NCBI GenBank assembly: GCA_035651995.1 | Contig: DASRER010000014.1 | Coordinates: 1 to 64,000, forward strand | Length of the DNA: 64,000 nucleotides | Direction: 5' to 3' | Source: Terriglobales bacterium | GTDB taxonomy: Bacteria; Acidobacteriota; Terriglobia; Terriglobales; Acidobacteriaceae | Shown: one piece after another, positions 1-64,000 of the stretch | Numbering within the stretch: the first letter of the stretch is position 1 | Layout of the letters: every line of letters begins with the position of its first letter | The notes under the pieces: generated by a model | What the model saw: the letters and a program-made list of their open reading frames with translations, nothing else | Databases searched by the model: none | What the model was told of the DNA's origin: nothing | Position numbers and translations under genes: made by a program

Positions 1-54
1 CAGAAAATGTTGGAAATGCTCCTCAATCCGGATTATCTTCGCCATCGGGTGTAG
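1..54 (+). CDS. C-terminal end of an unidentified gene (partial)
   Basis: Frame 1 is open from the first base to a TAG at 52-54 and gives 17 residues ending LNPDYLRHRV. This may be the tail of a gene that begins upstream of the window. Only 54 bases are visible, so chance is possible and no family can be named. Confidence 0.3.
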   Translation, partial: QKMLEMLLNPDYLRHRV

Positions 55-170
55 GTCTCCTTTCCAGGAACGGCTTCGCTTGCTAGGCAAAGCCAACTTA
101 CACCCTCTCGCTTTTTACACAATCAACGTTACGTCACCCGCCGTACCGGCGAACTTGACAGAGAGACGAC

Positions 171-305
171 GTGCACATAAACTGCGACACGATGATTTCG
201 ACTTCCCAGAACTCTTTCATCAGCACCATCGCCATTAGCACCATGGCGATGAGCATGCGGCTGACCACAGCCGCCATGCAGAGTTCTGGCGAGGTTAAGA
301 GCTGA
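171..305 (+). CDS. Thr/Ile-rich leader peptide of the threonine operon
   Basis: A short open frame of 44 codons from GTG at 171, or 37 codons from the in-frame ATG at 192, ends at TGA 303-305. From the ATG it holds five Thr and four Ile codons in 37, with the core FISTIAISTMAMSMRLTT, very like the E. coli thr leader (ISTTITTTITITT). The purine-rich GAGAGA at 161-166 favours the GTG start; nothing like a Shine-Dalgarno precedes the ATG. It lies just upstream of mutually exclusive hairpins and an intrinsic terminator, in front of the threonine genes. Ribosome stalling at the Thr/Ile codons when charged tRNA is scarce would favour readthrough. The family role is known from E. coli; its use here is inferred from sequence. 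Confidence 0.8.
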   Translation: MHINCDTMISTSQNSFISTIAISTMAMSMRLTTAAMQSSGEVKS

Positions 306-348
306 AGCAGTCCTCTTAATTCAAAGGTTTCCCGAAACCCACTCGCCA
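227..348 (+). promoter_or_regulatory. Threonine operon transcription attenuator (pause and antiterminator hairpins)
   Basis: Three alternative structures are visible. First, 227-235 pairs perfectly with 243-251 (9 bp) over the Ile/Thr codons. Second, 257-263 pairs with 268-274 (7 bp, 4-base loop) at the end of the leader peptide, as a pause hairpin would. Third, 287-293 (TGGCGAG) pairs with 342-348 (CTCGCCA), which would tie up the 5' arm of the terminator at 335-345. Bases 230-234 can also pair with 287-291, so the leader region can compete for the antiterminator strand. This is the logic of an amino-acid attenuator. Structures were found by eye, without folding energies. Confidence 0.75.
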
Positions 349-370
349 ACCGCGAGTGGGTTTTTCGTTT
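335..370 (+). terminator. Intrinsic terminator of the threonine attenuator
   Basis: The arms AAACCCACTCG (335-345) and CGAGTGGGTTT (353-363) are perfect complements with a 7-base loop, followed by TTTTTCGTTTT. The 5' arm overlaps the antiterminator partner at 342-348. Confidence 0.9.
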
Positions 371-382
371 TGCGGAGATTCG

Positions 383-430
383 CCAACGATGAAACGGTTT
401 TGACTTTGGCCAACGACCAACGACCAACGA
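383..430. repeat. CCAACGA heptamer repeat before the first threonine synthase gene
   Basis: CCAACGA occurs at 383-389 and then three times in tandem at 410-430, ending just before the AGAGG Shine-Dalgarno (431-435) of the next gene. It is one of several phrase-like heptamer repeats in gene gaps of this window. Confidence 0.7.
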
Positions 431-439
431 AGAGGCGTT

Positions 440-1705
440 ATGACAGTCCATTACCAGCTGACGTGCCGTGAATGCGGCAAGACATGGGGCAACCAGCCCG
501 CGTCCATCTGCGAAGCGTGCTTTTCGCCGCTCGAGATCAACTACGACCTTGACTTTGTGCGCCGCGAGCTGACGCGCGAGCGCATCGCGTCGCGCCCGCC
601 CACGCTGTGGCGCTATGCTGAGCTGTTGCCACTGCCGCCAGGATACGAGCCGCCGCTGCCAACCGGTTTCACGCCGCTGGTCGCTGCGTCGCGGCTGGGG
701 AAAACGTTGGGCAGCACGAACCTTTATGTGAAAAACGACGCCGTCTGTTTCCCGACGCTCAGCTTTAAGGACCGCGTGGTGGCCGTCGCCCTGGCGCAGG
801 CTCGCCGTTTTGGATTCGATGCCGTCGGCTGCTCTTCGACGGGAAACCTTGCCAACGCGGTTGCCGCGCAGGCTCGCCGCCAGGGACTCGATGCCTGGCT
901 TTTCATTCCCGCTGACCTGGAGGCCGCGAAGGTCCTCAACTCGCAGGTGTACGGCGCGCACGTGGTACGCATCGCCGGCAACTACGACCAGGTGAACCGG
1001 CTGTGCTCGCAGATTGCCGACGAGCGCCGCTGGGGCTTCGTGAACGTGAATCTGCGTCCGTACTACGCCGAGGGCTCGAAGACGGTGGGATTCGAGATTG
1101 CTGAGCAGCTTGGCTGGCGCTTGCCCGACAACGTCGTGGTTCCCATGGCCGGCGGCGCGCTCATCAGCCGCATCGCGAAGGCATTCCGTGAACTGGTCGC
1201 GGTGGGCCTCGTGGAACCGAAGCCGGTGAAGTTCTTCGGTGCGCAGGCGACGGGCTGCTCGCCCATCACCACCGCCGTGAAGGCCGGCGCGAAAGACATC
1301 GAGCCGCAGAAGCCGGCGACGATCGCCCGCTCGCTGGCCATCGGCAATCCTGCCGACGGACACGAAGCCATCGAGGTGATGACCGCGAGCGGCGGCTGGG
1401 GAGAAGACGCCGGCGACGCCGAAGTCGTCGCGGGAATCCAGTTGCTGGCGGAAACCGAAGGCATCTTCACCGAGACGGCCGGCGGCGTCACCGTGGGCGC
1501 CGCGCGCAAGCTGTTCGAGCAGGGACGCATCGCCGCGGATGAGCTCACCGTGCTGTGCATCACCGGCAACGGGTTGAAGACCACCGACGTGCTCACCGGC
1601 CGGTACGAGCTGGCCGAGCCGATCGCGCCGCGCCTGGCGGAGTTCGAGAAGGTTGCCGGCCCACCGCTTGCGGCTGAACTGGCCACGGCAGGAGGTGCGC
1701 GATGA
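440..1705 (+). CDS. thrC: Threonine synthase-like PLP enzyme, first copy
   Basis: This 421-residue fold-type II PLP enzyme would convert O-phosphohomoserine to threonine in the cytosol. An N-terminal zinc ribbon is visible (Cys9, Cys12, Cys24, Cys27). The PLP lysine is Lys110 in SFKDR, followed by the GCSSTGN phosphate-binding loop. The usual NPTGSFKDRG motif is altered to FPTLSFKDR, so it is more diverged than the second copy at 3481. AGAGG at 431-435 supports the ATG at 440. The stop overlaps the MoaD-like start by 4 bases (ATGA), implying tight coupling. PLP enzymes paired with MoaD-like carriers include the cysteine synthase CysM/CysO, so a sulfur-transfer role is an alternative. Class is secure; exact substrate is not. 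Confidence 0.82.
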   Translation: MTVHYQLTCRECGKTWGNQPASICEACFSPLEINYDLDFVRRELTRERIASRPPTLWRYAELLPLPPGYEPPLPTGFTPLVAASRLGKTLGSTNLYVKNDAVCFPTLSFKDRVVAVALAQARRFGFDAVGCSSTGNLANAVAAQARRQGLDAWLFIPADLEAAKVLNSQVYGAHVVRIAGNYDQVNRLCSQIADERRWGFVNVNLRPYYAEGSKTVGFEIAEQLGWRLPDNVVVPMAGGALISRIAKAFRELVAVGLVEPKPVKFFGAQATGCSPITTAVKAGAKDIEPQKPATIARSLAIGNPADGHEAIEVMTASGGWGEDAGDAEVVAGIQLLAETEGIFTETAGGVTVGAARKLFEQGRIAADELTVLCITGNGLKTTDVLTGRYELAEPIAPRLAEFEKVAGPPLAAELATAGGAR

Positions 1706-2004
1706 GCATTGTCGTGCAGATTCCCACGGCGCTGCGGCGTCACACCGCCGGACAAGCGAAGGTCGTGGTGCCTGCGGCGAACAATTTGCCTGAGCTGCTC
1801 GATTTTCTGGGCGGCACGTTTCCCGACCTGAAGCCGCATCTGCGCGACGAGTCGGGCCAGGTGCGCCGCTTCCTCAACTTCTACGTCAACGACGAAGACA
1901 TCCGCTTTCTCGGTAATTCCACTTATCGCTTCCAGGACGGCGACGAGGTCATGATCATCCCGTCGATCGCCGGAGGCAGCAGGGCAGGAGACCCATGGGC
2001 CTGA
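1702..2004 (+). CDS. MoaD/ThiS-like sulfur-carrier protein with C-terminal extension
   Basis: This 100-residue protein has the ubiquitin-like pattern of MoaD, ThiS and CysO: a basic beta strand, LPELLDFLGGTFP, LNFYVNDEDIR and finally DGDEVMIIPSIAGG. These proteins work by thiocarboxylation of a terminal Gly-Gly. Here Gly91-Gly92 is followed by eight more residues (SRAGDPWA), so it could only act after trimming, or it has another role. The extra tail is encoded by the stretch that carries the Shine-Dalgarno (AGGAGA) and start of lysC, which it overlaps by 10 bases. It overlaps the upstream PLP enzyme by 4 bases. Its pairing with a threonine synthase-like enzyme recalls CysO/CysM, but its partner is unproven. 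Confidence 0.8.
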   Translation: MSIVVQIPTALRRHTAGQAKVVVPAANNLPELLDFLGGTFPDLKPHLRDESGQVRRFLNFYVNDEDIRFLGNSTYRFQDGDEVMIIPSIAGGSRAGDPWA

Positions 2005-3455
2005 TCGTGATGAAGTTTGGAGGAACGTCGGTCGGCGCGGCGGAGCGCATTCGCCAGTCGGCCGAGCTGGTGCGCGAAGCCGCGCGCGAAAGCGCCGTCG
2101 TGGTTGTCGTCTCGGCGCTTTCTGGCGTGACCGACGCCATCGTGAAGGCGCTGCACGCGGCGCGCAACGGCTCGAGCAGCGAGGTCGAAGCGCGATGCCG
2201 CGAGCTCGATGCTCGCCACGAGGCGGTGATCGCCGAGCTCTTCGCGCCCGCGGCCCGGGAAGCGGCCAGCGCGGCCGCGCGCGCCGGCGTGGCTCGCCTG
2301 GGTGAAGTCTGCTCCGGCGTGCTGCAACTGCGCACTTCCACGCCGCAGGTGCACGACATGGCGCTGTCGCTGGGCGAGGAGGTTTCGGCGCAGCTCTGCG
2401 CGTTGTACCTGGCGCAACTCGGCCTAGCGTGCGATTACGTGGACGCGGCGCGCGTGGTGGTCACCGACGATCGCTTCGGCGAGGCCGCGCCCGACCTGGA
2501 CGCCACCCGCCGCAAAGCCCGCCAGGTGTTGCTGCCGCTGCTGGACTCCGGGCGCGTTCCCGTGGTCACCGGATATCGCGGCGCGACCGCCACGGGCCAG
2601 CTGACGACACTGGGACGCGGCGGCTCCGATTATTCCGCCACGCTGCTCGGCGCGGCCATCGGCGCCGACGAAGTCTGGATTTGGACCGACGTTGACGGCG
2701 TGCTGACCGCCGACCCGCGCGTCTGTCCGAACGCCGCCACGCTGGCGGAGATCACGTTCGGCGAAGCCGTGGAGCTTTCCTACTACGGCGCGAAGGTGAT
2801 CCATCAGCGCGCCATCCGGCCATGCATGGAAGCGGGCATTCCGGTGTGGATCAAGAATTCATTCCAGCCCGATGCCGCGGGCACGCGCATTACCACCACC
2901 GGACAGGCGGGCTCGTCGCCGGTGAAGGCGGTCACGGCGGTCACGCGCGCGTCGCTGGTCACGCTGAGCACGCGCTGGGACGTGCACTTTGCCGAGGTTT
3001 TCGGACGGCTGCTGCTGCGGCTGGCGCACGAGCACGTGGACGTCCTGTTCACCACGCAGTCGTCGTCGGAAAACGCCCTTGGCCTGGTGCTGCGCGAGCG
3101 CGATACGGACGTGGTGGTGCACGCCATCAAGCGCCTGTTCCGCACCGAGCTGAAGCACGGCGTGCTGAATCCGATCGGCGTGGAGCGCGACGTTGCCGTC
3201 GTCGCGGTGCTCGGCCAGGCGATGAAAGGCGTGCCGGGAATTCTGGCCCGACTGTTCGGAGCGATCGCGCGGCGGAACGTCAGCGTGATTGCCGTGGCGC
3301 AGGGCGCCAGCGAGCTGAACATCTGCTTCGCCGTGCCGAGCGCGTCGGCGGGAGACGTGGTGCAGGCAGTCCATGAAGAGTTTTTCGGGAGCAAACAGGA
3401 CGCGCTCGTGGAGACCGGCGCGGCCCGTGCCGCGGCCGGGACGCTTTTCACGTGA
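1995..3455 (+). CDS. lysC: Aspartate kinase
   Basis: This 486-residue enzyme catalyses the first step from aspartate to Thr, Met and Lys. It opens with the signature VMKFGGTSVG, and the kinase domain contains GRGGSDYSATLLG and TDVDGVLTADPR. The last 170 residues carry a pair of ACT-like regulatory domains (VTLSTRWDVHF and AVLGQAMKGVPGILARLFGAI), so feedback inhibition by threonine or lysine is expected from the family. It is monofunctional; homoserine dehydrogenase is a separate gene at 5786. The start at 1995 has AGGAGA 5 bases upstream and overlaps the MoaD-like gene. No asd gene is present in the operon. Confidence 0.93.
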   Translation: MGLIVMKFGGTSVGAAERIRQSAELVREAARESAVVVVVSALSGVTDAIVKALHAARNGSSSEVEARCRELDARHEAVIAELFAPAAREAASAAARAGVARLGEVCSGVLQLRTSTPQVHDMALSLGEEVSAQLCALYLAQLGLACDYVDAARVVVTDDRFGEAAPDLDATRRKARQVLLPLLDSGRVPVVTGYRGATATGQLTTLGRGGSDYSATLLGAAIGADEVWIWTDVDGVLTADPRVCPNAATLAEITFGEAVELSYYGAKVIHQRAIRPCMEAGIPVWIKNSFQPDAAGTRITTTGQAGSSPVKAVTAVTRASLVTLSTRWDVHFAEVFGRLLLRLAHEHVDVLFTTQSSSENALGLVLRERDTDVVVHAIKRLFRTELKHGVLNPIGVERDVAVVAVLGQAMKGVPGILARLFGAIARRNVSVIAVAQGASELNICFAVPSASAGDVVQAVHEEFFGSKQDALVETGAARAAAGTLFT

Positions 3456-3480
3456 CGCAAAACAGGGTACAAACTCGGGC

Positions 3481-4815
3481 ATGAACGATGGCGCCCGTTT
3501 TGTCCTGCGCTGCATCGGTTGCAAGGCCGAAGTCGCCGAAGCAGCCGGAGATTTTCGCTGCGTTGAGTGCCGCGATCTGCTGGAAGTCAGCTACCCGTGG
3601 TCGGATCGCAAGCTGTTCGAAGGGGCCGACGCCGCCGCACTGAAGCAGACGTGGCTCTCGCGCCGCACGTCGCCGAAGGGCTGCGACCAGAGCGGCGTCT
3701 GGCGATTCCGCGAGCTGTTGCCCATCGTGCGCGACTTCGAGCACGTGGTCACGCTGCGCGAAGGCAATACGCCCATTTATGAGCTGCCGCGCTGTGCGGT
3801 GAGCGCGGGCGTGCAGCGCCTGCTGGCGAAGCACCAGGGGATGAACCCGACCGGCTCGTTCAAAGACACCGGCATGACGGCGGCGCTCTCGGTGGCGCGC
3901 GAGCAGAACTTCAAGTGGGTGGGCTGCGCGTCCACGGGGAACACGTCGGCGTCCATGGCCGCTTTCGCCGCGCGCGCCGGCATGCGCAGCCTGGTGCTGG
4001 TGCCGCAGGGCCAGATCGCGTGGGGCAAGCTGGCGCAGGCGCTGGAATACGGCGCGCTCACTTGCCAGCTCGCCACCGATTTCGACGGCTGCGTGCGCGT
4101 GCTCGGCGAGGTCATGCGCAGGTTTCCCGTGTACCTGCTGAACTCGGTGAACCCGTTTCGCCTGGAAGGACAGAAGACCACGGCGGTGGAGATGCTGGAA
4201 CAACTCGAGTGGCGCGTTCCCGATCACGTCATCGTGCCTGGCGGAAATCTGGCGAACTCGTCCGCGCTTGGCAAAGGATTCCTCGAGCTGCGCGCGCTCG
4301 GGCTCATCGAAAAGCTGCCCAAAATCTCCATCATCCAGGCGGCGGGCGCCAACCCGCTGGCGCGCAGCCTGCGCGAGCATCACGGCGAAAAACTTGAGCC
4401 GGTGCGCGCCGAAACGCGCGCCACGGCGATCCGCATCGGCAATCCGGCATCGTGGAAGAAGGCGATCGCGGTGCTTAGGGCGACCACCGGCGCCTGCGAA
4501 GACGTGACGGAAGATGAGATCGCGATCGCCAAGGCCGAGATCGGCGCCGACGGCGTGGGCTGCGAGCCGGCGTCGGCCGCCACGCTGGCCGGACTCAAGA
4601 AGCTGGTGCACATGCATTTCGTGAAGCCGGGCGAGACCGCGGTGCTCATCCTGACAGGACATTTGTTGAAAGATCCCGAGTACACGCTCGATTTCCACTC
4701 GCGTCCCGCGGCCGATCACGATCACACGGCGCGTTCCCGCCGGCCGCCGCTCTCGCTCGAAGCTTCCGCCGACGCGGTGATCCACGCGCTGAACCAAGCC
4801 GGAGGCCATGCGTGA
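3481..4815 (+). CDS. thrC: Threonine synthase, second copy
   Basis: This 444-residue protein is the more canonical threonine synthase. It has a zinc ribbon (Cys11, Cys14, Cys27, Cys30), the PLP site NPTGSFKDTGM with Lys128, the loop GCASTGNTSASMAAFAARAG and the glycine-rich VPGGNLANS. The frame is open upstream to 3373, but that part is the out-of-frame lysC end; ATG 3481, 25 bases after the lysC stop, starts directly before the zinc ribbon. The C-terminus (about residues 410-444) is longer than usual and ends HALNQAGGHA. It is followed by thrB with a one-base TGATG overlap, which places it in the phosphohomoserine-to-threonine branch. Two threonine synthases in one operon are unusual. Confidence 0.9.
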   Translation: MNDGARFVLRCIGCKAEVAEAAGDFRCVECRDLLEVSYPWSDRKLFEGADAAALKQTWLSRRTSPKGCDQSGVWRFRELLPIVRDFEHVVTLREGNTPIYELPRCAVSAGVQRLLAKHQGMNPTGSFKDTGMTAALSVAREQNFKWVGCASTGNTSASMAAFAARAGMRSLVLVPQGQIAWGKLAQALEYGALTCQLATDFDGCVRVLGEVMRRFPVYLLNSVNPFRLEGQKTTAVEMLEQLEWRVPDHVIVPGGNLANSSALGKGFLELRALGLIEKLPKISIIQAAGANPLARSLREHHGEKLEPVRAETRATAIRIGNPASWKKAIAVLRATTGACEDVTEDEIAIAKAEIGADGVGCEPASAATLAGLKKLVHMHFVKPGETAVLILTGHLLKDPEYTLDFHSRPAADHDHTARSRRPPLSLEASADAVIHALNQAGGHA

Positions 4816-5789
4816 TGGGGAAGCGTCGCCAGTCCGGAAAACGGAAGGCGGGCCCGCGCGCGTTTCAGATCGTGCTTCCGGCGACGTCTGCCAATCTCGG
4901 TCCGGCGTTTGATTGCGCTGCCCTGGCGCTTAACTTTCATTTGAAGGTTTCCGCCGAGGTTGCGGCCGAAGATCTCATTCGCGCGACCGGGCGCGACGAG
5001 GCAATTTGTGGCGCGCGCGAAGGCAACCTGCTGGTTGAGACCTATCGCGACGTGCTCGGGCAGGCCGGCAAGCCGGCGCCTTCGCTGGCACTCAGAATCG
5101 AAAACCAGATTCCCGTCGGCAAGGGCTGTGGGTCGTCGGCCGCGGCCCGACTGGCCGGCATCGCGCTGGCGGTCCACTTCGGCGGCCTCGGCTGGACCGA
5201 CGAGCGAATCCTGGAGGAAGCGGTGCGGCGCGAGGGCCACGCCGACAATGCCGCGGCATGCTGGCATGGCGGCATCGCGGTGGCGCAAATGGGAACCGGC
5301 GCGCTGCACGTCGCCACGCTTGCCGCGCCACGATGGCCATTGCTGCTCGCTGTCCCAGCCAGGCCACTTGCAACGGAGAAGGCGCGAGCGGTCCTTCCCA
5401 CGCAGGTGTCACGCGCGGATGCGGTTGCCAACGTGCAGAGCGCCATGCTGCTCGCCACGGCATTCGCGCAGCGGCGCGACGATCTGCTCCGCAGCGCGCT
5501 CACCGACAAACTGCATCAGCCGTACCGCGCGCCGCTCTGCCCCTTGCTCGATCCGCTGCGCGCTCTCGCCGGTGGCGACGGCATTCTCGGCGCCGTGTTG
5601 AGCGGCGCGGGCCCTTCGGTGCTCATGTTTCTCGCGCCGCGCGCGCCGCAGCCGCGCGTTGCGCGACGCGTGAAGGAGTGCCTGAGCGGCGCCGGGCTCG
5701 ATGCCGAATTGATCTTCGCGCAAGCTGAATCGCGTGGCGCGCGCGAGCGCCGCGCCGCGCTTGGCGGGAAAGGAGAATCGAGGACATGA
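4815..5789 (+). CDS. thrB: Homoserine kinase (GHMP family)
   Basis: This 324-residue GHMP kinase would phosphorylate homoserine for threonine synthase. The visible motifs are PATSANLGPAFDCAALAL near the N-terminus, the phosphate loop PVGKGCGSSAAARLAG and the C-terminal LSGAGPSVLMF. GGAGG at 4801-4805 and the TGATG overlap with thrC support ATG 4815; the GTG at 4812 is an alternative. A basic N-terminal tail (GKRRQSGKRKAGPRAF) precedes the domain. The gene ends in an ATGA overlap with homoserine dehydrogenase. Family assignment is firm. Confidence 0.92.
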   Translation: MGKRRQSGKRKAGPRAFQIVLPATSANLGPAFDCAALALNFHLKVSAEVAAEDLIRATGRDEAICGAREGNLLVETYRDVLGQAGKPAPSLALRIENQIPVGKGCGSSAAARLAGIALAVHFGGLGWTDERILEEAVRREGHADNAAACWHGGIAVAQMGTGALHVATLAAPRWPLLLAVPARPLATEKARAVLPTQVSRADAVANVQSAMLLATAFAQRRDDLLRSALTDKLHQPYRAPLCPLLDPLRALAGGDGILGAVLSGAGPSVLMFLAPRAPQPRVARRVKECLSGAGLDAELIFAQAESRGARERRAALGGKGESRT

Positions 5790-7075
5790 GCAGCCACATC
5801 GGCATCGGCATCGCCGGGTACGGAACTGTCGGCCGCGGGACCGCCGACGCGCTCGCGGCCAATGCGGGCGCCATCGCAGCGCGCACCGGTGTGCACATTG
5901 GCGTGGCGGCAGTCTGCCGGCGCTCAGCGATCGTGGCCGATGAGCTGCCCCGCGGCGCGCGCGCGCTGACGGATTGGCGCGAGCTGGTCGCGGCGCCGCA
6001 CGTGGCCATCGTCGTCGAAACTATCGGGGGTACGGGCGAAGCGCGCGACCTTGTCCGCGCCTCGCTTGCCGCCGGCAAGCCGGTGGTCACGGCCAACAAG
6101 AACCTGATTGCCGAGCACGGCGACGAGCTGTTCGCGCTGGCGCGCGCGAACAATGTTCCGCTCGCCATGGAGGCTGCCGTCGCCGGCGCGGTTCCGGTGC
6201 TGCGCGCCATCTGTGAATCCATGTCGGGCGATCGCTTGCTCAGCGTGCGCGGCATTCTGAACGGCACGGCCAACTACATCCTGACGCAGATGGAGAGTGC
6301 GGCGCTCAGCTTCGCCGACGCGCTGGCGGAAGCGCAGCGCGCCGGTTACGCCGAAGCCGACCCGACGTTGGATGTCGAGGGCATCGACGCGCGCGACAAG
6401 CTCTGCATCCTGGCGCGCCTCGCCTTCGGCGGGAGGTTGCGCCCGGCGCAGATCGCAACCAGCGGCATCTCGCGGATCGCGGCAGTGGACCTGCACTACG
6501 CGCGGCGCCTGGGCGGGACGGTCCGCCTGATCGCCGCCGCCGAGCGCAACGGTCGCGGCTTCGAACTCAGCGTAAGGCCGTGGCTGGTGGACAAGCATTC
6601 CATGCTTGCGGGGGTGGAAGGCGCGCACAACGCCGTGCTCATCACCGGGGAGCGCGCCGGCGCGCAGATGTACTACGGTCGCGGCGCCGGCGGCGGACCG
6701 ACCGGCATTGCCGTCGCGTCCGACGTGATCGAGATCGCGAGGCACGTCGCCGCCGGCACCCTCGCCTTCAAGCCGTGCTCAGCATTCCAGACGTGCGCCG
6801 ACCTCACGCCCACGCCGGCGCCGCACCCGGTGAGCTGGTATCTGCGCCTCACCGTGCGCGACCGACCGGGCATCGTGGCGCGCGTGGCCGAAGCGATCGC
6901 GCGCCAGCGCATCAACATTGATTCGGTCGTGCAGGAGCCCGGCATGAGTAAGGACCGGCTATCGTTCGTTATCACCGTGGAGCCGGTTTCCGAGCCACAG
7001 GTCCAGCGCGCGCTGGAAGAGATCAACGGGCTCGACTTCATGCTGGAGCCGGTGCTGCTGCTGAGGATCGGGTAA
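5786..7075 (+). CDS. hom: Homoserine dehydrogenase with ACT domain
   Basis: This 429-residue NAD(P)-dependent enzyme reduces aspartate semialdehyde to homoserine. It begins with the Rossmann motif GIGIAGYGTVGRGTADAL. The catalytic region includes VTANKNLIAEHG, GILNGTANYILTQM and the family signature GYAEADPTLDVEGIDARDK. The last 85 residues form an ACT domain (LRLTVRDRPGIVARVAEAIA), the usual site of threonine feedback. AAAGGAGA lies upstream of ATG 5786, which overlaps the thrB stop by 4 bases. It is the last gene of the threonine operon; the next gene is convergent. Confidence 0.95.
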   Translation: MSSHIGIGIAGYGTVGRGTADALAANAGAIAARTGVHIGVAAVCRRSAIVADELPRGARALTDWRELVAAPHVAIVVETIGGTGEARDLVRASLAAGKPVVTANKNLIAEHGDELFALARANNVPLAMEAAVAGAVPVLRAICESMSGDRLLSVRGILNGTANYILTQMESAALSFADALAEAQRAGYAEADPTLDVEGIDARDKLCILARLAFGGRLRPAQIATSGISRIAAVDLHYARRLGGTVRLIAAAERNGRGFELSVRPWLVDKHSMLAGVEGAHNAVLITGERAGAQMYYGRGAGGGPTGIAVASDVIEIARHVAAGTLAFKPCSAFQTCADLTPTPAPHPVSWYLRLTVRDRPGIVARVAEAIARQRINIDSVVQEPGMSKDRLSFVITVEPVSEPQVQRALEEINGLDFMLEPVLLLRIG

Positions 7076-7079
7076 CGCA

Positions 7080-7126
7080 GTGGATAGTGAATAGTGGTTA
7101 TTAGTGGTTTGCTATTCACTATCCAC
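7080..7126. repeat. 15-bp inverted repeat between convergent genes
   Basis: GTGGATAGTGAATAG (7080-7094) and CTATTCACTATCCAC (7112-7126) are perfect complements with a 17-base loop, followed by tandem GATCCAC units to 7140. It sits between the ends of hom and a minus-strand gene and may act as a two-way terminator, although it has no T-run. Confidence 0.75.
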
Positions 7127-7141
7127 GATCCACGATCCACT

Positions 7142-7573
7142 TCATTTCCTCTCCAATCGCATATACGTCACCTGCGCAATGGCCACGTCGCGTCCTTGCG
7201 AATCGCGCAGAGTCACCGCTACGGGCACCAGGCTGCGGCCAAACTTGATCACCCGCGCCTCGGCGGTTGCATCGGAGTTGCAGGGCGCCAGGAAGCGGAT
7301 GTTCATGTCGGTGGTGGTCACGCGCGCATCGGTCCCGGCGAGTGAAAGGATGGCGACGCAGGCGGCCGTGTCGGCCAGCGTCATCAGCAAGCCGCCGTGG
7401 AAGGACTCGAAAATTCCGTCGAAGCGGCGCTCGTAAGGCGCGGTGAGGACGGCTTCACCGGCGCCGGCGCGCTCCAGGTGCAGCTTGAGGGTGTGGGTAA
7501 TCGGGATTGATTCGAGGCGGCGGCGGAGCGCGTCCTCGGGAACAACTGTGGCGGTCTTCGACATGTGCACCAT
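7142..7573 (-). CDS. PaaI/YbgC-like hotdog-fold thioesterase
   Basis: About 143 residues with the hotdog-fold acyl-CoA thioesterase pattern: ERRFDGIFESFHGGLLMTLADTAA, where HGG and the following Asp are typical active-site elements of PaaI-type enzymes, and TTTDMNIRFLAP later. It would hydrolyse an acyl- or aryl-CoA; the substrate cannot be told. The reading frame is open further upstream, but the AGG box (minus strand, about 7577-7580) fits starts at 7573 (MVHMSK), 7570 (GTG) or 7564. Divergent from the flavin-binding gene at 7680. Confidence 0.78.
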   Translation of the reverse strand: MVHMSKTATVVPEDALRRRLESIPITHTLKLHLERAGAGEAVLTAPYERRFDGIFESFHGGLLMTLADTAACVAILSLAGTDARVTTTDMNIRFLAPCNSDATAEARVIKFGRSLVPVAVTLRDSQGRDVAIAQVTYMRLERK

Positions 7574-7679
7574 TTTCCTCGCCGATGAATTTAACAGACG
7601 GCGCAGTTCGTCCCGGGGACCCTGCGCAGCAAGCAAAATATTTTCGTAACTAAACGGCGGGCCGCGACATCAGCAGCTC

Positions 7680-8615
7680 ATGCTGGCAAAATTCCACGAG
7701 GGCGAGCTCGAGGTCCAGCGGCGCGCCGGCGTCCCCTCCGACGTACCGCTCGGCAAGAGCCTGCGTACGTCGATTCCCGCACAGGTGGAACCGTTTCTCG
7801 CCGAGCTGCCGTTCGTGGTGGTGGCCTCGGTCTCATTGAATGGCGATGTTTGGGCATCGCTGCTTTCCGGCCAGCCGGGTTTTCTGCGTGCGCTCGACGA
7901 GCACACGATCGCAATCGCCGCCGGGATCGCCACTCATGATCCGCTCTTCGCAAACCTGAGCAGCGGACCCGGCGCGCCGGTTGGACTGTTGGCCATCGAT
8001 CTTGCAACGCGGCGCCGGGTGCGCCTCAACGGCAGCGCGCAACTACTCGGCGACGATGAAGTCCGAGTCGAAGTTGGCGAGGTGTTCTTCAACTGCCCGC
8101 AATACATTCAACTGCGCGGGCTCGAGCGGGTGGGGCAGGGCGCGCCCCTCGCTTTGGTGGAGACCCGTCGCGGTACGATGCTCACCCAGGAGCAGGTCTG
8201 CGCCATCGCGCACGCCGACACCTTCTTTATCGCGAGTGCTCACTCGTCGCGCGGCGCCGACGCGTCACATCGCGGCGGCAGTCCGGGTTTTGTGCGCGTG
8301 GAATCGCCGCGGCGCCTGCTCTTTCCCGATTACTCCGGCAACAACATGTTCCAGACGCTCGGGAATCTGGTGATGAACCCGCGCAGCGGGCTGCTGTTCG
8401 TGGACTTCATGCGCGGGTCCACCTTGCAGCTCGCCGGCGCCGCGCGCGTGCTTTGGGACGACCCCCGCTTGCCGCAGTTCCCCGGGGCGCTCCGGCTGGT
8501 GGAGTTCGAGATCGCGGAAGTCGTTCAGGCACGGGAAGCGATCGAGTGGCGCGGCGATGTGCTGCAATACTCGCCGGTGAATCCGCCGGCGCCCTCGGCG
8601 CTGCCCGAACCCTGA
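7680..8615 (+). CDS. Pyridoxamine 5'-phosphate oxidase-like FMN-binding protein
   Basis: A 311-residue protein of the split-barrel flavin-binding family. Supporting segments are ELPFVVVASVSLNGDVWASLL, a repeated barrel unit later (TFFIASAHSSRG), SGNNMFQTLGNLVMNPRSG and LLFVDFMRGSTLQLAGAARVLW. Such two-barrel proteins are usually annotated as pyridoxamine phosphate oxidase-related; the true reaction is unknown. ATG 7680 is the only sensible start but has no clear Shine-Dalgarno. The gene is divergent from the thioesterase gene. Confidence 0.75.
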   Translation: MLAKFHEGELEVQRRAGVPSDVPLGKSLRTSIPAQVEPFLAELPFVVVASVSLNGDVWASLLSGQPGFLRALDEHTIAIAAGIATHDPLFANLSSGPGAPVGLLAIDLATRRRVRLNGSAQLLGDDEVRVEVGEVFFNCPQYIQLRGLERVGQGAPLALVETRRGTMLTQEQVCAIAHADTFFIASAHSSRGADASHRGGSPGFVRVESPRRLLFPDYSGNNMFQTLGNLVMNPRSGLLFVDFMRGSTLQLAGAARVLWDDPRLPQFPGALRLVEFEIAEVVQAREAIEWRGDVLQYSPVNPPAPSALPEP

Positions 8616-8737
8616 ACCGCGGGCAGCGGCCCTCATTTATTTCCTCTCCGGCGGAAATCCGCTCTGCGGTCCTGGCGCGTACCTCCCACAGCCCGCCAAG
8701 GGCTCGCGACACAATCCGCAATTCGAGGAGATTCGGT

Positions 8738-9064
8738 ATGAAGAAGTTGTTTGTCCTGGCATTGGCCCTGACGCTGACGGTGGGTACCTGCGCGTTCGCC
8801 CAGGGTATGTCCGGCGGCAGCGACAGCAAGAAGATGTCGGAGAACCCGCCGCTGAAGACCATGGCCGGCACCATCAGCGCCGACGGCACCAAGTTCACCC
8901 CCGACAAGGACAAATCCAAGTCGTGGGGCATCGTCAATCCGGAAGACGTGAAGGGGCACGAAGGCCATCACGTGAAGCTCCAGGCCCACGTTTACGCTGA
9001 CAAAAACCAGATCCACGTCATGAAGGTGGACATGATCTCAGCCGACAAGATGGGGAAGAAGTAG
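8738..9064 (+). CDS. Small secreted hypothetical protein
   Basis: A 108-residue protein with a clear Sec signal peptide (MKKLFVLALALTLTVGTCAFA, cut near residue 21) and a Lys/His-rich mature part. Segments such as TMAGTISADGTKF, WGIVNPEDVKGHEGHHVKLQ and IHVMKVDMISADKMGKK suggest a small beta-barrel fold of the kind found in uncharacterised acidobacterial proteins. GAGGAG lies 8 bases before ATG 8738. An intrinsic terminator follows. Function unknown. Confidence 0.8.
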   Translation: MKKLFVLALALTLTVGTCAFAQGMSGGSDSKKMSENPPLKTMAGTISADGTKFTPDKDKSKSWGIVNPEDVKGHEGHHVKLQAHVYADKNQIHVMKVDMISADKMGKK

Positions 9065-9080
9065 TCCTGGGCGATCCGGC

Positions 9081-9107
9081 AAAAGAGCGGCTGCGGGCCG
9101 CTTTTTT
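9081..9107 (+). terminator. Intrinsic terminator after the small secreted protein gene
   Basis: AGCGGC (9086-9091) pairs with GCCGCT (9097-9102) over a 5-base loop. The stem is flanked by AAAA upstream and six T downstream. Confidence 0.88.
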
Positions 9108-9277
9108 GCTGCAAAAAGTGCGGGAACCGAGCCCCAAGTGCCGGGCGTACAACGAACCAATGGCCCTCCAGAGGCGCCCATTTGTTAACCGGGATAGCAC
9201 CTAAAGGCCATAGTCAATAACTAACTTGGTACCACAACCTGCGACTAAAGTGTCGCATGTTGACGCATGTTTTTGCT

Positions 9278-9305
9278 TTGAATAGAAGCCCTTTCCCCCT
9301 ATACT
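9278..9305 (+). promoter_or_regulatory. Candidate sigma-70 promoter for the 51-residue secreted peptide gene
   Basis: TTGAAT (9278-9283) and TATACT (9300-9305) are separated by 16 bases, and match the -35 and -10 consensus at 4 and 5 of 6 positions. They lie 82 bases upstream of the GTG start at 9387. Confidence 0.5.
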
Positions 9306-9386
9306 TTCATCCTGCGACGCCCTAGCCAGCGGCGCGGTGGTCATTTGTAAGACATCCCTAAGTTCCCAAAAACAGAGGAGATTCCC

Positions 9387-9542
9387 GTGAAGAAGATCGT
9401 GCGCATCCTTGCTCTCACCATGGTTCTGGCCGGTACGTACTCTGCCGCGATGTCCCCGGTTCGCGAAGCCTTCGGCGGCGGTGGGCCTGCGCCCTTGTGC
9501 GATCCGGCTAACCCGAAGTGTGACGTAGATCCCAACTGGTAG
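9387..9542 (+). CDS. 51-residue secreted peptide with two cysteines
   Basis: A GTG-started frame of 51 codons. AGAGGAG sits 6 bases upstream, an ideal Shine-Dalgarno. The N-terminus KKIVRILALTMVLAGTYSAA is a signal peptide. The mature part would be about 30 residues: SPVREAFGGGGPAPL, then CDPANPKCDVDPNW with two cysteines seven residues apart. The gene stands alone between a terminator and promoter upstream and a membrane-protein gene downstream. A secreted peptide, signal or small structural protein are possible; nothing recognisable identifies it. The combination of start, ribosome site, signal peptide and promoter makes it likely to be real. Confidence 0.65.
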   Translation: MKKIVRILALTMVLAGTYSAAMSPVREAFGGGGPAPLCDPANPKCDVDPNW

Positions 9543-9644
9543 CCAGTAAAAAACACCCTGACCAGGTAACCAACGTAACGGACTTGGTGGCAACAACTTG
9601 CTTGTCATCAGGTGGGCGTGGAGGTATGCTTTGCCTTCGCCCAA

Positions 9645-10469
9645 ATGACCAAATTCTTATTCCACGCGCTGTTTAACATCCAGCCTCTGCTGGAAGGGCT
9701 GGTTCTTTGGTTCATGTTCCGCCGTCATCTGCATCGGCGGTACCCTCTGTTCTTTTCGTTTGTGATTTTCAACCTTCTTTCCTGGTTCGTGTACCAGGTC
9801 GCCCACTCCATCTCCTACCGAGCGTACTTCTACGCCTATTGGACCACCTCGGCCCTGTACGCCTTGATGGCCTTCGCGGTCATCTACGAGATCTTCACCA
9901 GCATGTTCCGTCGGCATGAGGGTCTGCGAGACTTCGGCACGGTGCTGTTCCAGTGGTCGGGTGTGGTGGTGGTCATGATGGGCATGATGATGCTGGCCTC
10001 GGGATTCGGCGCGACGGCCCCCCAGATTGTCTCGGTCATCCTCAGCATCGAGCGCGCGGTCGGGATCATGCAGTGCGGGCTGCTGCTGCTCGTGGTTCTC
10101 TTCTCCTCGCACCTGGCGCTGACGTGGCGCCATCAGATTTCCGGCATCGCGCTGGGACTCGGCGTTTCCGCTACTGTCGAGTTGATCCTCTACACGCAGC
10201 GCATTCGCGGCGTGTTTGGCGACACCGCGCTGAACATGATGCGCATGACCTCGTTCGACATCATGCTGCTCATCTGGCTCGGCTACATGCTGCTGCCGGT
10301 CCCGGCCGAAGTCGTCCCCAACCTGCTGCTGCGTACGCAGCGCTGGAGCGAGGCGCTGGTGGATGCCACCATGCCCGAGACCGACCAGACGGTGCTGGTT
10401 GGTATACAAAGCATCGTGGACCGCGCCCTCACCAAGCGAAACGGCTCGTCGGACCCGGAAAAGAGCTAA
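9645..10469 (+). CDS. Seven-helix integral membrane protein, unknown function
   Basis: About 274 residues from ATG 9645 with seven likely membrane helices, for example LLEGLVLWFMF, PLFFSFVIFNLLSWFVY, ALYALMAFAVIYEIF, VVVVMMGMMMLASGF and FDIMLLIWLGYMLL. The C-terminus is soluble and polar (DATMPETDQTVLVGIQSIVDRALTK). The fold pattern resembles uncharacterised acidobacterial membrane proteins; no catalytic motif was seen. The frame is open to a GTG at 9612, and neither start has a good ribosome site, so the first residues are uncertain. Next gene is 95 bases on. Confidence 0.7.
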   Translation: MTKFLFHALFNIQPLLEGLVLWFMFRRHLHRRYPLFFSFVIFNLLSWFVYQVAHSISYRAYFYAYWTTSALYALMAFAVIYEIFTSMFRRHEGLRDFGTVLFQWSGVVVVMMGMMMLASGFGATAPQIVSVILSIERAVGIMQCGLLLLVVLFSSHLALTWRHQISGIALGLGVSATVELILYTQRIRGVFGDTALNMMRMTSFDIMLLIWLGYMLLPVPAEVVPNLLLRTQRWSEALVDATMPETDQTVLVGIQSIVDRALTKRNGSSDPEKS

Positions 10470-10564
10470 GCGGTCCTTCATCCCTGACTTTTCCACTGCG
10501 CCGAGTTCCGTCTCGGCCGCGACCGCCACGTAACCCCTCGCAAACGGCTTGCGTCTAATGACAG

Positions 10565-12013
10565 GTGCAAGACGGGCCTTCCCCAGGGATCCAGGGACCC
10601 GGGCCGAACCTGCAGTCGGGTGCTGCAACGGCTCCGCTGTCCTTCTCCTCCCAGGCCGCCACCTGGGACGTTGCCACGCTTCCGCCGGCGTCTGACGCCG
10701 CGACCTCTCCTTCCGCCGCCGCATGGTTCCGGCTCCCATGGGCCATCGTTGTCTTCGCTGTGCTGCTGCGACTGTTGGTGATGACGGCCGGGCACACGTA
10801 TCGCTTCAGCGGCAGTGAAGGGAACTTCGGCTTTGGATGGGAGAGCGGACGCATCGCCGCCTCGCTCGTCGCGGGCAATGGCTTCAGCTCGCCCTTTGCG
10901 CGTCCCACCGGCCCGTCGGCGTGGGTTGCGCCGCTGTACCCGGCGATCATCGCCGGCGTCTTCCGCGTCTTTGGCGTTTACACGTTCGCGTCCGCCTGGA
11001 CGCTGCTGGCCCTCAACTCAGTTTTCTCCGCGCTGACGTGCCTGGCGCTCTGGGGCATCGGGGAAATGGCTTTCGACCGGCGGCTCGCCGTGTGGTCGGC
11101 GTGGACGTGGGCGCTGTTGCCATATTCCATCTATTGGGCCGTTCGGTGGGTCTGGGAGACGTCGCTTTCGGCGCTGCTGCTGAGCGTCGCGGTGCTGCTC
11201 GCCCTGCGGCTGGCGCGCGCGTCGCGCATGCGTGACTGGGCGTTCACGGGCCTGGTTTGGGGCGCGATCGCGCTCGCCAATCCTTCTATGCTGAGCGTCA
11301 TGCCGTTTGCGCTGGCCTGGCCGGCGTGGCGAGTGATTTCGGCTGCTCGCCACAACTTCGCGCGAACGCTTCGCGGCCCGGCACTGGCCGCCGGCATCGG
11401 GCTGGCATGCATCACGCCGTGGCTCATCCGCGATTATCGCGTGTTCGGCACGTTCATTTTCATCCGAAGCAATCTGGGCGCCGAGCTGCGCATGGGGAAC
11501 TCGGAAGCGGCCGAAGGGCTGTGGATGTGGTGGGTCCACCCCTCGCAGAACGCCGTCGAGCTCGACCGCGTGGCCCGGATGGGTGAAGTCAACTACGCAC
11601 GCGCGCGCAAGCAGGAGGCGCTGCGCTTCATTGCCGCGCACCCGGGTCGTTTTGCGCGGCTGTGCGCGCGCCGCTTCGCCTTCTACTGGGCGGGGACGCC
11701 CCGCAATTACGAGTACAGCTTCGGATCGCGCGCGCGCACGGCGTTGTTCGTCCTCTCGTCGGCACTGGCTGGCTGGGGACTCGTGTTGGCCATTCGTAAC
11801 CGGCGTCGAGGGGCGTGGCTGTTTGCTGCCGTCATGCTCGTGTACCCTGCGGTTTACTACATAACGTTCCCGCACCCGCGTTATCGCCATCCCATCGAGC
11901 CCTTGATGACCGTTCTCGGACTCTACGTGCTCTCACTGGCTGTGCCGCGACGCCTCACTCAGGGCGCAGCGCCCGAGCCGGAGCCGCTCACCGCCCTGCC
12001 TGAGGCTGCCTAG
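10565..12013 (+). CDS. Polytopic membrane glycosyltransferase (GT39/ArnT-like)
   Basis: A 482-residue protein with a Pro/Ala-rich N-terminus and about ten membrane helices from residue 60 on. The order of features fits the lipid-linked-sugar GT-C transferases: an early loop (GFGWESGRIAASLVAGNGF), many hydrophobic helices and a C-terminal PHPRYRHPIEPLM, the usual basic R-H-rich region near the last helices. It would move a sugar from a polyprenyl-phosphate donor on the outer face of the membrane; donor and acceptor are unknown. The start is GTG 10565, without a strong ribosome site, and an internal start is possible. Confidence 0.68.
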   Translation: MQDGPSPGIQGPGPNLQSGAATAPLSFSSQAATWDVATLPPASDAATSPSAAAWFRLPWAIVVFAVLLRLLVMTAGHTYRFSGSEGNFGFGWESGRIAASLVAGNGFSSPFARPTGPSAWVAPLYPAIIAGVFRVFGVYTFASAWTLLALNSVFSALTCLALWGIGEMAFDRRLAVWSAWTWALLPYSIYWAVRWVWETSLSALLLSVAVLLALRLARASRMRDWAFTGLVWGAIALANPSMLSVMPFALAWPAWRVISAARHNFARTLRGPALAAGIGLACITPWLIRDYRVFGTFIFIRSNLGAELRMGNSEAAEGLWMWWVHPSQNAVELDRVARMGEVNYARARKQEALRFIAAHPGRFARLCARRFAFYWAGTPRNYEYSFGSRARTALFVLSSALAGWGLVLAIRNRRRGAWLFAAVMLVYPAVYYITFPHPRYRHPIEPLMTVLGLYVLSLAVPRRLTQGAAPEPEPLTALPEAA

Positions 12014-12014
12014 C

Positions 12015-12047
12015 CTTCCAGCAAACCAGTGGAAGCTCGGCTATAAT
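12015..12047 (+). promoter_or_regulatory. Candidate promoter of the PpiD/SurA-like gene
   Basis: A perfect TATAAT lies at 12042-12047, 36 bases before the start at 12083. A small inverted repeat (CTTCCA 12015-12020, TGGAAG 12030-12035) covers the place where a -35 box would be; no good -35 was seen, so an activator or weak promoter is possible. Confidence 0.5.
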
Positions 12048-12082
12048 CAAACGTTCCGCCATCTTCTTTTGGAGTCATTGGA

Positions 12083-14068
12083 ATGATTCGTTTCCTTCAA
12101 ACCCCTGGCCCGGCCAAGAAGATTGTTCTCGGCGGCATTCTGCTGGTCATCTGCGTGGCCATGGTCATCACCCTCGTTCCCGGCGGCATTCTGGGCGACA
12201 ACTTTGCCGGCGGCGCCCGCGGCACGCTGGCCAAGGTCGGCAATCAGGAAGTGACCTCGCTGGAAGTCCAGAACCTGGCCCGCCAGATCGGCCGCCAGCA
12301 GTTCGGCGGACGCGTGCCTGAGCAGCTTGTCCCGTTCCTGATGCAGCAGGCCGCCAACAGCCTGATCCTGCAGAAGGCCATGTTGCAGGAAGCCGATCGC
12401 CTGGGCTTGCGCGTGACCGACGCCGAGCTCCGCGACGCGCTGCGCCAGGGTGAGTTCGGGCGCGCTTTGTTCCCGAACGGTAACTTCGTCGGCCAGGAAG
12501 CCTACGACAACTTTGTCGCCCAGAACTTCGGCATGGGCGTGCAGCAGTTCGAGCAGCTCTTCAAGACGCAGCTGGCGCTGAACAAGCTGCAGAGCGCGAT
12601 CGCGGCCGGCGTGGGTGTGACCGACGACGAGGTGCAGAAGGAGTTCCAGAAACAAAACACCAAGGTGAAGCTCGACTACGCCCTGCTGACGGCGGACGAG
12701 CTTGCCAAGCAGGTGAAGCCCGCCGAATCGGAGCTGCGTGCGTTCTACGAAGCCGGCAAGAACACGCGCTATGCGAGTTCCAGCCCCGAGAAGCGCAAGC
12801 TGAAGTACATCGTGGTCGACACCTCCAACATCGTGGAACAGGCCAAGAACCAGATCAAGCCCGCCGAGATCGAGGCTTTCTACCAGCAGAACCAGGACCA
12901 GTACCGTGTCCCGGAGAGCGCCAAGGTCAGCCACATCCTGATCAAGACGCCGCCGCCCGGCCCGGACGGAAAAGTTGACGCGAAAGGCGATGCCGAAGCG
13001 CGGCAGAAGGCGGAAGACATCCTGAAGAAGCTGCGCTCGGGCGCCAATTTCGCCGAGATGGCGAAGAAGGAGTCGCAGGACCCGGGCAGCGCCAAGAACG
13101 GCGGCTCGCTGGGCACGATCGAGCGCGGGCGCACGGTTCCGGAGTTCGAGCAGGCTTCATTCAGCCAGCCGGTGGGCAAGATCGGCGACCTAGTGAAGTC
13201 CACTTACGGCTACCACATCATTCGCGTGGACGAGCGCACCGAGGCGCACCTTAAGCCGCTCTCCGAGGTACGCAATTCAATCGCTGATACGCTCGCGCAG
13301 CAGCGCGCCGCGACAGCCGGCGATCAGCTGGCCAACCGCGTGCTGAACGCGGCGCGCAGCGGCGGCCTGGAGAAGGCCGCGGCGGAGAACCACCTGAACG
13401 TGGTGACCACCGACTGGGTCAAGCGCAGCGACTCGCTTCCCGGCGTCGGGGTGAACGGCGAGTTCATGGCCGCCGCGTTCAATCAGCAGAAGGGCGGGCA
13501 GCCCGAGCTGGCCAAGACCGCGCAGGGCTACGCTGTGGTTCAGGCGGTGGACGTAAAGCCTGCGTCGGCAGCCACCTTCGAGGAGATCCGCAACCAGGTG
13601 GAGGGCGAGTTCAAGCAGGAACGCGCTGTTGGCATGCTGGGACGCAAGGCGCGTGAACTGGCTGATCGCGCACGAGCGCTGCACGATCTGAAGAAGGCGG
13701 CCAAGGAGCTGAATGTTCCCGTTAAGACGAGCGAACTGGTCACCATCGACAGCCAGGTGCCCGACTTGGGCGGAATGAGCGGACCTGTTTCCGTGGCGTT
13801 CGACATGAAGCCGGGCGAGATCAGCGACGCGATCAACATTCCGGCGGGCGAAACCATCATCCAGATCGCCGAGAAGCAGCAGCCCTCGGCCGAGGACTAC
13901 GCCAAGAAGCGCGAGCAGATCCGCGAGACGCTGGTGCAGAAGAAGCGCCGCGACCGCATGGACCTGTTCAGCGGCAGCCTGCGCGCCCGCATGGAGAAGG
14001 ACGGCAGCATCCGCATCAACCAGGAAGAGTGGAACCGCCTGTTCGGCAGCGCGCCGCAGCAGGGATAG
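12083..14068 (+). CDS. Membrane-anchored peptidyl-prolyl isomerase / chaperone (PpiD/SurA type)
   Basis: A 661-residue envelope chaperone. One N-terminal helix (IVLGGILLVICVAMVITLV) anchors it with the body outside the cytoplasm, as in PpiD. Residues 45-200 form a SurA-like N domain (GNQEVTSLEVQNLARQIG). A parvulin domain spans about 275-375 (AKVSHILIKTPPPGP, then FAEMAKKESQDPGSAKNGG and VKSTYGYHIIRVDE). A second, degenerate helper region follows to residue 620. It would assist folding of exported and outer-membrane proteins. TTGGAG precedes ATG 12083. Its terminator is embedded in the convergent gene at 14144-14173. Confidence 0.88.
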   Translation: MIRFLQTPGPAKKIVLGGILLVICVAMVITLVPGGILGDNFAGGARGTLAKVGNQEVTSLEVQNLARQIGRQQFGGRVPEQLVPFLMQQAANSLILQKAMLQEADRLGLRVTDAELRDALRQGEFGRALFPNGNFVGQEAYDNFVAQNFGMGVQQFEQLFKTQLALNKLQSAIAAGVGVTDDEVQKEFQKQNTKVKLDYALLTADELAKQVKPAESELRAFYEAGKNTRYASSSPEKRKLKYIVVDTSNIVEQAKNQIKPAEIEAFYQQNQDQYRVPESAKVSHILIKTPPPGPDGKVDAKGDAEARQKAEDILKKLRSGANFAEMAKKESQDPGSAKNGGSLGTIERGRTVPEFEQASFSQPVGKIGDLVKSTYGYHIIRVDERTEAHLKPLSEVRNSIADTLAQQRAATAGDQLANRVLNAARSGGLEKAAAENHLNVVTTDWVKRSDSLPGVGVNGEFMAAAFNQQKGGQPELAKTAQGYAVVQAVDVKPASAATFEEIRNQVEGEFKQERAVGMLGRKARELADRARALHDLKKAAKELNVPVKTSELVTIDSQVPDLGGMSGPVSVAFDMKPGEISDAINIPAGETIIQIAEKQQPSAEDYAKKREQIRETLVQKKRRDRMDLFSGSLRARMEKDGSIRINQEEWNRLFGSAPQQG

Positions 14069-14091
14069 TCATTCTGCCGAGACGCAGCTGG

Positions 14092-15294
14092 CTACGTCCC
14101 GCCGCGCGAGGAGGCAAACTCGCCGCGCGAGGAGGCAAACCTCAGGCCGCTCAATTGGGCGGCCTTTTCTTTTCCCACGCCTTTGGCCAGCAGCAGCGCG
14201 TGGAAGCTCTCGCCCATTCCCGCAGGCGTGACCAGGTGCTTGAGTTGCAGCGCGCGTTTGGCGTGCTCCTGCGGCCGCGTGCTGTCTTCGAAGATTTCCG
14301 CGAACTGGTCCGCTTCGCCGATGCCCATGAGCAGCTGAGATTGGGTCACCATGGCGACGGGCCCGATTCCGGCGGCGCGCGCCAGCTGGCCGAGCGCGGT
14401 GAAGTTCACGTGCGCGGTAATGTCCTGCTCGCCGGGCGCTTCGTACGGATCGCGGCTCAGCGTGTGCCGGCGGAAGGCGGCGATGGTCCCGCGATGGCGC
14501 CCTGCCAGCAGCTCGCCCCGCGTGTAGCCGTAGTCTACGGCGAGCACGAACCCGCGATGGAATGCTCCCGCGATCTGCCGGAGCCACTCCCTATAAGCCG
14601 GCGCTGCTTCCACACGCTCACCGTTTTCCGGGTGGACGCCGTAGCGATCGACGAATTCCAGGACCTCGGCTGAGGGCGGCGCGAACTGCTCGATGAAGTG
14701 CTGGTCGCGCATGCCCACGCGCACCTCGCCGCGATAGTCGAGCACTTCCACCGGCAGCGCGTCGAAGAACTCGTTGGCGAACACGATGGCATTCCCCGCA
14801 GGCGCGAGTTCGCTCATCCCCGCATGCACCGACGCGCGTTCCTGGGCGATATGCGGCCCAAACGTTGTCTGCAAGCGTGCGCGAAGCGACGGAGAGCTTT
14901 CAACGAGCCGATATCGCGCCGCCGCGTAGAAGCGGGGGTACTTCCTCTCGGCGTTAGCGAGCACATCCTGCGCGAAAAGGCCGCGGCCAGGCCCGAGTTC
15001 GATTACATCGAGCGATGGCGGCTCGCCGAGCGCGCGCCACATCTGGTCGAACTGGCGCGCCAGCAGGCGTCCGAACACGGCGCACACATCGCTCGACGTG
15101 TAGAAATCTCCGCCTTTGCCGAACTTCTCTTCCGCGCGCGAGTAGTAGCCCAACTCCGGGTGATAGAGGCAGAGCTCCATGTAGCGCGAGAAGGGAACCG
15201 GGCCGCGCCGCGCGATCTCTTCGGCGATGAGGCGGCGCAGCGGCGAGTCAGCCGGCGCCGGAGTCATTGGCCGCGGTTTGCCGATGGTGTTCAT
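14092..15294 (-). CDS. SAM-dependent methyltransferase, MidA/NDUFAF7 family
   Basis: A 400-residue protein of the family whose mitochondrial member methylates a complex I subunit. Visible are GPVPFSRYMELCLYHPELGYYS near the N-terminus, the SAM loop VIELGPGRGLFAQDVL, then FANEFFDALPVEV and VLAVDYGYTRGELLAGRHRGT. The start at 15294 overlaps the stop of the 98-residue gene by one base (TGATG). The C-terminus ends with a repeated FASSRG unit produced by a 21-base tandem duplication (14101-14140), and the last 25 codons also contain the terminator of the convergent chaperone gene. Bacterial substrates are not established. Confidence 0.85.
   Translation of the reverse strand: MNTIGKPRPMTPAPADSPLRRLIAEEIARRGPVPFSRYMELCLYHPELGYYSRAEEKFGKGGDFYTSSDVCAVFGRLLARQFDQMWRALGEPPSLDVIELGPGRGLFAQDVLANAERKYPRFYAAARYRLVESSPSLRARLQTTFGPHIAQERASVHAGMSELAPAGNAIVFANEFFDALPVEVLDYRGEVRVGMRDQHFIEQFAPPSAEVLEFVDRYGVHPENGERVEAAPAYREWLRQIAGAFHRGFVLAVDYGYTRGELLAGRHRGTIAAFRRHTLSRDPYEAPGEQDITAHVNFTALGQLARAAGIGPVAMVTQSQLLMGIGEADQFAEIFEDSTRPQEHAKRALQLKHLVTPAGMGESFHALLLAKGVGKEKAAQLSGLRFASSRGEFASSRGGT
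14101..14140. repeat. 21-base tandem duplication at the methyltransferase 3' end
   Basis: A 19-base unit (GCCGCGCGAGGAGGCAAAC) occurs at 14101-14119 and again, identical, at 14122-14140. It duplicates six to seven codons just before the stop. Confidence 0.9.
14144..14173 (+). terminator. Terminator of the PpiD/SurA-like gene inside the convergent coding region
   Basis: AGGCCGC (14144-14150) pairs with GCGGCCT (14159-14165) over an 8-base loop, followed by TTTTCTTTT. It lies about 75 bases after the chaperone stop and within the last codons of the minus-strand methyltransferase. Confidence 0.82.
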
Positions 15295-15590
15295 CACCGC
15301 TGATGCGCGTCCTGCTTGTTCTGCGGCGTGCGCACGAACATTTCGATCAGGTAGTCGTGCAGGCAGTCGAACAGCTGCCGCTGGAAGGTCCACTCGAACT
15401 GGGGATGATCGAGATCGCGCGGGTGCATCTGAAAAAAATAAGTGTGCACCGGCACGGACGGATCCTTGAAACGGATGATCACTTCCACGCCGTCGCCCTT
15501 GGCGCGCGCGCCGAAATCGAGCAGCGGGTGCTCGTAGAGCTCGAGCTGCCGCAGAACGCGCTCCAGGCGCGGCGAAGAAACGGGACCCAT
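15294..15590 (-). CDS. Conserved hypothetical 98-residue protein
   Basis: A 98-residue soluble protein with no recognised domain. It has an alpha/beta feel: LERVLRQLELYEHPLL, VEVIIRFKDPSVPVHTYFFQMH, then FEWTFQRQLFDCLHDYLIEMFVRT. The stop overlaps the methyltransferase start by one base, so the two are co-translated and may act together. ATG 15590 lies about 100 bases from the divergent membrane protein gene at 15691. Function unknown. Confidence 0.72.
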   Translation of the reverse strand: MGPVSSPRLERVLRQLELYEHPLLDFGARAKGDGVEVIIRFKDPSVPVHTYFFQMHPRDLDHPQFEWTFQRQLFDCLHDYLIEMFVRTPQNKQDAHQR

Positions 15591-15690
15591 TCCGGAATTC
15601 TACAGTGCCGCAAGCCATGGTTTACACTGCGGCCATCCTGCTCCCGGTTACGGCACAAGTCGCGCTTACCTCGATTGCGGACGGCCATTC

Positions 15691-16863
15691 TTGAAGCCTG
15701 GCTCGCTGTTGCGCGTTGCCCTTGCGCTCCTCGTCCTCGCGGTCATGGCGGCGAACATCGTTCTCGCGGTGCAAGGAATTCGCGCCGGCAGCCGCGGAAT
15801 GGCCGACTGGGCCGGCTTCTACCTGGCAGGCCGAATGGTTGCGGACGGCCGCTCAGCCTACCTCTACGAACTGGCGGCGCAGGTGGACTACCAGCAGCGC
15901 CTGTTCGGGATGGTCCGGTCGACCGTGCCGTTCAACCATCCGCCCTTTGAGGCACTGGTCTTCGCGCCGCTGTCGCTGCTGCCGTTCGCGCAGAGCCTGT
16001 ACCTGTGGGCGCTGATCAATGTGCTGTTGCTGTTCGCGACGGCCCATTGGCTGCGTCCGCTGCTTTCGGCGGAGATACCGTGGCGCGAGGCCGCGGTTTG
16101 GTGTCCGGCGCTGGCGTTTGCGCCGATCGCAGTGGCGCTGATGCAAGGACAGGACTCGGTGCTCCAGCTCTTCTTCTTCGCGCTGGCGTTCATCGCGCTG
16201 AAGAGGAACAGAGACGCTCTCGGCGGCGGCGTGCTGGCCCTCGCGCTCATCAAGTGGCACCTGGTCGTTCCGGTCGCGCTCATCCTGCTGCTGCGGCGCG
16301 AGGTGAAGGCGATCACCGGTTTCGCGGCGGCGGCCGCGGCGCTCATGCTGGTTTCGATTGCGGCCGCCGGCGTTGATGGCGCGATGCAGTACCCGATGCT
16401 GCTCAAGTACACCGCCGAGCTGCTCGATCTGCCGAACGCCATGCCGAACGTCCGCGGGTTCATTGCCGCGTTTAGCGTGGGCGAGACGTTCCTCCGGGTG
16501 GCGACGATTGCAATCTCAGTTGTCGTATTCCTGCTTGCCGCCGTGGCGCCACGTCCGGCGGAAAAGCGCGGGCTGTGGTTCGACCTCGACTTCGGGCTGG
16601 CGATCACGGTGGCTGCGCTGGTCGGCTACCACGTCTACCTGCACGACCTCACGATCCTGTTCCTGCCGCTGATCCTGCTCACGAGTGCGCTGGTGGAGCA
16701 CAAGCGATGGCTTGGGCTGCTCGTGCCGTCGCTGTTTCTGTTCCTTCCGGCGTACCTGATCGCGTTCGGCGGCGCGTACCTGGGGATGCTGGCAATCCCG
16801 GTTACCGCGCTGGCCGCGGCGCTTTGGGTGGAACGGCGGCGAGCAGCGAGCGTTCCTGTTTAG
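15691..16863 (+). CDS. Membrane glycosyltransferase of the GT87 (DUF2029) type
   Basis: A 390-residue polytopic protein with about ten helices. GT87-like signs are an early acidic loop (ADWAGFYLAGRMVADGRSAYLY), FNHPPFEALVFAPLSLLP after the second helix, and ALMQGQDSVLQLFFFALAFIAL, close to the GQ..L..L motif of that family. These enzymes use polyprenyl-phosphate mannose outside the membrane, for example in mycobacterial lipomannan synthesis; the acceptor here is unknown. The start is TTG 15691. It is divergent from the 98-residue gene. Confidence 0.75.
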   Translation: MKPGSLLRVALALLVLAVMAANIVLAVQGIRAGSRGMADWAGFYLAGRMVADGRSAYLYELAAQVDYQQRLFGMVRSTVPFNHPPFEALVFAPLSLLPFAQSLYLWALINVLLLFATAHWLRPLLSAEIPWREAAVWCPALAFAPIAVALMQGQDSVLQLFFFALAFIALKRNRDALGGGVLALALIKWHLVVPVALILLLRREVKAITGFAAAAAALMLVSIAAAGVDGAMQYPMLLKYTAELLDLPNAMPNVRGFIAAFSVGETFLRVATIAISVVVFLLAAVAPRPAEKRGLWFDLDFGLAITVAALVGYHVYLHDLTILFLPLILLTSALVEHKRWLGLLVPSLFLFLPAYLIAFGGAYLGMLAIPVTALAAALWVERRRAASVPV

Positions 16864-16868
16864 AACTG

Positions 16869-17020
16869 CTACTGATACCTCAGCGCTTCGATCGGGTCGA
16901 GGCGCGAAGCCTTCAGCGCCGGAATGATTCCGCCGACGACGACGAGGATGATCGTCGCAGCGACCGGCGTGGTGAGGTCGAGGCGCAAGTGGATGCCGGC
17001 TTCGGAGCTGTCCATGAAGG
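16869..17020 (-). pseudogene. C-terminal remnant of a MacB/FtsX-type ABC permease
   Basis: On the minus strand the last 50 or so codons of a MacB-type permease can be read, ending VVVGGIIPALKASRLDPIEALRYQ and TAG at 16869-16871. This matches the end of the intact permease at 17987 (VPAIKASRLDPIEALRYE). Upstream of about 17020 the similarity stops and no start or body exists. It is a truncated relic, probably of a third permease gene. Confidence 0.85.
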
Positions 17021-17490
17021 CGCAGCCGGGCCTTCGTCGCTCCCGAACATATACCCTCCCCCCTCGGTGTTGAATGGAATCAGGAGGTTAGCGGCGAAGG
17101 TCTGTTGGTGGTCTGTTGATCTAAAGGAGTTACACGCAAAGTATGTTGTCTAAAGGGGTTAGCGGCACCCGGATTGTCAAAGAACGAAGCCCGCGCGTGT
17201 GCGCGGGCCTGCTTCAAGGGTAGCAGGTTGTGGGGGAAGAATGGGAAGGCGCGAGGAAAATTTAGTGCGCCTATTTCGTGGGGGTTGCGCGGAAATCGGG
17301 GGTCCCCGGGACTTGACAGACATCTCACGCATTCGCAGGAGAGACGTCGGGCGCTACGCGAACCAAGGGCCCAGCCGAGGGCGGCTGGGCCCATCGACAT
17401 TTTTTTGACGGCACATAGCGGATAGTTGGCGCCGGGCCGGCTGCGCGATGCTGGGTCTGCGACGAAGAAACTTTCGCAGAGGAGAGCATC
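17021..17490. other. Gene-free stretch with hairpins and a diverged direct repeat
   Basis: No coding sequence is recognisable. Two imperfect copies of a phrase ending GGTTAGCGGC lie near 17084 and 17156. A perfect hairpin GCCCGCGC-GTGT-GCGCGGGC spans 17189-17208. A terminator spans 17367-17406. TTGACA occurs at 17313-17318 but has no matching -10 box. Confidence 0.5.
17367..17406 (+). terminator. Strong hairpin followed by a T-run
   Basis: GGGCCCAGCCG (17367-17377) pairs perfectly with CGGCTGGGCCC (17382-17392) over a 4-base loop. Seven T follow after a 7-base spacer, longer than usual for an intrinsic terminator. Confidence 0.65.
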
Positions 17491-17958
17491 ATGGATCGCA
17501 TTCGAGTGGTTGCCATGCCGACATATACGGCAAACAAGGTCCGGGAATCGATGAAGTCGCCGGGCTACGGGCATCCGGCGCACGTGGAGGTGGCGACCGG
17601 GTACGGGCCGTGCCGGCATTGCCTGCGGACGTTCCGCGTTGGAGAGGAGCGGCGCATCCTGTTCACGTTCGATCCGTTTTATGGCTTAGAGCCACTGCCG
17701 CTGCCTGGGCCGGTGTTCATCCACGAAGAGGAGTGCGAGCGGTACGACGAGCGCGGCGGATTTCCCGAGGATTTGCGAGCGCATCGGCTCACGCTGAATG
17801 CTTACGGCGCGGGGCGCCGGCTGCTGGCGCAGGAGTATGTGGATGACGGCGCGGTCGAGCCGGTGATTGAACGGCTGCTCGACGACGTGGGTGTGCGGTA
17901 TGTCCACGTGCGTGACACGGAGGCGGGGTGTTACGACTTTCGGGTGGAAAGAGGGTGA
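17491..17958 (+). CDS. DUF1203-like protein
   Basis: A 155-residue cytosolic protein that looks like the uncharacterised DUF1203 family: an N-terminal CRHCLRTFRVGEERRILFTFDPF, which has the CxxC-like pair typical of these proteins, then PGPVFIHEEECERY and a C-terminal RYVHVRDTEAGCYDFRVERG. AGAGGAGAG lies 4 bases before ATG 17491. It is convergent with the permease genes. No role is known for the family. Confidence 0.78.
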   Translation: MDRIRVVAMPTYTANKVRESMKSPGYGHPAHVEVATGYGPCRHCLRTFRVGEERRILFTFDPFYGLEPLPLPGPVFIHEEECERYDERGGFPEDLRAHRLTLNAYGAGRRLLAQEYVDDGAVEPVIERLLDDVGVRYVHVRDTEAGCYDFRVERG

Positions 17959-17986
17959 GGCAATTGCTCAGGATGACAACAAGGAA

Positions 17987-19228
17987 CTACTCGTAACGCA
18001 GGGCTTCGATCGGATCCAGGCGCGAGGCCTTGATGGCCGGGACCATGCCGCTGATGAGGCCAACGACGGCGAGGATCAGCGTGGCGGTGAGCAGCGACTT
18101 CATTTGAATCACCAGGCGGATATCGCCCATTTCGCCGTTCTTGGCCAGGGCGCTGTACAGGGTGAGCGTCCCTACTCCATACGAGATGGCATAAGAGATA
18201 AGGATGCCGAGCACGCCTCCGGCCGCCGTAATGGCCATGGCCTCGGCCAAGAACTGCATGAGGATGTGGCGGCGGCGCGCGCCCAGCGCTTTTTCCACGC
18301 CGATTTCGCGGGTGCGCTGCGTGACCGAGACCAGCATGATGTTCATCAGGCCCACGCCCCCGATGCCGAGGGTTAGGGTGCCCACGAAGCCGAGCAGAAT
18401 CTGGAGTCCGGCGCTGATGATCTCGAACTGGCTCAGCCGCTTCATGCCGTTGAAGACCCAAACGGCGCGGCGGTCGTCGGGACGGAAGTTGTGGGTGGCG
18501 GCGAGCGAGGCGCGCACGGCCTGCTCGATTTTTTCGTACTGCATGCCCTCGTAGTCGAACCAGATGCCGTCCACGTAGTAGGTGTCGCGCAGAGCGCCCA
18601 TGGCGCCGGCGGGGATGTATATGCTTTTGTTGACGCTGTCGTTGCCCTCCTGCGGCTTGGGTTCGAGCACGCCGATCACCTGGAAGCTGACGCCGTCGAG
18701 CCGAATGTATTCACCCAGAGCAGGCGCGCCGCGGAAGAGTTCAGCCTTGGCGTCGGGGCCAATGACCACGACACGGGCGCGCTGGGCGTTTTCTTCTTCG
18801 TTGTAGAAGCGGCCTTCGGCCATGTCGAGATTGCGAATCCGCTGAATGGCGGTGGTGCCGCCCTGCGCCCAGGTGTCGAGCGTATGTTCGTCCCTCTGCA
18901 CTTTCACCGACTTGCCGAACACGGGCGTGATGTGGCGCACCAGCGGCACGGTCGCGACGATGTGGTCAATGTCGTCCTGGGTAAAGCGGACCTGGGTGCC
19001 GGCCTTCTGGCCGCCGGCCTGCATGGAGGTGCGTCCCGGGAAGACGCCGATGACTTTCACGCCCCAGGTTTCGAAGATGTTGCGGATGGCGGTGCCAAAG
19101 CCGGCGCCGTAGGCGAGCAGCAAAACGACCGTCGCGATGCCCCAGGCCATGCCGATGATGGTGACCATCGTGCGGCGGGAGTCGTGCCGCATGGCGAAGT
19201 AGGCCTGCGCGATTACGTCGCGGGTCAT
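17987..19228 (-). CDS. MacB/FtsX-type ABC transporter permease, second of pair
   Basis: A 413-residue permease. The first helix (TMVTIIGMAWGIATVVLLLAYG) is followed by a large periplasmic MacB core domain (about residues 50-270) and three C-terminal helices with FtsX motifs (VTQRTREIGVEKALGARRRHILMQFLAEA) and the tail VPAIKASRLDPIEALRYE. MacB-like systems couple a cytosolic ATPase to movement of substrates in the periplasm. Here the ATPase gene is absent; the upstream neighbour is a second permease 4 bases away. The two probably form a heterodimer with an ATPase encoded elsewhere. Confidence 0.88.
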   Translation of the reverse strand: MTRDVIAQAYFAMRHDSRRTMVTIIGMAWGIATVVLLLAYGAGFGTAIRNIFETWGVKVIGVFPGRTSMQAGGQKAGTQVRFTQDDIDHIVATVPLVRHITPVFGKSVKVQRDEHTLDTWAQGGTTAIQRIRNLDMAEGRFYNEEENAQRARVVVIGPDAKAELFRGAPALGEYIRLDGVSFQVIGVLEPKPQEGNDSVNKSIYIPAGAMGALRDTYYVDGIWFDYEGMQYEKIEQAVRASLAATHNFRPDDRRAVWVFNGMKRLSQFEIISAGLQILLGFVGTLTLGIGGVGLMNIMLVSVTQRTREIGVEKALGARRRHILMQFLAEAMAITAAGGVLGILISYAISYGVGTLTLYSALAKNGEMGDIRLVIQMKSLLTATLILAVVGLISGMVPAIKASRLDPIEALRYE

Positions 19229-19232
19229 GGCG

Positions 19233-20471
19233 TTATTCCTTCCTCAACGCTTCCACCGGCTGGAGCATGGCGGCACGGCGCGCGGGATAGAGTCCGGCGA
19301 CGATGCCGGCAAAACCGAGTGCGCCGATGGCCAGCGCCGCCGAAGCCGGCACCAGGGTCGGCGGATCGAATCCCGGCTGCGACGGCAGAGTGTGCAGAAA
19401 GCGCATCAGGCCGGCGGCGGCAGCGATGCCGAGTCCGCCGCTGAACAGCGTCAGGAACAGGCCCTCCAGGAAAAACTGCGTGAGCACGCTGCGGTTGGTG
19501 GCGCCGAGCGCCTTGAGCAATCCGATCTCGCGCGTGCGCTCGGTGACCGAGACCAGCATGATGTTGATGACGCCGATGGCGCCCAGGGCAAGCGTGATCA
19601 ATCCGACGGCGCCGAGAAACAGGTCCATGGCGGTGAAGATCTTGCCGACCATCTCCTGGTTGGCGATGGTGTCCCACTCATTGAACTCAGCGATGTCCGG
19701 GTCGAAGCCGTGGCGCTGGCCGATAATCTGGTGCGCCTGGCGCTTGGCCTCTTCGTTCGCGCCGCGCACGCGCGGCTGGTAGTTGATGAACGAGATCACG
19801 TTGTCGGAGGGCACGCCCTTGAGCGGGAAGTAGACGCGCATGGTCGAGTAGGGGATGAAGGCGCGCGTGTCCTGCGCCTGGCGGGTGTCGCGCGAGACGT
19901 CCTGCAGCAGGCCGACGACCTCGAAGCGGACACCGTTGAGCAAGATCGTAGAGCCGAGGGCGGGACGGCCGGGGAAGAGGTTCTTCTTCAGATCGACGGC
20001 GATCACGGCGACGTTGCGGCGCTGGGCCTCGTCGGCGTCGTTGAGCCAGCGGCCGGCATCGACCGGCACGAAGCGCACCTGGTTGAACTCGGGGGTGACG
20101 CCGGTGACGCCGGCGCCGCTGTTGCCGAATTCGCTCACCGCGCGGATGTCGCCCCGCGACAGGATGGCGGCGGCGTTGCGCACGGCGGGCGATGCCTTGA
20201 TCGCCTGGAAGTCGTCGTAGGTGAGGTAGTACTGGCGCGTGCCGGTGTGTCCCTTGACCGCGGGCGCGAGGCCGGAGAAGAGGAAGATCACGTCTTCGCC
20301 GAGCTGGGAAAGCTGGCGGCGGTTGCCGCTGCGGAAGCCTTCGCCGACGCCGACCAGGAGCAACAGCGACCCCACGCCCCACGCGATGCCGAACATGGTG
20401 AGAAACGAGCGCAGCTTGTGCGCCCAAAGCGTGCGCAGGGTTTGGCCAACGATGTCGAGCAGCAGGCGCAT
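19233..20471 (-). CDS. MacB/FtsX-type ABC transporter permease, first of pair
   Basis: About 412 residues, the same architecture as its neighbour: LRTLWAHKLRSFLTMFGIAWGVGSLLLLVGVG at the N-terminus, a periplasmic core (VSRDTRQAQDTRAFIPYSTM), then VTERTREIGLLKALGATNRSVLTQFFLEG and a tail AGLYPARRAAMLQPVEALRKE. The frame is open up to 20615, but the added 48 residues look uncoded; ATG 20471 gives the family's usual start. No clear ribosome site precedes it. The stop is 4 bases from the next gene, so both are one transcript. Confidence 0.86.
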   Translation of the reverse strand: MRLLLDIVGQTLRTLWAHKLRSFLTMFGIAWGVGSLLLLVGVGEGFRSGNRRQLSQLGEDVIFLFSGLAPAVKGHTGTRQYYLTYDDFQAIKASPAVRNAAAILSRGDIRAVSEFGNSGAGVTGVTPEFNQVRFVPVDAGRWLNDADEAQRRNVAVIAVDLKKNLFPGRPALGSTILLNGVRFEVVGLLQDVSRDTRQAQDTRAFIPYSTMRVYFPLKGVPSDNVISFINYQPRVRGANEEAKRQAHQIIGQRHGFDPDIAEFNEWDTIANQEMVGKIFTAMDLFLGAVGLITLALGAIGVINIMLVSVTERTREIGLLKALGATNRSVLTQFFLEGLFLTLFSGGLGIAAAAGLMRFLHTLPSQPGFDPPTLVPASAALAIGALGFAGIVAGLYPARRAAMLQPVEALRKE

Positions 20472-20714
20472 GGGGGCGAGCAGCGAAGTGCGCCGGCGCG
20501 GGCGCAGCTCCGCTTGCCACTGAACACATTGCGGAACCGCCGCCGGTTTCACCGCCAGCACGCCCATCCCGCTTCGACGTTTACAGACGCCCGAGGCGAG
20601 CCGGTTGTTCCACAATTTGTTTACACGCAGCAGTTTATCCCGAGTAGCTGCCGGAACAAACCAGCAGGGAGTTGGGCGTACCGGGTACCGGGCGGCTGCG
20701 GCGGCGGCACTTTT

Positions 20715-21635
20715 TCAATCAGGCGGGCTGAGTTTCTTCGCCGCGGGCGCTGATTCCGCGGACGCGTTTTGTGGATAGTCGTACACGCCGCGTCCGGACT
20801 TGCGGCCGAGGCGGCCTGCCTTGACGTACTGCACCAGCAGCGGCGCGGGGCGGAATTTTTCCCCGAGCGTGCGGTGCAGGTATTCGAGGATGTGCAGGCG
20901 CGTGTCGAGCCCGACCAGGTCCACCAGTTCGAACGGTCCCATGGGGTGATTCAGCCCGAGCTTCAGCGCCTTGTCGATGTCGGCGGCGGAAGCGATCCCC
21001 TCCTGGAGCATGTAGAAGGCCTCGTTGCCGATCATGGCGTTGATGCGGCTGGTGATGAAGCCGGGCGACTCCTTGATGACCACCACTTCCTTTCCCATGC
21101 GGCGGCCCACTTCGACGGCGGCGGCGAGCGTGGCGTCGTCGGTTTCCAGCGCGCGCACGACTTCCAGCAGCTTCATCTTGTGCACGGGGTTGAAGAAGTG
21201 CATACCGAGAATCTTGGGCGCGCGATAGGTCACGCCGGCGATCTCGGTGATACTGAGCGACGAAGTGTTCGACGCCAGGATCGTCCCGGGACGCGAGATT
21301 TTGTCGAGGAGCGTGAAGATCTCGATTTTCGATTCCATCTCCTCGGGGACGGCCTCGATGACGAGGTCGGCCTGGCGGGCGGCGTCCTCGAGCGACGTGG
21401 CGTATTCGAGGCGGGCGAAGGCGGCGTCGGCGTCGGGGCGGCTGACCTTGCCGAGCTCGACGGCCTTGTCGAGGTTGCCGCGGATTTCGGTTTCCGCTTT
21501 GCGCAGCGCGGCGGGAAGAATGTCTTCAAGGATGGTGCGGTAGCCGCCGAGGGCAGCGGCGTGGGCGATGCCGCGCCCCATGATGCCGGCGCCGATGACG
21601 GAAATCGTGCGGACTTGCGGCGTCGCGCCCGGCAT
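20715..21635 (-). CDS. 3-hydroxyacyl-CoA (3-hydroxybutyryl-CoA) dehydrogenase
   Basis: A 306-residue NAD-dependent enzyme that oxidises or forms 3-hydroxyacyl-CoA in fatty acid or butanoate metabolism. The Rossmann motif ISVIGAGIMGRGIAHAAALGG starts at residue 10. The catalytic region ILGMHFFNPVHKMKLLEVVR carries the active-site His, and ESPGFITSRINAMIGNEAF with NHPMGPFELVDLVGLDTRLH completes the C-terminal domain. The length is right for the single-domain enzyme. The start overlaps the small upstream gene by one base (TGATG). Confidence 0.93.
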   Translation of the reverse strand: MPGATPQVRTISVIGAGIMGRGIAHAAALGGYRTILEDILPAALRKAETEIRGNLDKAVELGKVSRPDADAAFARLEYATSLEDAARQADLVIEAVPEEMESKIEIFTLLDKISRPGTILASNTSSLSITEIAGVTYRAPKILGMHFFNPVHKMKLLEVVRALETDDATLAAAVEVGRRMGKEVVVIKESPGFITSRINAMIGNEAFYMLQEGIASAADIDKALKLGLNHPMGPFELVDLVGLDTRLHILEYLHRTLGEKFRPAPLLVQYVKAGRLGRKSGRGVYDYPQNASAESAPAAKKLSPPD

Positions 21636-21820
21636 CAGGCGCCGCGCTCCAGCTTTTCCAGCACGGTGATGAAGTTGGGATCGGACTTGCGCATGTAGTC
21701 GGCCAGGCGCTGCTTTTCCTCGGGGGTCATGAAGCTGAGGTTGGCGGTCACGCGGCGGAGCGTGGCGGCAATGTCGTCGACGTAATTCATCATCCGCAGA
21801 AGTTCACCGGAAATCGGCAT
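21635..21820 (-). CDS. Small hypothetical protein, coupled to the dehydrogenase
   Basis: A 61-residue helical protein (MPISGELLRMMNYVDDIAAT... ending VLEKLERGA) from ATG 21820, preceded by GGGAGA. A longer start at 21865 is possible but lacks a ribosome site. Charged heptads and the phrase FMTPEEKQRLADYMRK suggest an all-helical fold. It overlaps the 3-hydroxyacyl-CoA dehydrogenase start by one base. No family recognised. Confidence 0.6.
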   Translation of the reverse strand: MPISGELLRMMNYVDDIAATLRRVTANLSFMTPEEKQRLADYMRKSDPNFITVLEKLERGA

Positions 21821-22005
21821 CAAGTCTCCCTCGCCCGACAGGGCCGGAACGCGGCGGGCGAACAAGTATTTTCATCGGTAGGGCGTGGTTTAGTAAAGCC
21901 GTGTCATGCGATTGGCTGTTTTGCACAAACTCGCCGGCGCCCCTGACGCCACAAAGACGAATAGCAAATCACAGGTAACCGATAATCTGCATCTAAGTAC
22001 GGGCG

Positions 22006-25000
22006 ATGGCGAGCAGCCCGGTAATTCTTTACGGCGAAGGGACGGGTGTTTCCGAATGCCTTGACCGGCTGGCGTCGCGGCGGTGGCAGAACCGTCCGCT
22101 GGCGACGTACCGGCTGCAGTTCAGCTCGCAGTTCCGCTTCGAAGACGCGCGGCGCATCGCGCCTTACCTGCACCAGCTCGGAGTAACGCACTGCTACGCA
22201 TCGCCCATCCTGCAAGCGCGCACCGGCAGCCAGCACGGCTACGACATCATCAATCACAGCGCCATCAATCCCGACCTGGGCAGCGAGGCCGAGTTCCGTG
22301 AGTTTGCGCGCGAGTTGCAGTCGCGCGGCATGGGGCTGGTGCTCGACGTGGTGCCGAACCACATGGGGGTGGGCGAGGGCACGAATCCCTGGTGGCAGGA
22401 CGTGCTGGAGAACGGGCGCGCGTCGGCGTACGCGAGCTTTTTCGACATTGACTGGTGCCCGCTGCGGACCGAGCTGCACGGCAAGGTGCTGATCCCGATC
22501 CTGGGCGACCAGTACGGCGTGGTGCTGGAGAGCGGGCAATTGCGGCTGGAGTTTGCCGAGGGGCGCTTCACGCTCACTTATTTCGAAAAACGCCTGCCGA
22601 TCGATCCGCGCAGTTATCCGCTGATCTTTGAAGCGAAGCGCGAAGCGCCAGAGTGGAACGCGCCGCCGCGTCCGGCAGAAAACAACCGCAACGCCGAGGC
22701 CGACCTGGCGGAACTGGATTCGATCCTGGCGGCCTTGCGCGGGCTTCCGCCGCACGACACCGCCGACGCCGACCTGGCGGCCGAGCGCCGGCGCGAGTGG
22801 CTTGGCCTGCGCCGGCGGCTGGCGCTGCTGGCCGAGCGGTCGCCGGCGGCGCAGCACGAGATCGCTTCGGCGCTGCGGCTGGTGAACGGCGCGCCCGGCG
22901 ACAGCCGCAGCTTCAACGCGCTGCACCGGCTGCTCGAGGTGCAGGCGTATCGCATGGCGCACTGGCGCGTTTCGGCCGAGGAGATCAACTACCGGCGCTT
23001 CTTCGACATCAACGACCTGGTCGGTCTGCGCATGGAGAACCCGCAGGTGTTCGCCGAGACGCATCGGCTGATCCGGCGACTGCTGGCCGACGGCAGCGTG
23101 ACGGGACTGCGGGTGGACCATCCCGACGGGCTGTTCAATCCCATCCAGTACTTCACGCGCGCGCAGATGCTGTACGCGGCCAGCCAGTGCGGCGGTCCGG
23201 AGCCGCGGGCGGCGACGGCAGAGAACGGGATCGAGAAAGACATCGAGCAGGTGTTCGGCTCGCACGACTGGATTGGCGCGCACGCCCCGCTGTTCGTGCT
23301 GGTGGAAAAAATCCTGGGGCCGGGCGAAGAGCTGCCGCGCGAGTGGCCGGTGGACGGCACGGTCGGCTACGACTTCACCAACCTGGTGAACGGCGTGTTC
23401 ATCGAGCCGCGCAACGAGCGCGCGCTGACCACGCTGTACCATCGGTTCAGCGGCCTCACGACGGATGTGCCCACGCTCATCTACCAGAGCAAGAAGCTGG
23501 TGATGGAGAGCGCGATGTCGAGTGAGGTAACGGTGCTGACGCACCTGCTGGCGGAAATCTGCCACGCCGACCGGCGGGCGCGCGACTTCACGCTGCAATC
23601 GCTGGCCGACGCCACGCGCGAGACGATCGCCTGCTTCCCGGTATATCGCACGTACATCGACGAGCGTGGCAACATCAGCGAGCGCGACCGCGCTTACATC
23701 CATGCGGCGATCGCGCACGCGCGGCGCCGGAACGAGACGACCCCGGCGGACGTCTTCCATTTCCTGCGCGACATCCTGATGCTCGTGCCGCAGCCGCGCG
23801 ACAATGCCGACAGCCATCGCCGGCGGCTGTACTTCGCGCTGAAATTCCAGCAGCTCACCGGACCGGTGATGGCCAAGGGCCTGGAAGACACGGCGTGCTA
23901 CGTCTACAACCGCTTTGTTTCGGTGAACGAGGTGGGCGGATCGCCGGCGGCGTTTGCCACCTCGGCGGATGAGTTCCATCGCGGCAATATGCTGCGGGCC
24001 GAGCGCTGGCCGTTCTCGATGCTGGCCACCACCACGCACGACACCAAGCGCAGCGAAGACGTGCGCGCGCGGCTGAACGTGATCAGCGAGATGCCGCGCC
24101 AATGGGCCACTCAAGTGATGCGCTGGCGGCGCGCGAATCGGGCGAAGAAGCGCGTGCTCTCCGACGGACGCGCCGTGCCGGACCACAACGAGGAGTATCT
24201 GCTCTACCAGACCCTGGCCGGCGTGTGGCCGTTCGTCGCCGCCGGCGCGTCGGTGACCGAGCAGGAACATCAGAGGCTGATCGCGCGCGTGCAGGACTAC
24301 ATGACCAAGGCGGTGCACGAGGCCAAGGTCAACCTGAGCTGGGTGAATCCGAACGATGAGTACGTTCAGGCGCTGCGCGAGTTCGTGGCGCGCATCCTGG
24401 AGCGCGGCGAGAAGCGGCGCTGGCGCGCGCCCGGCTTCGTGCAGCAACTGGAAGGGATGCTTCCGCCGTTGCAGTTCCACGGCGCCATGAATTCGCTGGC
24501 CCAGGCGGCGTTGAAGATGGCGTCGCCGGGCGTGCCGGACTTTTACCAGGGAACGGAGCTCTGGGACTTCAGCCTGGTGGACCCAGACAACCGGCGGCCG
24601 GTGGACTTCGCGCTTCGGCAGCAGATGCTGACCGAACTGGAGCAGCGCGCGAATCGTTCTGCGTGGCCTGAGCTGTGCTCGGACCTGCTGCGGGAGTGGA
24701 CGTCAGGCGCGGTAAAGATGTGGACCGTGCTGCGCGGGTTGCGCTTCCGGCGGGAGAACGCGGCGCTGCTCCAGCACGGCGGGTACACGCCGTTGTTCAG
24801 CCTGGTGGAAAAGCAGCAGCACGTGTGCGCGTTCGCGCGCACGCACGAACGGCAGATGGCAATTGTAGCCGTCCCGCGATTCAGCTACACGCTGATGCGA
24901 GCTGCACTGGCGCCGCCGCTGGGCGACGCCTGGGGAGCGGCGGAGCTGGGCCTGCCGCCGCGGGCGCCGGCAGAGTTCACCAACATCCTGACGGGAGAAA

Positions 25001-25083
25001 AAGTGCGTGTGACAACGGCGCGGACGCTGCTATGCCGCGAAGTCTTCGCGCACTTCCCGGTCGCGCTGCTCGCCAGCCACTGA
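22006..25083 (+). CDS. treY: Malto-oligosyltrehalose synthase
   Basis: A 1025-residue GH13 enzyme that converts the reducing end of a malto-oligosaccharide to a trehalose unit. Clear motifs are TYRLQFSSQFRFEDARRI, SPILQARTGSQHGYDI, LDVVPNHMGVG, the nucleophile region GLRVDHPDGLFNP, the acid/base strand FVLVEKILGPGEELP and TTTHDTKRSEDVRARL. Length is at the top of the family range. ATG 22006 starts before the conserved core with little sign of a Shine-Dalgarno. The partner treZ is not in the window; malQ is convergent and overlaps the last 54 bases. Confidence 0.95.
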   Translation: MASSPVILYGEGTGVSECLDRLASRRWQNRPLATYRLQFSSQFRFEDARRIAPYLHQLGVTHCYASPILQARTGSQHGYDIINHSAINPDLGSEAEFREFARELQSRGMGLVLDVVPNHMGVGEGTNPWWQDVLENGRASAYASFFDIDWCPLRTELHGKVLIPILGDQYGVVLESGQLRLEFAEGRFTLTYFEKRLPIDPRSYPLIFEAKREAPEWNAPPRPAENNRNAEADLAELDSILAALRGLPPHDTADADLAAERRREWLGLRRRLALLAERSPAAQHEIASALRLVNGAPGDSRSFNALHRLLEVQAYRMAHWRVSAEEINYRRFFDINDLVGLRMENPQVFAETHRLIRRLLADGSVTGLRVDHPDGLFNPIQYFTRAQMLYAASQCGGPEPRAATAENGIEKDIEQVFGSHDWIGAHAPLFVLVEKILGPGEELPREWPVDGTVGYDFTNLVNGVFIEPRNERALTTLYHRFSGLTTDVPTLIYQSKKLVMESAMSSEVTVLTHLLAEICHADRRARDFTLQSLADATRETIACFPVYRTYIDERGNISERDRAYIHAAIAHARRRNETTPADVFHFLRDILMLVPQPRDNADSHRRRLYFALKFQQLTGPVMAKGLEDTACYVYNRFVSVNEVGGSPAAFATSADEFHRGNMLRAERWPFSMLATTTHDTKRSEDVRARLNVISEMPRQWATQVMRWRRANRAKKRVLSDGRAVPDHNEEYLLYQTLAGVWPFVAAGASVTEQEHQRLIARVQDYMTKAVHEAKVNLSWVNPNDEYVQALREFVARILERGEKRRWRAPGFVQQLEGMLPPLQFHGAMNSLAQAALKMASPGVPDFYQGTELWDFSLVDPDNRRPVDFALRQQMLTELEQRANRSAWPELCSDLLREWTSGAVKMWTVLRGLRFRRENAALLQHGGYTPLFSLVEKQQHVCAFARTHERQMAIVAVPRFSYTLMRAALAPPLGDAWGAAELGLPPRAPAEFTNILTGEKVRVTTARTLLCREVFAHFPVALLASH

Positions 25084-26577
25084 GGGCGGCGGCAGGCGGT
25101 CGCTGACTTCGGCGAGCGCGGCCAGTTTTTCCGCCAGCGCCGGCGTGAGCGCGCCGGACGAGAAGCGCCACGTCCAGTTTCGGTCGGGGCGGCTGGGCGT
25201 GTTCATGCGGCCCTCGCTGCCGATTCCCAGCACATCCTGCAACGGAACAATCGCGAGCTCGGCAACGGAGTTGACGGCGGCGCGGATCATCGCCCAGTGA
25301 ATGCCGTCGCTGCCGAGGCCGAGATACGCCTCGATGGCGCTGCGCTCGGCGCCGTTGCGCGACTGCCACCAGCCGACGGTCGTGTCGTTGTCGTGCGTGC
25401 CGGTATAGACGACGGTGTTGGGGTCGTAGCGGTGCGGCAGGTAGATGTGCGCGCCGGGATCGCCGAAGCCGAATTGCAGCACGCGCATGCCAGGAATGCC
25501 AAGGCGCTCGCGCAAGGCGTGCACTTGGGCGGTGATGTGGCCGAGGTCTTCGGCGATGAAGGGCAGGTCGCCGAGTTCGCCGCGAAGGACGTTGAACAGA
25601 TCGTCGCCCGGGCCGGGGACCCAACGGCCGTGGACCGCGGTTTCTTCCGAGGCGGGAATTTCCCAGCAACTTTCGAAGCCGCGGAAGTGGTCGAGGCGGA
25701 TGATGTCGCATTGCGCCAGCGCCCAGCGCATGCGCTGCACCCACCAGTCGTAGTGGCGCGCGCGGAGCACGTCCCAGCGATAGAGCGGATTGCCCCAGCG
25801 CTGGCCGGTGGCGCTGAACGCGTCGGGCGGGACGCCGGAGACGACTTCGGGCTGGAGCGCGGCGTCCATGCGGAAGATGTCGGTGTGGGTCCAGACGTCG
25901 GCCGAGTCGAGGTCCACGAAGATGGCGACGTCGCCCACGATTCTGACGCCGCGCGCGTGGCAGGCGGCGCGCAGCGCGCGCCACTGCTCGAAAAAGGCGA
26001 ACTGGATGACGCGCTCGGTTTCCAGTTCAGCGGCGAATTCCCTGCGCGCGTGCTCCAGCGCCTGCGGTTCTCGCCGCGCCAGCGCCGGCGGCCAGGTGTT
26101 CCAGCACTGGCGGTGGCGCCGCCGGTGCAGCACTTCGAAGAGCACAAAATCCTCGAGCCACCAGCCGTTCAGCCAGCAGAAGTCCTGGAAGCGCTTGCGG
26201 TCGCCGCCGTTGGCGGCGCTGAGGAAATTGGCGGCGGCTTCGCGGAGCAGCGGAAGCTTGGCGGCGCGGACGCGGTCGTAGTCCACGTGTCCGGCGGCGC
26301 CGGGGAGGGCGGCGACGCGATCGCGCGCGATCCAGCCGCGCTCGGCCAGCCGCTCCAGGCTGATCAGCAGCGGATTGCCGGCGAAGGCGGAGGTGGAAGA
26401 GTACGGCGAGTGGTTGACGCCGAGGGGCGAGAGCGGCAGCACCTGCCAAAGGCCCTGGCGGGCGTCGGCGAGGAAGTCGAGAAATTCGTAGGCGGCCGGG
26501 CCGAGGTCACCGATGCCGCCGCGCGACGGCAGGGAAGTGGGATGCAGCAGGATGCCCGAGGCGCGGGGGAACGGCAT
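25030..26577 (-). CDS. malQ: 4-alpha-glucanotransferase (GH77, amylomaltase)
   Basis: A 515-residue enzyme that transfers alpha-1,4-glucan segments. Motifs include GILLHPTSLPSRGGIGDLG at the N-terminus, GNPLYRWDVLRARHYDWW, the nucleophile strand CDIIRLDHFRGFESCWEIP, LPFIAEDLGHIT and THDNDTTVGWW. Length is normal. Together with treY it points to turnover of glycogen or maltodextrin and trehalose. Its 3' end overlaps treY by 54 bases, so its last 18 codons are antisense to treY codons. Confidence 0.95.
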   Translation of the reverse strand: MPFPRASGILLHPTSLPSRGGIGDLGPAAYEFLDFLADARQGLWQVLPLSPLGVNHSPYSSTSAFAGNPLLISLERLAERGWIARDRVAALPGAAGHVDYDRVRAAKLPLLREAAANFLSAANGGDRKRFQDFCWLNGWWLEDFVLFEVLHRRRHRQCWNTWPPALARREPQALEHARREFAAELETERVIQFAFFEQWRALRAACHARGVRIVGDVAIFVDLDSADVWTHTDIFRMDAALQPEVVSGVPPDAFSATGQRWGNPLYRWDVLRARHYDWWVQRMRWALAQCDIIRLDHFRGFESCWEIPASEETAVHGRWVPGPGDDLFNVLRGELGDLPFIAEDLGHITAQVHALRERLGIPGMRVLQFGFGDPGAHIYLPHRYDPNTVVYTGTHDNDTTVGWWQSRNGAERSAIEAYLGLGSDGIHWAMIRAAVNSVAELAIVPLQDVLGIGSEGRMNTPSRPDRNWTWRFSSGALTPALAEKLAALAEVSDRLPPPSVAGEQRDREVREDFAA

Positions 26578-26650
26578 GGACCCTCATCATACCGAAGTTG
26601 CCAGTTGGGGCATGGGGTAATTGGGAAGTCGGGTGATCGGGAAAAGTCAA

Positions 26651-26758
26651 AGGCAAGAGCTAACCACAAAGGACACGAAGGAAGCACAAAAGGACACGAT
26701 GGATTCCTTCGTGCCCTTAGTGAACCTTGTGTTCTTTGCGGTTCGCTTTCGCCTTTCA
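26651..26758. repeat. Inverted repeat of CACAAAGGACACGAAGG type
   Basis: Two copies of a CACAAA(A)GGACACGA phrase (about 26662-26700) face a complementary arm (about 26705-26752) of CCTTCGTGCCC and CCTTGTGTTCTTTGCGGTT. The gap between the malQ start and the stop of the next minus-strand gene also holds GGGTAATTGGG-like and CGATTACGAAATGACG-like phrases further out. Same type of element as near 44383. Confidence 0.7.
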
Positions 26759-26796
26759 ATTACTCGATTACGAAATGACGCAATGACCCGATTCGC

Positions 26797-28980
26797 TCAG
26801 TCCCCCAGCCCTTCTTTCCGTTCGCGCTGATACGGTGCGGACAAATACTTGCGCGCTTCTTCCTGAGCGCCCTGGGTGTCGTCGTTGGTCTGGAGCGCCT
26901 GGCGATACTCGTTGGTGGCGCGGTCGCGCTGGCCGGTGATGTCGTAAATCTTGCCGAGCTGGATGTGGCTCCAGACCTCGGTCCAGCGCGGCTCGCCGTC
27001 GCCGTTGAGTGACTCGCGATAGGCGTTGGCGGCGGACTGGTAGTTGCGCTGGAGGAAGAAAACTTCGGCGATGCGGTAGTGCGCCAGCGAGCTGTTCTTG
27101 TTGGCCTCCAGTGCCTGCTGGAACTGGCGCAGTGCCTCGGCCAGGTCGCCCTGCTGCACCAGTTGCTGTCCGCGCAGGATGGCGGTGCGCACCTTCAGCT
27201 CGCCGGAGTTCTTCAGCACCCAGTTGTTGGGATCGATGTTGATGCGGCGCGGCTTGCCGAACGTGTCCACCGAATACGGCGAGTCGGTGCCGGAGACTTC
27301 GATGCGCTTCATCTCGCTCTTGCCGTCGGTGTCGATCTTCAGCTCGACGGGCATGCGGAACAGGTCGAGGTCCTGGGAAATCTGGCCGACCACGCGGAAA
27401 CCGTTCTTGGTGCGATAAACGGTGTACTTGTTCTTGAACTCGGGCGCGCCGGTGGAATCGAGCCACTGGTTGAAGAAGCCGCTCAGGCGGACGTTGCCGC
27501 CCAGGGCCTGCTCGCAGACCAGGCGGAAATCCTCCAGCGACGCCGGCTTCGCCGCGAACCGGGTCGCGAAGTTGTGCATGGCGTTGGTGAACGGCCCGTC
27601 GCCCATGATCCACCGCAGCATGTGCAGGATCATGGCGCCCTTGTCGGTGGTGAGCGACTGGAACTCGGGCGAGAAGGGGTCGAGCTTGCCGACGCCGGAG
27701 AGGGGAATGTTGTCGTAGGCGAGCGCGCCCACGGAAATGTCTTTGATGCCCTCTTCGAAGGCCTGCTGTCCGGCGGCGTTCTCGATGTAGCGCGCCTCCG
27801 AGTAGCGGGCGAAGCCGTCGACCAGCCAGAAATCTTCACGGTTTACCGGACTGACGGAGACGCCCCACCACTGGTGCGCGATGGCGTTGGCGAGCAGGCG
27901 GTAGTTGGTCTTCTCGCTGATGGAGCGCGAGGCGACGGCAGCGATCTCCGGCGCCCAGGCCGAGGGCACGGTGTCGTCGGGAATTTCGACGATCTTGATG
28001 GTGGCCGAGGGCGCGGCGCCGTAGAGCAGCGAGAAGTACTGGAACTCGCGGCCGGCGGTGTCGGCGTAGGCTGAGGCCAGGTCCTTGTGGTTCGGCTTGA
28101 AGTAAAGGTGCAGGTTCACGCCGCCGGGAGTGGCCGCGGTTTCCACAAAGTTGCCGGCGATGATCGTGCCGGGGAAGCTGGGCTTGTCCCAGACAAAGGT
28201 GTGTACAGTGCGCGCAGGGCCCCCGGCGGCGGTGGGCGGTGGCGCAGGCGGAGAAGGCGGCGCGGCGCGTCCCCTGGCGCCCTTCGCCGGAGGCGCGGCC
28301 TTCGGCGCCGCCGCGACTGCTGCCGACACGGCCGACATGCTCGACTTGCCGCTGCCGATCACGGTCACGCCGTAAGGCGCGGTGAGGTTGATGGTGGCGG
28401 TGAAGCGGTTCACGCCGTAGCCGGAGACCGGGAACCAGCGCCCTGCATATAGAAGATAGGAAGTGTCGTCGCCAATGTAGGCGAGCTTCAGGCCGGGCAC
28501 CGGGCTGTCGTCGCCGGAAACCAGCGCGCCGTCGTAGTCGACGGTGAGCGTGGTGGATTCGCCTTTGGGCAGCGCGGCGGGCAGCGGGATGCGGATGGTC
28601 GAATCCTGCGTGACGCGCTCGACCGAGAGCACGTGTCCCGAGGCGTCTTCCACCTTCGAGGGATGGAGCGCGTTGTGCAATTCGAAGACGGCGGTATTGA
28701 TGTCGTCGAGCGCGGTGAACTTCACGCGCACGCGCGCGGCGAGACGATGAGTGCGGGGAGTGATTTCTGCGTCGATCAGGTAGTCGTCAACCCGGAGGCG
28801 CGGCTTCTCGGCGGCAAAGGCGGGCAGCGTCGCGATCGCGAGCAGAAGAAGGGCCGCGGCACGAACCAGGGGACGCCGGGCGAAATTCGTCAAGAGGGAC
28901 TCCAGAGGTGCTGCTGAGCGCTTTGATGAATATTTTCTCAGGAAAGATGCGGCGGCACCAGCGCGCGAAGCAGTTTTCAT
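26797..28980 (-). CDS. M1-peptidase-like protein with degenerate zinc site and TPR tail
   Basis: A 727-residue exported protein. A signal sequence (VRAAALLLLAIATLPAFA) precedes an M1 aminopeptidase-like N domain and core; an Ala/Pro-rich insert lies near residues 225-260. The zinc motif HExxH plus Glu is replaced: Asn365-Ala-Ile-Ala-His369, followed by QWWG, and Asp388 where the third ligand Glu is expected (WLVDGFARY). The GxMEN motif is missing. Two of three ligands and the catalytic Glu are changed, so it is probably not a peptidase. Residues 610-710 form TPR repeats (LVQQGDLAEALRQFQQALEANKN). ATG 28980 overlaps the lpxB stop by 4 bases. Confidence 0.85.
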   Translation of the reverse strand: MKTASRAGAAASFLRKYSSKRSAAPLESLLTNFARRPLVRAAALLLLAIATLPAFAAEKPRLRVDDYLIDAEITPRTHRLAARVRVKFTALDDINTAVFELHNALHPSKVEDASGHVLSVERVTQDSTIRIPLPAALPKGESTTLTVDYDGALVSGDDSPVPGLKLAYIGDDTSYLLYAGRWFPVSGYGVNRFTATINLTAPYGVTVIGSGKSSMSAVSAAVAAAPKAAPPAKGARGRAAPPSPPAPPPTAAGGPARTVHTFVWDKPSFPGTIIAGNFVETAATPGGVNLHLYFKPNHKDLASAYADTAGREFQYFSLLYGAAPSATIKIVEIPDDTVPSAWAPEIAAVASRSISEKTNYRLLANAIAHQWWGVSVSPVNREDFWLVDGFARYSEARYIENAAGQQAFEEGIKDISVGALAYDNIPLSGVGKLDPFSPEFQSLTTDKGAMILHMLRWIMGDGPFTNAMHNFATRFAAKPASLEDFRLVCEQALGGNVRLSGFFNQWLDSTGAPEFKNKYTVYRTKNGFRVVGQISQDLDLFRMPVELKIDTDGKSEMKRIEVSGTDSPYSVDTFGKPRRINIDPNNWVLKNSGELKVRTAILRGQQLVQQGDLAEALRQFQQALEANKNSSLAHYRIAEVFFLQRNYQSAANAYRESLNGDGEPRWTEVWSHIQLGKIYDITGQRDRATNEYRQALQTNDDTQGAQEEARKYLSAPYQRERKEGLGD

Positions 28981-30173
28981 GCGCGGGCCTCGGTCTTTCT
29001 CAGGCCTTTCACCTGATCCAGGATCGCCAGCACCGCGCGCGCGGCGCGCTCGGCGGCAGTCTCGGGCCCGGAACTGGATGCGCGCAGGCGGTTGCGGATG
29101 CCGGCCAGGCCTTCAAGCATGGCGCGGCGCGGCCCGCCTTCGGGAATGATGCGGCTTAGTTCCTCAAACACTCTTTGACCGGTGAAGTCGTGCTGAACAA
29201 GCTCAGGGACGACGCGGCGTCCGGCGATGAGGTTGGCCATGGCGAAGTTGGAGACGGTGACCAGCTTGCGCCCGAGCATCCAGCTCAGCGGCGTAACGCG
29301 ATAGACCATTACGAACGGTGTGTTCATCAGCGCGGCTTCCACGGTCGCGGTGCCGCTGGCCACCGCGGCGGCGCGAGCGTGCTTGAGCGCGGCGCGGGCA
29401 ACGTGGTCGCCCGCAGCGATGTGGACTTTCACGCCGTGCTGCGCCTCCAGCGGCGCGAGTTGCTCTTCGAGCCAGGCGGGTCCGATGGTCGGCGCCAACG
29501 GAAGTACGAAGTCGCAGTTGCCGCCGGATTTCTGCAATAGGCCAGCGGCGGCGATCATCTCCGGCAGGTTCAGCGTAATTTCCTTGCGGCGGCTGCCGGG
29601 GAGCAGAGCGATCCAGTGCCGCTGCAGATCGAGCGCGTGCTGCGCCCCGAAGTCTTCTCTCGTGATCGGAGGGGGCGTGACCTCGGCGAGCGGATGTCCC
29701 ACGAATTCCGCGTCGACGCCGCGCTCGCGATACCACTTTTCTTCGAAGGGAAAGATCACCAGCACCTTTCGCACATAGCGGCGCACGCGCCGGACGCGCC
29801 ACGGCCGCCAGGCCCACAATTGCGGGCTTACGTAATAGATCACCGGAATGCCGCGATCTTGCATTCTTCTCGCCAATCCGAGGTGGAATCCGGGTGAGTC
29901 GATCACGACAGCCGCGTCGGGCCTTCTCTCGACGGCCGCACGCGTCGCTCGGCCCCAGGCGCGGAAGATGGCCGGCAGGTGCCCGACGATCTCGGCGATG
30001 CCGAGCACGGCGATCTCCCGCGAGTCCACCACGATGTCGGCGCCTGCGGCCCGCATGCGGTCGCTGCCCACGCCGAAGACGTCGAGCGACGGGTCGAGGC
30101 GGCGGAGCGCCTCAATGAGATGCGCGCCGTAGAGTTCGCCCGATGCCTCGCCGGCAGAGATGAGGAGCTTCAC
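28977..30173 (-). CDS. lpxB: Lipid-A-disaccharide synthase
   Basis: A 398-residue GT19 enzyme that joins UDP-2,3-diacylglucosamine and lipid X at the inner membrane. The hallmark ISAGEASGELYGAHLIEALR is at the N-terminus, followed by VVDSREIAVLGIAEIVGHLP, IDSPGFHLGLARRM, YYVSPQLWAWRPWRVRRVR and the C-terminal ASGTATVEAALMNTPFVMVYR. It shows that the organism makes lipid A. The preceding msbA-like exporter gene on the same strand fits lipid A export. The following gene is translationally coupled by an ATGA overlap. Confidence 0.95.
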   Translation of the reverse strand: MKLLISAGEASGELYGAHLIEALRRLDPSLDVFGVGSDRMRAAGADIVVDSREIAVLGIAEIVGHLPAIFRAWGRATRAAVERRPDAAVVIDSPGFHLGLARRMQDRGIPVIYYVSPQLWAWRPWRVRRVRRYVRKVLVIFPFEEKWYRERGVDAEFVGHPLAEVTPPPITREDFGAQHALDLQRHWIALLPGSRRKEITLNLPEMIAAAGLLQKSGGNCDFVLPLAPTIGPAWLEEQLAPLEAQHGVKVHIAAGDHVARAALKHARAAAVASGTATVEAALMNTPFVMVYRVTPLSWMLGRKLVTVSNFAMANLIAGRRVVPELVQHDFTGQRVFEELSRIIPEGGPRRAMLEGLAGIRNRLRASSSGPETAAERAARAVLAILDQVKGLRKTEARA

Positions 30174-30190
30174 AGAGCCATTAAAACAGG

Positions 30191-30213
30191 GAGGACGCAG
30201 AGGACGCAGAGGA
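30191..30213. repeat. CGCAGAGGA-type tandem repeat upstream of lpxB
   Basis: GAGGACGCA occurs twice in tandem (30191-30208) followed by GAGGA. On the lpxB strand this is a pyrimidine-rich arm ending 17 bases before the start codon. Confidence 0.75.
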
Positions 30214-30267
30214 ATTTGCCACGGCTGTTAGCCAGCATCGATCCGCGGCCGGTTTGTCTCGAAGCGG

Positions 30268-30288
30268 GAAACTCGAAACTCGAAACTG
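30268..30288. repeat. GAAACTC heptamer array after the exporter gene
   Basis: Three tandem heptamers (GAAACTC, GAAACTC, GAAACTG) begin just behind the stop codon of the MsbA-like gene, reading AGTTTC in its sense direction. Confidence 0.8.
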
Positions 30289-30290
30289 CT

Positions 30291-32225
30291 TTAATCGTCC
30301 GCCCCGACCGGCAATTCGGGCGAGGGCGCCGGCGGGGCGCCGGAAATCTCCTGGTCCTTGTACTGGAGCTGGTAGAGCTTCCAGTAGATGCCGCGCTGGG
30401 AGAGCAAAGCCTGGTGCGTGCCGACTTCGCGCACGCGTCCTTTGTGCATGACAACGATCTTGTCCGCTCGCTGAATGGTCGAGAGGCGGTGCGCGATGAT
30501 CAGCGACGTGCGGCCGGTGAGCATGCGGCCCAGCGCCTCGCGCACGCGGAACTCGGTTTCCGTGTCCACGCTCGAGGTGGCTTCGTCGAGGATGAGGATT
30601 GGCGGCTGGTGGGCGAGCGCGCGCGCGAAGCTGATGAGCTGCTTTTGCCCCGTGCTCAGCGTGGACCCGCGCTCGTGCACGGGCTCGGCAAAGCCCGAGG
30701 GCAGGGTGCGGATGAAGTCGGCCACGTTCACATCTTCCGCGGCCTGCTCCACCGCCTGGCGTGTGACCCAGTCCGAGCCCAGCCGGATGTTCTGCTCGAT
30801 GGTGCCGGTGAACAGGAACGGGTCCTGCAAGACGACGCCGAAGCGGCGGCGCAGCTGACCGAGCTCGACGTCGCGGATGTCGACGCCGTCAATCCTGATG
30901 GCGCCCTTTTGCACGTCGTAGAAGCGCAGCAGCAGCGAGATGAGCGTGGTCTTGCCCGCGCCGGTGTGTCCTACGACGGCCACGGCTTCGCCAGGTTCGA
31001 GCGTGAGCGAGACGTCTTTGAGGACCCAGTCGGGCTCGGGAGCGGAGCTGCGCTCCGCCGGCCTGGAGGCGACGTCCGGGCCGGCGCGATTTTCTTCAAC
31101 CGGCAGGTTGCGATACGCGAACCACACGTGGTCGAACTCGACGCGGCCGGGACCGGTGAGGTGCTTCGGAATCGCGGGCGAGGTGATCTCGGCCGGCGTG
31201 TCGAGCAGCTTGAAGATGCGCTCGCTCGACGCCATGGCGGCTTGCAGGATGTTGTATTTCTCGCTCAGGTCCTGGATGGGGCGGAAGAAGCGCTGCGCGT
31301 ACTGGATGAACGCTACCAGGACACCGAGCGTGGTGATGCCGCCAAGCACCTGGTGTCCGCCGATCCAGATCACGCTCGCGATGGCAACGGACGACAGCAG
31401 TTCGACGACTGGGTAATACACGGCGTGCGCCATGATGGCGTCTTTGAAGGCGTCCATGTGCACGCGGTTGACCTGCTCGAATTTTTCGTACGAGCGCTGC
31501 TCGCGGTTGAACAGTTGCAGCACCACGATGCCGCTCACGTGCTCCTGCAGGTAGGCGTTGATGCGGGCGATGGCGACGCGAATGCGCCGGTAGGAGTCGC
31601 GCACCTTCTTGCGGAAGATCATGGTTGCCCAGAAGATGAACGGCAGCACGGCGAGGGTGACCAGCGCGAGGCGCCAGTCCATCCGGAGCATGATGAGGAT
31701 GATCCCAGCGAGAACGAATATGTCTTCGAAAATCGAGACGACACCGGCGGTGAACATGTCGTTGAGCGCGTCCACGTCAGTGGTCACGCGCGTGACGAGG
31801 CGGCCGACCGGATTCCTGTCGTAGAAGCCAAGGTGCATCGCCTGCAAGTGCCGGAAGATCTGACTGCGCAGGTCGAACATCACGTTCTGGCCCGTCCACT
31901 GCATGTAGTACGTCTGCAGGAAGTCGAGGACGAAGCTGAGCAGCAGGGTGCCGACGAACAGCCCCGCGACCTGTGCGATGCCCACCAGCGGCCTAGAACT
32001 CAGCCAGGGGTCGAGGAACGAAGTGCGACCGGCAGGGGTAAGGTACTTATCGATGGCGACCTTGGTCAGGTAGGGCCCGAGGACGTCGGCGCCGGCCTTC
32101 AGGACGATCGCAGTGAGGGCGACAACGACGTGTCCGGTATAGGGCTTCAGATACGTAAGCAGCCGTTTCATGAGACGGCTGTCGTATGCCTTGCCTAAGA
32201 CCTCTTCCTCGTGAATGTTGGCCAT
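30291..32225 (-). CDS. ABC exporter with fused ATPase, MsbA-like
   Basis: A 644-residue half transporter: six membrane helices (residues about 30-320) then an ATPase domain with Walker A GHTGAGKTTL, signature LSTGQKQLISFARAL, Walker B ILILDEATSSVD and the switch IIAHRLSTI. Position next to lpxB suggests lipid A-core export, but multidrug exporters share this build. Between FAYRNLPVEEN and WVLKDVSL there is an unusual extra segment of about 20 residues (RAGPDVASRPAERSSAPEPD) not expected in the family; its DNA contains a palindrome shared with thiE (31061-31082). ATG 32225 is plausible. Confidence 0.88.
   Translation of the reverse strand: MANIHEEEVLGKAYDSRLMKRLLTYLKPYTGHVVVALTAIVLKAGADVLGPYLTKVAIDKYLTPAGRTSFLDPWLSSRPLVGIAQVAGLFVGTLLLSFVLDFLQTYYMQWTGQNVMFDLRSQIFRHLQAMHLGFYDRNPVGRLVTRVTTDVDALNDMFTAGVVSIFEDIFVLAGIILIMLRMDWRLALVTLAVLPFIFWATMIFRKKVRDSYRRIRVAIARINAYLQEHVSGIVVLQLFNREQRSYEKFEQVNRVHMDAFKDAIMAHAVYYPVVELLSSVAIASVIWIGGHQVLGGITTLGVLVAFIQYAQRFFRPIQDLSEKYNILQAAMASSERIFKLLDTPAEITSPAIPKHLTGPGRVEFDHVWFAYRNLPVEENRAGPDVASRPAERSSAPEPDWVLKDVSLTLEPGEAVAVVGHTGAGKTTLISLLLRFYDVQKGAIRIDGVDIRDVELGQLRRRFGVVLQDPFLFTGTIEQNIRLGSDWVTRQAVEQAAEDVNVADFIRTLPSGFAEPVHERGSTLSTGQKQLISFARALAHQPPILILDEATSSVDTETEFRVREALGRMLTGRTSLIIAHRLSTIQRADKIVVMHKGRVREVGTHQALLSQRGIYWKLYQLQYKDQEISGAPPAPSPELPVGADD
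31061..31082. repeat. Palindromic element inside the MsbA-like gene, shared with thiE
   Basis: The 22 bases differ from 62368-62389 at only two positions. Arms GCCTGGA (31061-31067) and TCCGGGC (31075-31081) pair with one G-T wobble over a 7-base loop. A second hairpin (GCGGAGC 31042-31048, GCTCCGC 31052-31058) adjoins it. Confidence 0.7.
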
Positions 32226-32306
32226 CTGCTGGGATTAGAGTATCGCAGGAAGAAAACCGTTTCACGTTGTTCGTTTCCCGTTTCCCGAAACAACCCAGGC
32301 AAAGGC

Positions 32307-32573
32307 TTCACCGCGGAGCCGCAGAGGACGCAGGAAAATCAGGAAGGTCATCCTGAGGGAGCCCCGCCGCGGCGGGCGAGTCGAAGGATCCCTACCTGAC
32401 CACGGACCGTGGTGCGAGCAGGGATGCTTCGACTGTGACCCGCTATGCGGGCCTCCGCTCAGCATGACACAACCCCAAGGCGACTAATCCACGTGAAGGA
32501 AAGAATGGAAGTCCACGCGTCTGGGAGCTGCAAGATTACGAATCCTCTGCGCCCTCTGCGCCTCTGCGGTGAA
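32307..32573. repeat. Nested inverted-repeat element upstream of the exporter gene
   Basis: The outer arms 32307-32327 and 32553-32573 pair with two mismatches and carry the CGCAGAGG phrase. Inside are a second pair of arms: TCATCCTGAG (32348) with CTCAGCATGA (32458), and AGTCGAAGGATCCCT (32379) with AGGGATGCTTCGACT (32420). The apex is a perfect hairpin at 32399-32413. The inner part resembles a dispersed CATCCTGAG..GAAGGATC repeat that I recall from acidobacterial genomes. The gap 32226-32579 contains nothing else. Confidence 0.8.
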
Positions 32574-32579
32574 TCGCCT

Positions 32580-33308
32580 TTACGCCGGCGCCGGCACGAA
32601 CGGCAGCGGCTGGCCTTCCACGATGGCGCGAGGGTTGGCGTCGACCATGGCATGGGCGGTCTGGGGGTCGGCGAGCCTGGCGAGTTCTTCGCGCGCGGCG
32701 GAGAGCACGGGCGGACGGCTGCGCAGGTCGTGCGCGTCGGTGGCGATCACGTGCGCCGCGCCCTGCGACATGAAGCGCAGCGCCGCTTTTTTCGCGATCG
32801 GGCCCCAGCGCCCGGTGAGCGCGTTCGCCGTGATCTGCACGATCGCCCCCTGCCTCACCCACGCCTGCACCAACTCAGGCCGCCGCTGAAGGATCGGGTT
32901 GCGCTCCGGGTGCGTGATGATCGGAACCAGCCCCTGCCGCTGCAGCAGGCCAAGGTGTTCGCTCGCGTTGGGCGAAATGGCGAAATCGCTAAATTCGACC
33001 AGCAGGTAGTTGGTCGTGCCGATGCGGTAGCGCTCGGGATGATCGAGGCAGTCACGGATGTTCTCATAGGAAAAATGGAAGTCGCAGCCGAGCGAGAAGT
33101 TCAGCAGGTTGCCGGAGATGTCTTTCAGGCGTGCGAGGCGCTCCTTCAGGTCGTCGCGGTTGTATGCGTACTCTTCGTTGGCGTGCGGCGTGGCCACGAT
33201 GTGGCGAATGCCGTCGCTGGCCGCCACGCGGCACATCTCGGCGGCCACCTCCCAGGTCCTGGGCCCGTCGTCCACCTCCGGGATGATGTGGCAGTGGATG
33301 TCAACCAT
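32580..33308 (-). CDS. PHP-fold tyrosine-protein phosphatase (CpsB/YwqE-like)
   Basis: A 242-residue metal-dependent phosphatase of the PHP superfamily. Metal-binding motifs in order: VDIHCHIIPEVDDGP at the N-terminus, HIVATPHANEEY, VEFSDF, IITHPERN and VIATDAHDLRSR. CpsB/Wzb-type enzymes dephosphorylate the tyrosine kinase that controls capsule or exopolysaccharide export; no such kinase is in this window. The start ATG 33308 is preceded 8 bases upstream by four tandem NGAAACT heptamers and has no Shine-Dalgarno. Confidence 0.88.
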   Translation of the reverse strand: MVDIHCHIIPEVDDGPRTWEVAAEMCRVAASDGIRHIVATPHANEEYAYNRDDLKERLARLKDISGNLLNFSLGCDFHFSYENIRDCLDHPERYRIGTTNYLLVEFSDFAISPNASEHLGLLQRQGLVPIITHPERNPILQRRPELVQAWVRQGAIVQITANALTGRWGPIAKKAALRFMSQGAAHVIATDAHDLRSRPPVLSAAREELARLADPQTAHAMVDANPRAIVEGQPLPFVPAPA

Positions 33309-33316
33309 GCAGGAGC

Positions 33317-33344
33317 AGTTTCAAGTTTCCAGTTTCAAGTTTCA
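33317..33344. repeat. NGAAACT heptamer array before the cpsB-like start
   Basis: Four tandem heptamers AGTTTCA, AGTTTCC, AGTTTCA, AGTTTCA on the plus strand, so TGAAACT or GGAAACT in the sense of the cpsB-like gene, ending 8 bases before its ATG. Confidence 0.85.
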
Positions 33345-33363
33345 AGCAAAACCGGCCAGCCTT

Positions 33364-33446
33364 CAACGCTGAGGACGCGGAGAACGCCGAGGAGCGCAGG
33401 GGAACTGATTCAAAGAACACTGCGTTCTCTGCGTCTCTGCGGTGAA
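33364..33446. repeat. CGCAGAGGA-type inverted repeat after alanine dehydrogenase
   Basis: An arm with GAGGACGCGGAGAACGC (about 33371-33387) faces GCGTTCTCTGCGTCTC (about 33423-33438), with two or three mismatches. The second arm ends in GCGGTGA, a few bases from the ald stop. Confidence 0.75.
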
Positions 33447-33451
33447 CGGGC

Positions 33452-34564
33452 CTAGATCAGTTCCGTCACCGGCTTCGACGGTTTGCCCTGCGACTGCGCC
33501 ACGGCCGGGTAGGTGACGTGTCCGGCGAAGGTGTTCACGCCCTCGCGAATGCCGGGGTCGCTCTTGATCGCCGCGGCCGGGCCCATCTGCGCCAGCTTCA
33601 TCACGTACGGAAACGTTGCGTTGGTGAGCGCGAACGTGGAAGTGTGCGGCACGGCGGCGGGCATGTTGGTAACGCAGTAGTGGACCACGCCGTCAACCGT
33701 ATACGCGGGGTCGCTGTGGGTGGTGGGGCGCGCGGTTTCGATGCATCCGCCCTGATCAATGGCCACGTCCACGATGACGGCGCCCTTCTTCATGCGGCTG
33801 ACCATGGCTTTGGTGACCAGCTTGGGCGCGGCGGCGCCAGGGATGAGCACGCCGCCGATGACCAGATCGGCGTGCTCGGTGGCCTTGGCGATGGTGTAAG
33901 AGTTCGAAGCGAGGGTGAAGACGCGGCCGCTGAAGATGTCGTCGAGTTCGCGCAGGCGGTTCAGGTTCAGGTCAATGAGGCTGACAATGGCGCCCATGCC
34001 GAGCGCGATCTTGGCGGCGTTGGTGCCCACAATTCCCCCGCCGATGATGCACACCTGCGCCGGCGGCACGCCGGGGACGCCGCCGAGCAGCACGCCGCGT
34101 CCGCCACGTTCTTTTTCCAGGTAGGAGGCGCCGATCTGCACCGACATCCGTCCCGCGACCTCCGACATGGGCGTGAGCAGCGGCAGGGTGCCCGCCTTGT
34201 CGCGAATGGTTTCGTAGGCGATGCCGCTGACCTTGTGCTTCAGGAGCTGATCAGTGAGTTCGGGCAGCGGCGCCAGGTGCAGATACGTGAACAGAACCAG
34301 GTTGTCACGCAGGTGAGGGAACTCGCTCGAGACCGGCTCCTTGACCTTGACCACCATTTCGGCGCGGCGCCAGACGTCGGCGGCCGTGGAGACGATTTCG
34401 GCGCCGGCCTGGCTGTAGTCCTGGTCGGCGATAGAGCAGAGTTCACCGGCGCGCGTCTCGACGAGGACTTTGTGGCCTGCGTCGGTGAGGGCCTTCACGC
34501 CGGCCGGGACGATGCCGACGCGCGATTCGTGGTCTTTTACTTCCTTGGGGACGCCGATAACCAT
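33452..34564 (-). CDS. ald: Alanine dehydrogenase
   Basis: A 370-residue NAD-dependent enzyme interconverting alanine and pyruvate plus ammonia. It starts [23 protein letters not shown], with the conserved Lys-Glu and Arg of the family, and carries [34 protein letters not shown], the NAD loop [22 protein letters not shown] and a C-terminal [24 protein letters not shown]. Length is exactly typical. It is preceded by a divergent gap of 240 bases. Confidence 0.95.
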
Positions 34565-34804
34565 TTTTTCTGTTGCTCCGCCGGCGACGCGCGGCAGCGG
34601 AGTGTTCTCCTGGTCAGCATTGCACCGTCCAGTGGGCGTTGGAGGGCGCGGTTAGTTATATCAGGTTGAGCGCGTTTTTCTGTGCGGCGGCGTGTCCGCG
34701 CAGGCAGCCGGCCCGCCCTGCCAGTCAGGCGCATCGTCCTTTTACCGGCAACGAGTGGTTCTGGAAAGGGCTATGCTTATCGAGTTCCCGCCGCGGAGTT
34801 CACC

Positions 34805-35143
34805 ATGCCGCGCTCCCGCCGGAAGTCGATACCAGCAATCCTGCTGCTATGCGCCGCGCTTGCGCTCATCGTGCCCTCGATGGGCTGCGACGCGGTGATC
34901 GCCTTCTCCTCGGTGAACGGCTGCCTGACGTTCGTCGCTGCCAGCGGCAACTGCACCATCTTCCACGTAACCGACGGCTCAACCCTGTTTCTTGTCGGTG
35001 GAGCGATTCCGCCGCCGAACGCCAGCGTGCGTTTGACCGGCACGTTTGTTCCGACCATGACCGTCGTGACCTCGTGCACGGTGCTCTCACGCGGATTTCA
35101 GGTGAACTCGTTCACCGTGCTGGCGCCGACGTGCGGGTTCTAG
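34805..35143 (+). CDS. Secreted or lipid-anchored hypothetical protein
   Basis: About 112 residues from ATG 34805. The N-terminus PRSRRKSIPAILLLCAALALIVPS is an export signal ending in SMGC, a weak lipobox (no Leu at -3). The mature part is small, neutral and beta-rich with cysteines (GCLTFVAASGNCTIFHVTDGS, VTSCTVLSRGF, LAPTCGF). No family recognised. The frame is open further upstream, but the signal peptide fixes the start. Confidence 0.6.
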   Translation: MPRSRRKSIPAILLLCAALALIVPSMGCDAVIAFSSVNGCLTFVAASGNCTIFHVTDGSTLFLVGGAIPPPNASVRLTGTFVPTMTVVTSCTVLSRGFQVNSFTVLAPTCGF

Positions 35144-35254
35144 GTTCGTCTTCGCCCCACGGGCGTGGGCAGGGAGACTGCGCCCACATTCGCGCCGCAA
35201 AAAGCGCGGCGCGAACGCAGGGCACCATCCGGTCCTTGGTTTTTGCGTTTAGCC

Positions 35255-35282
35255 CGAAACTCGAAACTTGCAACTCGAAACT
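35255..35282. repeat. CGAAACT heptamer array after aldehyde dehydrogenase
   Basis: Four tandem heptamers (CGAAACT, CGAAACT, TGCAACT, CGAAACT) end 6 bases from the stop of the minus-strand gene, reading AGTTTCG in its sense. Confidence 0.85.
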
Positions 35283-35288
35283 GCCATT

Positions 35289-36827
35289 TCACTCCGGCCG
35301 GTCGATCTGGGCGCGCTGGAGCTTGTCCGAGTAATCGATGTAGAGCGACTTCCACTCGCTGTAGAAGTCAATCGCAGCGGTCCCGCCCTCGCGGTGTCCG
35401 TTGCCGGTGGCCTTGGTGCCGCCGAAGGGCAGGTGCACCTCGGCGCCGATGGTCGGCGCGTTCACGTAGGTGATGCCGGTGTAGAGGTCGCGCATGGCGC
35501 GGAACGCTTTGTTCACGTCGCGCGTGTAGATGGATGACGACAGGCCATACGGCACGTTGTTGGCGATGGCGATGGCTTCGTCGTAGCCGTTGCAGGGAAT
35601 GACGGAGACGACCGGGCCGAAGATTTCTTCCTGCGCGATGCGCATCTTCGGGTCAACGTCGCCGAAAACGGTGGGCTCGAAGAACCAGCCGTGCTTGTGC
35701 TCGGGGCCGGTGAGGCGATGTCCGCCGGCGAGCAGCTTCGCGCCGTCTTTCGTGCCGACCTCGACGTACCTGGTGGTGGTGTCCAGCTGCTGCTGGTTGA
35801 TCTGCGGGCCCATCTGAACGGATTCATCGAGGCCGTTGCCGACCTTGAGCGACTTCGCGCGCGCCACCAGGCCATCGACGAACTCGCGATACACGCCCTT
35901 CTGCACGATCAGCCGGCTGGCGGCGGTGCAGCGCTGGCCGGTGGTGCCGAAGGCGCCCCAGAGGGCGCCGTCGAGGGCGAGTTCGAGGTTGGCGTCGTCG
36001 AGAATGATGATCGGGTTCTTGCCGCCCATTTCGAGCGAGCAGTGCTTGAAGGTCTTGGCCGCTTCGGCGCCGACGATGCGCCCGACCTCGCTCGATCCGG
36101 TGAACGAAACCGCGCGGACGTCAGGATGGGAAACGATGGGCGCGCCCGCTTCCGGGCCGAAGCCGGTCACGATGTTGATCACACCCGGCGGCAGCCCCGC
36201 GTCCATGAGGGCCTGCACCAGCTTGAAGGTGGAGAGCGGCGTGTCTTCCGCCGGCTTGATCACGCAGGTGTTGCCGCAGACCAGGGCGGGGAAAAGCTTC
36301 CACGACGGGATTGCCATGGGGAAGTTCCACGGCGCGATCATGCCGCACACGCCGATGGGTGTGCGCACGCTCATGGCGAACTTGTTGCGCAGCTCCGAGG
36401 GCACCGTCTGGCCGAACGTGCGGCGGCCTTCGCCGGCCATGTAGTAACCGGTGTCCACGGCTTCCTGCACGTCGCCGCGGGTTTCGTGCAGCACCTTGCC
36501 CATCTCGCGCGTCATGTCGCGCGCGTACTCTTCCTTGCGCTGGATGAGCAGCTCGCTGGCGCGGAAGATGATCTCAGCGCGGCGCGGCGCCGGCACCAGA
36601 CGCCAGCTCTCGAAGGCCCTGGCGGCGGCGGCGACGGCGTCGGCCACGTCGCGCTCATTCGACCGCTGGAAGATGCCCACGACCTCGCGCGTGTCGGCCG
36701 GATTCAGGTTCTCGAACGTCTGGCCGCTGTGTGACGCGACCCACTCGCCGTTGATCAGGTTCTTGTAAGTCTTCGCTGCCGCGCCAGTGGAGCGGGCTGC
36801 CGTGGAGACGGTGTCTGCGGTTGCCAT
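35289..36827 (-). CDS. NAD(P)-dependent aldehyde dehydrogenase
   Basis: A 512-residue enzyme of the aldehyde dehydrogenase superfamily. Cofactor and catalytic motifs are [42 protein letters not shown], the general-base Glu in LEMGGKNP, the nucleophile Cys in [10 protein letters not shown] and [11 protein letters not shown]. The late [28 protein letters not shown] resembles enzymes of the semialdehyde class (ALDH7-like or succinate semialdehyde type), but the substrate cannot be fixed. It stands alone between repeat-filled gaps. Confidence 0.92.
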
Positions 36828-37233
36828 GAGGGTCCCCTGCGATGAATTCCAACTGTTTATCGTACCGTAATGTGACAGATTGCTCTACGCGGGCGAAGGA
36901 TTCGCCGTGGGACTCAACGCGGAGGGCGCAGAGTACGCAGGGGAGCGCGGAGGAAAACAACAGGCAAAAGGAAAACCGCCTCAACGAGAAGGAAGGCCGA
37001 TTCAAGTATTCGTTTCGAGTGCTTCTTCTTCGTTTTCGTTTCCTCTGCGGCTCCTCGGCGCCCTCAGCGTCCTCCGCGTTGAAGCCCCGAGTTCTTTTGG
37101 CCTTTTTCTGCCCGCGGGACCCGTGCCAAAAGGTGCTGAACGGGGGTGCCTTGGCAGTTAATCACCTTATATCCGCAGGGTTTTAGCTGTGGTACTCTGA
37201 CCTCAAAATCGGCCTGCAAATCCTTATTTCTGA
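36828..37233. other. Gene-free gap with long inverted repeat
   Basis: The 406 bases hold no credible gene. TCAACGCGGAGG (36914-36925) pairs perfectly with CCTCCGCGTTGA (37071-37082), with further pairing inside (GCGGAGGAAA against TTTCCTCTGCGG). The arms carry GCGCAGAGTACGCAG-like and CTCAGCGTCCTCCGCG-like phrases of the CGCAGAGGA family. Confidence 0.7.
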
Positions 37234-38490
37234 ATGGCACCGGGCAGAAAATCCGACCCGATGATCGGCTGGGTCACGATCACCTACCGCAGCGTGATCC
37301 TGGCGGTGCTGGGACTGCTTCTGCTGGCCGGCATGGTCTTGTACATCGCTTTTCCCGACGCCACCAAACGCGTGCTGCAGCGCGTGGAAAACGCCATGGC
37401 GGGCAAGGGCGTGACCGACAACAAGCCGAAAGAAGGGCAGCAGGCGGCCAACTTCACGCAGCTCGATGGGACCGTGCGCGTGAAGAAGCACGACAGCAAC
37501 AACTGGATTTCCGCCGACTTCACCGTGCCGCTGGAAAAAGGCGACGTGGTGCAGACGGCCTCCGACGGCATCGCGAAAATCGTCTTCGCCGACGGCAGCA
37601 ACTACGTGGTGAAGCAGGATTCGCTGATCGTGATCGAAGAAAACTCCACCGACGCCTCGCAGCGCACGCAGGTTTCGGTGCAGGTGACGACCGGTACGGT
37701 GGACCTCTCGACCTCGACCTTCACGCAGGGCTCGCGTTCGGGCGTGTCGGTGGCGGGAGCCAGTGCAACGTTCGCGCCCGAATCGTCGGCGCAGGTGCGC
37801 AACGATCCGCGCGACGACAGGCACGAGATCATGGTGAAGAAGGGCTCGGGCGAAGTGACGCGCAACGGTGAAACCGTGGCCCTGACTTCGTTCGAGCGCG
37901 TGAGCTTCACGACTGATTCCAGGATGGCCAAGAGCAAGGAAATCAGCCCGCCAACGCTGATCTCGCCGCAGAACATGGCGCCCATTTTCATTTCCGGCGG
38001 CGCCAAGACGCAGGACTTCCTGTGGACGCCGGTGGCGCTGGCCAAGCTTTACCGCGTGCGCATCTCCAAGAACCCGTACTTCTCCTCCACCGTGTACGAC
38101 GAGAAGACGAGCGCGACGCAAGCGCGCGTGCCCAACCTGAAGGAAGGCAACTACTACTGGCAGGTGCAATCGGTGGACGCGACCGGGCGCGAGTCGGTGG
38201 AGAGCGAGCGCAACCGCTTCACCATCATTCCCAAGTCGGACCAGCCGGTTGCGATCCAGCTCGAGCTGCAGCCGTTCGTGCAGCACGGCCACATCCTGGA
38301 GATCAAGGGACAGACTGAGCGCGAGGCGCGCGTGATGGTGAACGGCAGCGAGGCCGAAGTGCGGGACGATGGTTCGTTCTTTTATTTCACCAAGCCGCTG
38401 CCGCCCGGCGAAAACCTGATCACGGTGACGGCGCAGAACACCCGCGGCGGGACGCGCACCAGGCAGGAGAAGGTAGTGATTCAGCGGTAG
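37234..38490 (+). CDS. FecR-domain membrane-anchored protein
   Basis: A 418-residue protein: short basic N-terminus, one membrane helix ([20 protein letters not shown]), then a FecR-type beta domain (about residues 70-200: [45 protein letters not shown]). Residues 235-335 look like a fibronectin III-like unit ([27 protein letters not shown]), and the last 80 like a bacterial Ig domain. There is no FecI-type sigma factor nearby, so a structural envelope role is more likely than iron signalling. It precedes mreB by about 210 bases. ATG 37234 or ATG 37261. Confidence 0.82.
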
Positions 38491-38494
38491 GCCG

Positions 38495-38530
38495 CTCGAG
38501 CCAAAGGAAGGCTTGAGTGGGGCGCCGCGA
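38495..38530 (+). repeat. Hairpin element in the mreB leader, shared with the accB leader
   Basis: CTCGAGCC (38495-38502) pairs with GGCTTGAG (38510-38517) over a 7-base loop, followed by TGGGGCGCCG. The same layout, CTCAAGCC-loop-GGCTTGA then AGGGGCGCC, occurs at 59994-60024 in front of accB. Confidence 0.7.
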
Positions 38531-38701
38531 CAGGTTCGGGAAGCCCGGAAAAACGGAGGCGAGACACGGCCGGCCATGTCCGGCGGTGCGCCGCGGGCGC
38601 TCCCGAAAGGCGAGTACAATTTGAGAGTAGCCGGCCCTCCGCCGAAGCCTCTCCACAGCCAGGGCGCACCCCGAGAGCCAGCAAGAGAGACGCAGCACAC
38701 C

Positions 38702-39763
38702 ATGTCATCGAACGGCTTCCATAACACATCGCGGTTCAACAACCTGCGCTCGCTGTTCAGCATGTTCTCCAGCGACCTGGCCATCGACCTGGGGACGGCG
38801 AACACGCTGGTGTATGCCAAGGGCAAGGGCATCGTGGTGAACGAGCCCTCCATCATCGCCGTCAACAAGACGACGAACGAGGTGGAAGCGGTCGGCAAAG
38901 AGGCCAAAGAGATGCTCGGGCGCACGCCGGGCAACATCGTGGCCATCAAGCCGATGAAGGACGGCGTGATCGCCGACTTCCGACACACGGAGAAGATGCT
39001 GAACTACTTCATCCAGAAGGCGCACAACCGCAAGATGCTGGTGCACCCGCGCATCGTGATCGGCGTGCCCTCGGAAATTACCCAGGTGGAAAAGCGCGCC
39101 GTGATGGACTCGGCCTATCGCGCCAAGGCTTCCGAGGTCCACCTCGTCGAGCAGGCCATGGTGGCGGCCATCGGCGCTGGCCTTCCGATCACCGAACCCA
39201 GCGGCAACATGGTGGTCGACATCGGGGGCGGCACGACCGACATCGCCGTCATCTCGCTTTCCGGCATCGTCTATTCGCGCTCGGTGCGCATGGCCGGAAA
39301 CCAGATGGACGAGGCCATCATGAATTACCTCAAGCGCAAGTACAACCTGCTGATCGGCGAGCGCACTGCGGAGCAGATCAAGATCGAAATCGGCAGCGCC
39401 TATCCGCTCGACAAGCCACTGACCATGGAGATCAAAGGCCGCAACCTGATCGAGGGCGTGCCGAAAACCATCACGGTGGATGACAGCGAAATCCGCGAGG
39501 CGCTGGGCGAGTGCGTGGCCACCATCATGAACGCCATCCGCGTGGCGCTGGAGCGCACGCCGCCCGAGCTGAGCGCCGACATCAGCGACCGCGGCATCGT
39601 GCTCACCGGCGGCGGCGCGCTGCTGAAGAACCTGGATAAGCGGATCCGCGAAGAAACCGGCCTGCCGGTCTCCATCGCCGACGATCCGCTGGCCAGCGTT
39701 GTGCTGGGCACGGGCAAGATGCTTTCGGATTTCAAGTTGTTGAGAAAGATTTCGATCGAGTAA
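38702..39763 (+). CDS. mreB: Rod shape-determining protein MreB
   Basis: A 353-residue bacterial actin that directs the elongation machinery. Nucleotide-binding signatures are [31 protein letters not shown] and [18 protein letters not shown]. The N-terminus ([19 protein letters not shown]) is about 20 residues longer than in E. coli; ATG 38762 is an alternative closer to the norm. GAGAGA lies before 38702. It heads mreB-mreC-mreD-mrdA-rodA. A leader of 211 bases with hairpins and a TACAAT box at 38615 precedes it. Confidence 0.97.
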
Positions 39764-39790
39764 TCGCTCGCGGGCCGTGATATCGGTTGC

Positions 39791-39868
39791 GAAGTTTCGA
39801 GGTTTCGAAGTTTCCGATCGCGCGACCGCGTTCAACCTTGAACTTCGAAACCTCGAAACTTCGAAACT
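39791..39868. repeat. 22-bp perfect inverted repeat between mreB and mreC
   Basis: Bases 39791-39812 and 39841-39862 are exact reverse complements (22 of 22) separated by 28 bases. Both arms are built of CGAAACT/AGTTTCG heptamers. The right arm runs on to a last CGAAACT ending at 39868, five bases before the mreC ATG. Confidence 0.95.
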
Positions 39869-39873
39869 GAATC

Positions 39874-41010
39874 ATGGACTCCTTCTTCTCCCGCTACCGT
39901 AACCTGACCATTTTGGTGGCGGTGCTGTTTGCCCAGGTGCTGGGCCTGGCGGTACAAGTCCGCCGCAAAGACGAGAAGAGCGACCGCCTGCTGCGCATCT
40001 GGGCCGTGGCCGCGATTTCGCCGCTGGAAAAAGGCGTGATCGGGGCGCAGCACTTGTTCGGCGACATCTGGCACAACTACTTCTGGCTGCGCGGCGTGCG
40101 CACCGAGAACGCCGAATTGCGCGATGAGATCCAGCGGCTGCGCCTGGAGCAGATCCGGCTCACCCAGGATGCAGCTCAGGCGCGTCGCCTGCAAACCCTG
40201 CTCGCCTTCAAGGAACAATTCATCCACAAGACCGTCGCCGCGCAGGTGATCGGCACCAGCGGCAGCGAGGCGTCGCGGCTCATCACCATCGACAAAGGAC
40301 GCGACTCGGGCGTAGCGACGGATCAGGCGGTGATCACGTCGGAAGGCGTGGTCGGGAAAGTGGTGAAGGTGTACGGCGGCTACTCGCAGGTGCTGCTGCT
40401 CAGCGATCCGGCCAGCGGCGTGGGCGCGCTGATGAGCAATTCGCGGCTGCAAGGCGTGGTGCGCGGAACACCGAACGGTGAGTTGATGCTGCACTACATC
40501 ATGGCCGACGAGAAGGTGGAGCCGGGCGAACTGATCCTCACCAGCGGCGGTGACCGCGTTTTCCCCAAGGGCCTGCCGATCGGCGTGGTGAGCGACGTTG
40601 CCCGCGGTCCGGACCTGTTCCTGAATATTCGCGTGAAGCCGGCGGCGCGCCTGGGGCGATTGGAAGAGGTGCTGGTGATCACGCAGGTGGATGAGCGCAG
40701 CGCGCAGCCGGAAACGGCCGGGCCGGTGAGGGCGGCCGACATTCTGGCCGAGCGCCTGCCCACGTTGCCGCCGCCCAGGCCCGATGGCACGACGCCGAAT
40801 GCGGCAAAGCTGGCGGCGCCGGGCGCAACGGGCGCTTCACCGAACAAGCCGGCCGCGCCGGCGACCACGCCGAATGCGGCGCCGGCGGCGGTGAATCCCG
40901 CGGCGACAAATCCCGGAACAAAGCCCGGGCCGAAGCAGCAGACCGGCGAAATCGCAAAACCGCCGCAGGCGGTCGCGCAGCGGAGCGGGGACCCTCCCGA
41001 TGCAAGGTGA
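39874..41010 (+). CDS. mreC: Rod shape-determining protein MreC
   Basis: A 378-residue bitopic protein: membrane helix near the N-terminus (LTILVAVLFAQVLGLAV), a coiled coil (LRDEIQRLRLEQIRLTQD), then the periplasmic beta domains (ITIDKGRDSGVATDQAVITSEGVVG, LILTSGGDRVFPKGLPIGVV). MreC links MreB to MreD, RodA and PBP2. The C-terminal 100 residues are Ala/Pro-rich and longer than usual, ending GDPPDAR. ATG 39874 has no Shine-Dalgarno; a CGAAACT repeat arm lies directly upstream. Confidence 0.93.
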   Translation: MDSFFSRYRNLTILVAVLFAQVLGLAVQVRRKDEKSDRLLRIWAVAAISPLEKGVIGAQHLFGDIWHNYFWLRGVRTENAELRDEIQRLRLEQIRLTQDAAQARRLQTLLAFKEQFIHKTVAAQVIGTSGSEASRLITIDKGRDSGVATDQAVITSEGVVGKVVKVYGGYSQVLLLSDPASGVGALMSNSRLQGVVRGTPNGELMLHYIMADEKVEPGELILTSGGDRVFPKGLPIGVVSDVARGPDLFLNIRVKPAARLGRLEEVLVITQVDERSAQPETAGPVRAADILAERLPTLPPPRPDGTTPNAAKLAAPGATGASPNKPAAPATTPNAAPAAVNPAATNPGTKPGPKQQTGEIAKPPQAVAQRSGDPPDAR

Positions 41011-41016
41011 CGGCGC

Positions 41017-41538
41017 ATGGCGGTAGCCGCCTATCAGTCGCGGGAGAAGATCGAGGTCTATCGCTTTCCGCTGCCGGTGGCGATTGCCATCCCGGCGCTG
41101 GCGATTTTTCTCCAGGCGTTCGTGCCGGTGAAGTTCCGGTTCTTTGAAATTTTCGACCTGCCGCTGCTGGTCACGATCTTCTTCGCCGTCGCGCGGCGCA
41201 GCCAGATCAGCGGCCTGCTGACGGGATGCGCCATCGGCCTGGCGCAGGACGCGCTTGGGCATCATCCCATCGGCGTCTACGGCATCGCGAAAACAGTCGT
41301 GGGCTGGGGCGCGTCGTCGCTGGGCGTGAAGATTGACGTGGAGAATCCGGGCTCGCGCCTGCTGCTCACGTTCGGTTTCTACCTGCTGCACCAGGCGGTG
41401 TACTTCGTGGTGGACCGCGGGCTGGTGGGCGACACGGCCGCCTGGATGTGGGGACGCACGCTGGTGATCGCGGCCATCAACGCGGTGCTGGCGGTGCCGA
41501 TGTTCGCGGTGCTGGACAGGTTCAAGCAGAGGGCGTGA
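41017..41538 (+). CDS. mreD: Rod shape-determining protein MreD
   Basis: A 173-residue integral membrane protein with five or six helices (VAIAIPALAIFLQAFVPV, LPLLVTIFFAVARRS, SGLLTGCAIGLAQDALG, LLLTFGFYLLHQAVYFVVD, LVIAAINAVLAVPMFAVL). The GLxQD motif typical of MreD is present as IGLAQDALG. Start ATG 41017 is 6 bases after mreC and has AAGGTGA upstream. Its stop overlaps the following GTG start. Confidence 0.9.
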   Translation: MAVAAYQSREKIEVYRFPLPVAIAIPALAIFLQAFVPVKFRFFEIFDLPLLVTIFFAVARRSQISGLLTGCAIGLAQDALGHHPIGVYGIAKTVVGWGASSLGVKIDVENPGSRLLLTFGFYLLHQAVYFVVDRGLVGDTAAWMWGRTLVIAAINAVLAVPMFAVLDRFKQRA

Positions 41539-42320
41539 GGCACAACTTGGAGCGCTATCGCACAACCCTGATTGCGTGCGGACTGCTTGTGAGTGCGATC
41601 TGTATTGCCGAAGTACACGGGACAGTGAAAGCAATGTCCGGAGAACCCGTAACCGGCGCGGTTGTGTTTCACGGGCTGGTCAGCAACGCGACTACGGACG
41701 ATCAAGGACGGTACGTTTTACCCAAGGCGAAGGCGCCAACAGTGGTAATCGCATTGGGTCGCGGTTTTCACCCGGCGACCGCATTGCTGTCTGGGGACGG
41801 GACAACGGCCGAGTTTGTACTGGTACCGGAATCGGAGTGGAGAGTTCCGCCCTGTGAAGGTCGGAAAGGAACGTTCGGACACTATCTGAAGCTGCCCCGC
41901 CCATCTCGGATGAAGACGGTCCGTGGTCGCGACGTCGATTACGAAGGCGCCGCCATTTCCTTTCGCGACAAGGAGACGAGGAAGCAATACTGGTTGACCG
42001 TGCTATGGGGAGGCATGGCATACGCAGGGCGACCTGCCGAAAACAAATACTTCCAGGCCAGGAGCTTCGCAACCCGGCTCTGGGTCTCGGGTGAAACGAT
42101 TGGACTAGATGTCAGCGGCATCGATGCTGACTCTACAAGATGGCGGACGGTCGGACCCCTGTATGGTGGAAGCGTTGCGTGGTACGAGGGCGTTTCCGAG
42201 GAAGCCGCAAGGTTTTTCGACGCAGTGATGGACGGTATGTGCTGGGATGGATCGGCAGCGGCACACACTGGGCAGTCCGGTGAAAGACAACGAGAGCTGA
42301 AACTGGCAACTGGCAACTGA
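41535..42320 (+). CDS. Secreted protein with carboxypeptidase regulatory-like domain, inserted in the mre operon
   Basis: A 261-residue protein starting GTG 41535 in a GTGA overlap with mreD. After a signal-like helix (TTLIACGLLVSAICIAEVHG) comes a carboxypeptidase regulatory-like beta domain (VKAMSGEPVTGAVVFHGLVSNATTDDQGRY... VVIALGRGF). The remaining 150 residues are not recognised (WLTVLWGGMAYAGRP, RWRTVGPLYGGSVAWYEG). Codon usage looks less GC-rich than in neighbouring genes, which hints at later insertion. The last eight codons are made of the GAAACTG/GCAACTG heptamer array that also precedes mrdA. Such a gene is not a standard part of this cluster. Confidence 0.72.
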   Translation: MRHNLERYRTTLIACGLLVSAICIAEVHGTVKAMSGEPVTGAVVFHGLVSNATTDDQGRYVLPKAKAPTVVIALGRGFHPATALLSGDGTTAEFVLVPESEWRVPPCEGRKGTFGHYLKLPRPSRMKTVRGRDVDYEGAAISFRDKETRKQYWLTVLWGGMAYAGRPAENKYFQARSFATRLWVSGETIGLDVSGIDADSTRWRTVGPLYGGSVAWYEGVSEEAARFFDAVMDGMCWDGSAAAHTGQSGERQRELKLATGN

Positions 42321-42325
42321 CAACC
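42298..42325. repeat. Heptamer array spanning a stop codon before mrdA
   Basis: TGAAACT (42298), GGCAACT (42305), GGCAACT (42312) and GACAACC (42319) are four tandem heptamers. They encode the end and stop of the upstream gene and finish one base before the mrdA start. Confidence 0.85.
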
Positions 42326-42326
42326 A

Positions 42327-44330
42327 ATGTTTTCCGGACGCGAGGAAAAAATTCCGCAGCTTCGCCTGACGATGGTGCAGTACGGCATCCTGGCGATCTT
42401 CCTCGTGCTGCTGTTCGGCTTGTGGCGGCTGCAGGTGACCGGCAGCGAGCGCTACGAGAGCCTGGCGGAGCGCAACCGCGTCCGCACCATTCCCATCCTG
42501 GCGCCGCGCGGCAAGATTCTCGACCGCGAAGGCCGCGTTCTGGTGGACAACTATCCGTCGTTCTCCGTGCTGCTGCTGCGCGACCAGGTGAAGAACATCG
42601 AGCCGGAGCACATCGACAAGATCGCCGCCGGGCTGAACATGTCGCCCAGCGAAATCCGCGACCGCCTGCGCCGCATTGCCACCGCGCCCGCGTTCCAGCC
42701 GCTGGTGCTCAAGGACGACATCACGCCGAGCGAGCTGCAATTCATCGAGGCGCACAAGTTCGAGCTGCCCGAGCTGGAGACGATCCTGGTGTCGCGGCGG
42801 CTGTATCCCAAGAACGGCTTCCTGGCGCACACCATCGGGTACGTGGGCGAAGTCAGCGAAGACATGCTCAATCAGCCGCAGTACGAGCTCTACGAGCCGG
42901 GCATGATCGTGGGCAAGTCGGGGCTGGAGCAGCAGTACAACGACCTGCTGATGGGCAAAGACGGCTCCCGGCGCGCGGTGGTGAACAGCCGCGGCAAGGA
43001 AGTGGACCGGCTGAGCGAAACGCCGGCCGAACCCGGCAAGCCGCTCAAGCTCACGATCGATCTCGACCTGCAGATCGCCGCCGAAGTCGCCATGGGCGAC
43101 AAGAACGGCGCCATCGTCGCCATGGACCCGCGCACGGGCGAGATCCTGGCGATGGTTTCGCGGCCCACGTTCGATCCGAACGCGTTCTCGGTGCGCATCT
43201 CGCGGCAGGAGTGGGCGCGCCTGGCCACCGACGACGAGCATCCGCTCATGAACAAAGCCATCCAGGCCCAGCTCGCGCCCGGCTCGGTGTTCAAGATCAT
43301 CATGTCGGTGGCGGGACTGCAGGAGGGCATCGCGCAAACGCTGCACGTGAACTGCCCCGGCGGCGCGACCTTCTACGGGCGCTACTTCAAGTGCTGGGTC
43401 GCGGCCGAGCACCGCGCGCACGGCGCGGTCGATATCAGCAAGGGGATTTACCAGTCCTGCGACGTCTTCTTCTACACGCTGGCAGAAAAACTCGGCATCG
43501 GCCGCATCGCGCAGTACGCCACCGCGCTCGGACTGGGCAAGCGGACCGGTATTGACCTTCCCGGAGAAATGGCCGGCGTGATGCCGTCGGAAGAGTGGAA
43601 GATCCGCAACTTCAAGCAGAAGTGGTACGCCGGCGAAACAATCTCGGTCGGCATCGGGCAGGGCGCCGTCGCTGTCACCCCCATCCAGCTCACCCGCGCG
43701 ATTTCCGGCATCGCCATGGGCGGGCAGTTGCGGCGTCCGCACCTGGTCTTCGACAACGAAGTGCCGCAGCAGACGCTGCAACGCGTAAGCGCGGCTTTTC
43801 CGGAAGAAGTGAAGTTCGACCTGCAGCAGTCGAACTGGGAAACGATCACCGACGCCATGTCGAACGTGCCTTCGCCGCTGGGCACGGCCAACAGCGCGCA
43901 CCTGAACGGAATCGATTTCGCCGGCAAGACGGGCAGCGCGCAGACCATGAGCAACGCGCTGGCGCAGAAGCTCGGGCACAGCCACTCGATGAAGGACAAC
44001 GCCTGGTTCGTGGGCTTCACGCCGCGCCGCAGCCCGGAGGTGGTGGTCGGAGTGCTGTTCGAGGGCGGCGAGCACGGCCAGTTCGCCGCGCGCATCGCGG
44101 CGCAGGTGGTAAAGGCGTTCGTGGAGAAGCAGCGCGCGCGGGCGGCGCAGCAGAAGACGGCGGAGCTGCGTCCGGCGAAACCTGAGGCGGAATTTACGGG
44201 CGTCTGGTCAGCCGAAAGCGGAGATGCAGGGAAGGAAGGGAAGAACAGCGGCCTGCGCGCCGGCCGCGTCCGCATTCCGCTGGCCGTGACGGTGGCGCCG
44301 GCCAAGGCCGCGCCGGGAATCAACCCCTAG
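42327..44330 (+). CDS. mrdA: Penicillin-binding protein 2 (elongasome transpeptidase)
   Basis: A 667-residue class B PBP. One N-terminal helix (YGILAIFLVLLFGLWRL), a dimerisation domain (ERNRVRTIPILAPRGKILDREGRVLVDNYPSFSV), then the transpeptidase domain with the catalytic Ser near residue 320 in GSVFK, the YQSCD motif and KTGSAQ. It cross-links lateral-wall peptidoglycan with RodA. The C-terminal 60 residues are a poorly conserved basic tail. No Shine-Dalgarno precedes ATG 42327; a heptamer array does. Confidence 0.95.
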   Translation: MFSGREEKIPQLRLTMVQYGILAIFLVLLFGLWRLQVTGSERYESLAERNRVRTIPILAPRGKILDREGRVLVDNYPSFSVLLLRDQVKNIEPEHIDKIAAGLNMSPSEIRDRLRRIATAPAFQPLVLKDDITPSELQFIEAHKFELPELETILVSRRLYPKNGFLAHTIGYVGEVSEDMLNQPQYELYEPGMIVGKSGLEQQYNDLLMGKDGSRRAVVNSRGKEVDRLSETPAEPGKPLKLTIDLDLQIAAEVAMGDKNGAIVAMDPRTGEILAMVSRPTFDPNAFSVRISRQEWARLATDDEHPLMNKAIQAQLAPGSVFKIIMSVAGLQEGIAQTLHVNCPGGATFYGRYFKCWVAAEHRAHGAVDISKGIYQSCDVFFYTLAEKLGIGRIAQYATALGLGKRTGIDLPGEMAGVMPSEEWKIRNFKQKWYAGETISVGIGQGAVAVTPIQLTRAISGIAMGGQLRRPHLVFDNEVPQQTLQRVSAAFPEEVKFDLQQSNWETITDAMSNVPSPLGTANSAHLNGIDFAGKTGSAQTMSNALAQKLGHSHSMKDNAWFVGFTPRRSPEVVVGVLFEGGEHGQFAARIAAQVVKAFVEKQRARAAQQKTAELRPAKPEAEFTGVWSAESGDAGKEGKNSGLRAGRVRIPLAVTVAPAKAAPGINP

Positions 44331-44333
44331 GTT

Positions 44334-44454
44334 CGAGTTTCAGGTTTCGAATCTCGAGCAGAAGCAAAAGCGGTTCGCACCAAGGACACGAAGGGCACAC
44401 AAAGGGCGCTAAGGAAGGCACGAACTAGAAACTCGAAACTGGAAACTCGAAACT
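44334..44454. repeat. Heptamer inverted repeat between mrdA and rodA
   Basis: The left arm 44334-44350 pairs with 44433-44449 at 15 of 17 positions. The right arm belongs to four tandem heptamers (AGAAACT, CGAAACT, GGAAACT, CGAAACT; 44427-44454) ending six bases before the rodA ATG. Between the arms lies a CAAGGACACGAAGGGCACAC phrase (44383-44402), the type also seen near 26665. Confidence 0.85.
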
Positions 44455-44460
44455 GCTTTC

Positions 44461-45552
44461 ATGTCTCGCTACGTTTCATACCGCGACTTTGACTGGTTCC
44501 TGCTGGGGATGGTGCTGGTGATCTGCGGCCTCGGTGTGGTCGAGATCTACAGCGCAACCTTCACCACCAAGTTCGCGGGCGTGCACCTGAAGCAGGTGTA
44601 CTGGATCATGGCCGGGGTCGCCATCATGTTCCTGGTGAGCCTGGTGAACTACCAGGTGGTGCTCGACTATATCCACTGGGTATATCTCACCGCCATTGTT
44701 TCGCTGGTAGCTGTACTCATCTTCGGCAAGAAGTACCTCGGAGCGCGGCGCTGGATCCAGCTTCCCGGCGGACAACACTTCCAGCCCTCCGAGTGGGTGA
44801 AGCTCATTCTCATCCTCGCCGTCGCCAAGTATTTTGCCGACATGCGGCAGCGCGAGGCGTCGTGGAGTGACATCATCAAGGCCGGCCTGCTGGTGGGCGT
44901 GCCGTTCCTGATGGTGCTGGTCCAGCCCGACCTGGGTACGGCGCTGACCTACATTCCGGTGGTCATCATGGCGCTGTTCCTCGGCGGCCTGCGCCTCAAG
45001 CAGGCAACCGTGCTGGTGCTGGTCGCGGCGCTGGCCATGCCGTTGGCTTACATGAAGCTGAAGCCGTATCAGCGCGCTCGGCTCACCAGCTTCCTGCATC
45101 CGGAGGCCGATTCGCAGGGTTCAGGCTACCAGGTGGAGCAGTCGCTGATCGCGGTCGGCTCCGGCGGGCTGTTTGGCCGGGGGGCGACCAAGGGCTCGCA
45201 GACGCAGCAGGGGTTCCTGCCGGTGCCCCATACCGACTTCATCTTTGCCGCGTTTTCCGAGGAACACGGATTTGTAGGCGCTTTAACCCTTCTGCTGCTA
45301 TACTTTATGGTGCTGATGCGTTTAGTCCACAACGCCCAGACGGCGCCTGACCGCGCCGGAGGGTTTGTGGTGATGGGTGTGGTGGCGGTGCTTACGTTCC
45401 ACATCCTGGTAAACGTCGGCATGGTGGTCGGCTTTATGCCGGTCACCGGAATACCGCTGCCGCTGATGAGTTATGGCGGCTCGTCGGTTTTGTTCACATT
45501 CCTGGCGCTGGGCATTGTCAACAACATACGGATGCGCCGGTTCGTGAACTGA
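44461..45552 (+). CDS. rodA: Peptidoglycan glycosyltransferase RodA
   Basis: A 363-residue SEDS protein with about ten helices that polymerises glycan strands with PBP2. Characteristic stretches are GARRWIQLPGGQHFQPSEWVK, LVQPDLGTALTYIPV, GSGGLFGRGATKGSQTQQGFLPVPHTDFIFA and GFMPVTGIPLPLMSYGGSS. The Asp in VQPDLG and the conserved Trp-Glu region of SEDS proteins are present. ATG 44461 lacks a Shine-Dalgarno. It ends the cell-shape cluster; rng follows after a 395-base gap. Confidence 0.95.
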   Translation: MSRYVSYRDFDWFLLGMVLVICGLGVVEIYSATFTTKFAGVHLKQVYWIMAGVAIMFLVSLVNYQVVLDYIHWVYLTAIVSLVAVLIFGKKYLGARRWIQLPGGQHFQPSEWVKLILILAVAKYFADMRQREASWSDIIKAGLLVGVPFLMVLVQPDLGTALTYIPVVIMALFLGGLRLKQATVLVLVAALAMPLAYMKLKPYQRARLTSFLHPEADSQGSGYQVEQSLIAVGSGGLFGRGATKGSQTQQGFLPVPHTDFIFAAFSEEHGFVGALTLLLLYFMVLMRLVHNAQTAPDRAGGFVVMGVVAVLTFHILVNVGMVVGFMPVTGIPLPLMSYGGSSVLFTFLALGIVNNIRMRRFVN

Positions 45553-45947
45553 ACGAAAGGATTCCGAAGCAGGAGCCGCCCAAGGGCGGAAAAATTTGAG
45601 CAGTAAGACCCTCCAGGACGAGGGTCAACGCCGGTCGCGAAAAAGAGAGGCCGGAGCGGACAAAGAGATGCGAGCCCGGCGCTGCGGCGCAGGGGCAGAA
45701 AGTGTCTCCCGCTGGGAAGGTAACGGCCCCGCGCGGCAACGGCCGCGGCGGAGTTGGCCACAAACCCGGCGCGAGGCGCGACAGGTGCGAAGATTCCCAA
45801 GCTTCCCATCCGAACATGTGCTTACGCCGGTCGAGGCAGACCTCATGGTGTGCCTCGGGCGCGCGGAGCTTCGCGCATCCTCTCCGCTCTGATCTCTCCG
45901 TCTCCGCGCCGGTAGACCCCGCTCACGACAGCGGGACCGGAGACACA
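45553..45947 (+). promoter_or_regulatory. Long structured leader of the RNase E/G gene
   Basis: This 395-base gap is rich in hairpins: CCGCC-GGCGG near 45581-45595, GACCCTC with GAGGGTC (45607-45626), CGAGGCA with TGCCTCG (45832-45857) and CCCGCT with AGCGGG (45918-45935). The last ends 4 bases before the GGAG ribosome site (45939). E. coli rne has a 361-base leader used for autoregulation, so this could serve the same end. The in-frame extension of rng to 45702 looks uncoded. Confidence 0.5.
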
Positions 45948-48923
45948 ATGAACAAGGAACTATTCATCTCCTCAACGCCCCACGAAACCAAGGTGGCGGT
46001 GGCCGAGGACGACCAGTTAGCGGAAATCTACTTCGAGCGCGAAAACGAATACAGCCTCGCCGGCGCCATCTACAAAGGACGCGTCACGCGCGTGCTTCCC
46101 GGCATGCAGTCGGCTTTCGTGGACATCGGCCTGGAACGCGACGCGTTCCTCTACGTGACCGACTTCCTCGAGGAACAGGACGAGCAGGAGGAATTTGAGA
46201 ACGTGGCGGTGCCGCAGCCGCGGCAGCCGCAACTGGAGCGGGCGCAGCAGCAGCAGCAGCAGCAGGCCTCGCCGGCAACGGAGGCCGAGGCTGCGCCGGA
46301 AGAAGCCCGAGGCGAGGCTCAGGACGAGGGCGGCGAAGAAGAAACGCAGACCGAGGCGCAGGCCGAGGGCGAAGCGCCGGCGAGCGCTGAAGGCGGTACG
46401 CAGCCGCAACAGAACGAAGAGGGCGTGCGCCGGTGGCGCGGGCGCCGTCGCCGCGGGCGCCGCCGCGGCGGACGGGATGAACGGTTTGATCGCGGTGGAA
46501 GAGAGGACCGCGGACGCGGTCCCGAACAGCGCGACACCCGGCCCGAAACTCGCGACGAAGGCCGCCACGAGTTCCGCGACGAAGGCCGCTATTCATCGCG
46601 TCGCGAATCGCGAGGCGACTCGCGCGAGTACGGCCCGCCGGCAGGATATCAGCCGATCATTCTTCCCGGCGAATCCATCTCCAAGTACAACCGGCTGGCG
46701 CAGCAGCAGGCGCCGCCGCCGCAGCATCCCGCGGGCATGACCGAAGCGCTGCCCGGGCAGGAGACGGCGCCGACGGCTTCAGAGGAAGCGGCGCGTCTGT
46801 TCGGCGAAGCCGGACTCGATACCGGCGGAAGAGATGAAGCCGAGGCGGAGCGCCGGTCCGCCGAGATCAATCACGCACAGCCTGAAAGCGAGCTGCACGT
46901 GGCCGCCGGCGATGAATCGCGCGAAGAATTGACCCAGCAGCCGCACCAGCTCGAGGTCAAACCCGGCCCGGGTCCGGAAGTTTACGGGCACACCCGCCAG
47001 CACGAGCAGGGCCAGGGCGCCGGCCGCGAGGCCGGGCCGCCGCGTCGCAGCGGGTTCTTCTCGAACGTGGCGTCATTCTTCCGCGGCGAGAACGAGGAGG
47101 GACCGCGCAGCGAAGGCGCGAGCCGTGAGGCGAGTGAACGGGGCGAGCCCGCCGAGTTCGAGTCGCAGCCACACGAGCATGAATCGCATCCGGCGCAGAA
47201 GAGCGAATTCCGCTCCGAAGAATCGCGCTCGTTCGCTCCCGGCGAGGGCGTGGTGGAAGAGGAAGTGATCGACGAGGAGGAGACCGAGTACGCCGGCGCA
47301 GCCGAGGAACCCGACGACGCCGAGTTCGAGGAGATGGAAGAGGAGACGATGCACGCCGGCCGGCGTCCCAACGGACGCGACGACGCCGAAGGCGGGCTGA
47401 CGCTCGAGGGCGGCTACGACCAGAGCGTGGAGGGCGAAGGAGACGGCAACGGCGAGGGAGACGGCAACGGCGAGGGAGAAGAGGGCGGCGGTTACGACGC
47501 CGAAGCCGACGCCGCCCAGGCCGAAGCCGAAGCGGCGCTGGCGCGCGGCGGCGACTTCGCGCCCGATCGCGCCGAGTTGCGCGGACCTTCGGGCACGGCC
47601 GGCTACCAGCAGCGCTCGGAGCGCAGCGAACGGCCCGACCGCGGCTTCGATCGCCGCGGACAGCGCGGGCGCGGCGGGCGCCGCGGCCGGCGCGGGCGTC
47701 CCGGACGCGAGCCGCATCGCACGCAGATGATCTCCGAGTTGCTGAAGGAAGGGCAGGAGATCCTGGTGCAGATCGCCAAGGAGCCCATGGGCAAGAAGGG
47801 CGCGCGCATCACCAGCCACATCGCGCTGCCCGGCCGCTTCCTGGTCTACATGCCGACCGTGAACCACATCGGCGTGTCGCGGAAGATTTCGTCCGAGGAA
47901 GAGCGCTCGCGGCTGAAGCGCATCGTGCTCAGCGAACGCGAAAACGGGCATGGCGGCTTCATCGTGCGCACCGCGGCCGACCGGGCCAACGAGGAAGAGT
48001 TGCGCGCCGACATCCGCTTCCTCAAGAACCTGTGGCAGGAGATCAAGTCGCGCGCCGAGAACGCCAGGGCGCCGGCGCTGATCTACCACGACCTGAGCCT
48101 GGTGGAGCGCATCCTCCGCGACCAGGTGAACCAGAACTTCACCAACATCTGGGTCGACACGGAAAGCGATTACGAGCGCCTGGTGCGCTTCGTCAGCCGC
48201 TTCCAGCCGGCGCTCACCAAGCGCGTGAAGCTCTATACAAAGACCACGCCGCTGTTCGAGCAGTTCGGCATCACCGACGAGATCAGCAAGGCGCTGAAGT
48301 CGAAGGTGTGGCTGAAGTCAGGCGGCTACATCGTCATCAACCAGACCGAGGCGCTGGTGGCGATTGACGTCAACACCGGCAAGTACGTGGGCAAGACGCA
48401 GCGCCTGGAAGACACGATCGTGAAAACGAACGTGGACGCCATCCGCGAGATCGTGCGGCAAATCCGGCTGCGCGACCTGGGCGGCATCATCGTCATCGAC
48501 TTCATCGACATGGATGAGCGGAAGAACCGCCAGCGCGTCATGCAGGCGCTCGAGCAGGCCCTGCGCAGCGACCGCTCGCCGTCCAAGGTGCTCCAGTTCA
48601 ACGACTTTGGGCTGGTGGCGATCACCCGCAAGCGCGTGAAGCAGTCGCTGGAGCGCACTCTCGGCCAGCCCTGCAACCATTGCAGCGGCACTGGCTTTAC
48701 CAAGTCGGTTTCCACGGTGTGCAACGAGATCTGGGTGGAAATGCGCAAGATGGCCAAGACGTTCGAAGCTGGCGACGTGATGCTGCGCGTTCATCCCGAG
48801 GTCGCCAAGGCGCTCAAGGCCAACGGCGGACGCTGGATCCAGGAGATCGAAGAACTGATCGGGAAGAACCTGATCGTGAAGAGCGATCCGCTGCTGCACG
48901 AAGAGCAGTTTGACGTGAACTAG
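45948..48923 (+). CDS. rng: Ribonuclease E/G family endoribonuclease with large S1 insertion
   Basis: A 991-residue RNase E/G. The S1 domain starts at YKGRVTRVLPGMQSAFVDIG (about residue 42), is interrupted after LYVTDF (residue 73) and resumes at MISELLKEGQEILVQI (residue 594). The 520-residue insert is disordered: poly-Gln, Glu/Ala-rich, RGG-like and GEGDGN repeats. Catalytic Asp807 (AIDVNTG) and Asp851 (VIDFIDM) match D303 and D346 of E. coli RNase E, and Cys909/Cys912 (CNHC) match the zinc link. It processes rRNA and mRNA; the insert probably binds RNA or partners. GGAG precedes ATG 45948. Confidence 0.93.
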   Translation: MNKELFISSTPHETKVAVAEDDQLAEIYFERENEYSLAGAIYKGRVTRVLPGMQSAFVDIGLERDAFLYVTDFLEEQDEQEEFENVAVPQPRQPQLERAQQQQQQQASPATEAEAAPEEARGEAQDEGGEEETQTEAQAEGEAPASAEGGTQPQQNEEGVRRWRGRRRRGRRRGGRDERFDRGGREDRGRGPEQRDTRPETRDEGRHEFRDEGRYSSRRESRGDSREYGPPAGYQPIILPGESISKYNRLAQQQAPPPQHPAGMTEALPGQETAPTASEEAARLFGEAGLDTGGRDEAEAERRSAEINHAQPESELHVAAGDESREELTQQPHQLEVKPGPGPEVYGHTRQHEQGQGAGREAGPPRRSGFFSNVASFFRGENEEGPRSEGASREASERGEPAEFESQPHEHESHPAQKSEFRSEESRSFAPGEGVVEEEVIDEEETEYAGAAEEPDDAEFEEMEEETMHAGRRPNGRDDAEGGLTLEGGYDQSVEGEGDGNGEGDGNGEGEEGGGYDAEADAAQAEAEAALARGGDFAPDRAELRGPSGTAGYQQRSERSERPDRGFDRRGQRGRGGRRGRRGRPGREPHRTQMISELLKEGQEILVQIAKEPMGKKGARITSHIALPGRFLVYMPTVNHIGVSRKISSEEERSRLKRIVLSERENGHGGFIVRTAADRANEEELRADIRFLKNLWQEIKSRAENARAPALIYHDLSLVERILRDQVNQNFTNIWVDTESDYERLVRFVSRFQPALTKRVKLYTKTTPLFEQFGITDEISKALKSKVWLKSGGYIVINQTEALVAIDVNTGKYVGKTQRLEDTIVKTNVDAIREIVRQIRLRDLGGIIVIDFIDMDERKNRQRVMQALEQALRSDRSPSKVLQFNDFGLVAITRKRVKQSLERTLGQPCNHCSGTGFTKSVSTVCNEIWVEMRKMAKTFEAGDVMLRVHPEVAKALKANGGRWIQEIEELIGKNLIVKSDPLLHEEQFDVN
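47440..47475. repeat. 18-base tandem repeat inside rng
   Basis: GGAGACGGCAACGGCGAG occurs twice in tandem at about 47440-47475 and encodes GDGNGE units in the disordered insertion. A CAG run encoding seven Gln lies at about 46243-46263 in the same insertion. Confidence 0.75.
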
Positions 48924-48928
48924 CGTAG

Positions 48929-48949
48929 AGACGTAGGTCCGCTACGTCT
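48929..48949 (+). repeat. AGACGTAG hairpin after rng
   Basis: AGACGTAG (48929-48936) pairs with CTACGTCT (48942-48949), six bases after the rng stop. The same hairpin follows pilP at 53454. Confidence 0.8.
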
Positions 48950-48965
48950 GCCTTAACTTATGTGG

Positions 48966-48993
48966 AGCCCGGCCGCCCTCGGCCGGGCTTTTT
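48966..48993 (+). terminator. Intrinsic terminator of rng
   Basis: AGCCCGGCCG (48966-48975) pairs perfectly with CGGCCGGGCT (48980-48989) over a 4-base loop, with five T from 48989. Confidence 0.93.
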
Positions 48994-49197
48994 GTCGCGC
49001 GCGCGACCGGCCGTGCTCGCCTGAAAACCGCCGCGCTCCGGCTCGCCTCCGCCAACGTGTCGTTCCAGGAGCGATTCCGGAGGCGGCGCCAGCCCTGCCG
49101 CAGCACGCGATTGAGGTGAACCGCGGCTGGGAGGCCCGGCATCCTGCCGTCCGAAGCCCCGCGTCTAAACAGGTGTTCCCCCGACAGGAGGAAAGGT

Positions 49198-49494
49198 ATG
49201 GGCGCGATTATTGGCTGGATCATCTTCGGATTGATTGCGGGCGCGATCGCCAAGCTGCTGATGCCCGGGCGCGATCCGGGCGGATTCATGATCACCATGC
49301 TGCTCGGCATTGCCGGCGCGGTGGTGGGCGGTTTTATTGGCCGGGCGCTGTGGGGCAGTTCGGGCGTGAACGACTGGAGCCTGGGCAGCTTCGTGCTGGC
49401 CATCGCGGGCGCCGTTCTGCTGCTGTGGCTGTACCGCATGTTCGTACGCCGGCGCGACACGACGGGCGCCGGCATCGGGCGCAGAGCAGCGTAG
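49198..49494 (+). CDS. GlsB/YeaQ/YmgE-family small membrane protein
   Basis: A 98-residue protein with three glycine-rich helices: MGAIIGWIIFGLIAGAIAKLLMPG, GGFMITMLLGIAGAVVGGFIGRALWG and LGSFVLAIAGAVLLLWLYRMFV. This pattern, including KLLMPGRDPGG, is that of the transglycosylase-associated family, often stress-induced and of unknown mechanism. AGGAGG lies 6-8 bases before ATG 49198. It is monocistronic between the rng terminator and a long gap. Confidence 0.9.
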   Translation: MGAIIGWIIFGLIAGAIAKLLMPGRDPGGFMITMLLGIAGAVVGGFIGRALWGSSGVNDWSLGSFVLAIAGAVLLLWLYRMFVRRRDTTGAGIGRRAA

Positions 49495-50136
49495 GCTTCT
49501 TACCGACGAACTCTGCGTCGCCCTAACCGGCCGGTTGAGCCGTTACGGGATTCAGGCGGATTGCCGCTGCGGAGGCCGCCAAGGTCCACACACGCTCTAA
49601 AGCGAAACTAGCGCGCGGCGATTAAACGCGCCTTAATGAGGCGAATTGTTGGCGCGCCGATGATTCCATAAATATTATCTTGGTCGTCTTTTGCCACCAG
49701 CAGCCCGAAACCCAAGGCGGAACTCGGGTTAGAACCTGCACGATTGTCCTTAGTTCCCGCTGCGCCAGAATGCGTCACGACTTCCTCTGCGCGCGAATGG
49801 CACCCTCGACGCACCAAAGGACGTGCTTGGTGGTCTTGCCCCAACTGCATTAACACCACAATTACTGGTATCCAGGTACTCAGGATGGTACGAGATATGC
49901 GGCTCGGTCACGAACGTGCATGGCCATACTCCTGTTAAAATCAGATAAAACCCGAAAAAACCCAAAGAAAGTCTTGACACCTCCCGCCGTTACACTGATA
50001 TAACTCGCGCATTCTGGTTTTCCCCCCCGAGAAAGTAGAGGATTATCTCCTCGCTGTTTGCCTCATGAAGGTATGGGGCCGTTTCCCGTCTGCGGGAAGA
50101 TGGGGCGTCACATCGTGTGGAAAGGGTCAGCGCTTT
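49495..50136. other. Long gap with AT-rich patch and pilus-operon promoter
   Basis: No gene is supported here. The stretch 49600-49970 is less GC-rich than its surroundings. A minus-strand frame ending at 49608 has no recognisable family. From 49935 to 49972 the sequence is A-rich (UP-element-like) and leads into the promoter at 49974-50004. A small hairpin GAGGA-TCCTC lies near 50039-50053 in the presumed transcript leader. Confidence 0.5.
49974..50004 (+). promoter_or_regulatory. Promoter of the HTH-pilMNOPQ operon
   Basis: A perfect -35 TTGACA (49974-49979) is followed by TATAAC at 49999-50004 (19-base spacer; GATATA at 49997 gives 17). The A-rich stretch upstream could bind the RNA polymerase alpha subunits. 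It lies 133 bases before the HTH gene. Confidence 0.6.
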
Positions 50137-50376
50137 ATGGCCGATTCGCCAGAAGTCATGAACATCCGGCAAGCCTCGCAATACCTGGGCGTGAGTCCTG
50201 ACACGCTTTACAAATACGTTTACGAGGAGAAAATACCCGCATTCAAACTGGGCAACCGCTGGAAGTTCAAAAAGACCATCCTCGACTCGTGGATGGAGCG
50301 CAAGAGCACTCTTGGGGAAGGCCGGAGCAGCAGCAAGAAGAAGCCGCGCTCGGCGCGGGCGGCAGCCGGACACTAA
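50137..50376 (+). CDS. Helix-turn-helix DNA-binding protein, excisionase/MerR-like
   Basis: A 79-residue protein dominated by one winged HTH of the excisionase type: VMNIRQASQYLGVSPDTLYKYVYEEKIPAFKLGNRWKFKK. A basic Lys/Arg/Ser tail follows. Such proteins can be excisionases or plain transcription factors; no integrase or attachment site is near, so a regulator of the downstream pilus genes is more likely. AAAGGG precedes ATG 50137. The frame is open to ATG 50065, but that part lacks a ribosome site. pilM begins 51 bases after its stop. Confidence 0.82.
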   Translation: MADSPEVMNIRQASQYLGVSPDTLYKYVYEEKIPAFKLGNRWKFKKTILDSWMERKSTLGEGRSSSKKKPRSARAAAGH

Positions 50377-50427
50377 GGCGGGTTGGCGGCTGGCACGGAA
50401 GTGCCGGCAGCTGGGGAGAGAGACAGC

Positions 50428-51486
50428 ATGTTCGGATTGGGTGGAGCAAAGACGATTGTCGGGCTGGACATCGGCTCCAGCTGCATCAAGGCCGTCGAGC
50501 TGAAGAAGGCGCGCGGCGGCATCGAGCTGGCGCACATCGGCGTGGAGCCGCTGGCGCAGGACATCGTGGTGGACTCGATGATCGTCGATTCCGGTTCGGT
50601 GTCGAGCGCCATCAGCAAGATCTTCAGCGAGCGCGGTATCAAGTCCAAGGCCGTGGCCACCTCGGTCAGCGGACACTCGGTCATCGTGAAGAAAATCTCC
50701 GTTCCCACCATGTCGGAGCAGGAGCTGGCCGAGAGCATCCAGACCGAAGCGGCGCAGCACATCCCGTTCGACATCACCGACGTCCACATCGACTACCAGA
50801 TCCTGAGCGAAGACTTCTCCGGCCCGCAGATGGACGTGCTGCTGGTGGCCGTGAAGAAGGACAAGATCCTGAACTACACCAACGTCCTGTCGCTGGCCGG
50901 CAAGACGTGCGCGGTGGTGGACATTGACGCCTTCGCGCTGCAGAACTGCTACGAGTACAACTACAGCCCGGCGCCGGGATCGGTTGTCGCGCTGCTCAAC
51001 CTGGGCGCCAGCGTGATGAACATCAACATCGTGCGCGGCAACGTGCCGCTGTTCACCCGCGACGTTTCCACCGGCGGCCACCAGTACACTGATTCGCTGC
51101 AAAAAGAGCTGGACCTGAGCTTCGACGACGCCGAGGCCCTCAAGCTCGGCAAGCAGGTCGGCACGGTGAGCGAAGATGCCAAGCTGCCCATCCTCCAGCA
51201 GGTCACCGAAGTGATCGTGCTGGAAATCCAGAAGACGTTCGACTTCTTCCGCGCGACGGCGGCGGGCGAACACATTGAGCGCATTTACCTGGCAGGCGGT
51301 TCATGCAGCGTTGCCGGCCTGATGGAAGCGCTCCGGCAGGAGTTCTCGCTGCCGGTCGAGATACTGAATCCGTTCCAGAAAATCGGCTACTCGGAAACCC
51401 AGCCGGGCGCCGAACTGATCGGGCAGAACGCGGGACAACTCGCGGTCGCGGTGGGATTGGCCCTCAGGAGCTTTGACGACCTATGA
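50428..51486 (+). CDS. pilM: Type IV pilus assembly ATPase-fold protein PilM
   Basis: A 352-residue actin-like cytosolic protein of the pilus alignment complex. It opens with MFGLGGAKTIVGLDIGSSCIKAVELKK, the PilM/FtsA nucleotide-binding signature, and has ALLNLGASVMNINIVRGNVPLFTRD and IYLAGGSCSVAGLMEALRQEF later. PilM binds the N-terminus of PilN. GGGGAGAG lies before ATG 50428. The stop overlaps the pilN start by 4 bases. Confidence 0.95.
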   Translation: MFGLGGAKTIVGLDIGSSCIKAVELKKARGGIELAHIGVEPLAQDIVVDSMIVDSGSVSSAISKIFSERGIKSKAVATSVSGHSVIVKKISVPTMSEQELAESIQTEAAQHIPFDITDVHIDYQILSEDFSGPQMDVLLVAVKKDKILNYTNVLSLAGKTCAVVDIDAFALQNCYEYNYSPAPGSVVALLNLGASVMNINIVRGNVPLFTRDVSTGGHQYTDSLQKELDLSFDDAEALKLGKQVGTVSEDAKLPILQQVTEVIVLEIQKTFDFFRATAAGEHIERIYLAGGSCSVAGLMEALRQEFSLPVEILNPFQKIGYSETQPGAELIGQNAGQLAVAVGLALRSFDDL

Positions 51487-52094
51487 TTCGCATCAATCTT
51501 CTCGGCATACCACACTCCAAGCGGGGCAGGCGCGCCGCCATGGGCGGTGGCGGGGGCGGCGAGGGCGGCAGCCCGATCGTGGTTCTCGCGATCCTTGTGC
51601 TCGTCGGCCTCGCAGCCAACGGCTGGTGGTACTGGCACCTGAACAGCATGCACGACCAGCTGATGGCCGACATCGCGAAGGAAGACATCGAGAACAAGCG
51701 CCTGAACGACGTCAAGACCAAGTACGACGCGCTGGTCGCGCAGCGCAAGGCGCTCGACGATCGCCGGCAGGTGATCGAAGACCTGCGCGCCCGCCAGTCC
51801 GGGCCGGTGGACCTGCTCACCATGGTGGGCAACACCGTGAACCAGACCGACGGCGTGTGGCTGGTGACGATGAAGGATGACGGCAACTCCATCAGCCTCG
51901 ATGGGACGGCGCTGGGCGCAAACGCGGTGGCCAACCTGATCTCGAATCTCCAGAAGCAGAAATACTTCAAGAGCGTGGAGATCAAGGAAACCTACCAGGA
52001 CGACCAGATGAAGGAAGTCCAGGCGTTCCAGTTCACGCTGGTGTGCGAGAAGCAGCCGCCGCCGGTGCCACCGCAGCAGGAAAAGAAGTCGTAG
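51483..52094 (+). CDS. pilN: Type IV pilus alignment protein PilN
   Basis: A 203-residue bitopic inner-membrane protein. The N-terminus begins MIRINLLGIP, the conserved INLL motif that docks PilM, followed by a Gly-rich stretch and one helix (IVVLAILVLVGLAANGWWYW). A coiled coil (DIAKEDIENKRLNDVKTKYDALVAQRKALDDRRQ) and a ferredoxin-like domain follow. ATGA overlap with pilM. Assignment by motif and order. Confidence 0.92.
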   Translation: MIRINLLGIPHSKRGRRAAMGGGGGGEGGSPIVVLAILVLVGLAANGWWYWHLNSMHDQLMADIAKEDIENKRLNDVKTKYDALVAQRKALDDRRQVIEDLRARQSGPVDLLTMVGNTVNQTDGVWLVTMKDDGNSISLDGTALGANAVANLISNLQKQKYFKSVEIKETYQDDQMKEVQAFQFTLVCEKQPPPVPPQQEKKS

Positions 52095-52106
52095 GGGAAG
52101 GGTGCC

Positions 52107-52742
52107 ATGGCAAAGTTCAGCGAAATGCCGGCAATGACGCAGTTGGGGATCGTATTCGGTCTTCTGGTGGCGCTTTCCGCCGCGGCCTGGTTTCTGGTCT
52201 ACCAGAAGCAGGCCGACGCCAATAAGCTGGCCGCCGATCAGCTCAAGCTCAAGCAGGACGAGAACGCGCGCCTGCGCAAGATCGAGCTGGAGATGCCCGA
52301 CCTGCAGCGCCAGGTGGAAGGCAAGAAAGAGCAGCTTGAGGCGATGAAGAAGATCCTGCCCGACGAGAAGCTCGCCGACCAGTTCATCCACCTGATGCAG
52401 GAGACGGCGGCCAACGCCGGCATCGAGGTGCGCCGCTACACCGCGCGCCAGATGAGCCCGCAGAAGTTCTACACCGAGGCCCCCTACGAGATGGAACTGG
52501 ACGGGCCGTATTACTCGATGCTCGACTTCTTCGCGCGGGTGGGCAAGCTGGAGCGCATCATCAACGTGAACGGGCTGAAAGTGGCGGCCCTGACCAGGGC
52601 GGGCGATTCCGGCGCGCGCCGGCGCTATGCCTACGCTCCCAATGAGAGTGTGGCGGCCACCTGCGTGACCACCACGTTTTTCAGCCGCGAAGACCTGGCC
52701 AAGCCGGGCGCTCCGCCGGCCCCGGCAGCAGCGAAGAAGTAA
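52107..52742 (+). CDS. pilO: Type IV pilus alignment protein PilO
   Basis: A 211-residue bitopic inner-membrane protein: one helix (LGIVFGLLVALSAAAWFLVY), a coiled coil (KLKQDENARLRKIELEMPDLQRQVEGKKEQLEAMKKILPDEK) and a C-terminal ferredoxin-like domain (IEVRRYTARQMSPQKFYTEAPYEMELDG). It pairs with PilN. GGGAAGGG lies before ATG 52107. The final residues are Ala/Pro-rich. Confidence 0.93.
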   Translation: MAKFSEMPAMTQLGIVFGLLVALSAAAWFLVYQKQADANKLAADQLKLKQDENARLRKIELEMPDLQRQVEGKKEQLEAMKKILPDEKLADQFIHLMQETAANAGIEVRRYTARQMSPQKFYTEAPYEMELDGPYYSMLDFFARVGKLERIINVNGLKVAALTRAGDSGARRRYAYAPNESVAATCVTTTFFSREDLAKPGAPPAPAAAKK

Positions 52743-52769
52743 GTGAGAAACGTTTTGAGGACAGCCGCC

Positions 52770-53441
52770 ATGAAGCTCGCGAAACTGGGATTGGTTGTAG
52801 TGGCCGCCGCATCGGCGGCCTGGGCACAAGCCAAACCGGCCGCGCCTGCGGCGCAGAAGCCCGCCAGCGGCGCGGTCGTGTCGCCGGCCAAAGGCGGCGC
52901 GGTGGCGCAAAAGCCCGCGGCAAAGCCTGCCGCTCCGGCGGCGGGCACGCCTTCGGCGGCCATGCCCGCGCTGAAGCCGGCAAAACCGGCGGCCAAGGCG
53001 GCCCCGGTGATGCACTCGCCCATGGCGCCCAAGAAGGCTGTGCCGGCCAAGAAGGCTGCGGCCAGGCCCGCGGCGGCGAAGCCGGCGGCTGCGCCGGAGA
53101 TGGCCAGGGCGGGCAACGAAGGCCGCGGCAAGCGCGACCCATTCGTCAGCCCGATCGTGAGGGTTTCCAGCGGGCCCACGGTGGCATGCAACACCGGCAA
53201 ACGCTGCCTGGTGGCCGGCGAACTGATGCTGCGCGGCATCGTGAAGGCGCAGGATGGAATGATCGCGGTGGTGGAGAACTCCAGCCATCGCACCTATTTC
53301 CTGCGCGAGAACGACCCGGTCTACAACGGCGTGGTCAGCAAGATCACGGGTGACTCGATCGTGGTGCGCGAGAACACCACCGACAGCGTGGGACGTCCGA
53401 TGACGCGCGAGGTGGTGAAGAAGGTGGCGCCCACGGCGTAG
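52770..53441 (+). CDS. pilP: PilP-like lipoprotein-free linker protein of the pilus complex
   Basis: About 223 residues. A signal peptide (KLAKLGLVVVAAASAAWA) is followed by a 100-residue Ala/Pro/Lys-rich linker, then a PilP-type beta domain: KRDPFVSPIV, LMLRGIVKAQDGMIAVVENSSHRTYFLRENDPVYNG. The KRDPF motif is common to PilP, which joins PilNO to the PilQ secretin. There is no lipobox, unlike Pseudomonas PilP. GAGG lies 10 bases before ATG 52770; GTG 52743 directly at the pilO stop is an alternative. Confidence 0.85.
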   Translation: MKLAKLGLVVVAAASAAWAQAKPAAPAAQKPASGAVVSPAKGGAVAQKPAAKPAAPAAGTPSAAMPALKPAKPAAKAAPVMHSPMAPKKAVPAKKAAARPAAAKPAAAPEMARAGNEGRGKRDPFVSPIVRVSSGPTVACNTGKRCLVAGELMLRGIVKAQDGMIAVVENSSHRTYFLRENDPVYNGVVSKITGDSIVVRENTTDSVGRPMTREVVKKVAPTA

Positions 53442-53453
53442 AGAGTTTTGGCA

Positions 53454-53475
53454 GAGACGTAGCGTGCTACGTCTC
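53454..53475 (+). repeat. GAGACGTAGC hairpin after pilP
   Basis: GAGACGTAGC (53454-53463) and GCTACGTCTC (53466-53475) are perfect complements with only two bases between. Same core as the hairpin after rng (48929). Confidence 0.85.
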
Positions 53476-53722
53476 GGCTGTCAAGGCGCGAATCGTTTTC
53501 CCCGCGCCGGAAAGGCAATACGGCGGGATCAGGTGCCGCCGCGCAGTTCAAAGCAGTCGCACAATTCGGGCCGAACCCAGGGAGCAGGAGCCGGCTGGGG
53601 CACCACGGAAGGGACTTGTGGCGCTCCGGGACGGAGGGCTAATTCTTACGCGGATGCGTGTCGGGTGCTGACACGGCCGCCGCGCACGCCATGGCCGAGT
53701 TCCGGGCGTGGGGAGAGACGAG

Positions 53723-56248
53723 ATGAGGCGAAAGCAACTGCTGGGAATTTCACTTCTGCTGCTGGCCGGCTGCATCAGCGCGGCCGCGGCCGCGTCGCAA
53801 CTGACGGACCTGAACGTCGCGTCGGCGGGCAACATGACCACCGTCACGTTCAAGACCAGCGGCGCGTTCACGCACAACGAGTACCGGCCCACCGACAACC
53901 TTCTGCTGGTTGACCTGGCCGGGGTCTCGCCCGCGAAATTCGCCAACAGCACCCGCGACGTGAAGACCCCGGGCGTGGTGTCGTACCACGTGCTCGATTA
54001 CAAGGGCGCGAACGGCGGCGAAGTCACCCGCGTCGAGATCTCGCTGCTGCCCGGCGCCATGGTCCACGTGAGCGACGTCCCCAACGGACTGGCGCTGCGC
54101 GTGATGGGCGATGCCTTTGCCGCGCCGGCGAAGCCGGCGGAGCCTTTTGCGAAACCGGCGAAGCCGGAAGCTGCGGCCAAGACCGAGACCGCCAAGCCAG
54201 AGTCAAAGCCTGAATCCAAGCGCGCCGCGAAGACGGTTGCTTCCGCCCGGCCGGTGACGGTCGAGAGCGTGTCGCTCTCGCAGGGCAAGGACGGCATGCA
54301 GGTCGAGATCATCGGCTCGGGTCCGATGACCGCCAAGGCCATCCGGCTGAAGGAGCCCGACCGCGTTGTCCTGGACATCGCTAACGCAGTTCCCGGCCCG
54401 AAGGCGCACGCCATCGCCACCACCAGCGGCGATGTGAAGGGTGTGCGCATGGGCCGCTTCCAGGCGCAGCCTCCGGTCACCCGCGTGGTGGTTGACCTGG
54501 CCGCGAGCCGGGAATACGAAGTGGCGCCCGCCGGCAACAAGCTCACGCTGAAGCTGCGCGGCGGCGAAGCCATGCTGCTGGCGTCGAACATCAGCGCTCC
54601 GCCGCTGGCATCGATTGCCGCGGCCGTGCCGCCGGCGCCCATCTCCATCCCGGCCGCCGCCGTTCCGGCCGCTCCGGCGAAGGACCCGGCGAAGGACGCG
54701 AAAGAGTTCGTGTACCTGGAGCCCAACTATCATCCGGCGACGCCCGAAGCCGCGGCTGCCGCCGCCAACGACATCGCGCAGAAGCCGGCGACCTCGGCCG
54801 ATGTAAAAGCAGAAGCCAAGGCGGACCCCGCCGCGCGCGCCGCCGAAGCTGCGTCGCGCATGCGTCCCGAGGTCACGGTGAACAACCTGCCGGCGCCTCC
54901 GGCGGCTGCCGCTGCGCTCTCGCCCAAGCTGGCCAACAATCCGGCGGCAATGCAGGCGGCCATGGCGCAGGCGCCTGCCGCCGCGCCCGCAGCCGCCAAG
55001 CCGCGCTATACGGGCGAGCCGATCTCGGTGAACCTGAAGGACGTTGACCTGAAGGACTTTTTCCGGCTCATCCACGAGATCAGCGGCCTGAACATCGTGC
55101 TCGATCCCAACGTGCGCGGCTCGCTCACGCTGGTGCTCGACGACGTGCCGTGGGACCAGGCGCTCGACATTGTCCTGACCAACAACGGCCTCGACAAGGA
55201 ACTGCAGGGCAACGTGCTGCGCATCGCCACGGTGGACACGCTCCGCAAGGAAGCGGAAGCCAACCGCGCCAAGACCGAAGCCCAGGCCCTGGCCGTCGAC
55301 CGCGTGCTCTACACGCACTACCTGAGCTACGCGCAGGCGAAGGACGTGATGCCCACCATCAAGAAGTTCCTTTCGCAGCGCGGCGACCTGATTGCCGACG
55401 ACCGCACCAACGCGCTGATCATCCAGGACATTCCCAACATCATTCCTGAAGTGCAGCGGCTGCTGGTGCAGCTCGACCGCAAGTCGGAGCAGGTGGAGAT
55501 CGAAGCCCGCGTGGTGGCGGCGACGCGCAACTTCGCGCGCGACATCGGCACGCAGCTCGGCTTCGGCTGGGGCAACTCGACCAGCGTGGTGGGCGGGGCC
55601 AGCGCGGTCGGCACCAGCCCGCTGCTGATCAACGGCCTTACGCCGTCATTCATCACCATCGGCAACAGCATTCCGCTGTTCTCCAACCAGCCGGCGGTGG
55701 GCCCGACCAGCGGCATCACGGTGTCGAACGCGACCAACAACTATCGCCTCGACTTCGTGCTGACCATGGCCGAGACCCGCGGCCTGCTGAAGATCCTGTC
55801 GCGTCCGCGCCTGGTCACGCAGAACAACATCCAGGCCGTGATCCGGCAGGGCGCCCAGATCCCGGTGGTGACTGCCGCGCAGTTGGGCGGCCCGCCGACC
55901 GTCACCTACGTGCAGGCCTTCCTGCGGCTGACGGTGACGCCGCAGATCACGGCTGAGGGCACGGTGTTCCTGAACATCGACGTGGAAAACACCGTCCCCG
56001 ACTTCGGACGGCAGGTGAACGGCAACCCGACGCTGAACACGCAGCAGGAAACGACCAAGGTGCTGGTCACCGACGGCGGCACGGTGATGATCGGCGGCGT
56101 CATCCAGACGCAGAACTCGGTCAACGTCAGCCAGGTGCCGCTGCTGGGCAATATCCCGGTGCTGGGCAATGCGTTCCGCCGCCGCGCGGTCTCCACCAGC
56201 ACGCAGGAACTGATCTTCTTCATCACCCCGAAGATCACGCAGAGTTAA
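53723..56248 (+). CDS. pilQ: Type IV pilus secretin PilQ
   Basis: An 841-residue outer-membrane channel subunit. The signal peptide ends in LLAGC (Cys17), a full lipobox not typical of PilQ. Two AMIN domains follow (about residues 28-130 and 175-285), a long Ala/Pro-rich linker to about 430, then the secretin N0 domain (ISVNLKDVDLKDFFRLIHEISGLNIVLDP), an N1 domain and the secretin core (VEIEARVVAATRNFARDIGTQLGFGW, FLRLTVTPQITAEGTVFLNIDVENTVPDF, VPLLGNIPVLGNAFRR). GGGGAGAGACGAG precedes ATG 53723; GTG 53708 is an alternative. Confidence 0.95.
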   Translation: MRRKQLLGISLLLLAGCISAAAAASQLTDLNVASAGNMTTVTFKTSGAFTHNEYRPTDNLLLVDLAGVSPAKFANSTRDVKTPGVVSYHVLDYKGANGGEVTRVEISLLPGAMVHVSDVPNGLALRVMGDAFAAPAKPAEPFAKPAKPEAAAKTETAKPESKPESKRAAKTVASARPVTVESVSLSQGKDGMQVEIIGSGPMTAKAIRLKEPDRVVLDIANAVPGPKAHAIATTSGDVKGVRMGRFQAQPPVTRVVVDLAASREYEVAPAGNKLTLKLRGGEAMLLASNISAPPLASIAAAVPPAPISIPAAAVPAAPAKDPAKDAKEFVYLEPNYHPATPEAAAAAANDIAQKPATSADVKAEAKADPAARAAEAASRMRPEVTVNNLPAPPAAAAALSPKLANNPAAMQAAMAQAPAAAPAAAKPRYTGEPISVNLKDVDLKDFFRLIHEISGLNIVLDPNVRGSLTLVLDDVPWDQALDIVLTNNGLDKELQGNVLRIATVDTLRKEAEANRAKTEAQALAVDRVLYTHYLSYAQAKDVMPTIKKFLSQRGDLIADDRTNALIIQDIPNIIPEVQRLLVQLDRKSEQVEIEARVVAATRNFARDIGTQLGFGWGNSTSVVGGASAVGTSPLLINGLTPSFITIGNSIPLFSNQPAVGPTSGITVSNATNNYRLDFVLTMAETRGLLKILSRPRLVTQNNIQAVIRQGAQIPVVTAAQLGGPPTVTYVQAFLRLTVTPQITAEGTVFLNIDVENTVPDFGRQVNGNPTLNTQQETTKVLVTDGGTVMIGGVIQTQNSVNVSQVPLLGNIPVLGNAFRRRAVSTSTQELIFFITPKITQS

Positions 56249-56254
56249 CCTCCA

Positions 56255-56285
56255 CCCCATTGCGCCAAAGGCGGGCGCAATGGGG
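56255..56285 (+). repeat. 12-bp hairpin directly after pilQ
   Basis: CCCCATTGCGCC (56255-56266) pairs perfectly with GGCGCAATGGGG (56274-56285) over a 7-base loop. No T-run follows; it may protect the mRNA end ahead of the terminator at 56322. Confidence 0.85.
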
Positions 56286-56321
56286 ACCCCGGTTTCGGCC
56301 GAGCCCATCAGGTTCCGGAAG

Positions 56322-56352
56322 AGCCCTCGCGACGAGCGAGGGCTTTTTATTT
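56322..56352 (+). terminator. Intrinsic terminator of the pilus operon
   Basis: AGCCCTCGC (56322-56330) pairs with GCGAGGGCT (56336-56344) over 5 bases and is followed by TTTTATTT. A run of GATTTG/GTTATTTG/GATTGG phrases follows to about 56381. Confidence 0.92.
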
Positions 56353-56407
56353 GTGATTTGTTATTTGTGATTGGCGATTGTCCGTGTTTGCGTCTCCGTT
56401 CGCGTGA

Positions 56408-57052
56408 TCAGGTCATGTCGTGGCGGGTGAGCATGACGTCGGTGGTCTCCGGCTGCGATTCGCCGCGGGCGCGCGGTGTGTAGGTGGTGTAGGCGGCGTC
56501 GATCTCGTCGGTGTTCTGCACCGGTGGCGGCGGTTCGATGGTCATCTCCTCGGTGTGGACGCCGAGTTGGACGCGCTTGAGGTTGGAGACCGCGGTCTGG
56601 AGGATGTAGGCGAGGACGCTGGCGCGCTTGAGGTCAACAGTTTCTGCGAGGACCGCGCGGGCGAGATCGGTGAGCGCGAGCTGGATCGCATCGGCGTCCT
56701 CGAGCGGCGGGACGGTGGCGCGAGGACGGTTCACCTGGTAGTGGAAGTAACAGAAGCGTCCTTGGCGGACGGGCGGCGAGCCGCAAGGGCGACCGTCAAT
56801 GTGGACGTAGCCGCAGCGGCGCGCGAGTGTGCGATGCCGTTTCGTAGGGCACCCCCCTCTGGTGGTAATGATTTCAGTCAGTTGCGGAGCGGGTTTCGGG
56901 CAAGTTGATGCAGGGCCGTGGGTTAGGACCGAGGTCTTAACGTGTTTGTTTTCAGTTCTGCTGATTGGAGTGCGCGGCTTAGTCGCGCTGCGCGCTCCGG
57001 CGCCGCGTCTCTTTCTTGAAGGCCGATCCCAGCGCTGACGCGCTGGGCTCAA
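56408..57052 (-). CDS. Zinc-knuckle-like hypothetical protein
   Basis: Up to 214 residues; the true start is uncertain because the first 65 or so look like translated intergenic DNA. The core has a cysteine/histidine cluster Cys80-X9-Cys90-X10-Cys101-X2-His104 (RRCGYVHIDGRPCGSPPV then RFCYFH), likely a small zinc site. A helical segment follows (DADAIQLALTDLARAVLAET, then KRASVLAYILQTAVSNLKRV) and a polar tail ending TTDVMLTRHDMT. I recall many unannotated proteins of this layout in acidobacteria, unchecked. A truncated copy of the tail lies at 58610-58803. Function unknown. Confidence 0.6.
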   Translation of the reverse strand: MSPARQRWDRPSRKRRGAGARSATKPRTPISRTENKHVKTSVLTHGPASTCPKPAPQLTEIITTRGGCPTKRHRTLARRCGYVHIDGRPCGSPPVRQGRFCYFHYQVNRPRATVPPLEDADAIQLALTDLARAVLAETVDLKRASVLAYILQTAVSNLKRVQLGVHTEEMTIEPPPPVQNTDEIDAAYTTYTPRARGESQPETTDVMLTRHDMT

Positions 57053-57609
57053 GCAAATGCCGCCCTTCGGGCTCAGTCAAGTGCGCATCATTCTGGGCCC
57101 TACTTTCAGAGTAGCAAATCGAGGTGGGGCAATGCGCAAGCGCTGGAAGTTTTTATTATGAGCGTTTGGAAGGAGTTAGACGGAAATCGGGTGACTGAGG
57201 GGCTTGACAGGATTTGCGGACAAAGCGCCCGCCGGGAGGACGCGGCTCCCGGGGTTCGCTGTTCTCTTGGAGGTGAATCCGCGTCATCCGCGTTTATCGC
57301 GGTATGCGTTCGGACAGGAAGGACGAGCCGTGCCCGCACGCCTCCTTCCGCCTGCGCTGCGCTCGACGCCGGTCGGCGTCGCGGGCACGCAGGAAATGGA
57401 CATGGCTGAGGTCCGCGGCCCCGGAGTCACGCCGGAGGGTGAAGTCCGGGGCTTCAGGCCCGGCGCCCGCGTTGAAACCACTTGGGCTTTATCCCCTTGA
57501 ATCAGGCCGGGTCACGACGGGGACTTTACCCCCGGAACACCGGCCAATGGATATTGCGATCGCCGATGTTCGATTATCCGGCCAACCACTCCAGAGTTGA
57601 GGTCGGGTT
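57053..57609. other. Gene-free stretch with phrase repeats
   Basis: No credible gene. It contains an ATCCGCGTCATCCGCG-type phrase (57277-57303), GC-rich small palindromes such as GACGCCGGTCGGCGTC (57367-57382), and TTGACA at about 57203 without a -10 box. Open frames here have poor codon character. Confidence 0.5.
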
Positions 57610-58554
57610 ATGACCTTTAAGGCTTCCCTTCTGTGCATTCTGGTTGTTTCTACGGTTATGTTGAGGGGCCTCAGGCGTGCTATCGCCGTTTCGCTGCTCT
57701 TGTTGTTCGTTGCATCAGCGGCCCACGCTCAATCGATGAGCTATTCCGGCACGTGGCAGTTCCGAAAAGTCCCGATCCCTACAACAGCGGGCGGCCTCCG
57801 GCTTGTGCTGGCTGATCTATCTCCGGATAGCGAGTACTCAATAGGAATCGAAGCGAAAGATGTTAGTCAAGGAACACTCGTGGTGGGTGCAGCTGTGGTC
57901 GATGCGTCCGGACCAATGCGCCACCTGAAGTCCATCGATAACTGGCCCTCCGGGCAAGTAGTCGTTACGGACTCAACGATCCGAATTCTCGGTAACGGAA
58001 ATGGCAACGCGCTGGTCGTGTGAGGGACCGTCCCGACGGGAACTCGCGTGACCGTCGAGAACGCGTCGGGCCAGGTGGCGGCCGTCACAGTGGGAGGCGA
58101 TAGCAGCCTGCTCCTTCACAACGGGGTGTCTGTCGCTGAGCCTGTTCGGGGCCTTGGGACAATCACACGGCAGATTCTCCACCGCACCGCGACCGCATCC
58201 TCACAAGCGCCGCAGGAGTTGGTGGCCCTGGGCACCGGTGGCTACTTTGCCACGCCCCGAGGACTGGCCTCACACATCATAACGTTCTCAAAGCCTGCAT
58301 ATCCCGGTACTATCGCTCATGTAATGTCAGCGCAGCTGAAGATCCGTATCGATGAGACTGGGCGAGTTGTCTCGCAGCAATCACTGGAGGGGGACGCGCT
58401 GGCCCTGGCCGCATGTTCTCGGTCGATTAAGAACTGGCAGTTTCGCCCGTTTGTCGCTGCGGGAGCTCCCGTGCGTGTTGACGCCCATGTCATCTTCTGG
58501 TTTGGCGCCGACGGCTCGGTTACATCTCCGATCATTACCGAGATGGCGCGGTAG
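57610..58554 (+). pseudogene. TonB C-terminal-domain protein gene with an in-frame stop
   Basis: A frame from ATG 57610 (GAGG 7 bases upstream) runs to TGA 58021-58023 and then continues in the same frame to 58554. The first part has a signal peptide (IAVSLLLLFVASAAHA) and a beta-rich domain. The second part ends in a TonB C-terminal-like domain (LKIRIDETGRVVSQQSLEGD, SIKNWQFRPFVAAGAPVRVDAHVIFWF). The join reads NGNALVV-stop-GTVPTGTRVTVEN, which looks continuous, so one base change (for example CGA to TGA) has split an intact gene of about 314 codons. A sequencing error or readthrough cannot be excluded. Base composition is less GC-rich than the neighbours. Confidence 0.7.
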
Positions 58555-58609
58555 CGCGCGCTCAAGGCTGTATTCCTTCGCAAGTTGCCAGGTCGAAAGA
58601 CCTCTTTTC

Positions 58610-58803
58610 CTCAAGCGCGTCGAGCTTGGCAGCATGCGAACGAGATGACCACCGAACCACCGTCCCTCGTCCCCGAAATTGCCGATCTCGACGCCGCCTA
58701 CAACCCTTGGACGCCGCGCGCCCGGGCCAACGCGCACGGCTCGCCGCCTGCAGGTGACAACGCCACCACCGACGTCATGCTCACCCGCCCCGACATCATC
58801 TGA
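58610..58803 (+). pseudogene. Truncated, frameshifted copy of the zinc-knuckle protein tail
   Basis: ATG 58645 opens 52 codons (MTTEPPSLVPEIADLDAAY ... TTDVMLTRPDII) that align with the tail of the protein at 56408 (MTIEPPPPVQNTDEIDAAY ... TTDVMLTRHDMT). Just upstream, another frame reads FLKRVELGSM, matching NLKRVQLG of that protein, so a frameshift separates the pieces. The zinc-knuckle part is missing. It is a relic in opposite orientation 1.6 kb from its paralogue. Confidence 0.8.
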
Positions 58804-58868
58804 CTGGCGAGGGAACCCGTGGCCGCGCGATTTGTGATTTCCACGGCGAGCAGAGATACTCGCTCGGG

Positions 58869-59951
58869 ATGAACTTCGTCACCCGGCAACGCAATCTGCG
58901 TGAGGCACTCCAGCGCGCGAAGCTCGACGCGCTGCTGGTCACGCATCTGCCCAATGTGCGCTACCTGTGCGGATTCACCGGGAGCGCGGCGGCGCTGATC
59001 GTGCCGGCGAACGGCCGTCCGGTGTTCCTGACCGATGGCCGCTACACGGAGCAGGCCCGCCAGGAGGTCAGCGGCGCACGCGTGGTCATCAGCCGCGGGC
59101 CGCTGCTGGCGGAAGCGGCGAAGCATGTGCGGCGCGGCGCGCTTGGCATTGAGGCCGAGCGGATGACGCTGGCGGAGGTGAAGGGCTTGAAGAAGGGGCT
59201 GCCGGCTGGAATCCGCCTCCGGGAAACCGCGGGGCTGGTGGAGCGGCTGCGGTTAATAAAGGAGGAGGACGAGCTGGCCGTCATCCGACAGGCGGTCCGG
59301 CTGGGGTCGAGCCTGTTCCCCACGGCCTTGAAGGCGCTGCGTCGCGGGAAGGACCAGGCCACGACCGAATCCGCCGTCGCTGCCGCCATCGAGTACGCGG
59401 CGCGCACGGCGGGGGCGAGCGGCATGGCTTTTGAAACCATTGTCGCCGCGGGACGGCGCTCGGCGCTGCCGCACGGCGTGGCGAGCGCGCAGCGGCTGCC
59501 GCACGGCGGCTTCGTAGTGCTGGATTATGGTGTTATACTCGCCGGTTATTGTTCGGACATGGCGCGCACTGTGCACGTAGGGAAGCCTTCGGCGCGTGCG
59601 CGGGGCATGTACGACGCGGTCCTGGACGCGCAACTGGCTGCACTGGAAGCAGTTAGGCCAGGGGCGACGGCCGGCGAGGTGGACCAGGCGGCGCGCCGCG
59701 TGCTGGAAAAGGCTGGGCTGGGAAGGTGGTTTACGCATTCCACCGGGCACGGCGTGGGCCTGGAGATCCACGAGATTCCGCGGCTGGCGCGCAGGCAAAA
59801 GGACGTGCTTGAGCCCGGCATGGTGATCACCATCGAGCCTGGAGCGTACGTGCCGGGGTTTGGGGGCGTGCGCATCGAGGACATGGTGGCCGTCACCCGG
59901 CGGGGCCGCGAGGTGCTGACTCCGACCACGAAAGAGCTGCTGATACTTTGA
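58869..59951 (+). CDS. M24 aminopeptidase P / Xaa-Pro dipeptidase-like
   Basis: A 360-residue metallopeptidase that would cleave X-Pro bonds in the cytosol. The N domain starts FVTRQRNLREALQRAKLDALLVTHLPNVRYLCGFTGS. The five metal ligands are visible in the C domain: Asp in LDYGVILAGYCSDMARTVH (two), His in HSTGHGVGLEIHEIP, Glu in ITIEPGAYV and Glu in VRIEDMVAV. Length fits PepQ/YpdF-type enzymes. It precedes accB-accC, an order also known in other bacteria with EF-P linkage; efp itself is not present. Confidence 0.9.
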   Translation: MNFVTRQRNLREALQRAKLDALLVTHLPNVRYLCGFTGSAAALIVPANGRPVFLTDGRYTEQARQEVSGARVVISRGPLLAEAAKHVRRGALGIEAERMTLAEVKGLKKGLPAGIRLRETAGLVERLRLIKEEDELAVIRQAVRLGSSLFPTALKALRRGKDQATTESAVAAAIEYAARTAGASGMAFETIVAAGRRSALPHGVASAQRLPHGGFVVLDYGVILAGYCSDMARTVHVGKPSARARGMYDAVLDAQLAALEAVRPGATAGEVDQAARRVLEKAGLGRWFTHSTGHGVGLEIHEIPRLARRQKDVLEPGMVITIEPGAYVPGFGGVRIEDMVAVTRRGREVLTPTTKELLIL

Positions 59952-59988
59952 TCCATTCGAACCAGCGTCGGGGCCGGGCGGCAAACAG

Positions 59989-60030
59989 CCCCACTCAAGC
60001 CAGAAGAGGGCTTGAAGGGGCGCCCGCCGC
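59989..60030 (+). repeat. Hairpin element in the accB leader, shared with the mreB leader
   Basis: TCAAGCC (59995-60001) pairs with GGCTTGA (60009-60015), extended by CCCC and GGGG on the outside, then GCGCCCGCC. Same design as 38495-38530. Confidence 0.72.
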
Positions 60031-60090
60031 ACGGGGCAGTCCAAAGGCCTCCCGGGCCGTGGCGTCGTCCAGCCGCATCAGCGGTTTTGA

Positions 60091-60612
<522 letters not shown>

Positions 60613-60627
60613 GGCAGCCGTCAGCAC

Positions 60628-60700
60628 TCAGCATTCAGCCGGCAAACGGCATCTGCGAAGGCGCGCTCTCGAAGCCGCCTGTCGAAGGGCTGAATGCTGA
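60628..60700. repeat. Inverted repeat between accB and accC
   Basis: TCAGCATTCAGCC (60628-60640) and GGCTGAATGCTGA (60688-60700) are perfect complements. The arms are extended by GTCAGCACTCAGC-like and CGGCTGAGCGCTGAGTGCT phrases, and an inner AGCCGGC/GAAGCCGCC section lies between. Confidence 0.85.
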
Positions 60701-60752
60701 CGGCTGAGCGCTGAGTGCTCGATGCCGTAGCGGCAATGTTCTGCAGCCAGCC

Positions 60753-62123
60753 ATGTTCAAAAAGATTCTCATTGCCAATCGAGGAGAAATTGCCCTGCGG
60801 GTGATTTGCGCCTGCAAGGAGCTGGGCATCCGCACGGTCGCCATCTACAGCGAGGCCGACCGCAATTCACTGCACGCGCGCTTCGCCGATGAGGCCATCT
60901 GCATCGGGCCGCCGCGCCTGGGCGAGAGCTACCTGAACATTCCCGCGGTGATCAGCGCCGCCGAAATCGCCAACGTGGAGGCGATCCATCCCGGCTATGG
61001 GCTGCTGAGCGAGAACGCCAACTTCGCCGAAGTGGTGGAGACCTGCCACATGAAGTTCATCGGGCCTCCGCCCGACGTGACGCGCCTGATGGGGGAGAAG
61101 GAAAAGGCGCGCATGGCGATGAAGCAGCACGGCGTGCCGATCCTGCCGGGATCGGAAGGCGTGATCGCGAACGAAAGCGACGCGCTGCAGTGGGCGCGGC
61201 AGGTGGGTTTTCCGGTGATCGTGAAGGCGTCGGCCGGGGGCGGCGGACGCGGCATGCGCGTGATCCGCTCGGAAAAGGAGTTGCCCCAGCTGTTTCTGGC
61301 GGCGCAGTCGGAGGCCGCGGCGGCGTTCGGCAACGGCGACCTCTACATGGAGAAGTTCATCGAGCGGCCGCGGCACATCGAGTTCCAGGTGCTGGCCGAC
61401 GCGTACGGGCACGTGGTTAGCCTGGGCGAGCGCGAGTGCAGCATCCAGCGGCGGCACCAAAAGCTGCTGGAGGAGTCGCCCTCGACGCAGGTCACGCCCG
61501 CGTTGCGCGAGGAAGTGGGCAAGAAGCTGGTGAACACGCTCTCGCACATCGGATACGTGAACGCGGGCACGGTCGAGTTCCTGATGGACGAAGACCGCAG
61601 CCTGCACTTCATCGAGATGAACACGCGCATCCAGGTGGAGCATCCGGTGACCGAGATGGTCACGGGCATTGATCTGGTGAAGAGCCAGATCCTGATCGCG
61701 GCGGGCGAGCGGCTGGACTCGGTGCTGCCGGCGAAGATCGAGTACCGCGGACACGCGATCGAGTGCCGCATCAACGCCGAACATCCGGAGAAGTTCACGC
61801 CGTCGGCGGGAAAGATCACCGCGTTCAACACGCCCGGCGGCACGGGCGTCCGCGTGGACACGGCGGCGTACGCGGAGGGCGTGATCCCGCCGTACTACGA
61901 CTCGCTCATCGCGAAGCTGATTACGCACGGGAAAGACCGCGCCGAGGCGATCTCGCGCATGCGACGCGCGCTGGATATGTTCGTGGTGGAGGGAATCTAC
62001 ACCAGTATCCCGCTGCACAAGCGCATCGTGAACGACGCCGACTTCATCGCCGGGCGCTTCGACACCAAGTTCATGGAGCGCTTCCTGGCCGGGCCCAAAG
62101 AGAAAGAGCAGGGAGCGGCATGA
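60753..62123 (+). CDS. accC: Biotin carboxylase of acetyl-CoA carboxylase
   Basis: A 456-residue ATP-grasp enzyme that carboxylates biotin on AccB. It begins [18 protein letters not shown], followed by [15 protein letters not shown], the ATP loop [47 protein letters not shown] and [18 protein letters not shown]. Length and all signatures are standard. It follows accB in one transcript and is itself followed by thiE after 42 bases. Confidence 0.97.
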
Positions 62124-62127
62124 CACG

Positions 62128-62163
62128 ATTGCGGAATTGCCGAATTGCGGAAGCGCGGAATTG
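62128..62163. repeat. GCGGAATTG phrase repeat between accC and thiE
   Basis: Tandem variants of GCGGAATTGCCGAATTG fill the gap: ATTGCGGAATT, GCCGAATT, GCGGAAGCGCGGAATT. They run to within a few bases of the thiE start, again without a Shine-Dalgarno. Confidence 0.7.
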
Positions 62164-62165
62164 AA

Positions 62166-62918
62166 ATGCTTCCGCGACTGTATGCGATCGTTGACGCAGG
62201 CCCCTTCGCGCGTGAGCCCGATCCCACGGCGGCGCTGCTGACTTTCACCCGTGAGCTGCTGGCCGGCGGAGCGACGCTGATCCAGTATCGCAACAAGCAG
62301 GGAAGCGCGCGGCAGATGCTGGCCGAGGCGCGGGAGCTGCGGCGGATCGTATGCGCCGCCGGGCCGCGCCCGGAGGAGACGTCCGGGCCTGCGCATGCCC
62401 GCGCTCCTCAAAGGCCTCCGGGCCGGGCAACGCGAGATGAACGTTCAGCGGTTTTCCTGATCATGAACGACCGGGTTGACCTGGCGATTGCGGCCGGGTT
62501 CGACGGCGTGCACCTGGGGCAGGATGATCTGTCGCCGGAGGCGGCGCGCAGGATCCTGGCCGCCGCACAAGGCCAGCAAACTGCACAATCGCCGGATTCG
62601 GCAACCCTCCAAAAGCCGCTCTGGATGGGCGTTTCCACGCATTCGGCGGAACAGGTCGCGGCGGCCGACCAGACTTCGGCGGACTACATTGCGGTCGGGC
62701 CGGTGTTTGCAACCGCGTCGAAGGCAAGTGCCGATGCAGTGATTGGGCTTGCGGGCGTGCGCGCGGCGCGGCGCGCAACGGCAAAGCCGCTGGTGGCGAT
62801 TGGCGGCATCACGCGCGCGAACTTCCGCAGCGTGCTGGATGCGGGCGCGGATTCGGTGGCCGTTATCTCCGATCTACTGCTCGAACCGAGAGCGGCGGCA
62901 CAGGAGTTCCAGAGCTAG
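62166..62918 (+). CDS. thiE: Thiamine-phosphate synthase with an in-frame insertion
   Basis: A 250-residue TIM-barrel enzyme that joins the pyrimidine and thiazole halves of thiamine phosphate. Motifs: LIQYRNKQGSARQMLAEA, FLIMNDRVDLAIAAGFDGVHLGQDDL, ADYIAVGPVFATASK and VAIGGITRANFRSVLDAGADSVAVISDLL. Between RRIVCAAG and FLIMNDRVDLA, where homologues have a short loop, there are about 30 extra Pro/Arg/Ala-rich residues. They are encoded by 62368-62440, which contains the palindrome shared with the msbA-like gene. ATG 62166 fits the family start. No other thi genes are near. Confidence 0.9.
   Translation: MLPRLYAIVDAGPFAREPDPTAALLTFTRELLAGGATLIQYRNKQGSARQMLAEARELRRIVCAAGPRPEETSGPAHARAPQRPPGRATRDERSAVFLIMNDRVDLAIAAGFDGVHLGQDDLSPEAARRILAAAQGQQTAQSPDSATLQKPLWMGVSTHSAEQVAAADQTSADYIAVGPVFATASKASADAVIGLAGVRAARRATAKPLVAIGGITRANFRSVLDAGADSVAVISDLLLEPRAAAQEFQS
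62368..62389. repeat. Palindromic element inside thiE, shared with the MsbA-like gene
   Basis: Arms GCCCGGA (62368-62374) and TCCGGGC (62382-62388) pair perfectly over GGAGACG. 20 of 22 bases match 31061-31082. It lies in an in-frame insertion of the coding region. Confidence 0.7.
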
Positions 62919-62965
62919 CCGATTGCCGATCAGTGATTCTCGTGTAACATTCCGCCACCCATTTC

Positions 62966-63661
62966 ATGTTCAGCTTGCTGATCAGCATCTTCGCGTCACT
63001 GCTGCCGCTGCGCTGGCGGCGGAGCTGGCTCGGCGACCAGGAAGTGGGGATGAAGCGCGGCGCCATTTTCTCCGGCGTACTGGAGCTGGTGGGCAGCGGG
63101 CTGACGCTGTGGTTCCGCTATCCGACGTTCATCCACGGGATGATGGCGGAGGCGGGCGCGCAGGTGGCAGCGCGCACCGCGAACGACAGGCTTTCGGCCG
63201 GCATTTCCGACTTCAGCATCGGCTTCCTCGGACTGTGGGTGTACATTCTCACGCCGATCAACCTCTTCCTTATCTATTGCTGTGCGGAAGGCGCGCTGCG
63301 GACGATGGCCGCGGTTGCGACCAGCGAAGTCGTGCCCTCGATGCCGTTGCAACTCATCGCCTGGCTGCAGGGAGCGGGGCGTCGCAAGTACGCGAGCCAC
63401 TCGCTTGGGCCGCGGCTGGTGGACACGGTGATTGCCGGCATCTCGCCCGAGTACGACCTGCGGATTGACGCCAGCCGTCCGAAGCAGTGGACGAAGCTGA
63501 CCACGATCCGCTACAACGACGAGCTGTTTGAAGTGGCCAAGGAGATGACGGGTCCGTTTCCGCACCGATACGTGTACTTCCTGAAGCGAATCCCGCCGGG
63601 GAAGGTCGTGCGCGGACTGCACGATTACGATCCGGAAGAGACACTGCAGCCCGATTCGTGA
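62966..63661 (+). CDS. Membrane protein of unknown function
   Basis: A 231-residue protein with two or three helices (IFSGVLELVGSGLTLWFRY, FSIGFLGLWVYILTPINLFLIYCCAEGALRTM) and a soluble C-terminal half (VIAGISPEYDLRIDASRPKQW, FEVAKEMTGPFPHRYVYFLKRIPPGKVVRGLHDYDPEE). Nothing identifies a family or reaction; the C-terminal half looks like a small beta domain. ATG 62966 lies 47 bases after thiE. The codon usage fits a real gene. Confidence 0.7.
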   Translation: MFSLLISIFASLLPLRWRRSWLGDQEVGMKRGAIFSGVLELVGSGLTLWFRYPTFIHGMMAEAGAQVAARTANDRLSAGISDFSIGFLGLWVYILTPINLFLIYCCAEGALRTMAAVATSEVVPSMPLQLIAWLQGAGRRKYASHSLGPRLVDTVIAGISPEYDLRIDASRPKQWTKLTTIRYNDELFEVAKEMTGPFPHRYVYFLKRIPPGKVVRGLHDYDPEETLQPDS

Positions 63662-64000
63662 TTTGCGGTTGAAGAGCGGTCAGGGCAGCGGCGTCCGTGG
63701 TTGAGACTTCCCGGATCGGGTGGCGGCGGCGCGGGCGGTTGTGGGGTCGTGCGACTCCGCGGACGATGCCGCGGAGCGGCCTCGCCCGCTTTCCGCTCAG
63801 GACAACTCGGTGAGGGGGTGATCGCGGAGCGACATTGTCCGTCAGGATGACCCGGTGAGTGCGGTCATCCCCGCGTCGGTCCTTTAGTTTGTGATTTCGC
63901 AATTCTGCTCGCCCAATTCAGGCAGTTTTGGGGTAAAACTGTGTTACAAGGGCCCAACGGACAGCCGCCCATTTGACGACTGAAGCCAAAACCCTCCCCA
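63662..64000. other. Terminal gap with hairpins, no gene seen
   Basis: The last 339 bases hold a perfect hairpin CTCCGCGG-ACGATG-CCGCGGAG (63755-63776), a few GATTTGTGATTT-like phrases, and the palindrome CAGTTTT-5-AAAACTG (63923-63941), which could be an operator before a gene outside the window. No coding frame was recognised. Confidence 0.5.

Follow-up and report, generated by a model that had tools for sequence, protein, structure and literature searches.

The zinc-knuckle gene analysed here follows an array of three repeats, and copies of the same array element occur in dozens of other places in the source genome, mostly with no zinc gene behind them. The gene lies in a stretch of 64,000 nt from a Terriglobales bacterium (contig DASRER010000014.1), referred to as the window. 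A sequence-only model built from 22 zinc-gene leaders was used to find copies of the element genome-wide; it detects 46 copies against 5 zinc genes in the source genome, 67 copies against 7 zinc genes in the Koribacter-like genome G031, and 64 matches in G006. Dozens of mostly solo elements per genome suggest an RNA- or DNA-binding system that has so far gone uncharacterised. Soils are rich in acidobacteria, whose annotation is poor. With as many as about 67 copies per genome, a fixed repeat spacing, a promoter-like block in at least one lineage and no counterpart in Rfam, the element would rank as a major part of these genomes that had not been described. A candidate binding protein accompanies it, so cultured members would allow the idea to be tested directly.

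The zinc-knuckle gene and its family

The ORF at 56408-57052 (minus strand) contains the zinc gene proper. The gene and its damaged relative are located as follows.

56411-56854, minus strand: zinc-knuckle gene proper, with the Cys/His core, then two predicted helices, then a variable tail
about 56747-56821, minus strand: Cys-x9-Cys-x10-Cys-x2-His core
about 56582-56695, minus strand: two predicted helices of the zinc protein (residues 49-64 and 70-86, low-confidence AlphaFold model)
58609-58803, plus strand: relic of the zinc-gene tail, truncated and with a 1-nt deletion (DNA and protein alignment)

The original prediction of an intact minus-strand gene with this core and a helical tail is confirmed, the helices being a low-confidence prediction; AlphaFold with two sequences gave poor models (mean pLDDT 54 and 42). 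The core, which had been expected to be conserved, is invariant in four own-genome copies (from the protein search) and in 17 family members, the latter being no independent test because most were chosen with a pattern that demanded the core. Searches of Pfam and NCBIfam with the window protein gave nothing reaching the cut-off, and a PDB search gave no match for the family.

On sequence grounds, the first ~60 codons of the ORF, taken in the original prediction for the N-terminus of the protein, are leader element and not protein; homology within the family begins only at about residue 63. The DNA upstream of the zinc gene recurs elsewhere in the source genome without the gene. From the leader repeats to the core, neither the window copy nor a second copy on contig C20 has an in-frame ATG, GTG or TTG. 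Over the first 100 codons these two copies show 7 synonymous versus 3 non-synonymous differences. Two more own-genome zinc genes (L004 1501-1785, L005 1501-1815) likewise lack an ATG where one would be expected behind the G-tract.

The proposal of a large unannotated acidobacterial family is borne out. In a class-wide search, 113 of 399 genomes had zinc-family matches, some of them distant, and the highest number per genome was 12. Some of the weaker matches represent a broader zinc subfamily. The matches are strongest in one family of the class, which includes a genome that we take to be Ca. Koribacter versatilis. Homologues beyond the gene and its relic are present in the source genome itself, with five full copies. 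Searches of phage, plasmid and viral contigs gave no clear relative.

The truncated, frameshifted tail copy in opposite orientation is real: the DNA at about 58609-58803 is 69% identical to the C-terminal third of the zinc gene (196 nt, E 3e-16) and 54% identical at the protein level, and the 1-nt deletion shifts its first codons to another frame. A local 'unstable patch' is weak as an explanation. Around 44 zinc-gene loci in 15 genomes no recurrent neighbour family was found except the zinc family itself, and the C20 gene (90.8% DNA identity to the window copy over 618 nt) has only the gene and leader in common with the window; the flanks, where signs of movement were to be looked for, differ, and similarity ends just past the stop codon. 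What the loci do share is a specific element upstream of the gene. The array and the 5' half of the gene are nearly identical in the two copies and the tails strongly different, a pattern that looks like gene conversion. A TonB_C-like ORF at 57610-58554 of the window (E 8e-4, below the cut-off) has one in-frame TGA (58021-58023) and is otherwise open over its 315 codons.

The array element and its solo copies

The regions upstream of zinc genes carry YTAASYCCTTTG.. repeats across many genera. The spacings between successive repeats, which were not imposed, peak at 29 and 40-42 nt, giving the layout R1-29-R2-40..42-R3 (in nt) followed by a G-tract, which is present in 48 of 56 upstream regions. 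The repeat unit matches 177 times on the sense strand versus 35 times on the antisense strand and 53 times in shuffles, with a motif refined on the same sequences. The element as a whole comprises a putative promoter, an early GC hairpin, three repeats at fixed spacing and a G-tract, with a boxA-like sequence in some lineages. A strict IUPAC pattern for the repeats was dropped as too narrow. The leader of the window gene consists of the following parts.

57203-57209, minus strand: TGTCAAG box, 5' end of the conserved promoter block
57111-57116, minus strand: extended -10-like promoter box TGCTAC of the leader, at a distance from TGTCAA (93 nt) like that in own-genome solo copies
56854-56939, minus strand: repeat array R2-41-R3, with R1 degenerate (model R1)
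56852-56857, minus strand: G-tract GGGGGG, end of the element

This array scores 22.4 bits (E 3.7e-6 in the window) with model R1, the leader being outside its 22 training sequences. An imperfect palindrome, TTAAGACCTCGGTCCTAA, at 56923-56940 of the window overlaps the array, and the source genome has about ten perfect palindromes TTAAGACCNNGGTCTTAA, several of them inside the element.

The window also contains a solo copy.

17054-17165, minus strand: solo array element R1-29-R2-42-R3-G-tract with no zinc gene (53.7 bits, E 6.5e-16 in the window)
17175-17318, minus strand: promoter block of the solo element, with GC hairpin
17312-17318, minus strand: TGTCAAG of the solo element
17220-17225, minus strand: TGCTAC of the solo element
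17175-17183, minus strand: boxA-like TCTTTGACA of the solo element

The geometry is shared by the solo copies. The G-tract is found 25-43 nt after R3 in 70 of 75 copies versus 3-4 of 75 control windows, and spacings of 29-30 and 40-42 nt are seen in 71 of the 75 (the search admitted only 28-30 and 39-43). The distance between TGTCAA and TGCTA is 92-95 nt in all 12 own-genome solo copies in which both boxes were found. In G000, G031 and G024, 20 of 40 copies have the boxA-like sequence ahead of R1, and it never occurs on the reverse strand; in the genus of G006, G284 and G349 it is almost absent. RNAalifold gave no consensus secondary structure over the array; for a hairpin before R3, pairing is just slightly above that of shuffled arms (0.54 vs 0.47). 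Anti-Shine-Dalgarno mimicry, with AACUCCUUU set against the 16S tail, was considered and rejected; the CUCC part is not strictly conserved. The 16S rRNA was not found in the source genome assembly. Replication-strand bias looked absent in G031, from a hand count of the matches listed and with the record assumed to start near the origin.

Co-occurrence, conservation and proposed function

With the zinc-leader model, most of the tested genomes that carry zinc genes have 14-67 elements, and most of those that lack zinc genes have none; a survey of the family gives the same contrast among at most about 30 scored candidates per genome. Across the 37 genomes G000-G036, presence of the element (among the matches listed) and of the zinc gene agrees in 33, with 17 having both, 16 neither and 4 being discordant (Fisher p 1.7e-6, uncorrected for shared ancestry). 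G014 and G036 have elements but lack a canonical zinc gene; in G032 and G034 zinc genes are present and no elements were detected. The 19 matches in G028 belong to the broader subfamily (C..H...HDP...GG, as in L274/L281), and this genome has no arrays. The family-wide co-occurrence is partly due to shared ancestry.

Our tentative proposal is the most likely reading, although we hold it to be somewhat short of an even chance: binding of the repeats by the zinc protein would control the protein's own leader and also affect the solo copies. The solo copies would be transcribed, and the zinc protein would bind their repeats as RNA or, less likely, as DNA. Repeat binding would let the protein regulate its own leader, and the protein would be titrated by the solo copies or act through them. 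The logic would be akin to that of a protein and sponge-RNA pair such as CsrA/CsrB. A wider version is doubtful: an undescribed acidobacterial global nucleic-acid system in which dozens of transcribed three-repeat elements per genome act through a multi-copy family of C3H zinc proteins whose genes are preceded by the element too; the array and G-tract might also promote recombination or gene conversion between copies.

In the main rival reading, the copies would be an old dispersed repeat, selfish or MITE-like, whose array spreads by copying or gene conversion; the zinc genes would ride along or sit at a chance element, and the protein would have no role on solo copies. This is rather unlikely in our judgement. 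Within genomes, array subfamilies reach 91-95% identity with surrounding sequence at background, similarity among copies drops sharply at either end of the array, and the conversion-like pattern of the window and C20 copies points the same way. Against this, the zinc loci have no recurrent neighbour such as a transposase, the ends of four inspected copies carry no consistent terminal inverted repeats, a MITE trait, and the fixed geometry is maintained across genera. At least one solo copy is kept at its locus between species, with apparent constraint: G349 and G284 share a locus where, of the whole intergenic region, only the promoter-like segment, repeats and G-tract are conserved. A second pair of solo copies (L263/L241) has matching flanks on both sides. 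With conserved solo loci on the one hand and within-genome subfamilies in background flanks on the other, the element seems to be both vertically conserved and dispersed.

It is improbable that the element is only a cis-regulatory leader controlling any gene that follows, the zinc genes being one target. Zinc genes do come after the element, and one G349 locus has an unrelated ORF that, judged by eye, appears to begin at the G-tract. However, the next predicted gene is on the opposite strand in 44 of the 75 solo copies and on the same strand in 31 (crude gene finder), and the end of a convergent gene is often close by; the solo copies are therefore not leaders of one gene class. A pair of RNA-repeat antitoxin and protein toxin, as known from type III toxin-antitoxin systems, is highly implausible: tandem repeats do immediately precede a small gene, but neither the PDB nor the family searches gave a match to a ToxN-like nuclease, each gene has dozens of solo repeats, and the hairpin is located before the repeats and not after them.

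Comparison with known families

The binding of repeats by the zinc protein, as we propose it, would be in keeping with the core spacing, which equals that of the DNA-binding WRC finger. The spacing of the plant WRC (GRF) C3H zinc finger is CX9CX10CX2H (PMC7380329), and the Cys/His spacing of the window protein is identical to that of WRC (PF08879), which would fit nucleic-acid binding. WRC gives weak scores in 3 of 17 zinc-family members (best E 0.034) and no Pfam match in the window protein. The zinc family differs from WRC proteins in being bacterial, in its helical C-terminal domain and in having no QLQ domain. DUF5763 (PF19067), a Pfam model that spans only 39 residues, overlaps the zinc core, with a family best E of 2.9e-4; the window protein (E 0.13) scores 12.2 bits, below the gathering score of 26.3 bits.

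CsrA/CsrB pairs a regulator protein with a sponge RNA carrying repeated sites, with the protein's own leader as a target. The likeness would lie in the proposed logic (a binding protein, its own leader targeted, separate repeat-bearing RNAs); the two systems have no sequence relation, and the zinc system has dozens of dispersed copies. Intergenic repeats of the REP/MITE type are likewise dispersed and form within-genome subfamilies, but the element differs from them in its promoter-like block, fixed direct-repeat spacing, G-tract and linked protein family. Our searches of open-access literature gave no description of the element.

At 12 loci, Rfam gave no match to the array at E<=0.5; the only matches, a tRNA and a single Acido-Lenti-1 below threshold, fell outside the array. 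Acido-Lenti-1 RNA (RF01687) is likewise acidobacterial, and its model, a 46-nt hairpin, has no match on the array. An Acido-Lenti-1-like hairpin at 57028-57073 of the window is located inside the zinc leader on the opposite strand (32.9 bits, below the gathering score of 37), and one other locus scores 37.3 bits against the same gathering score.
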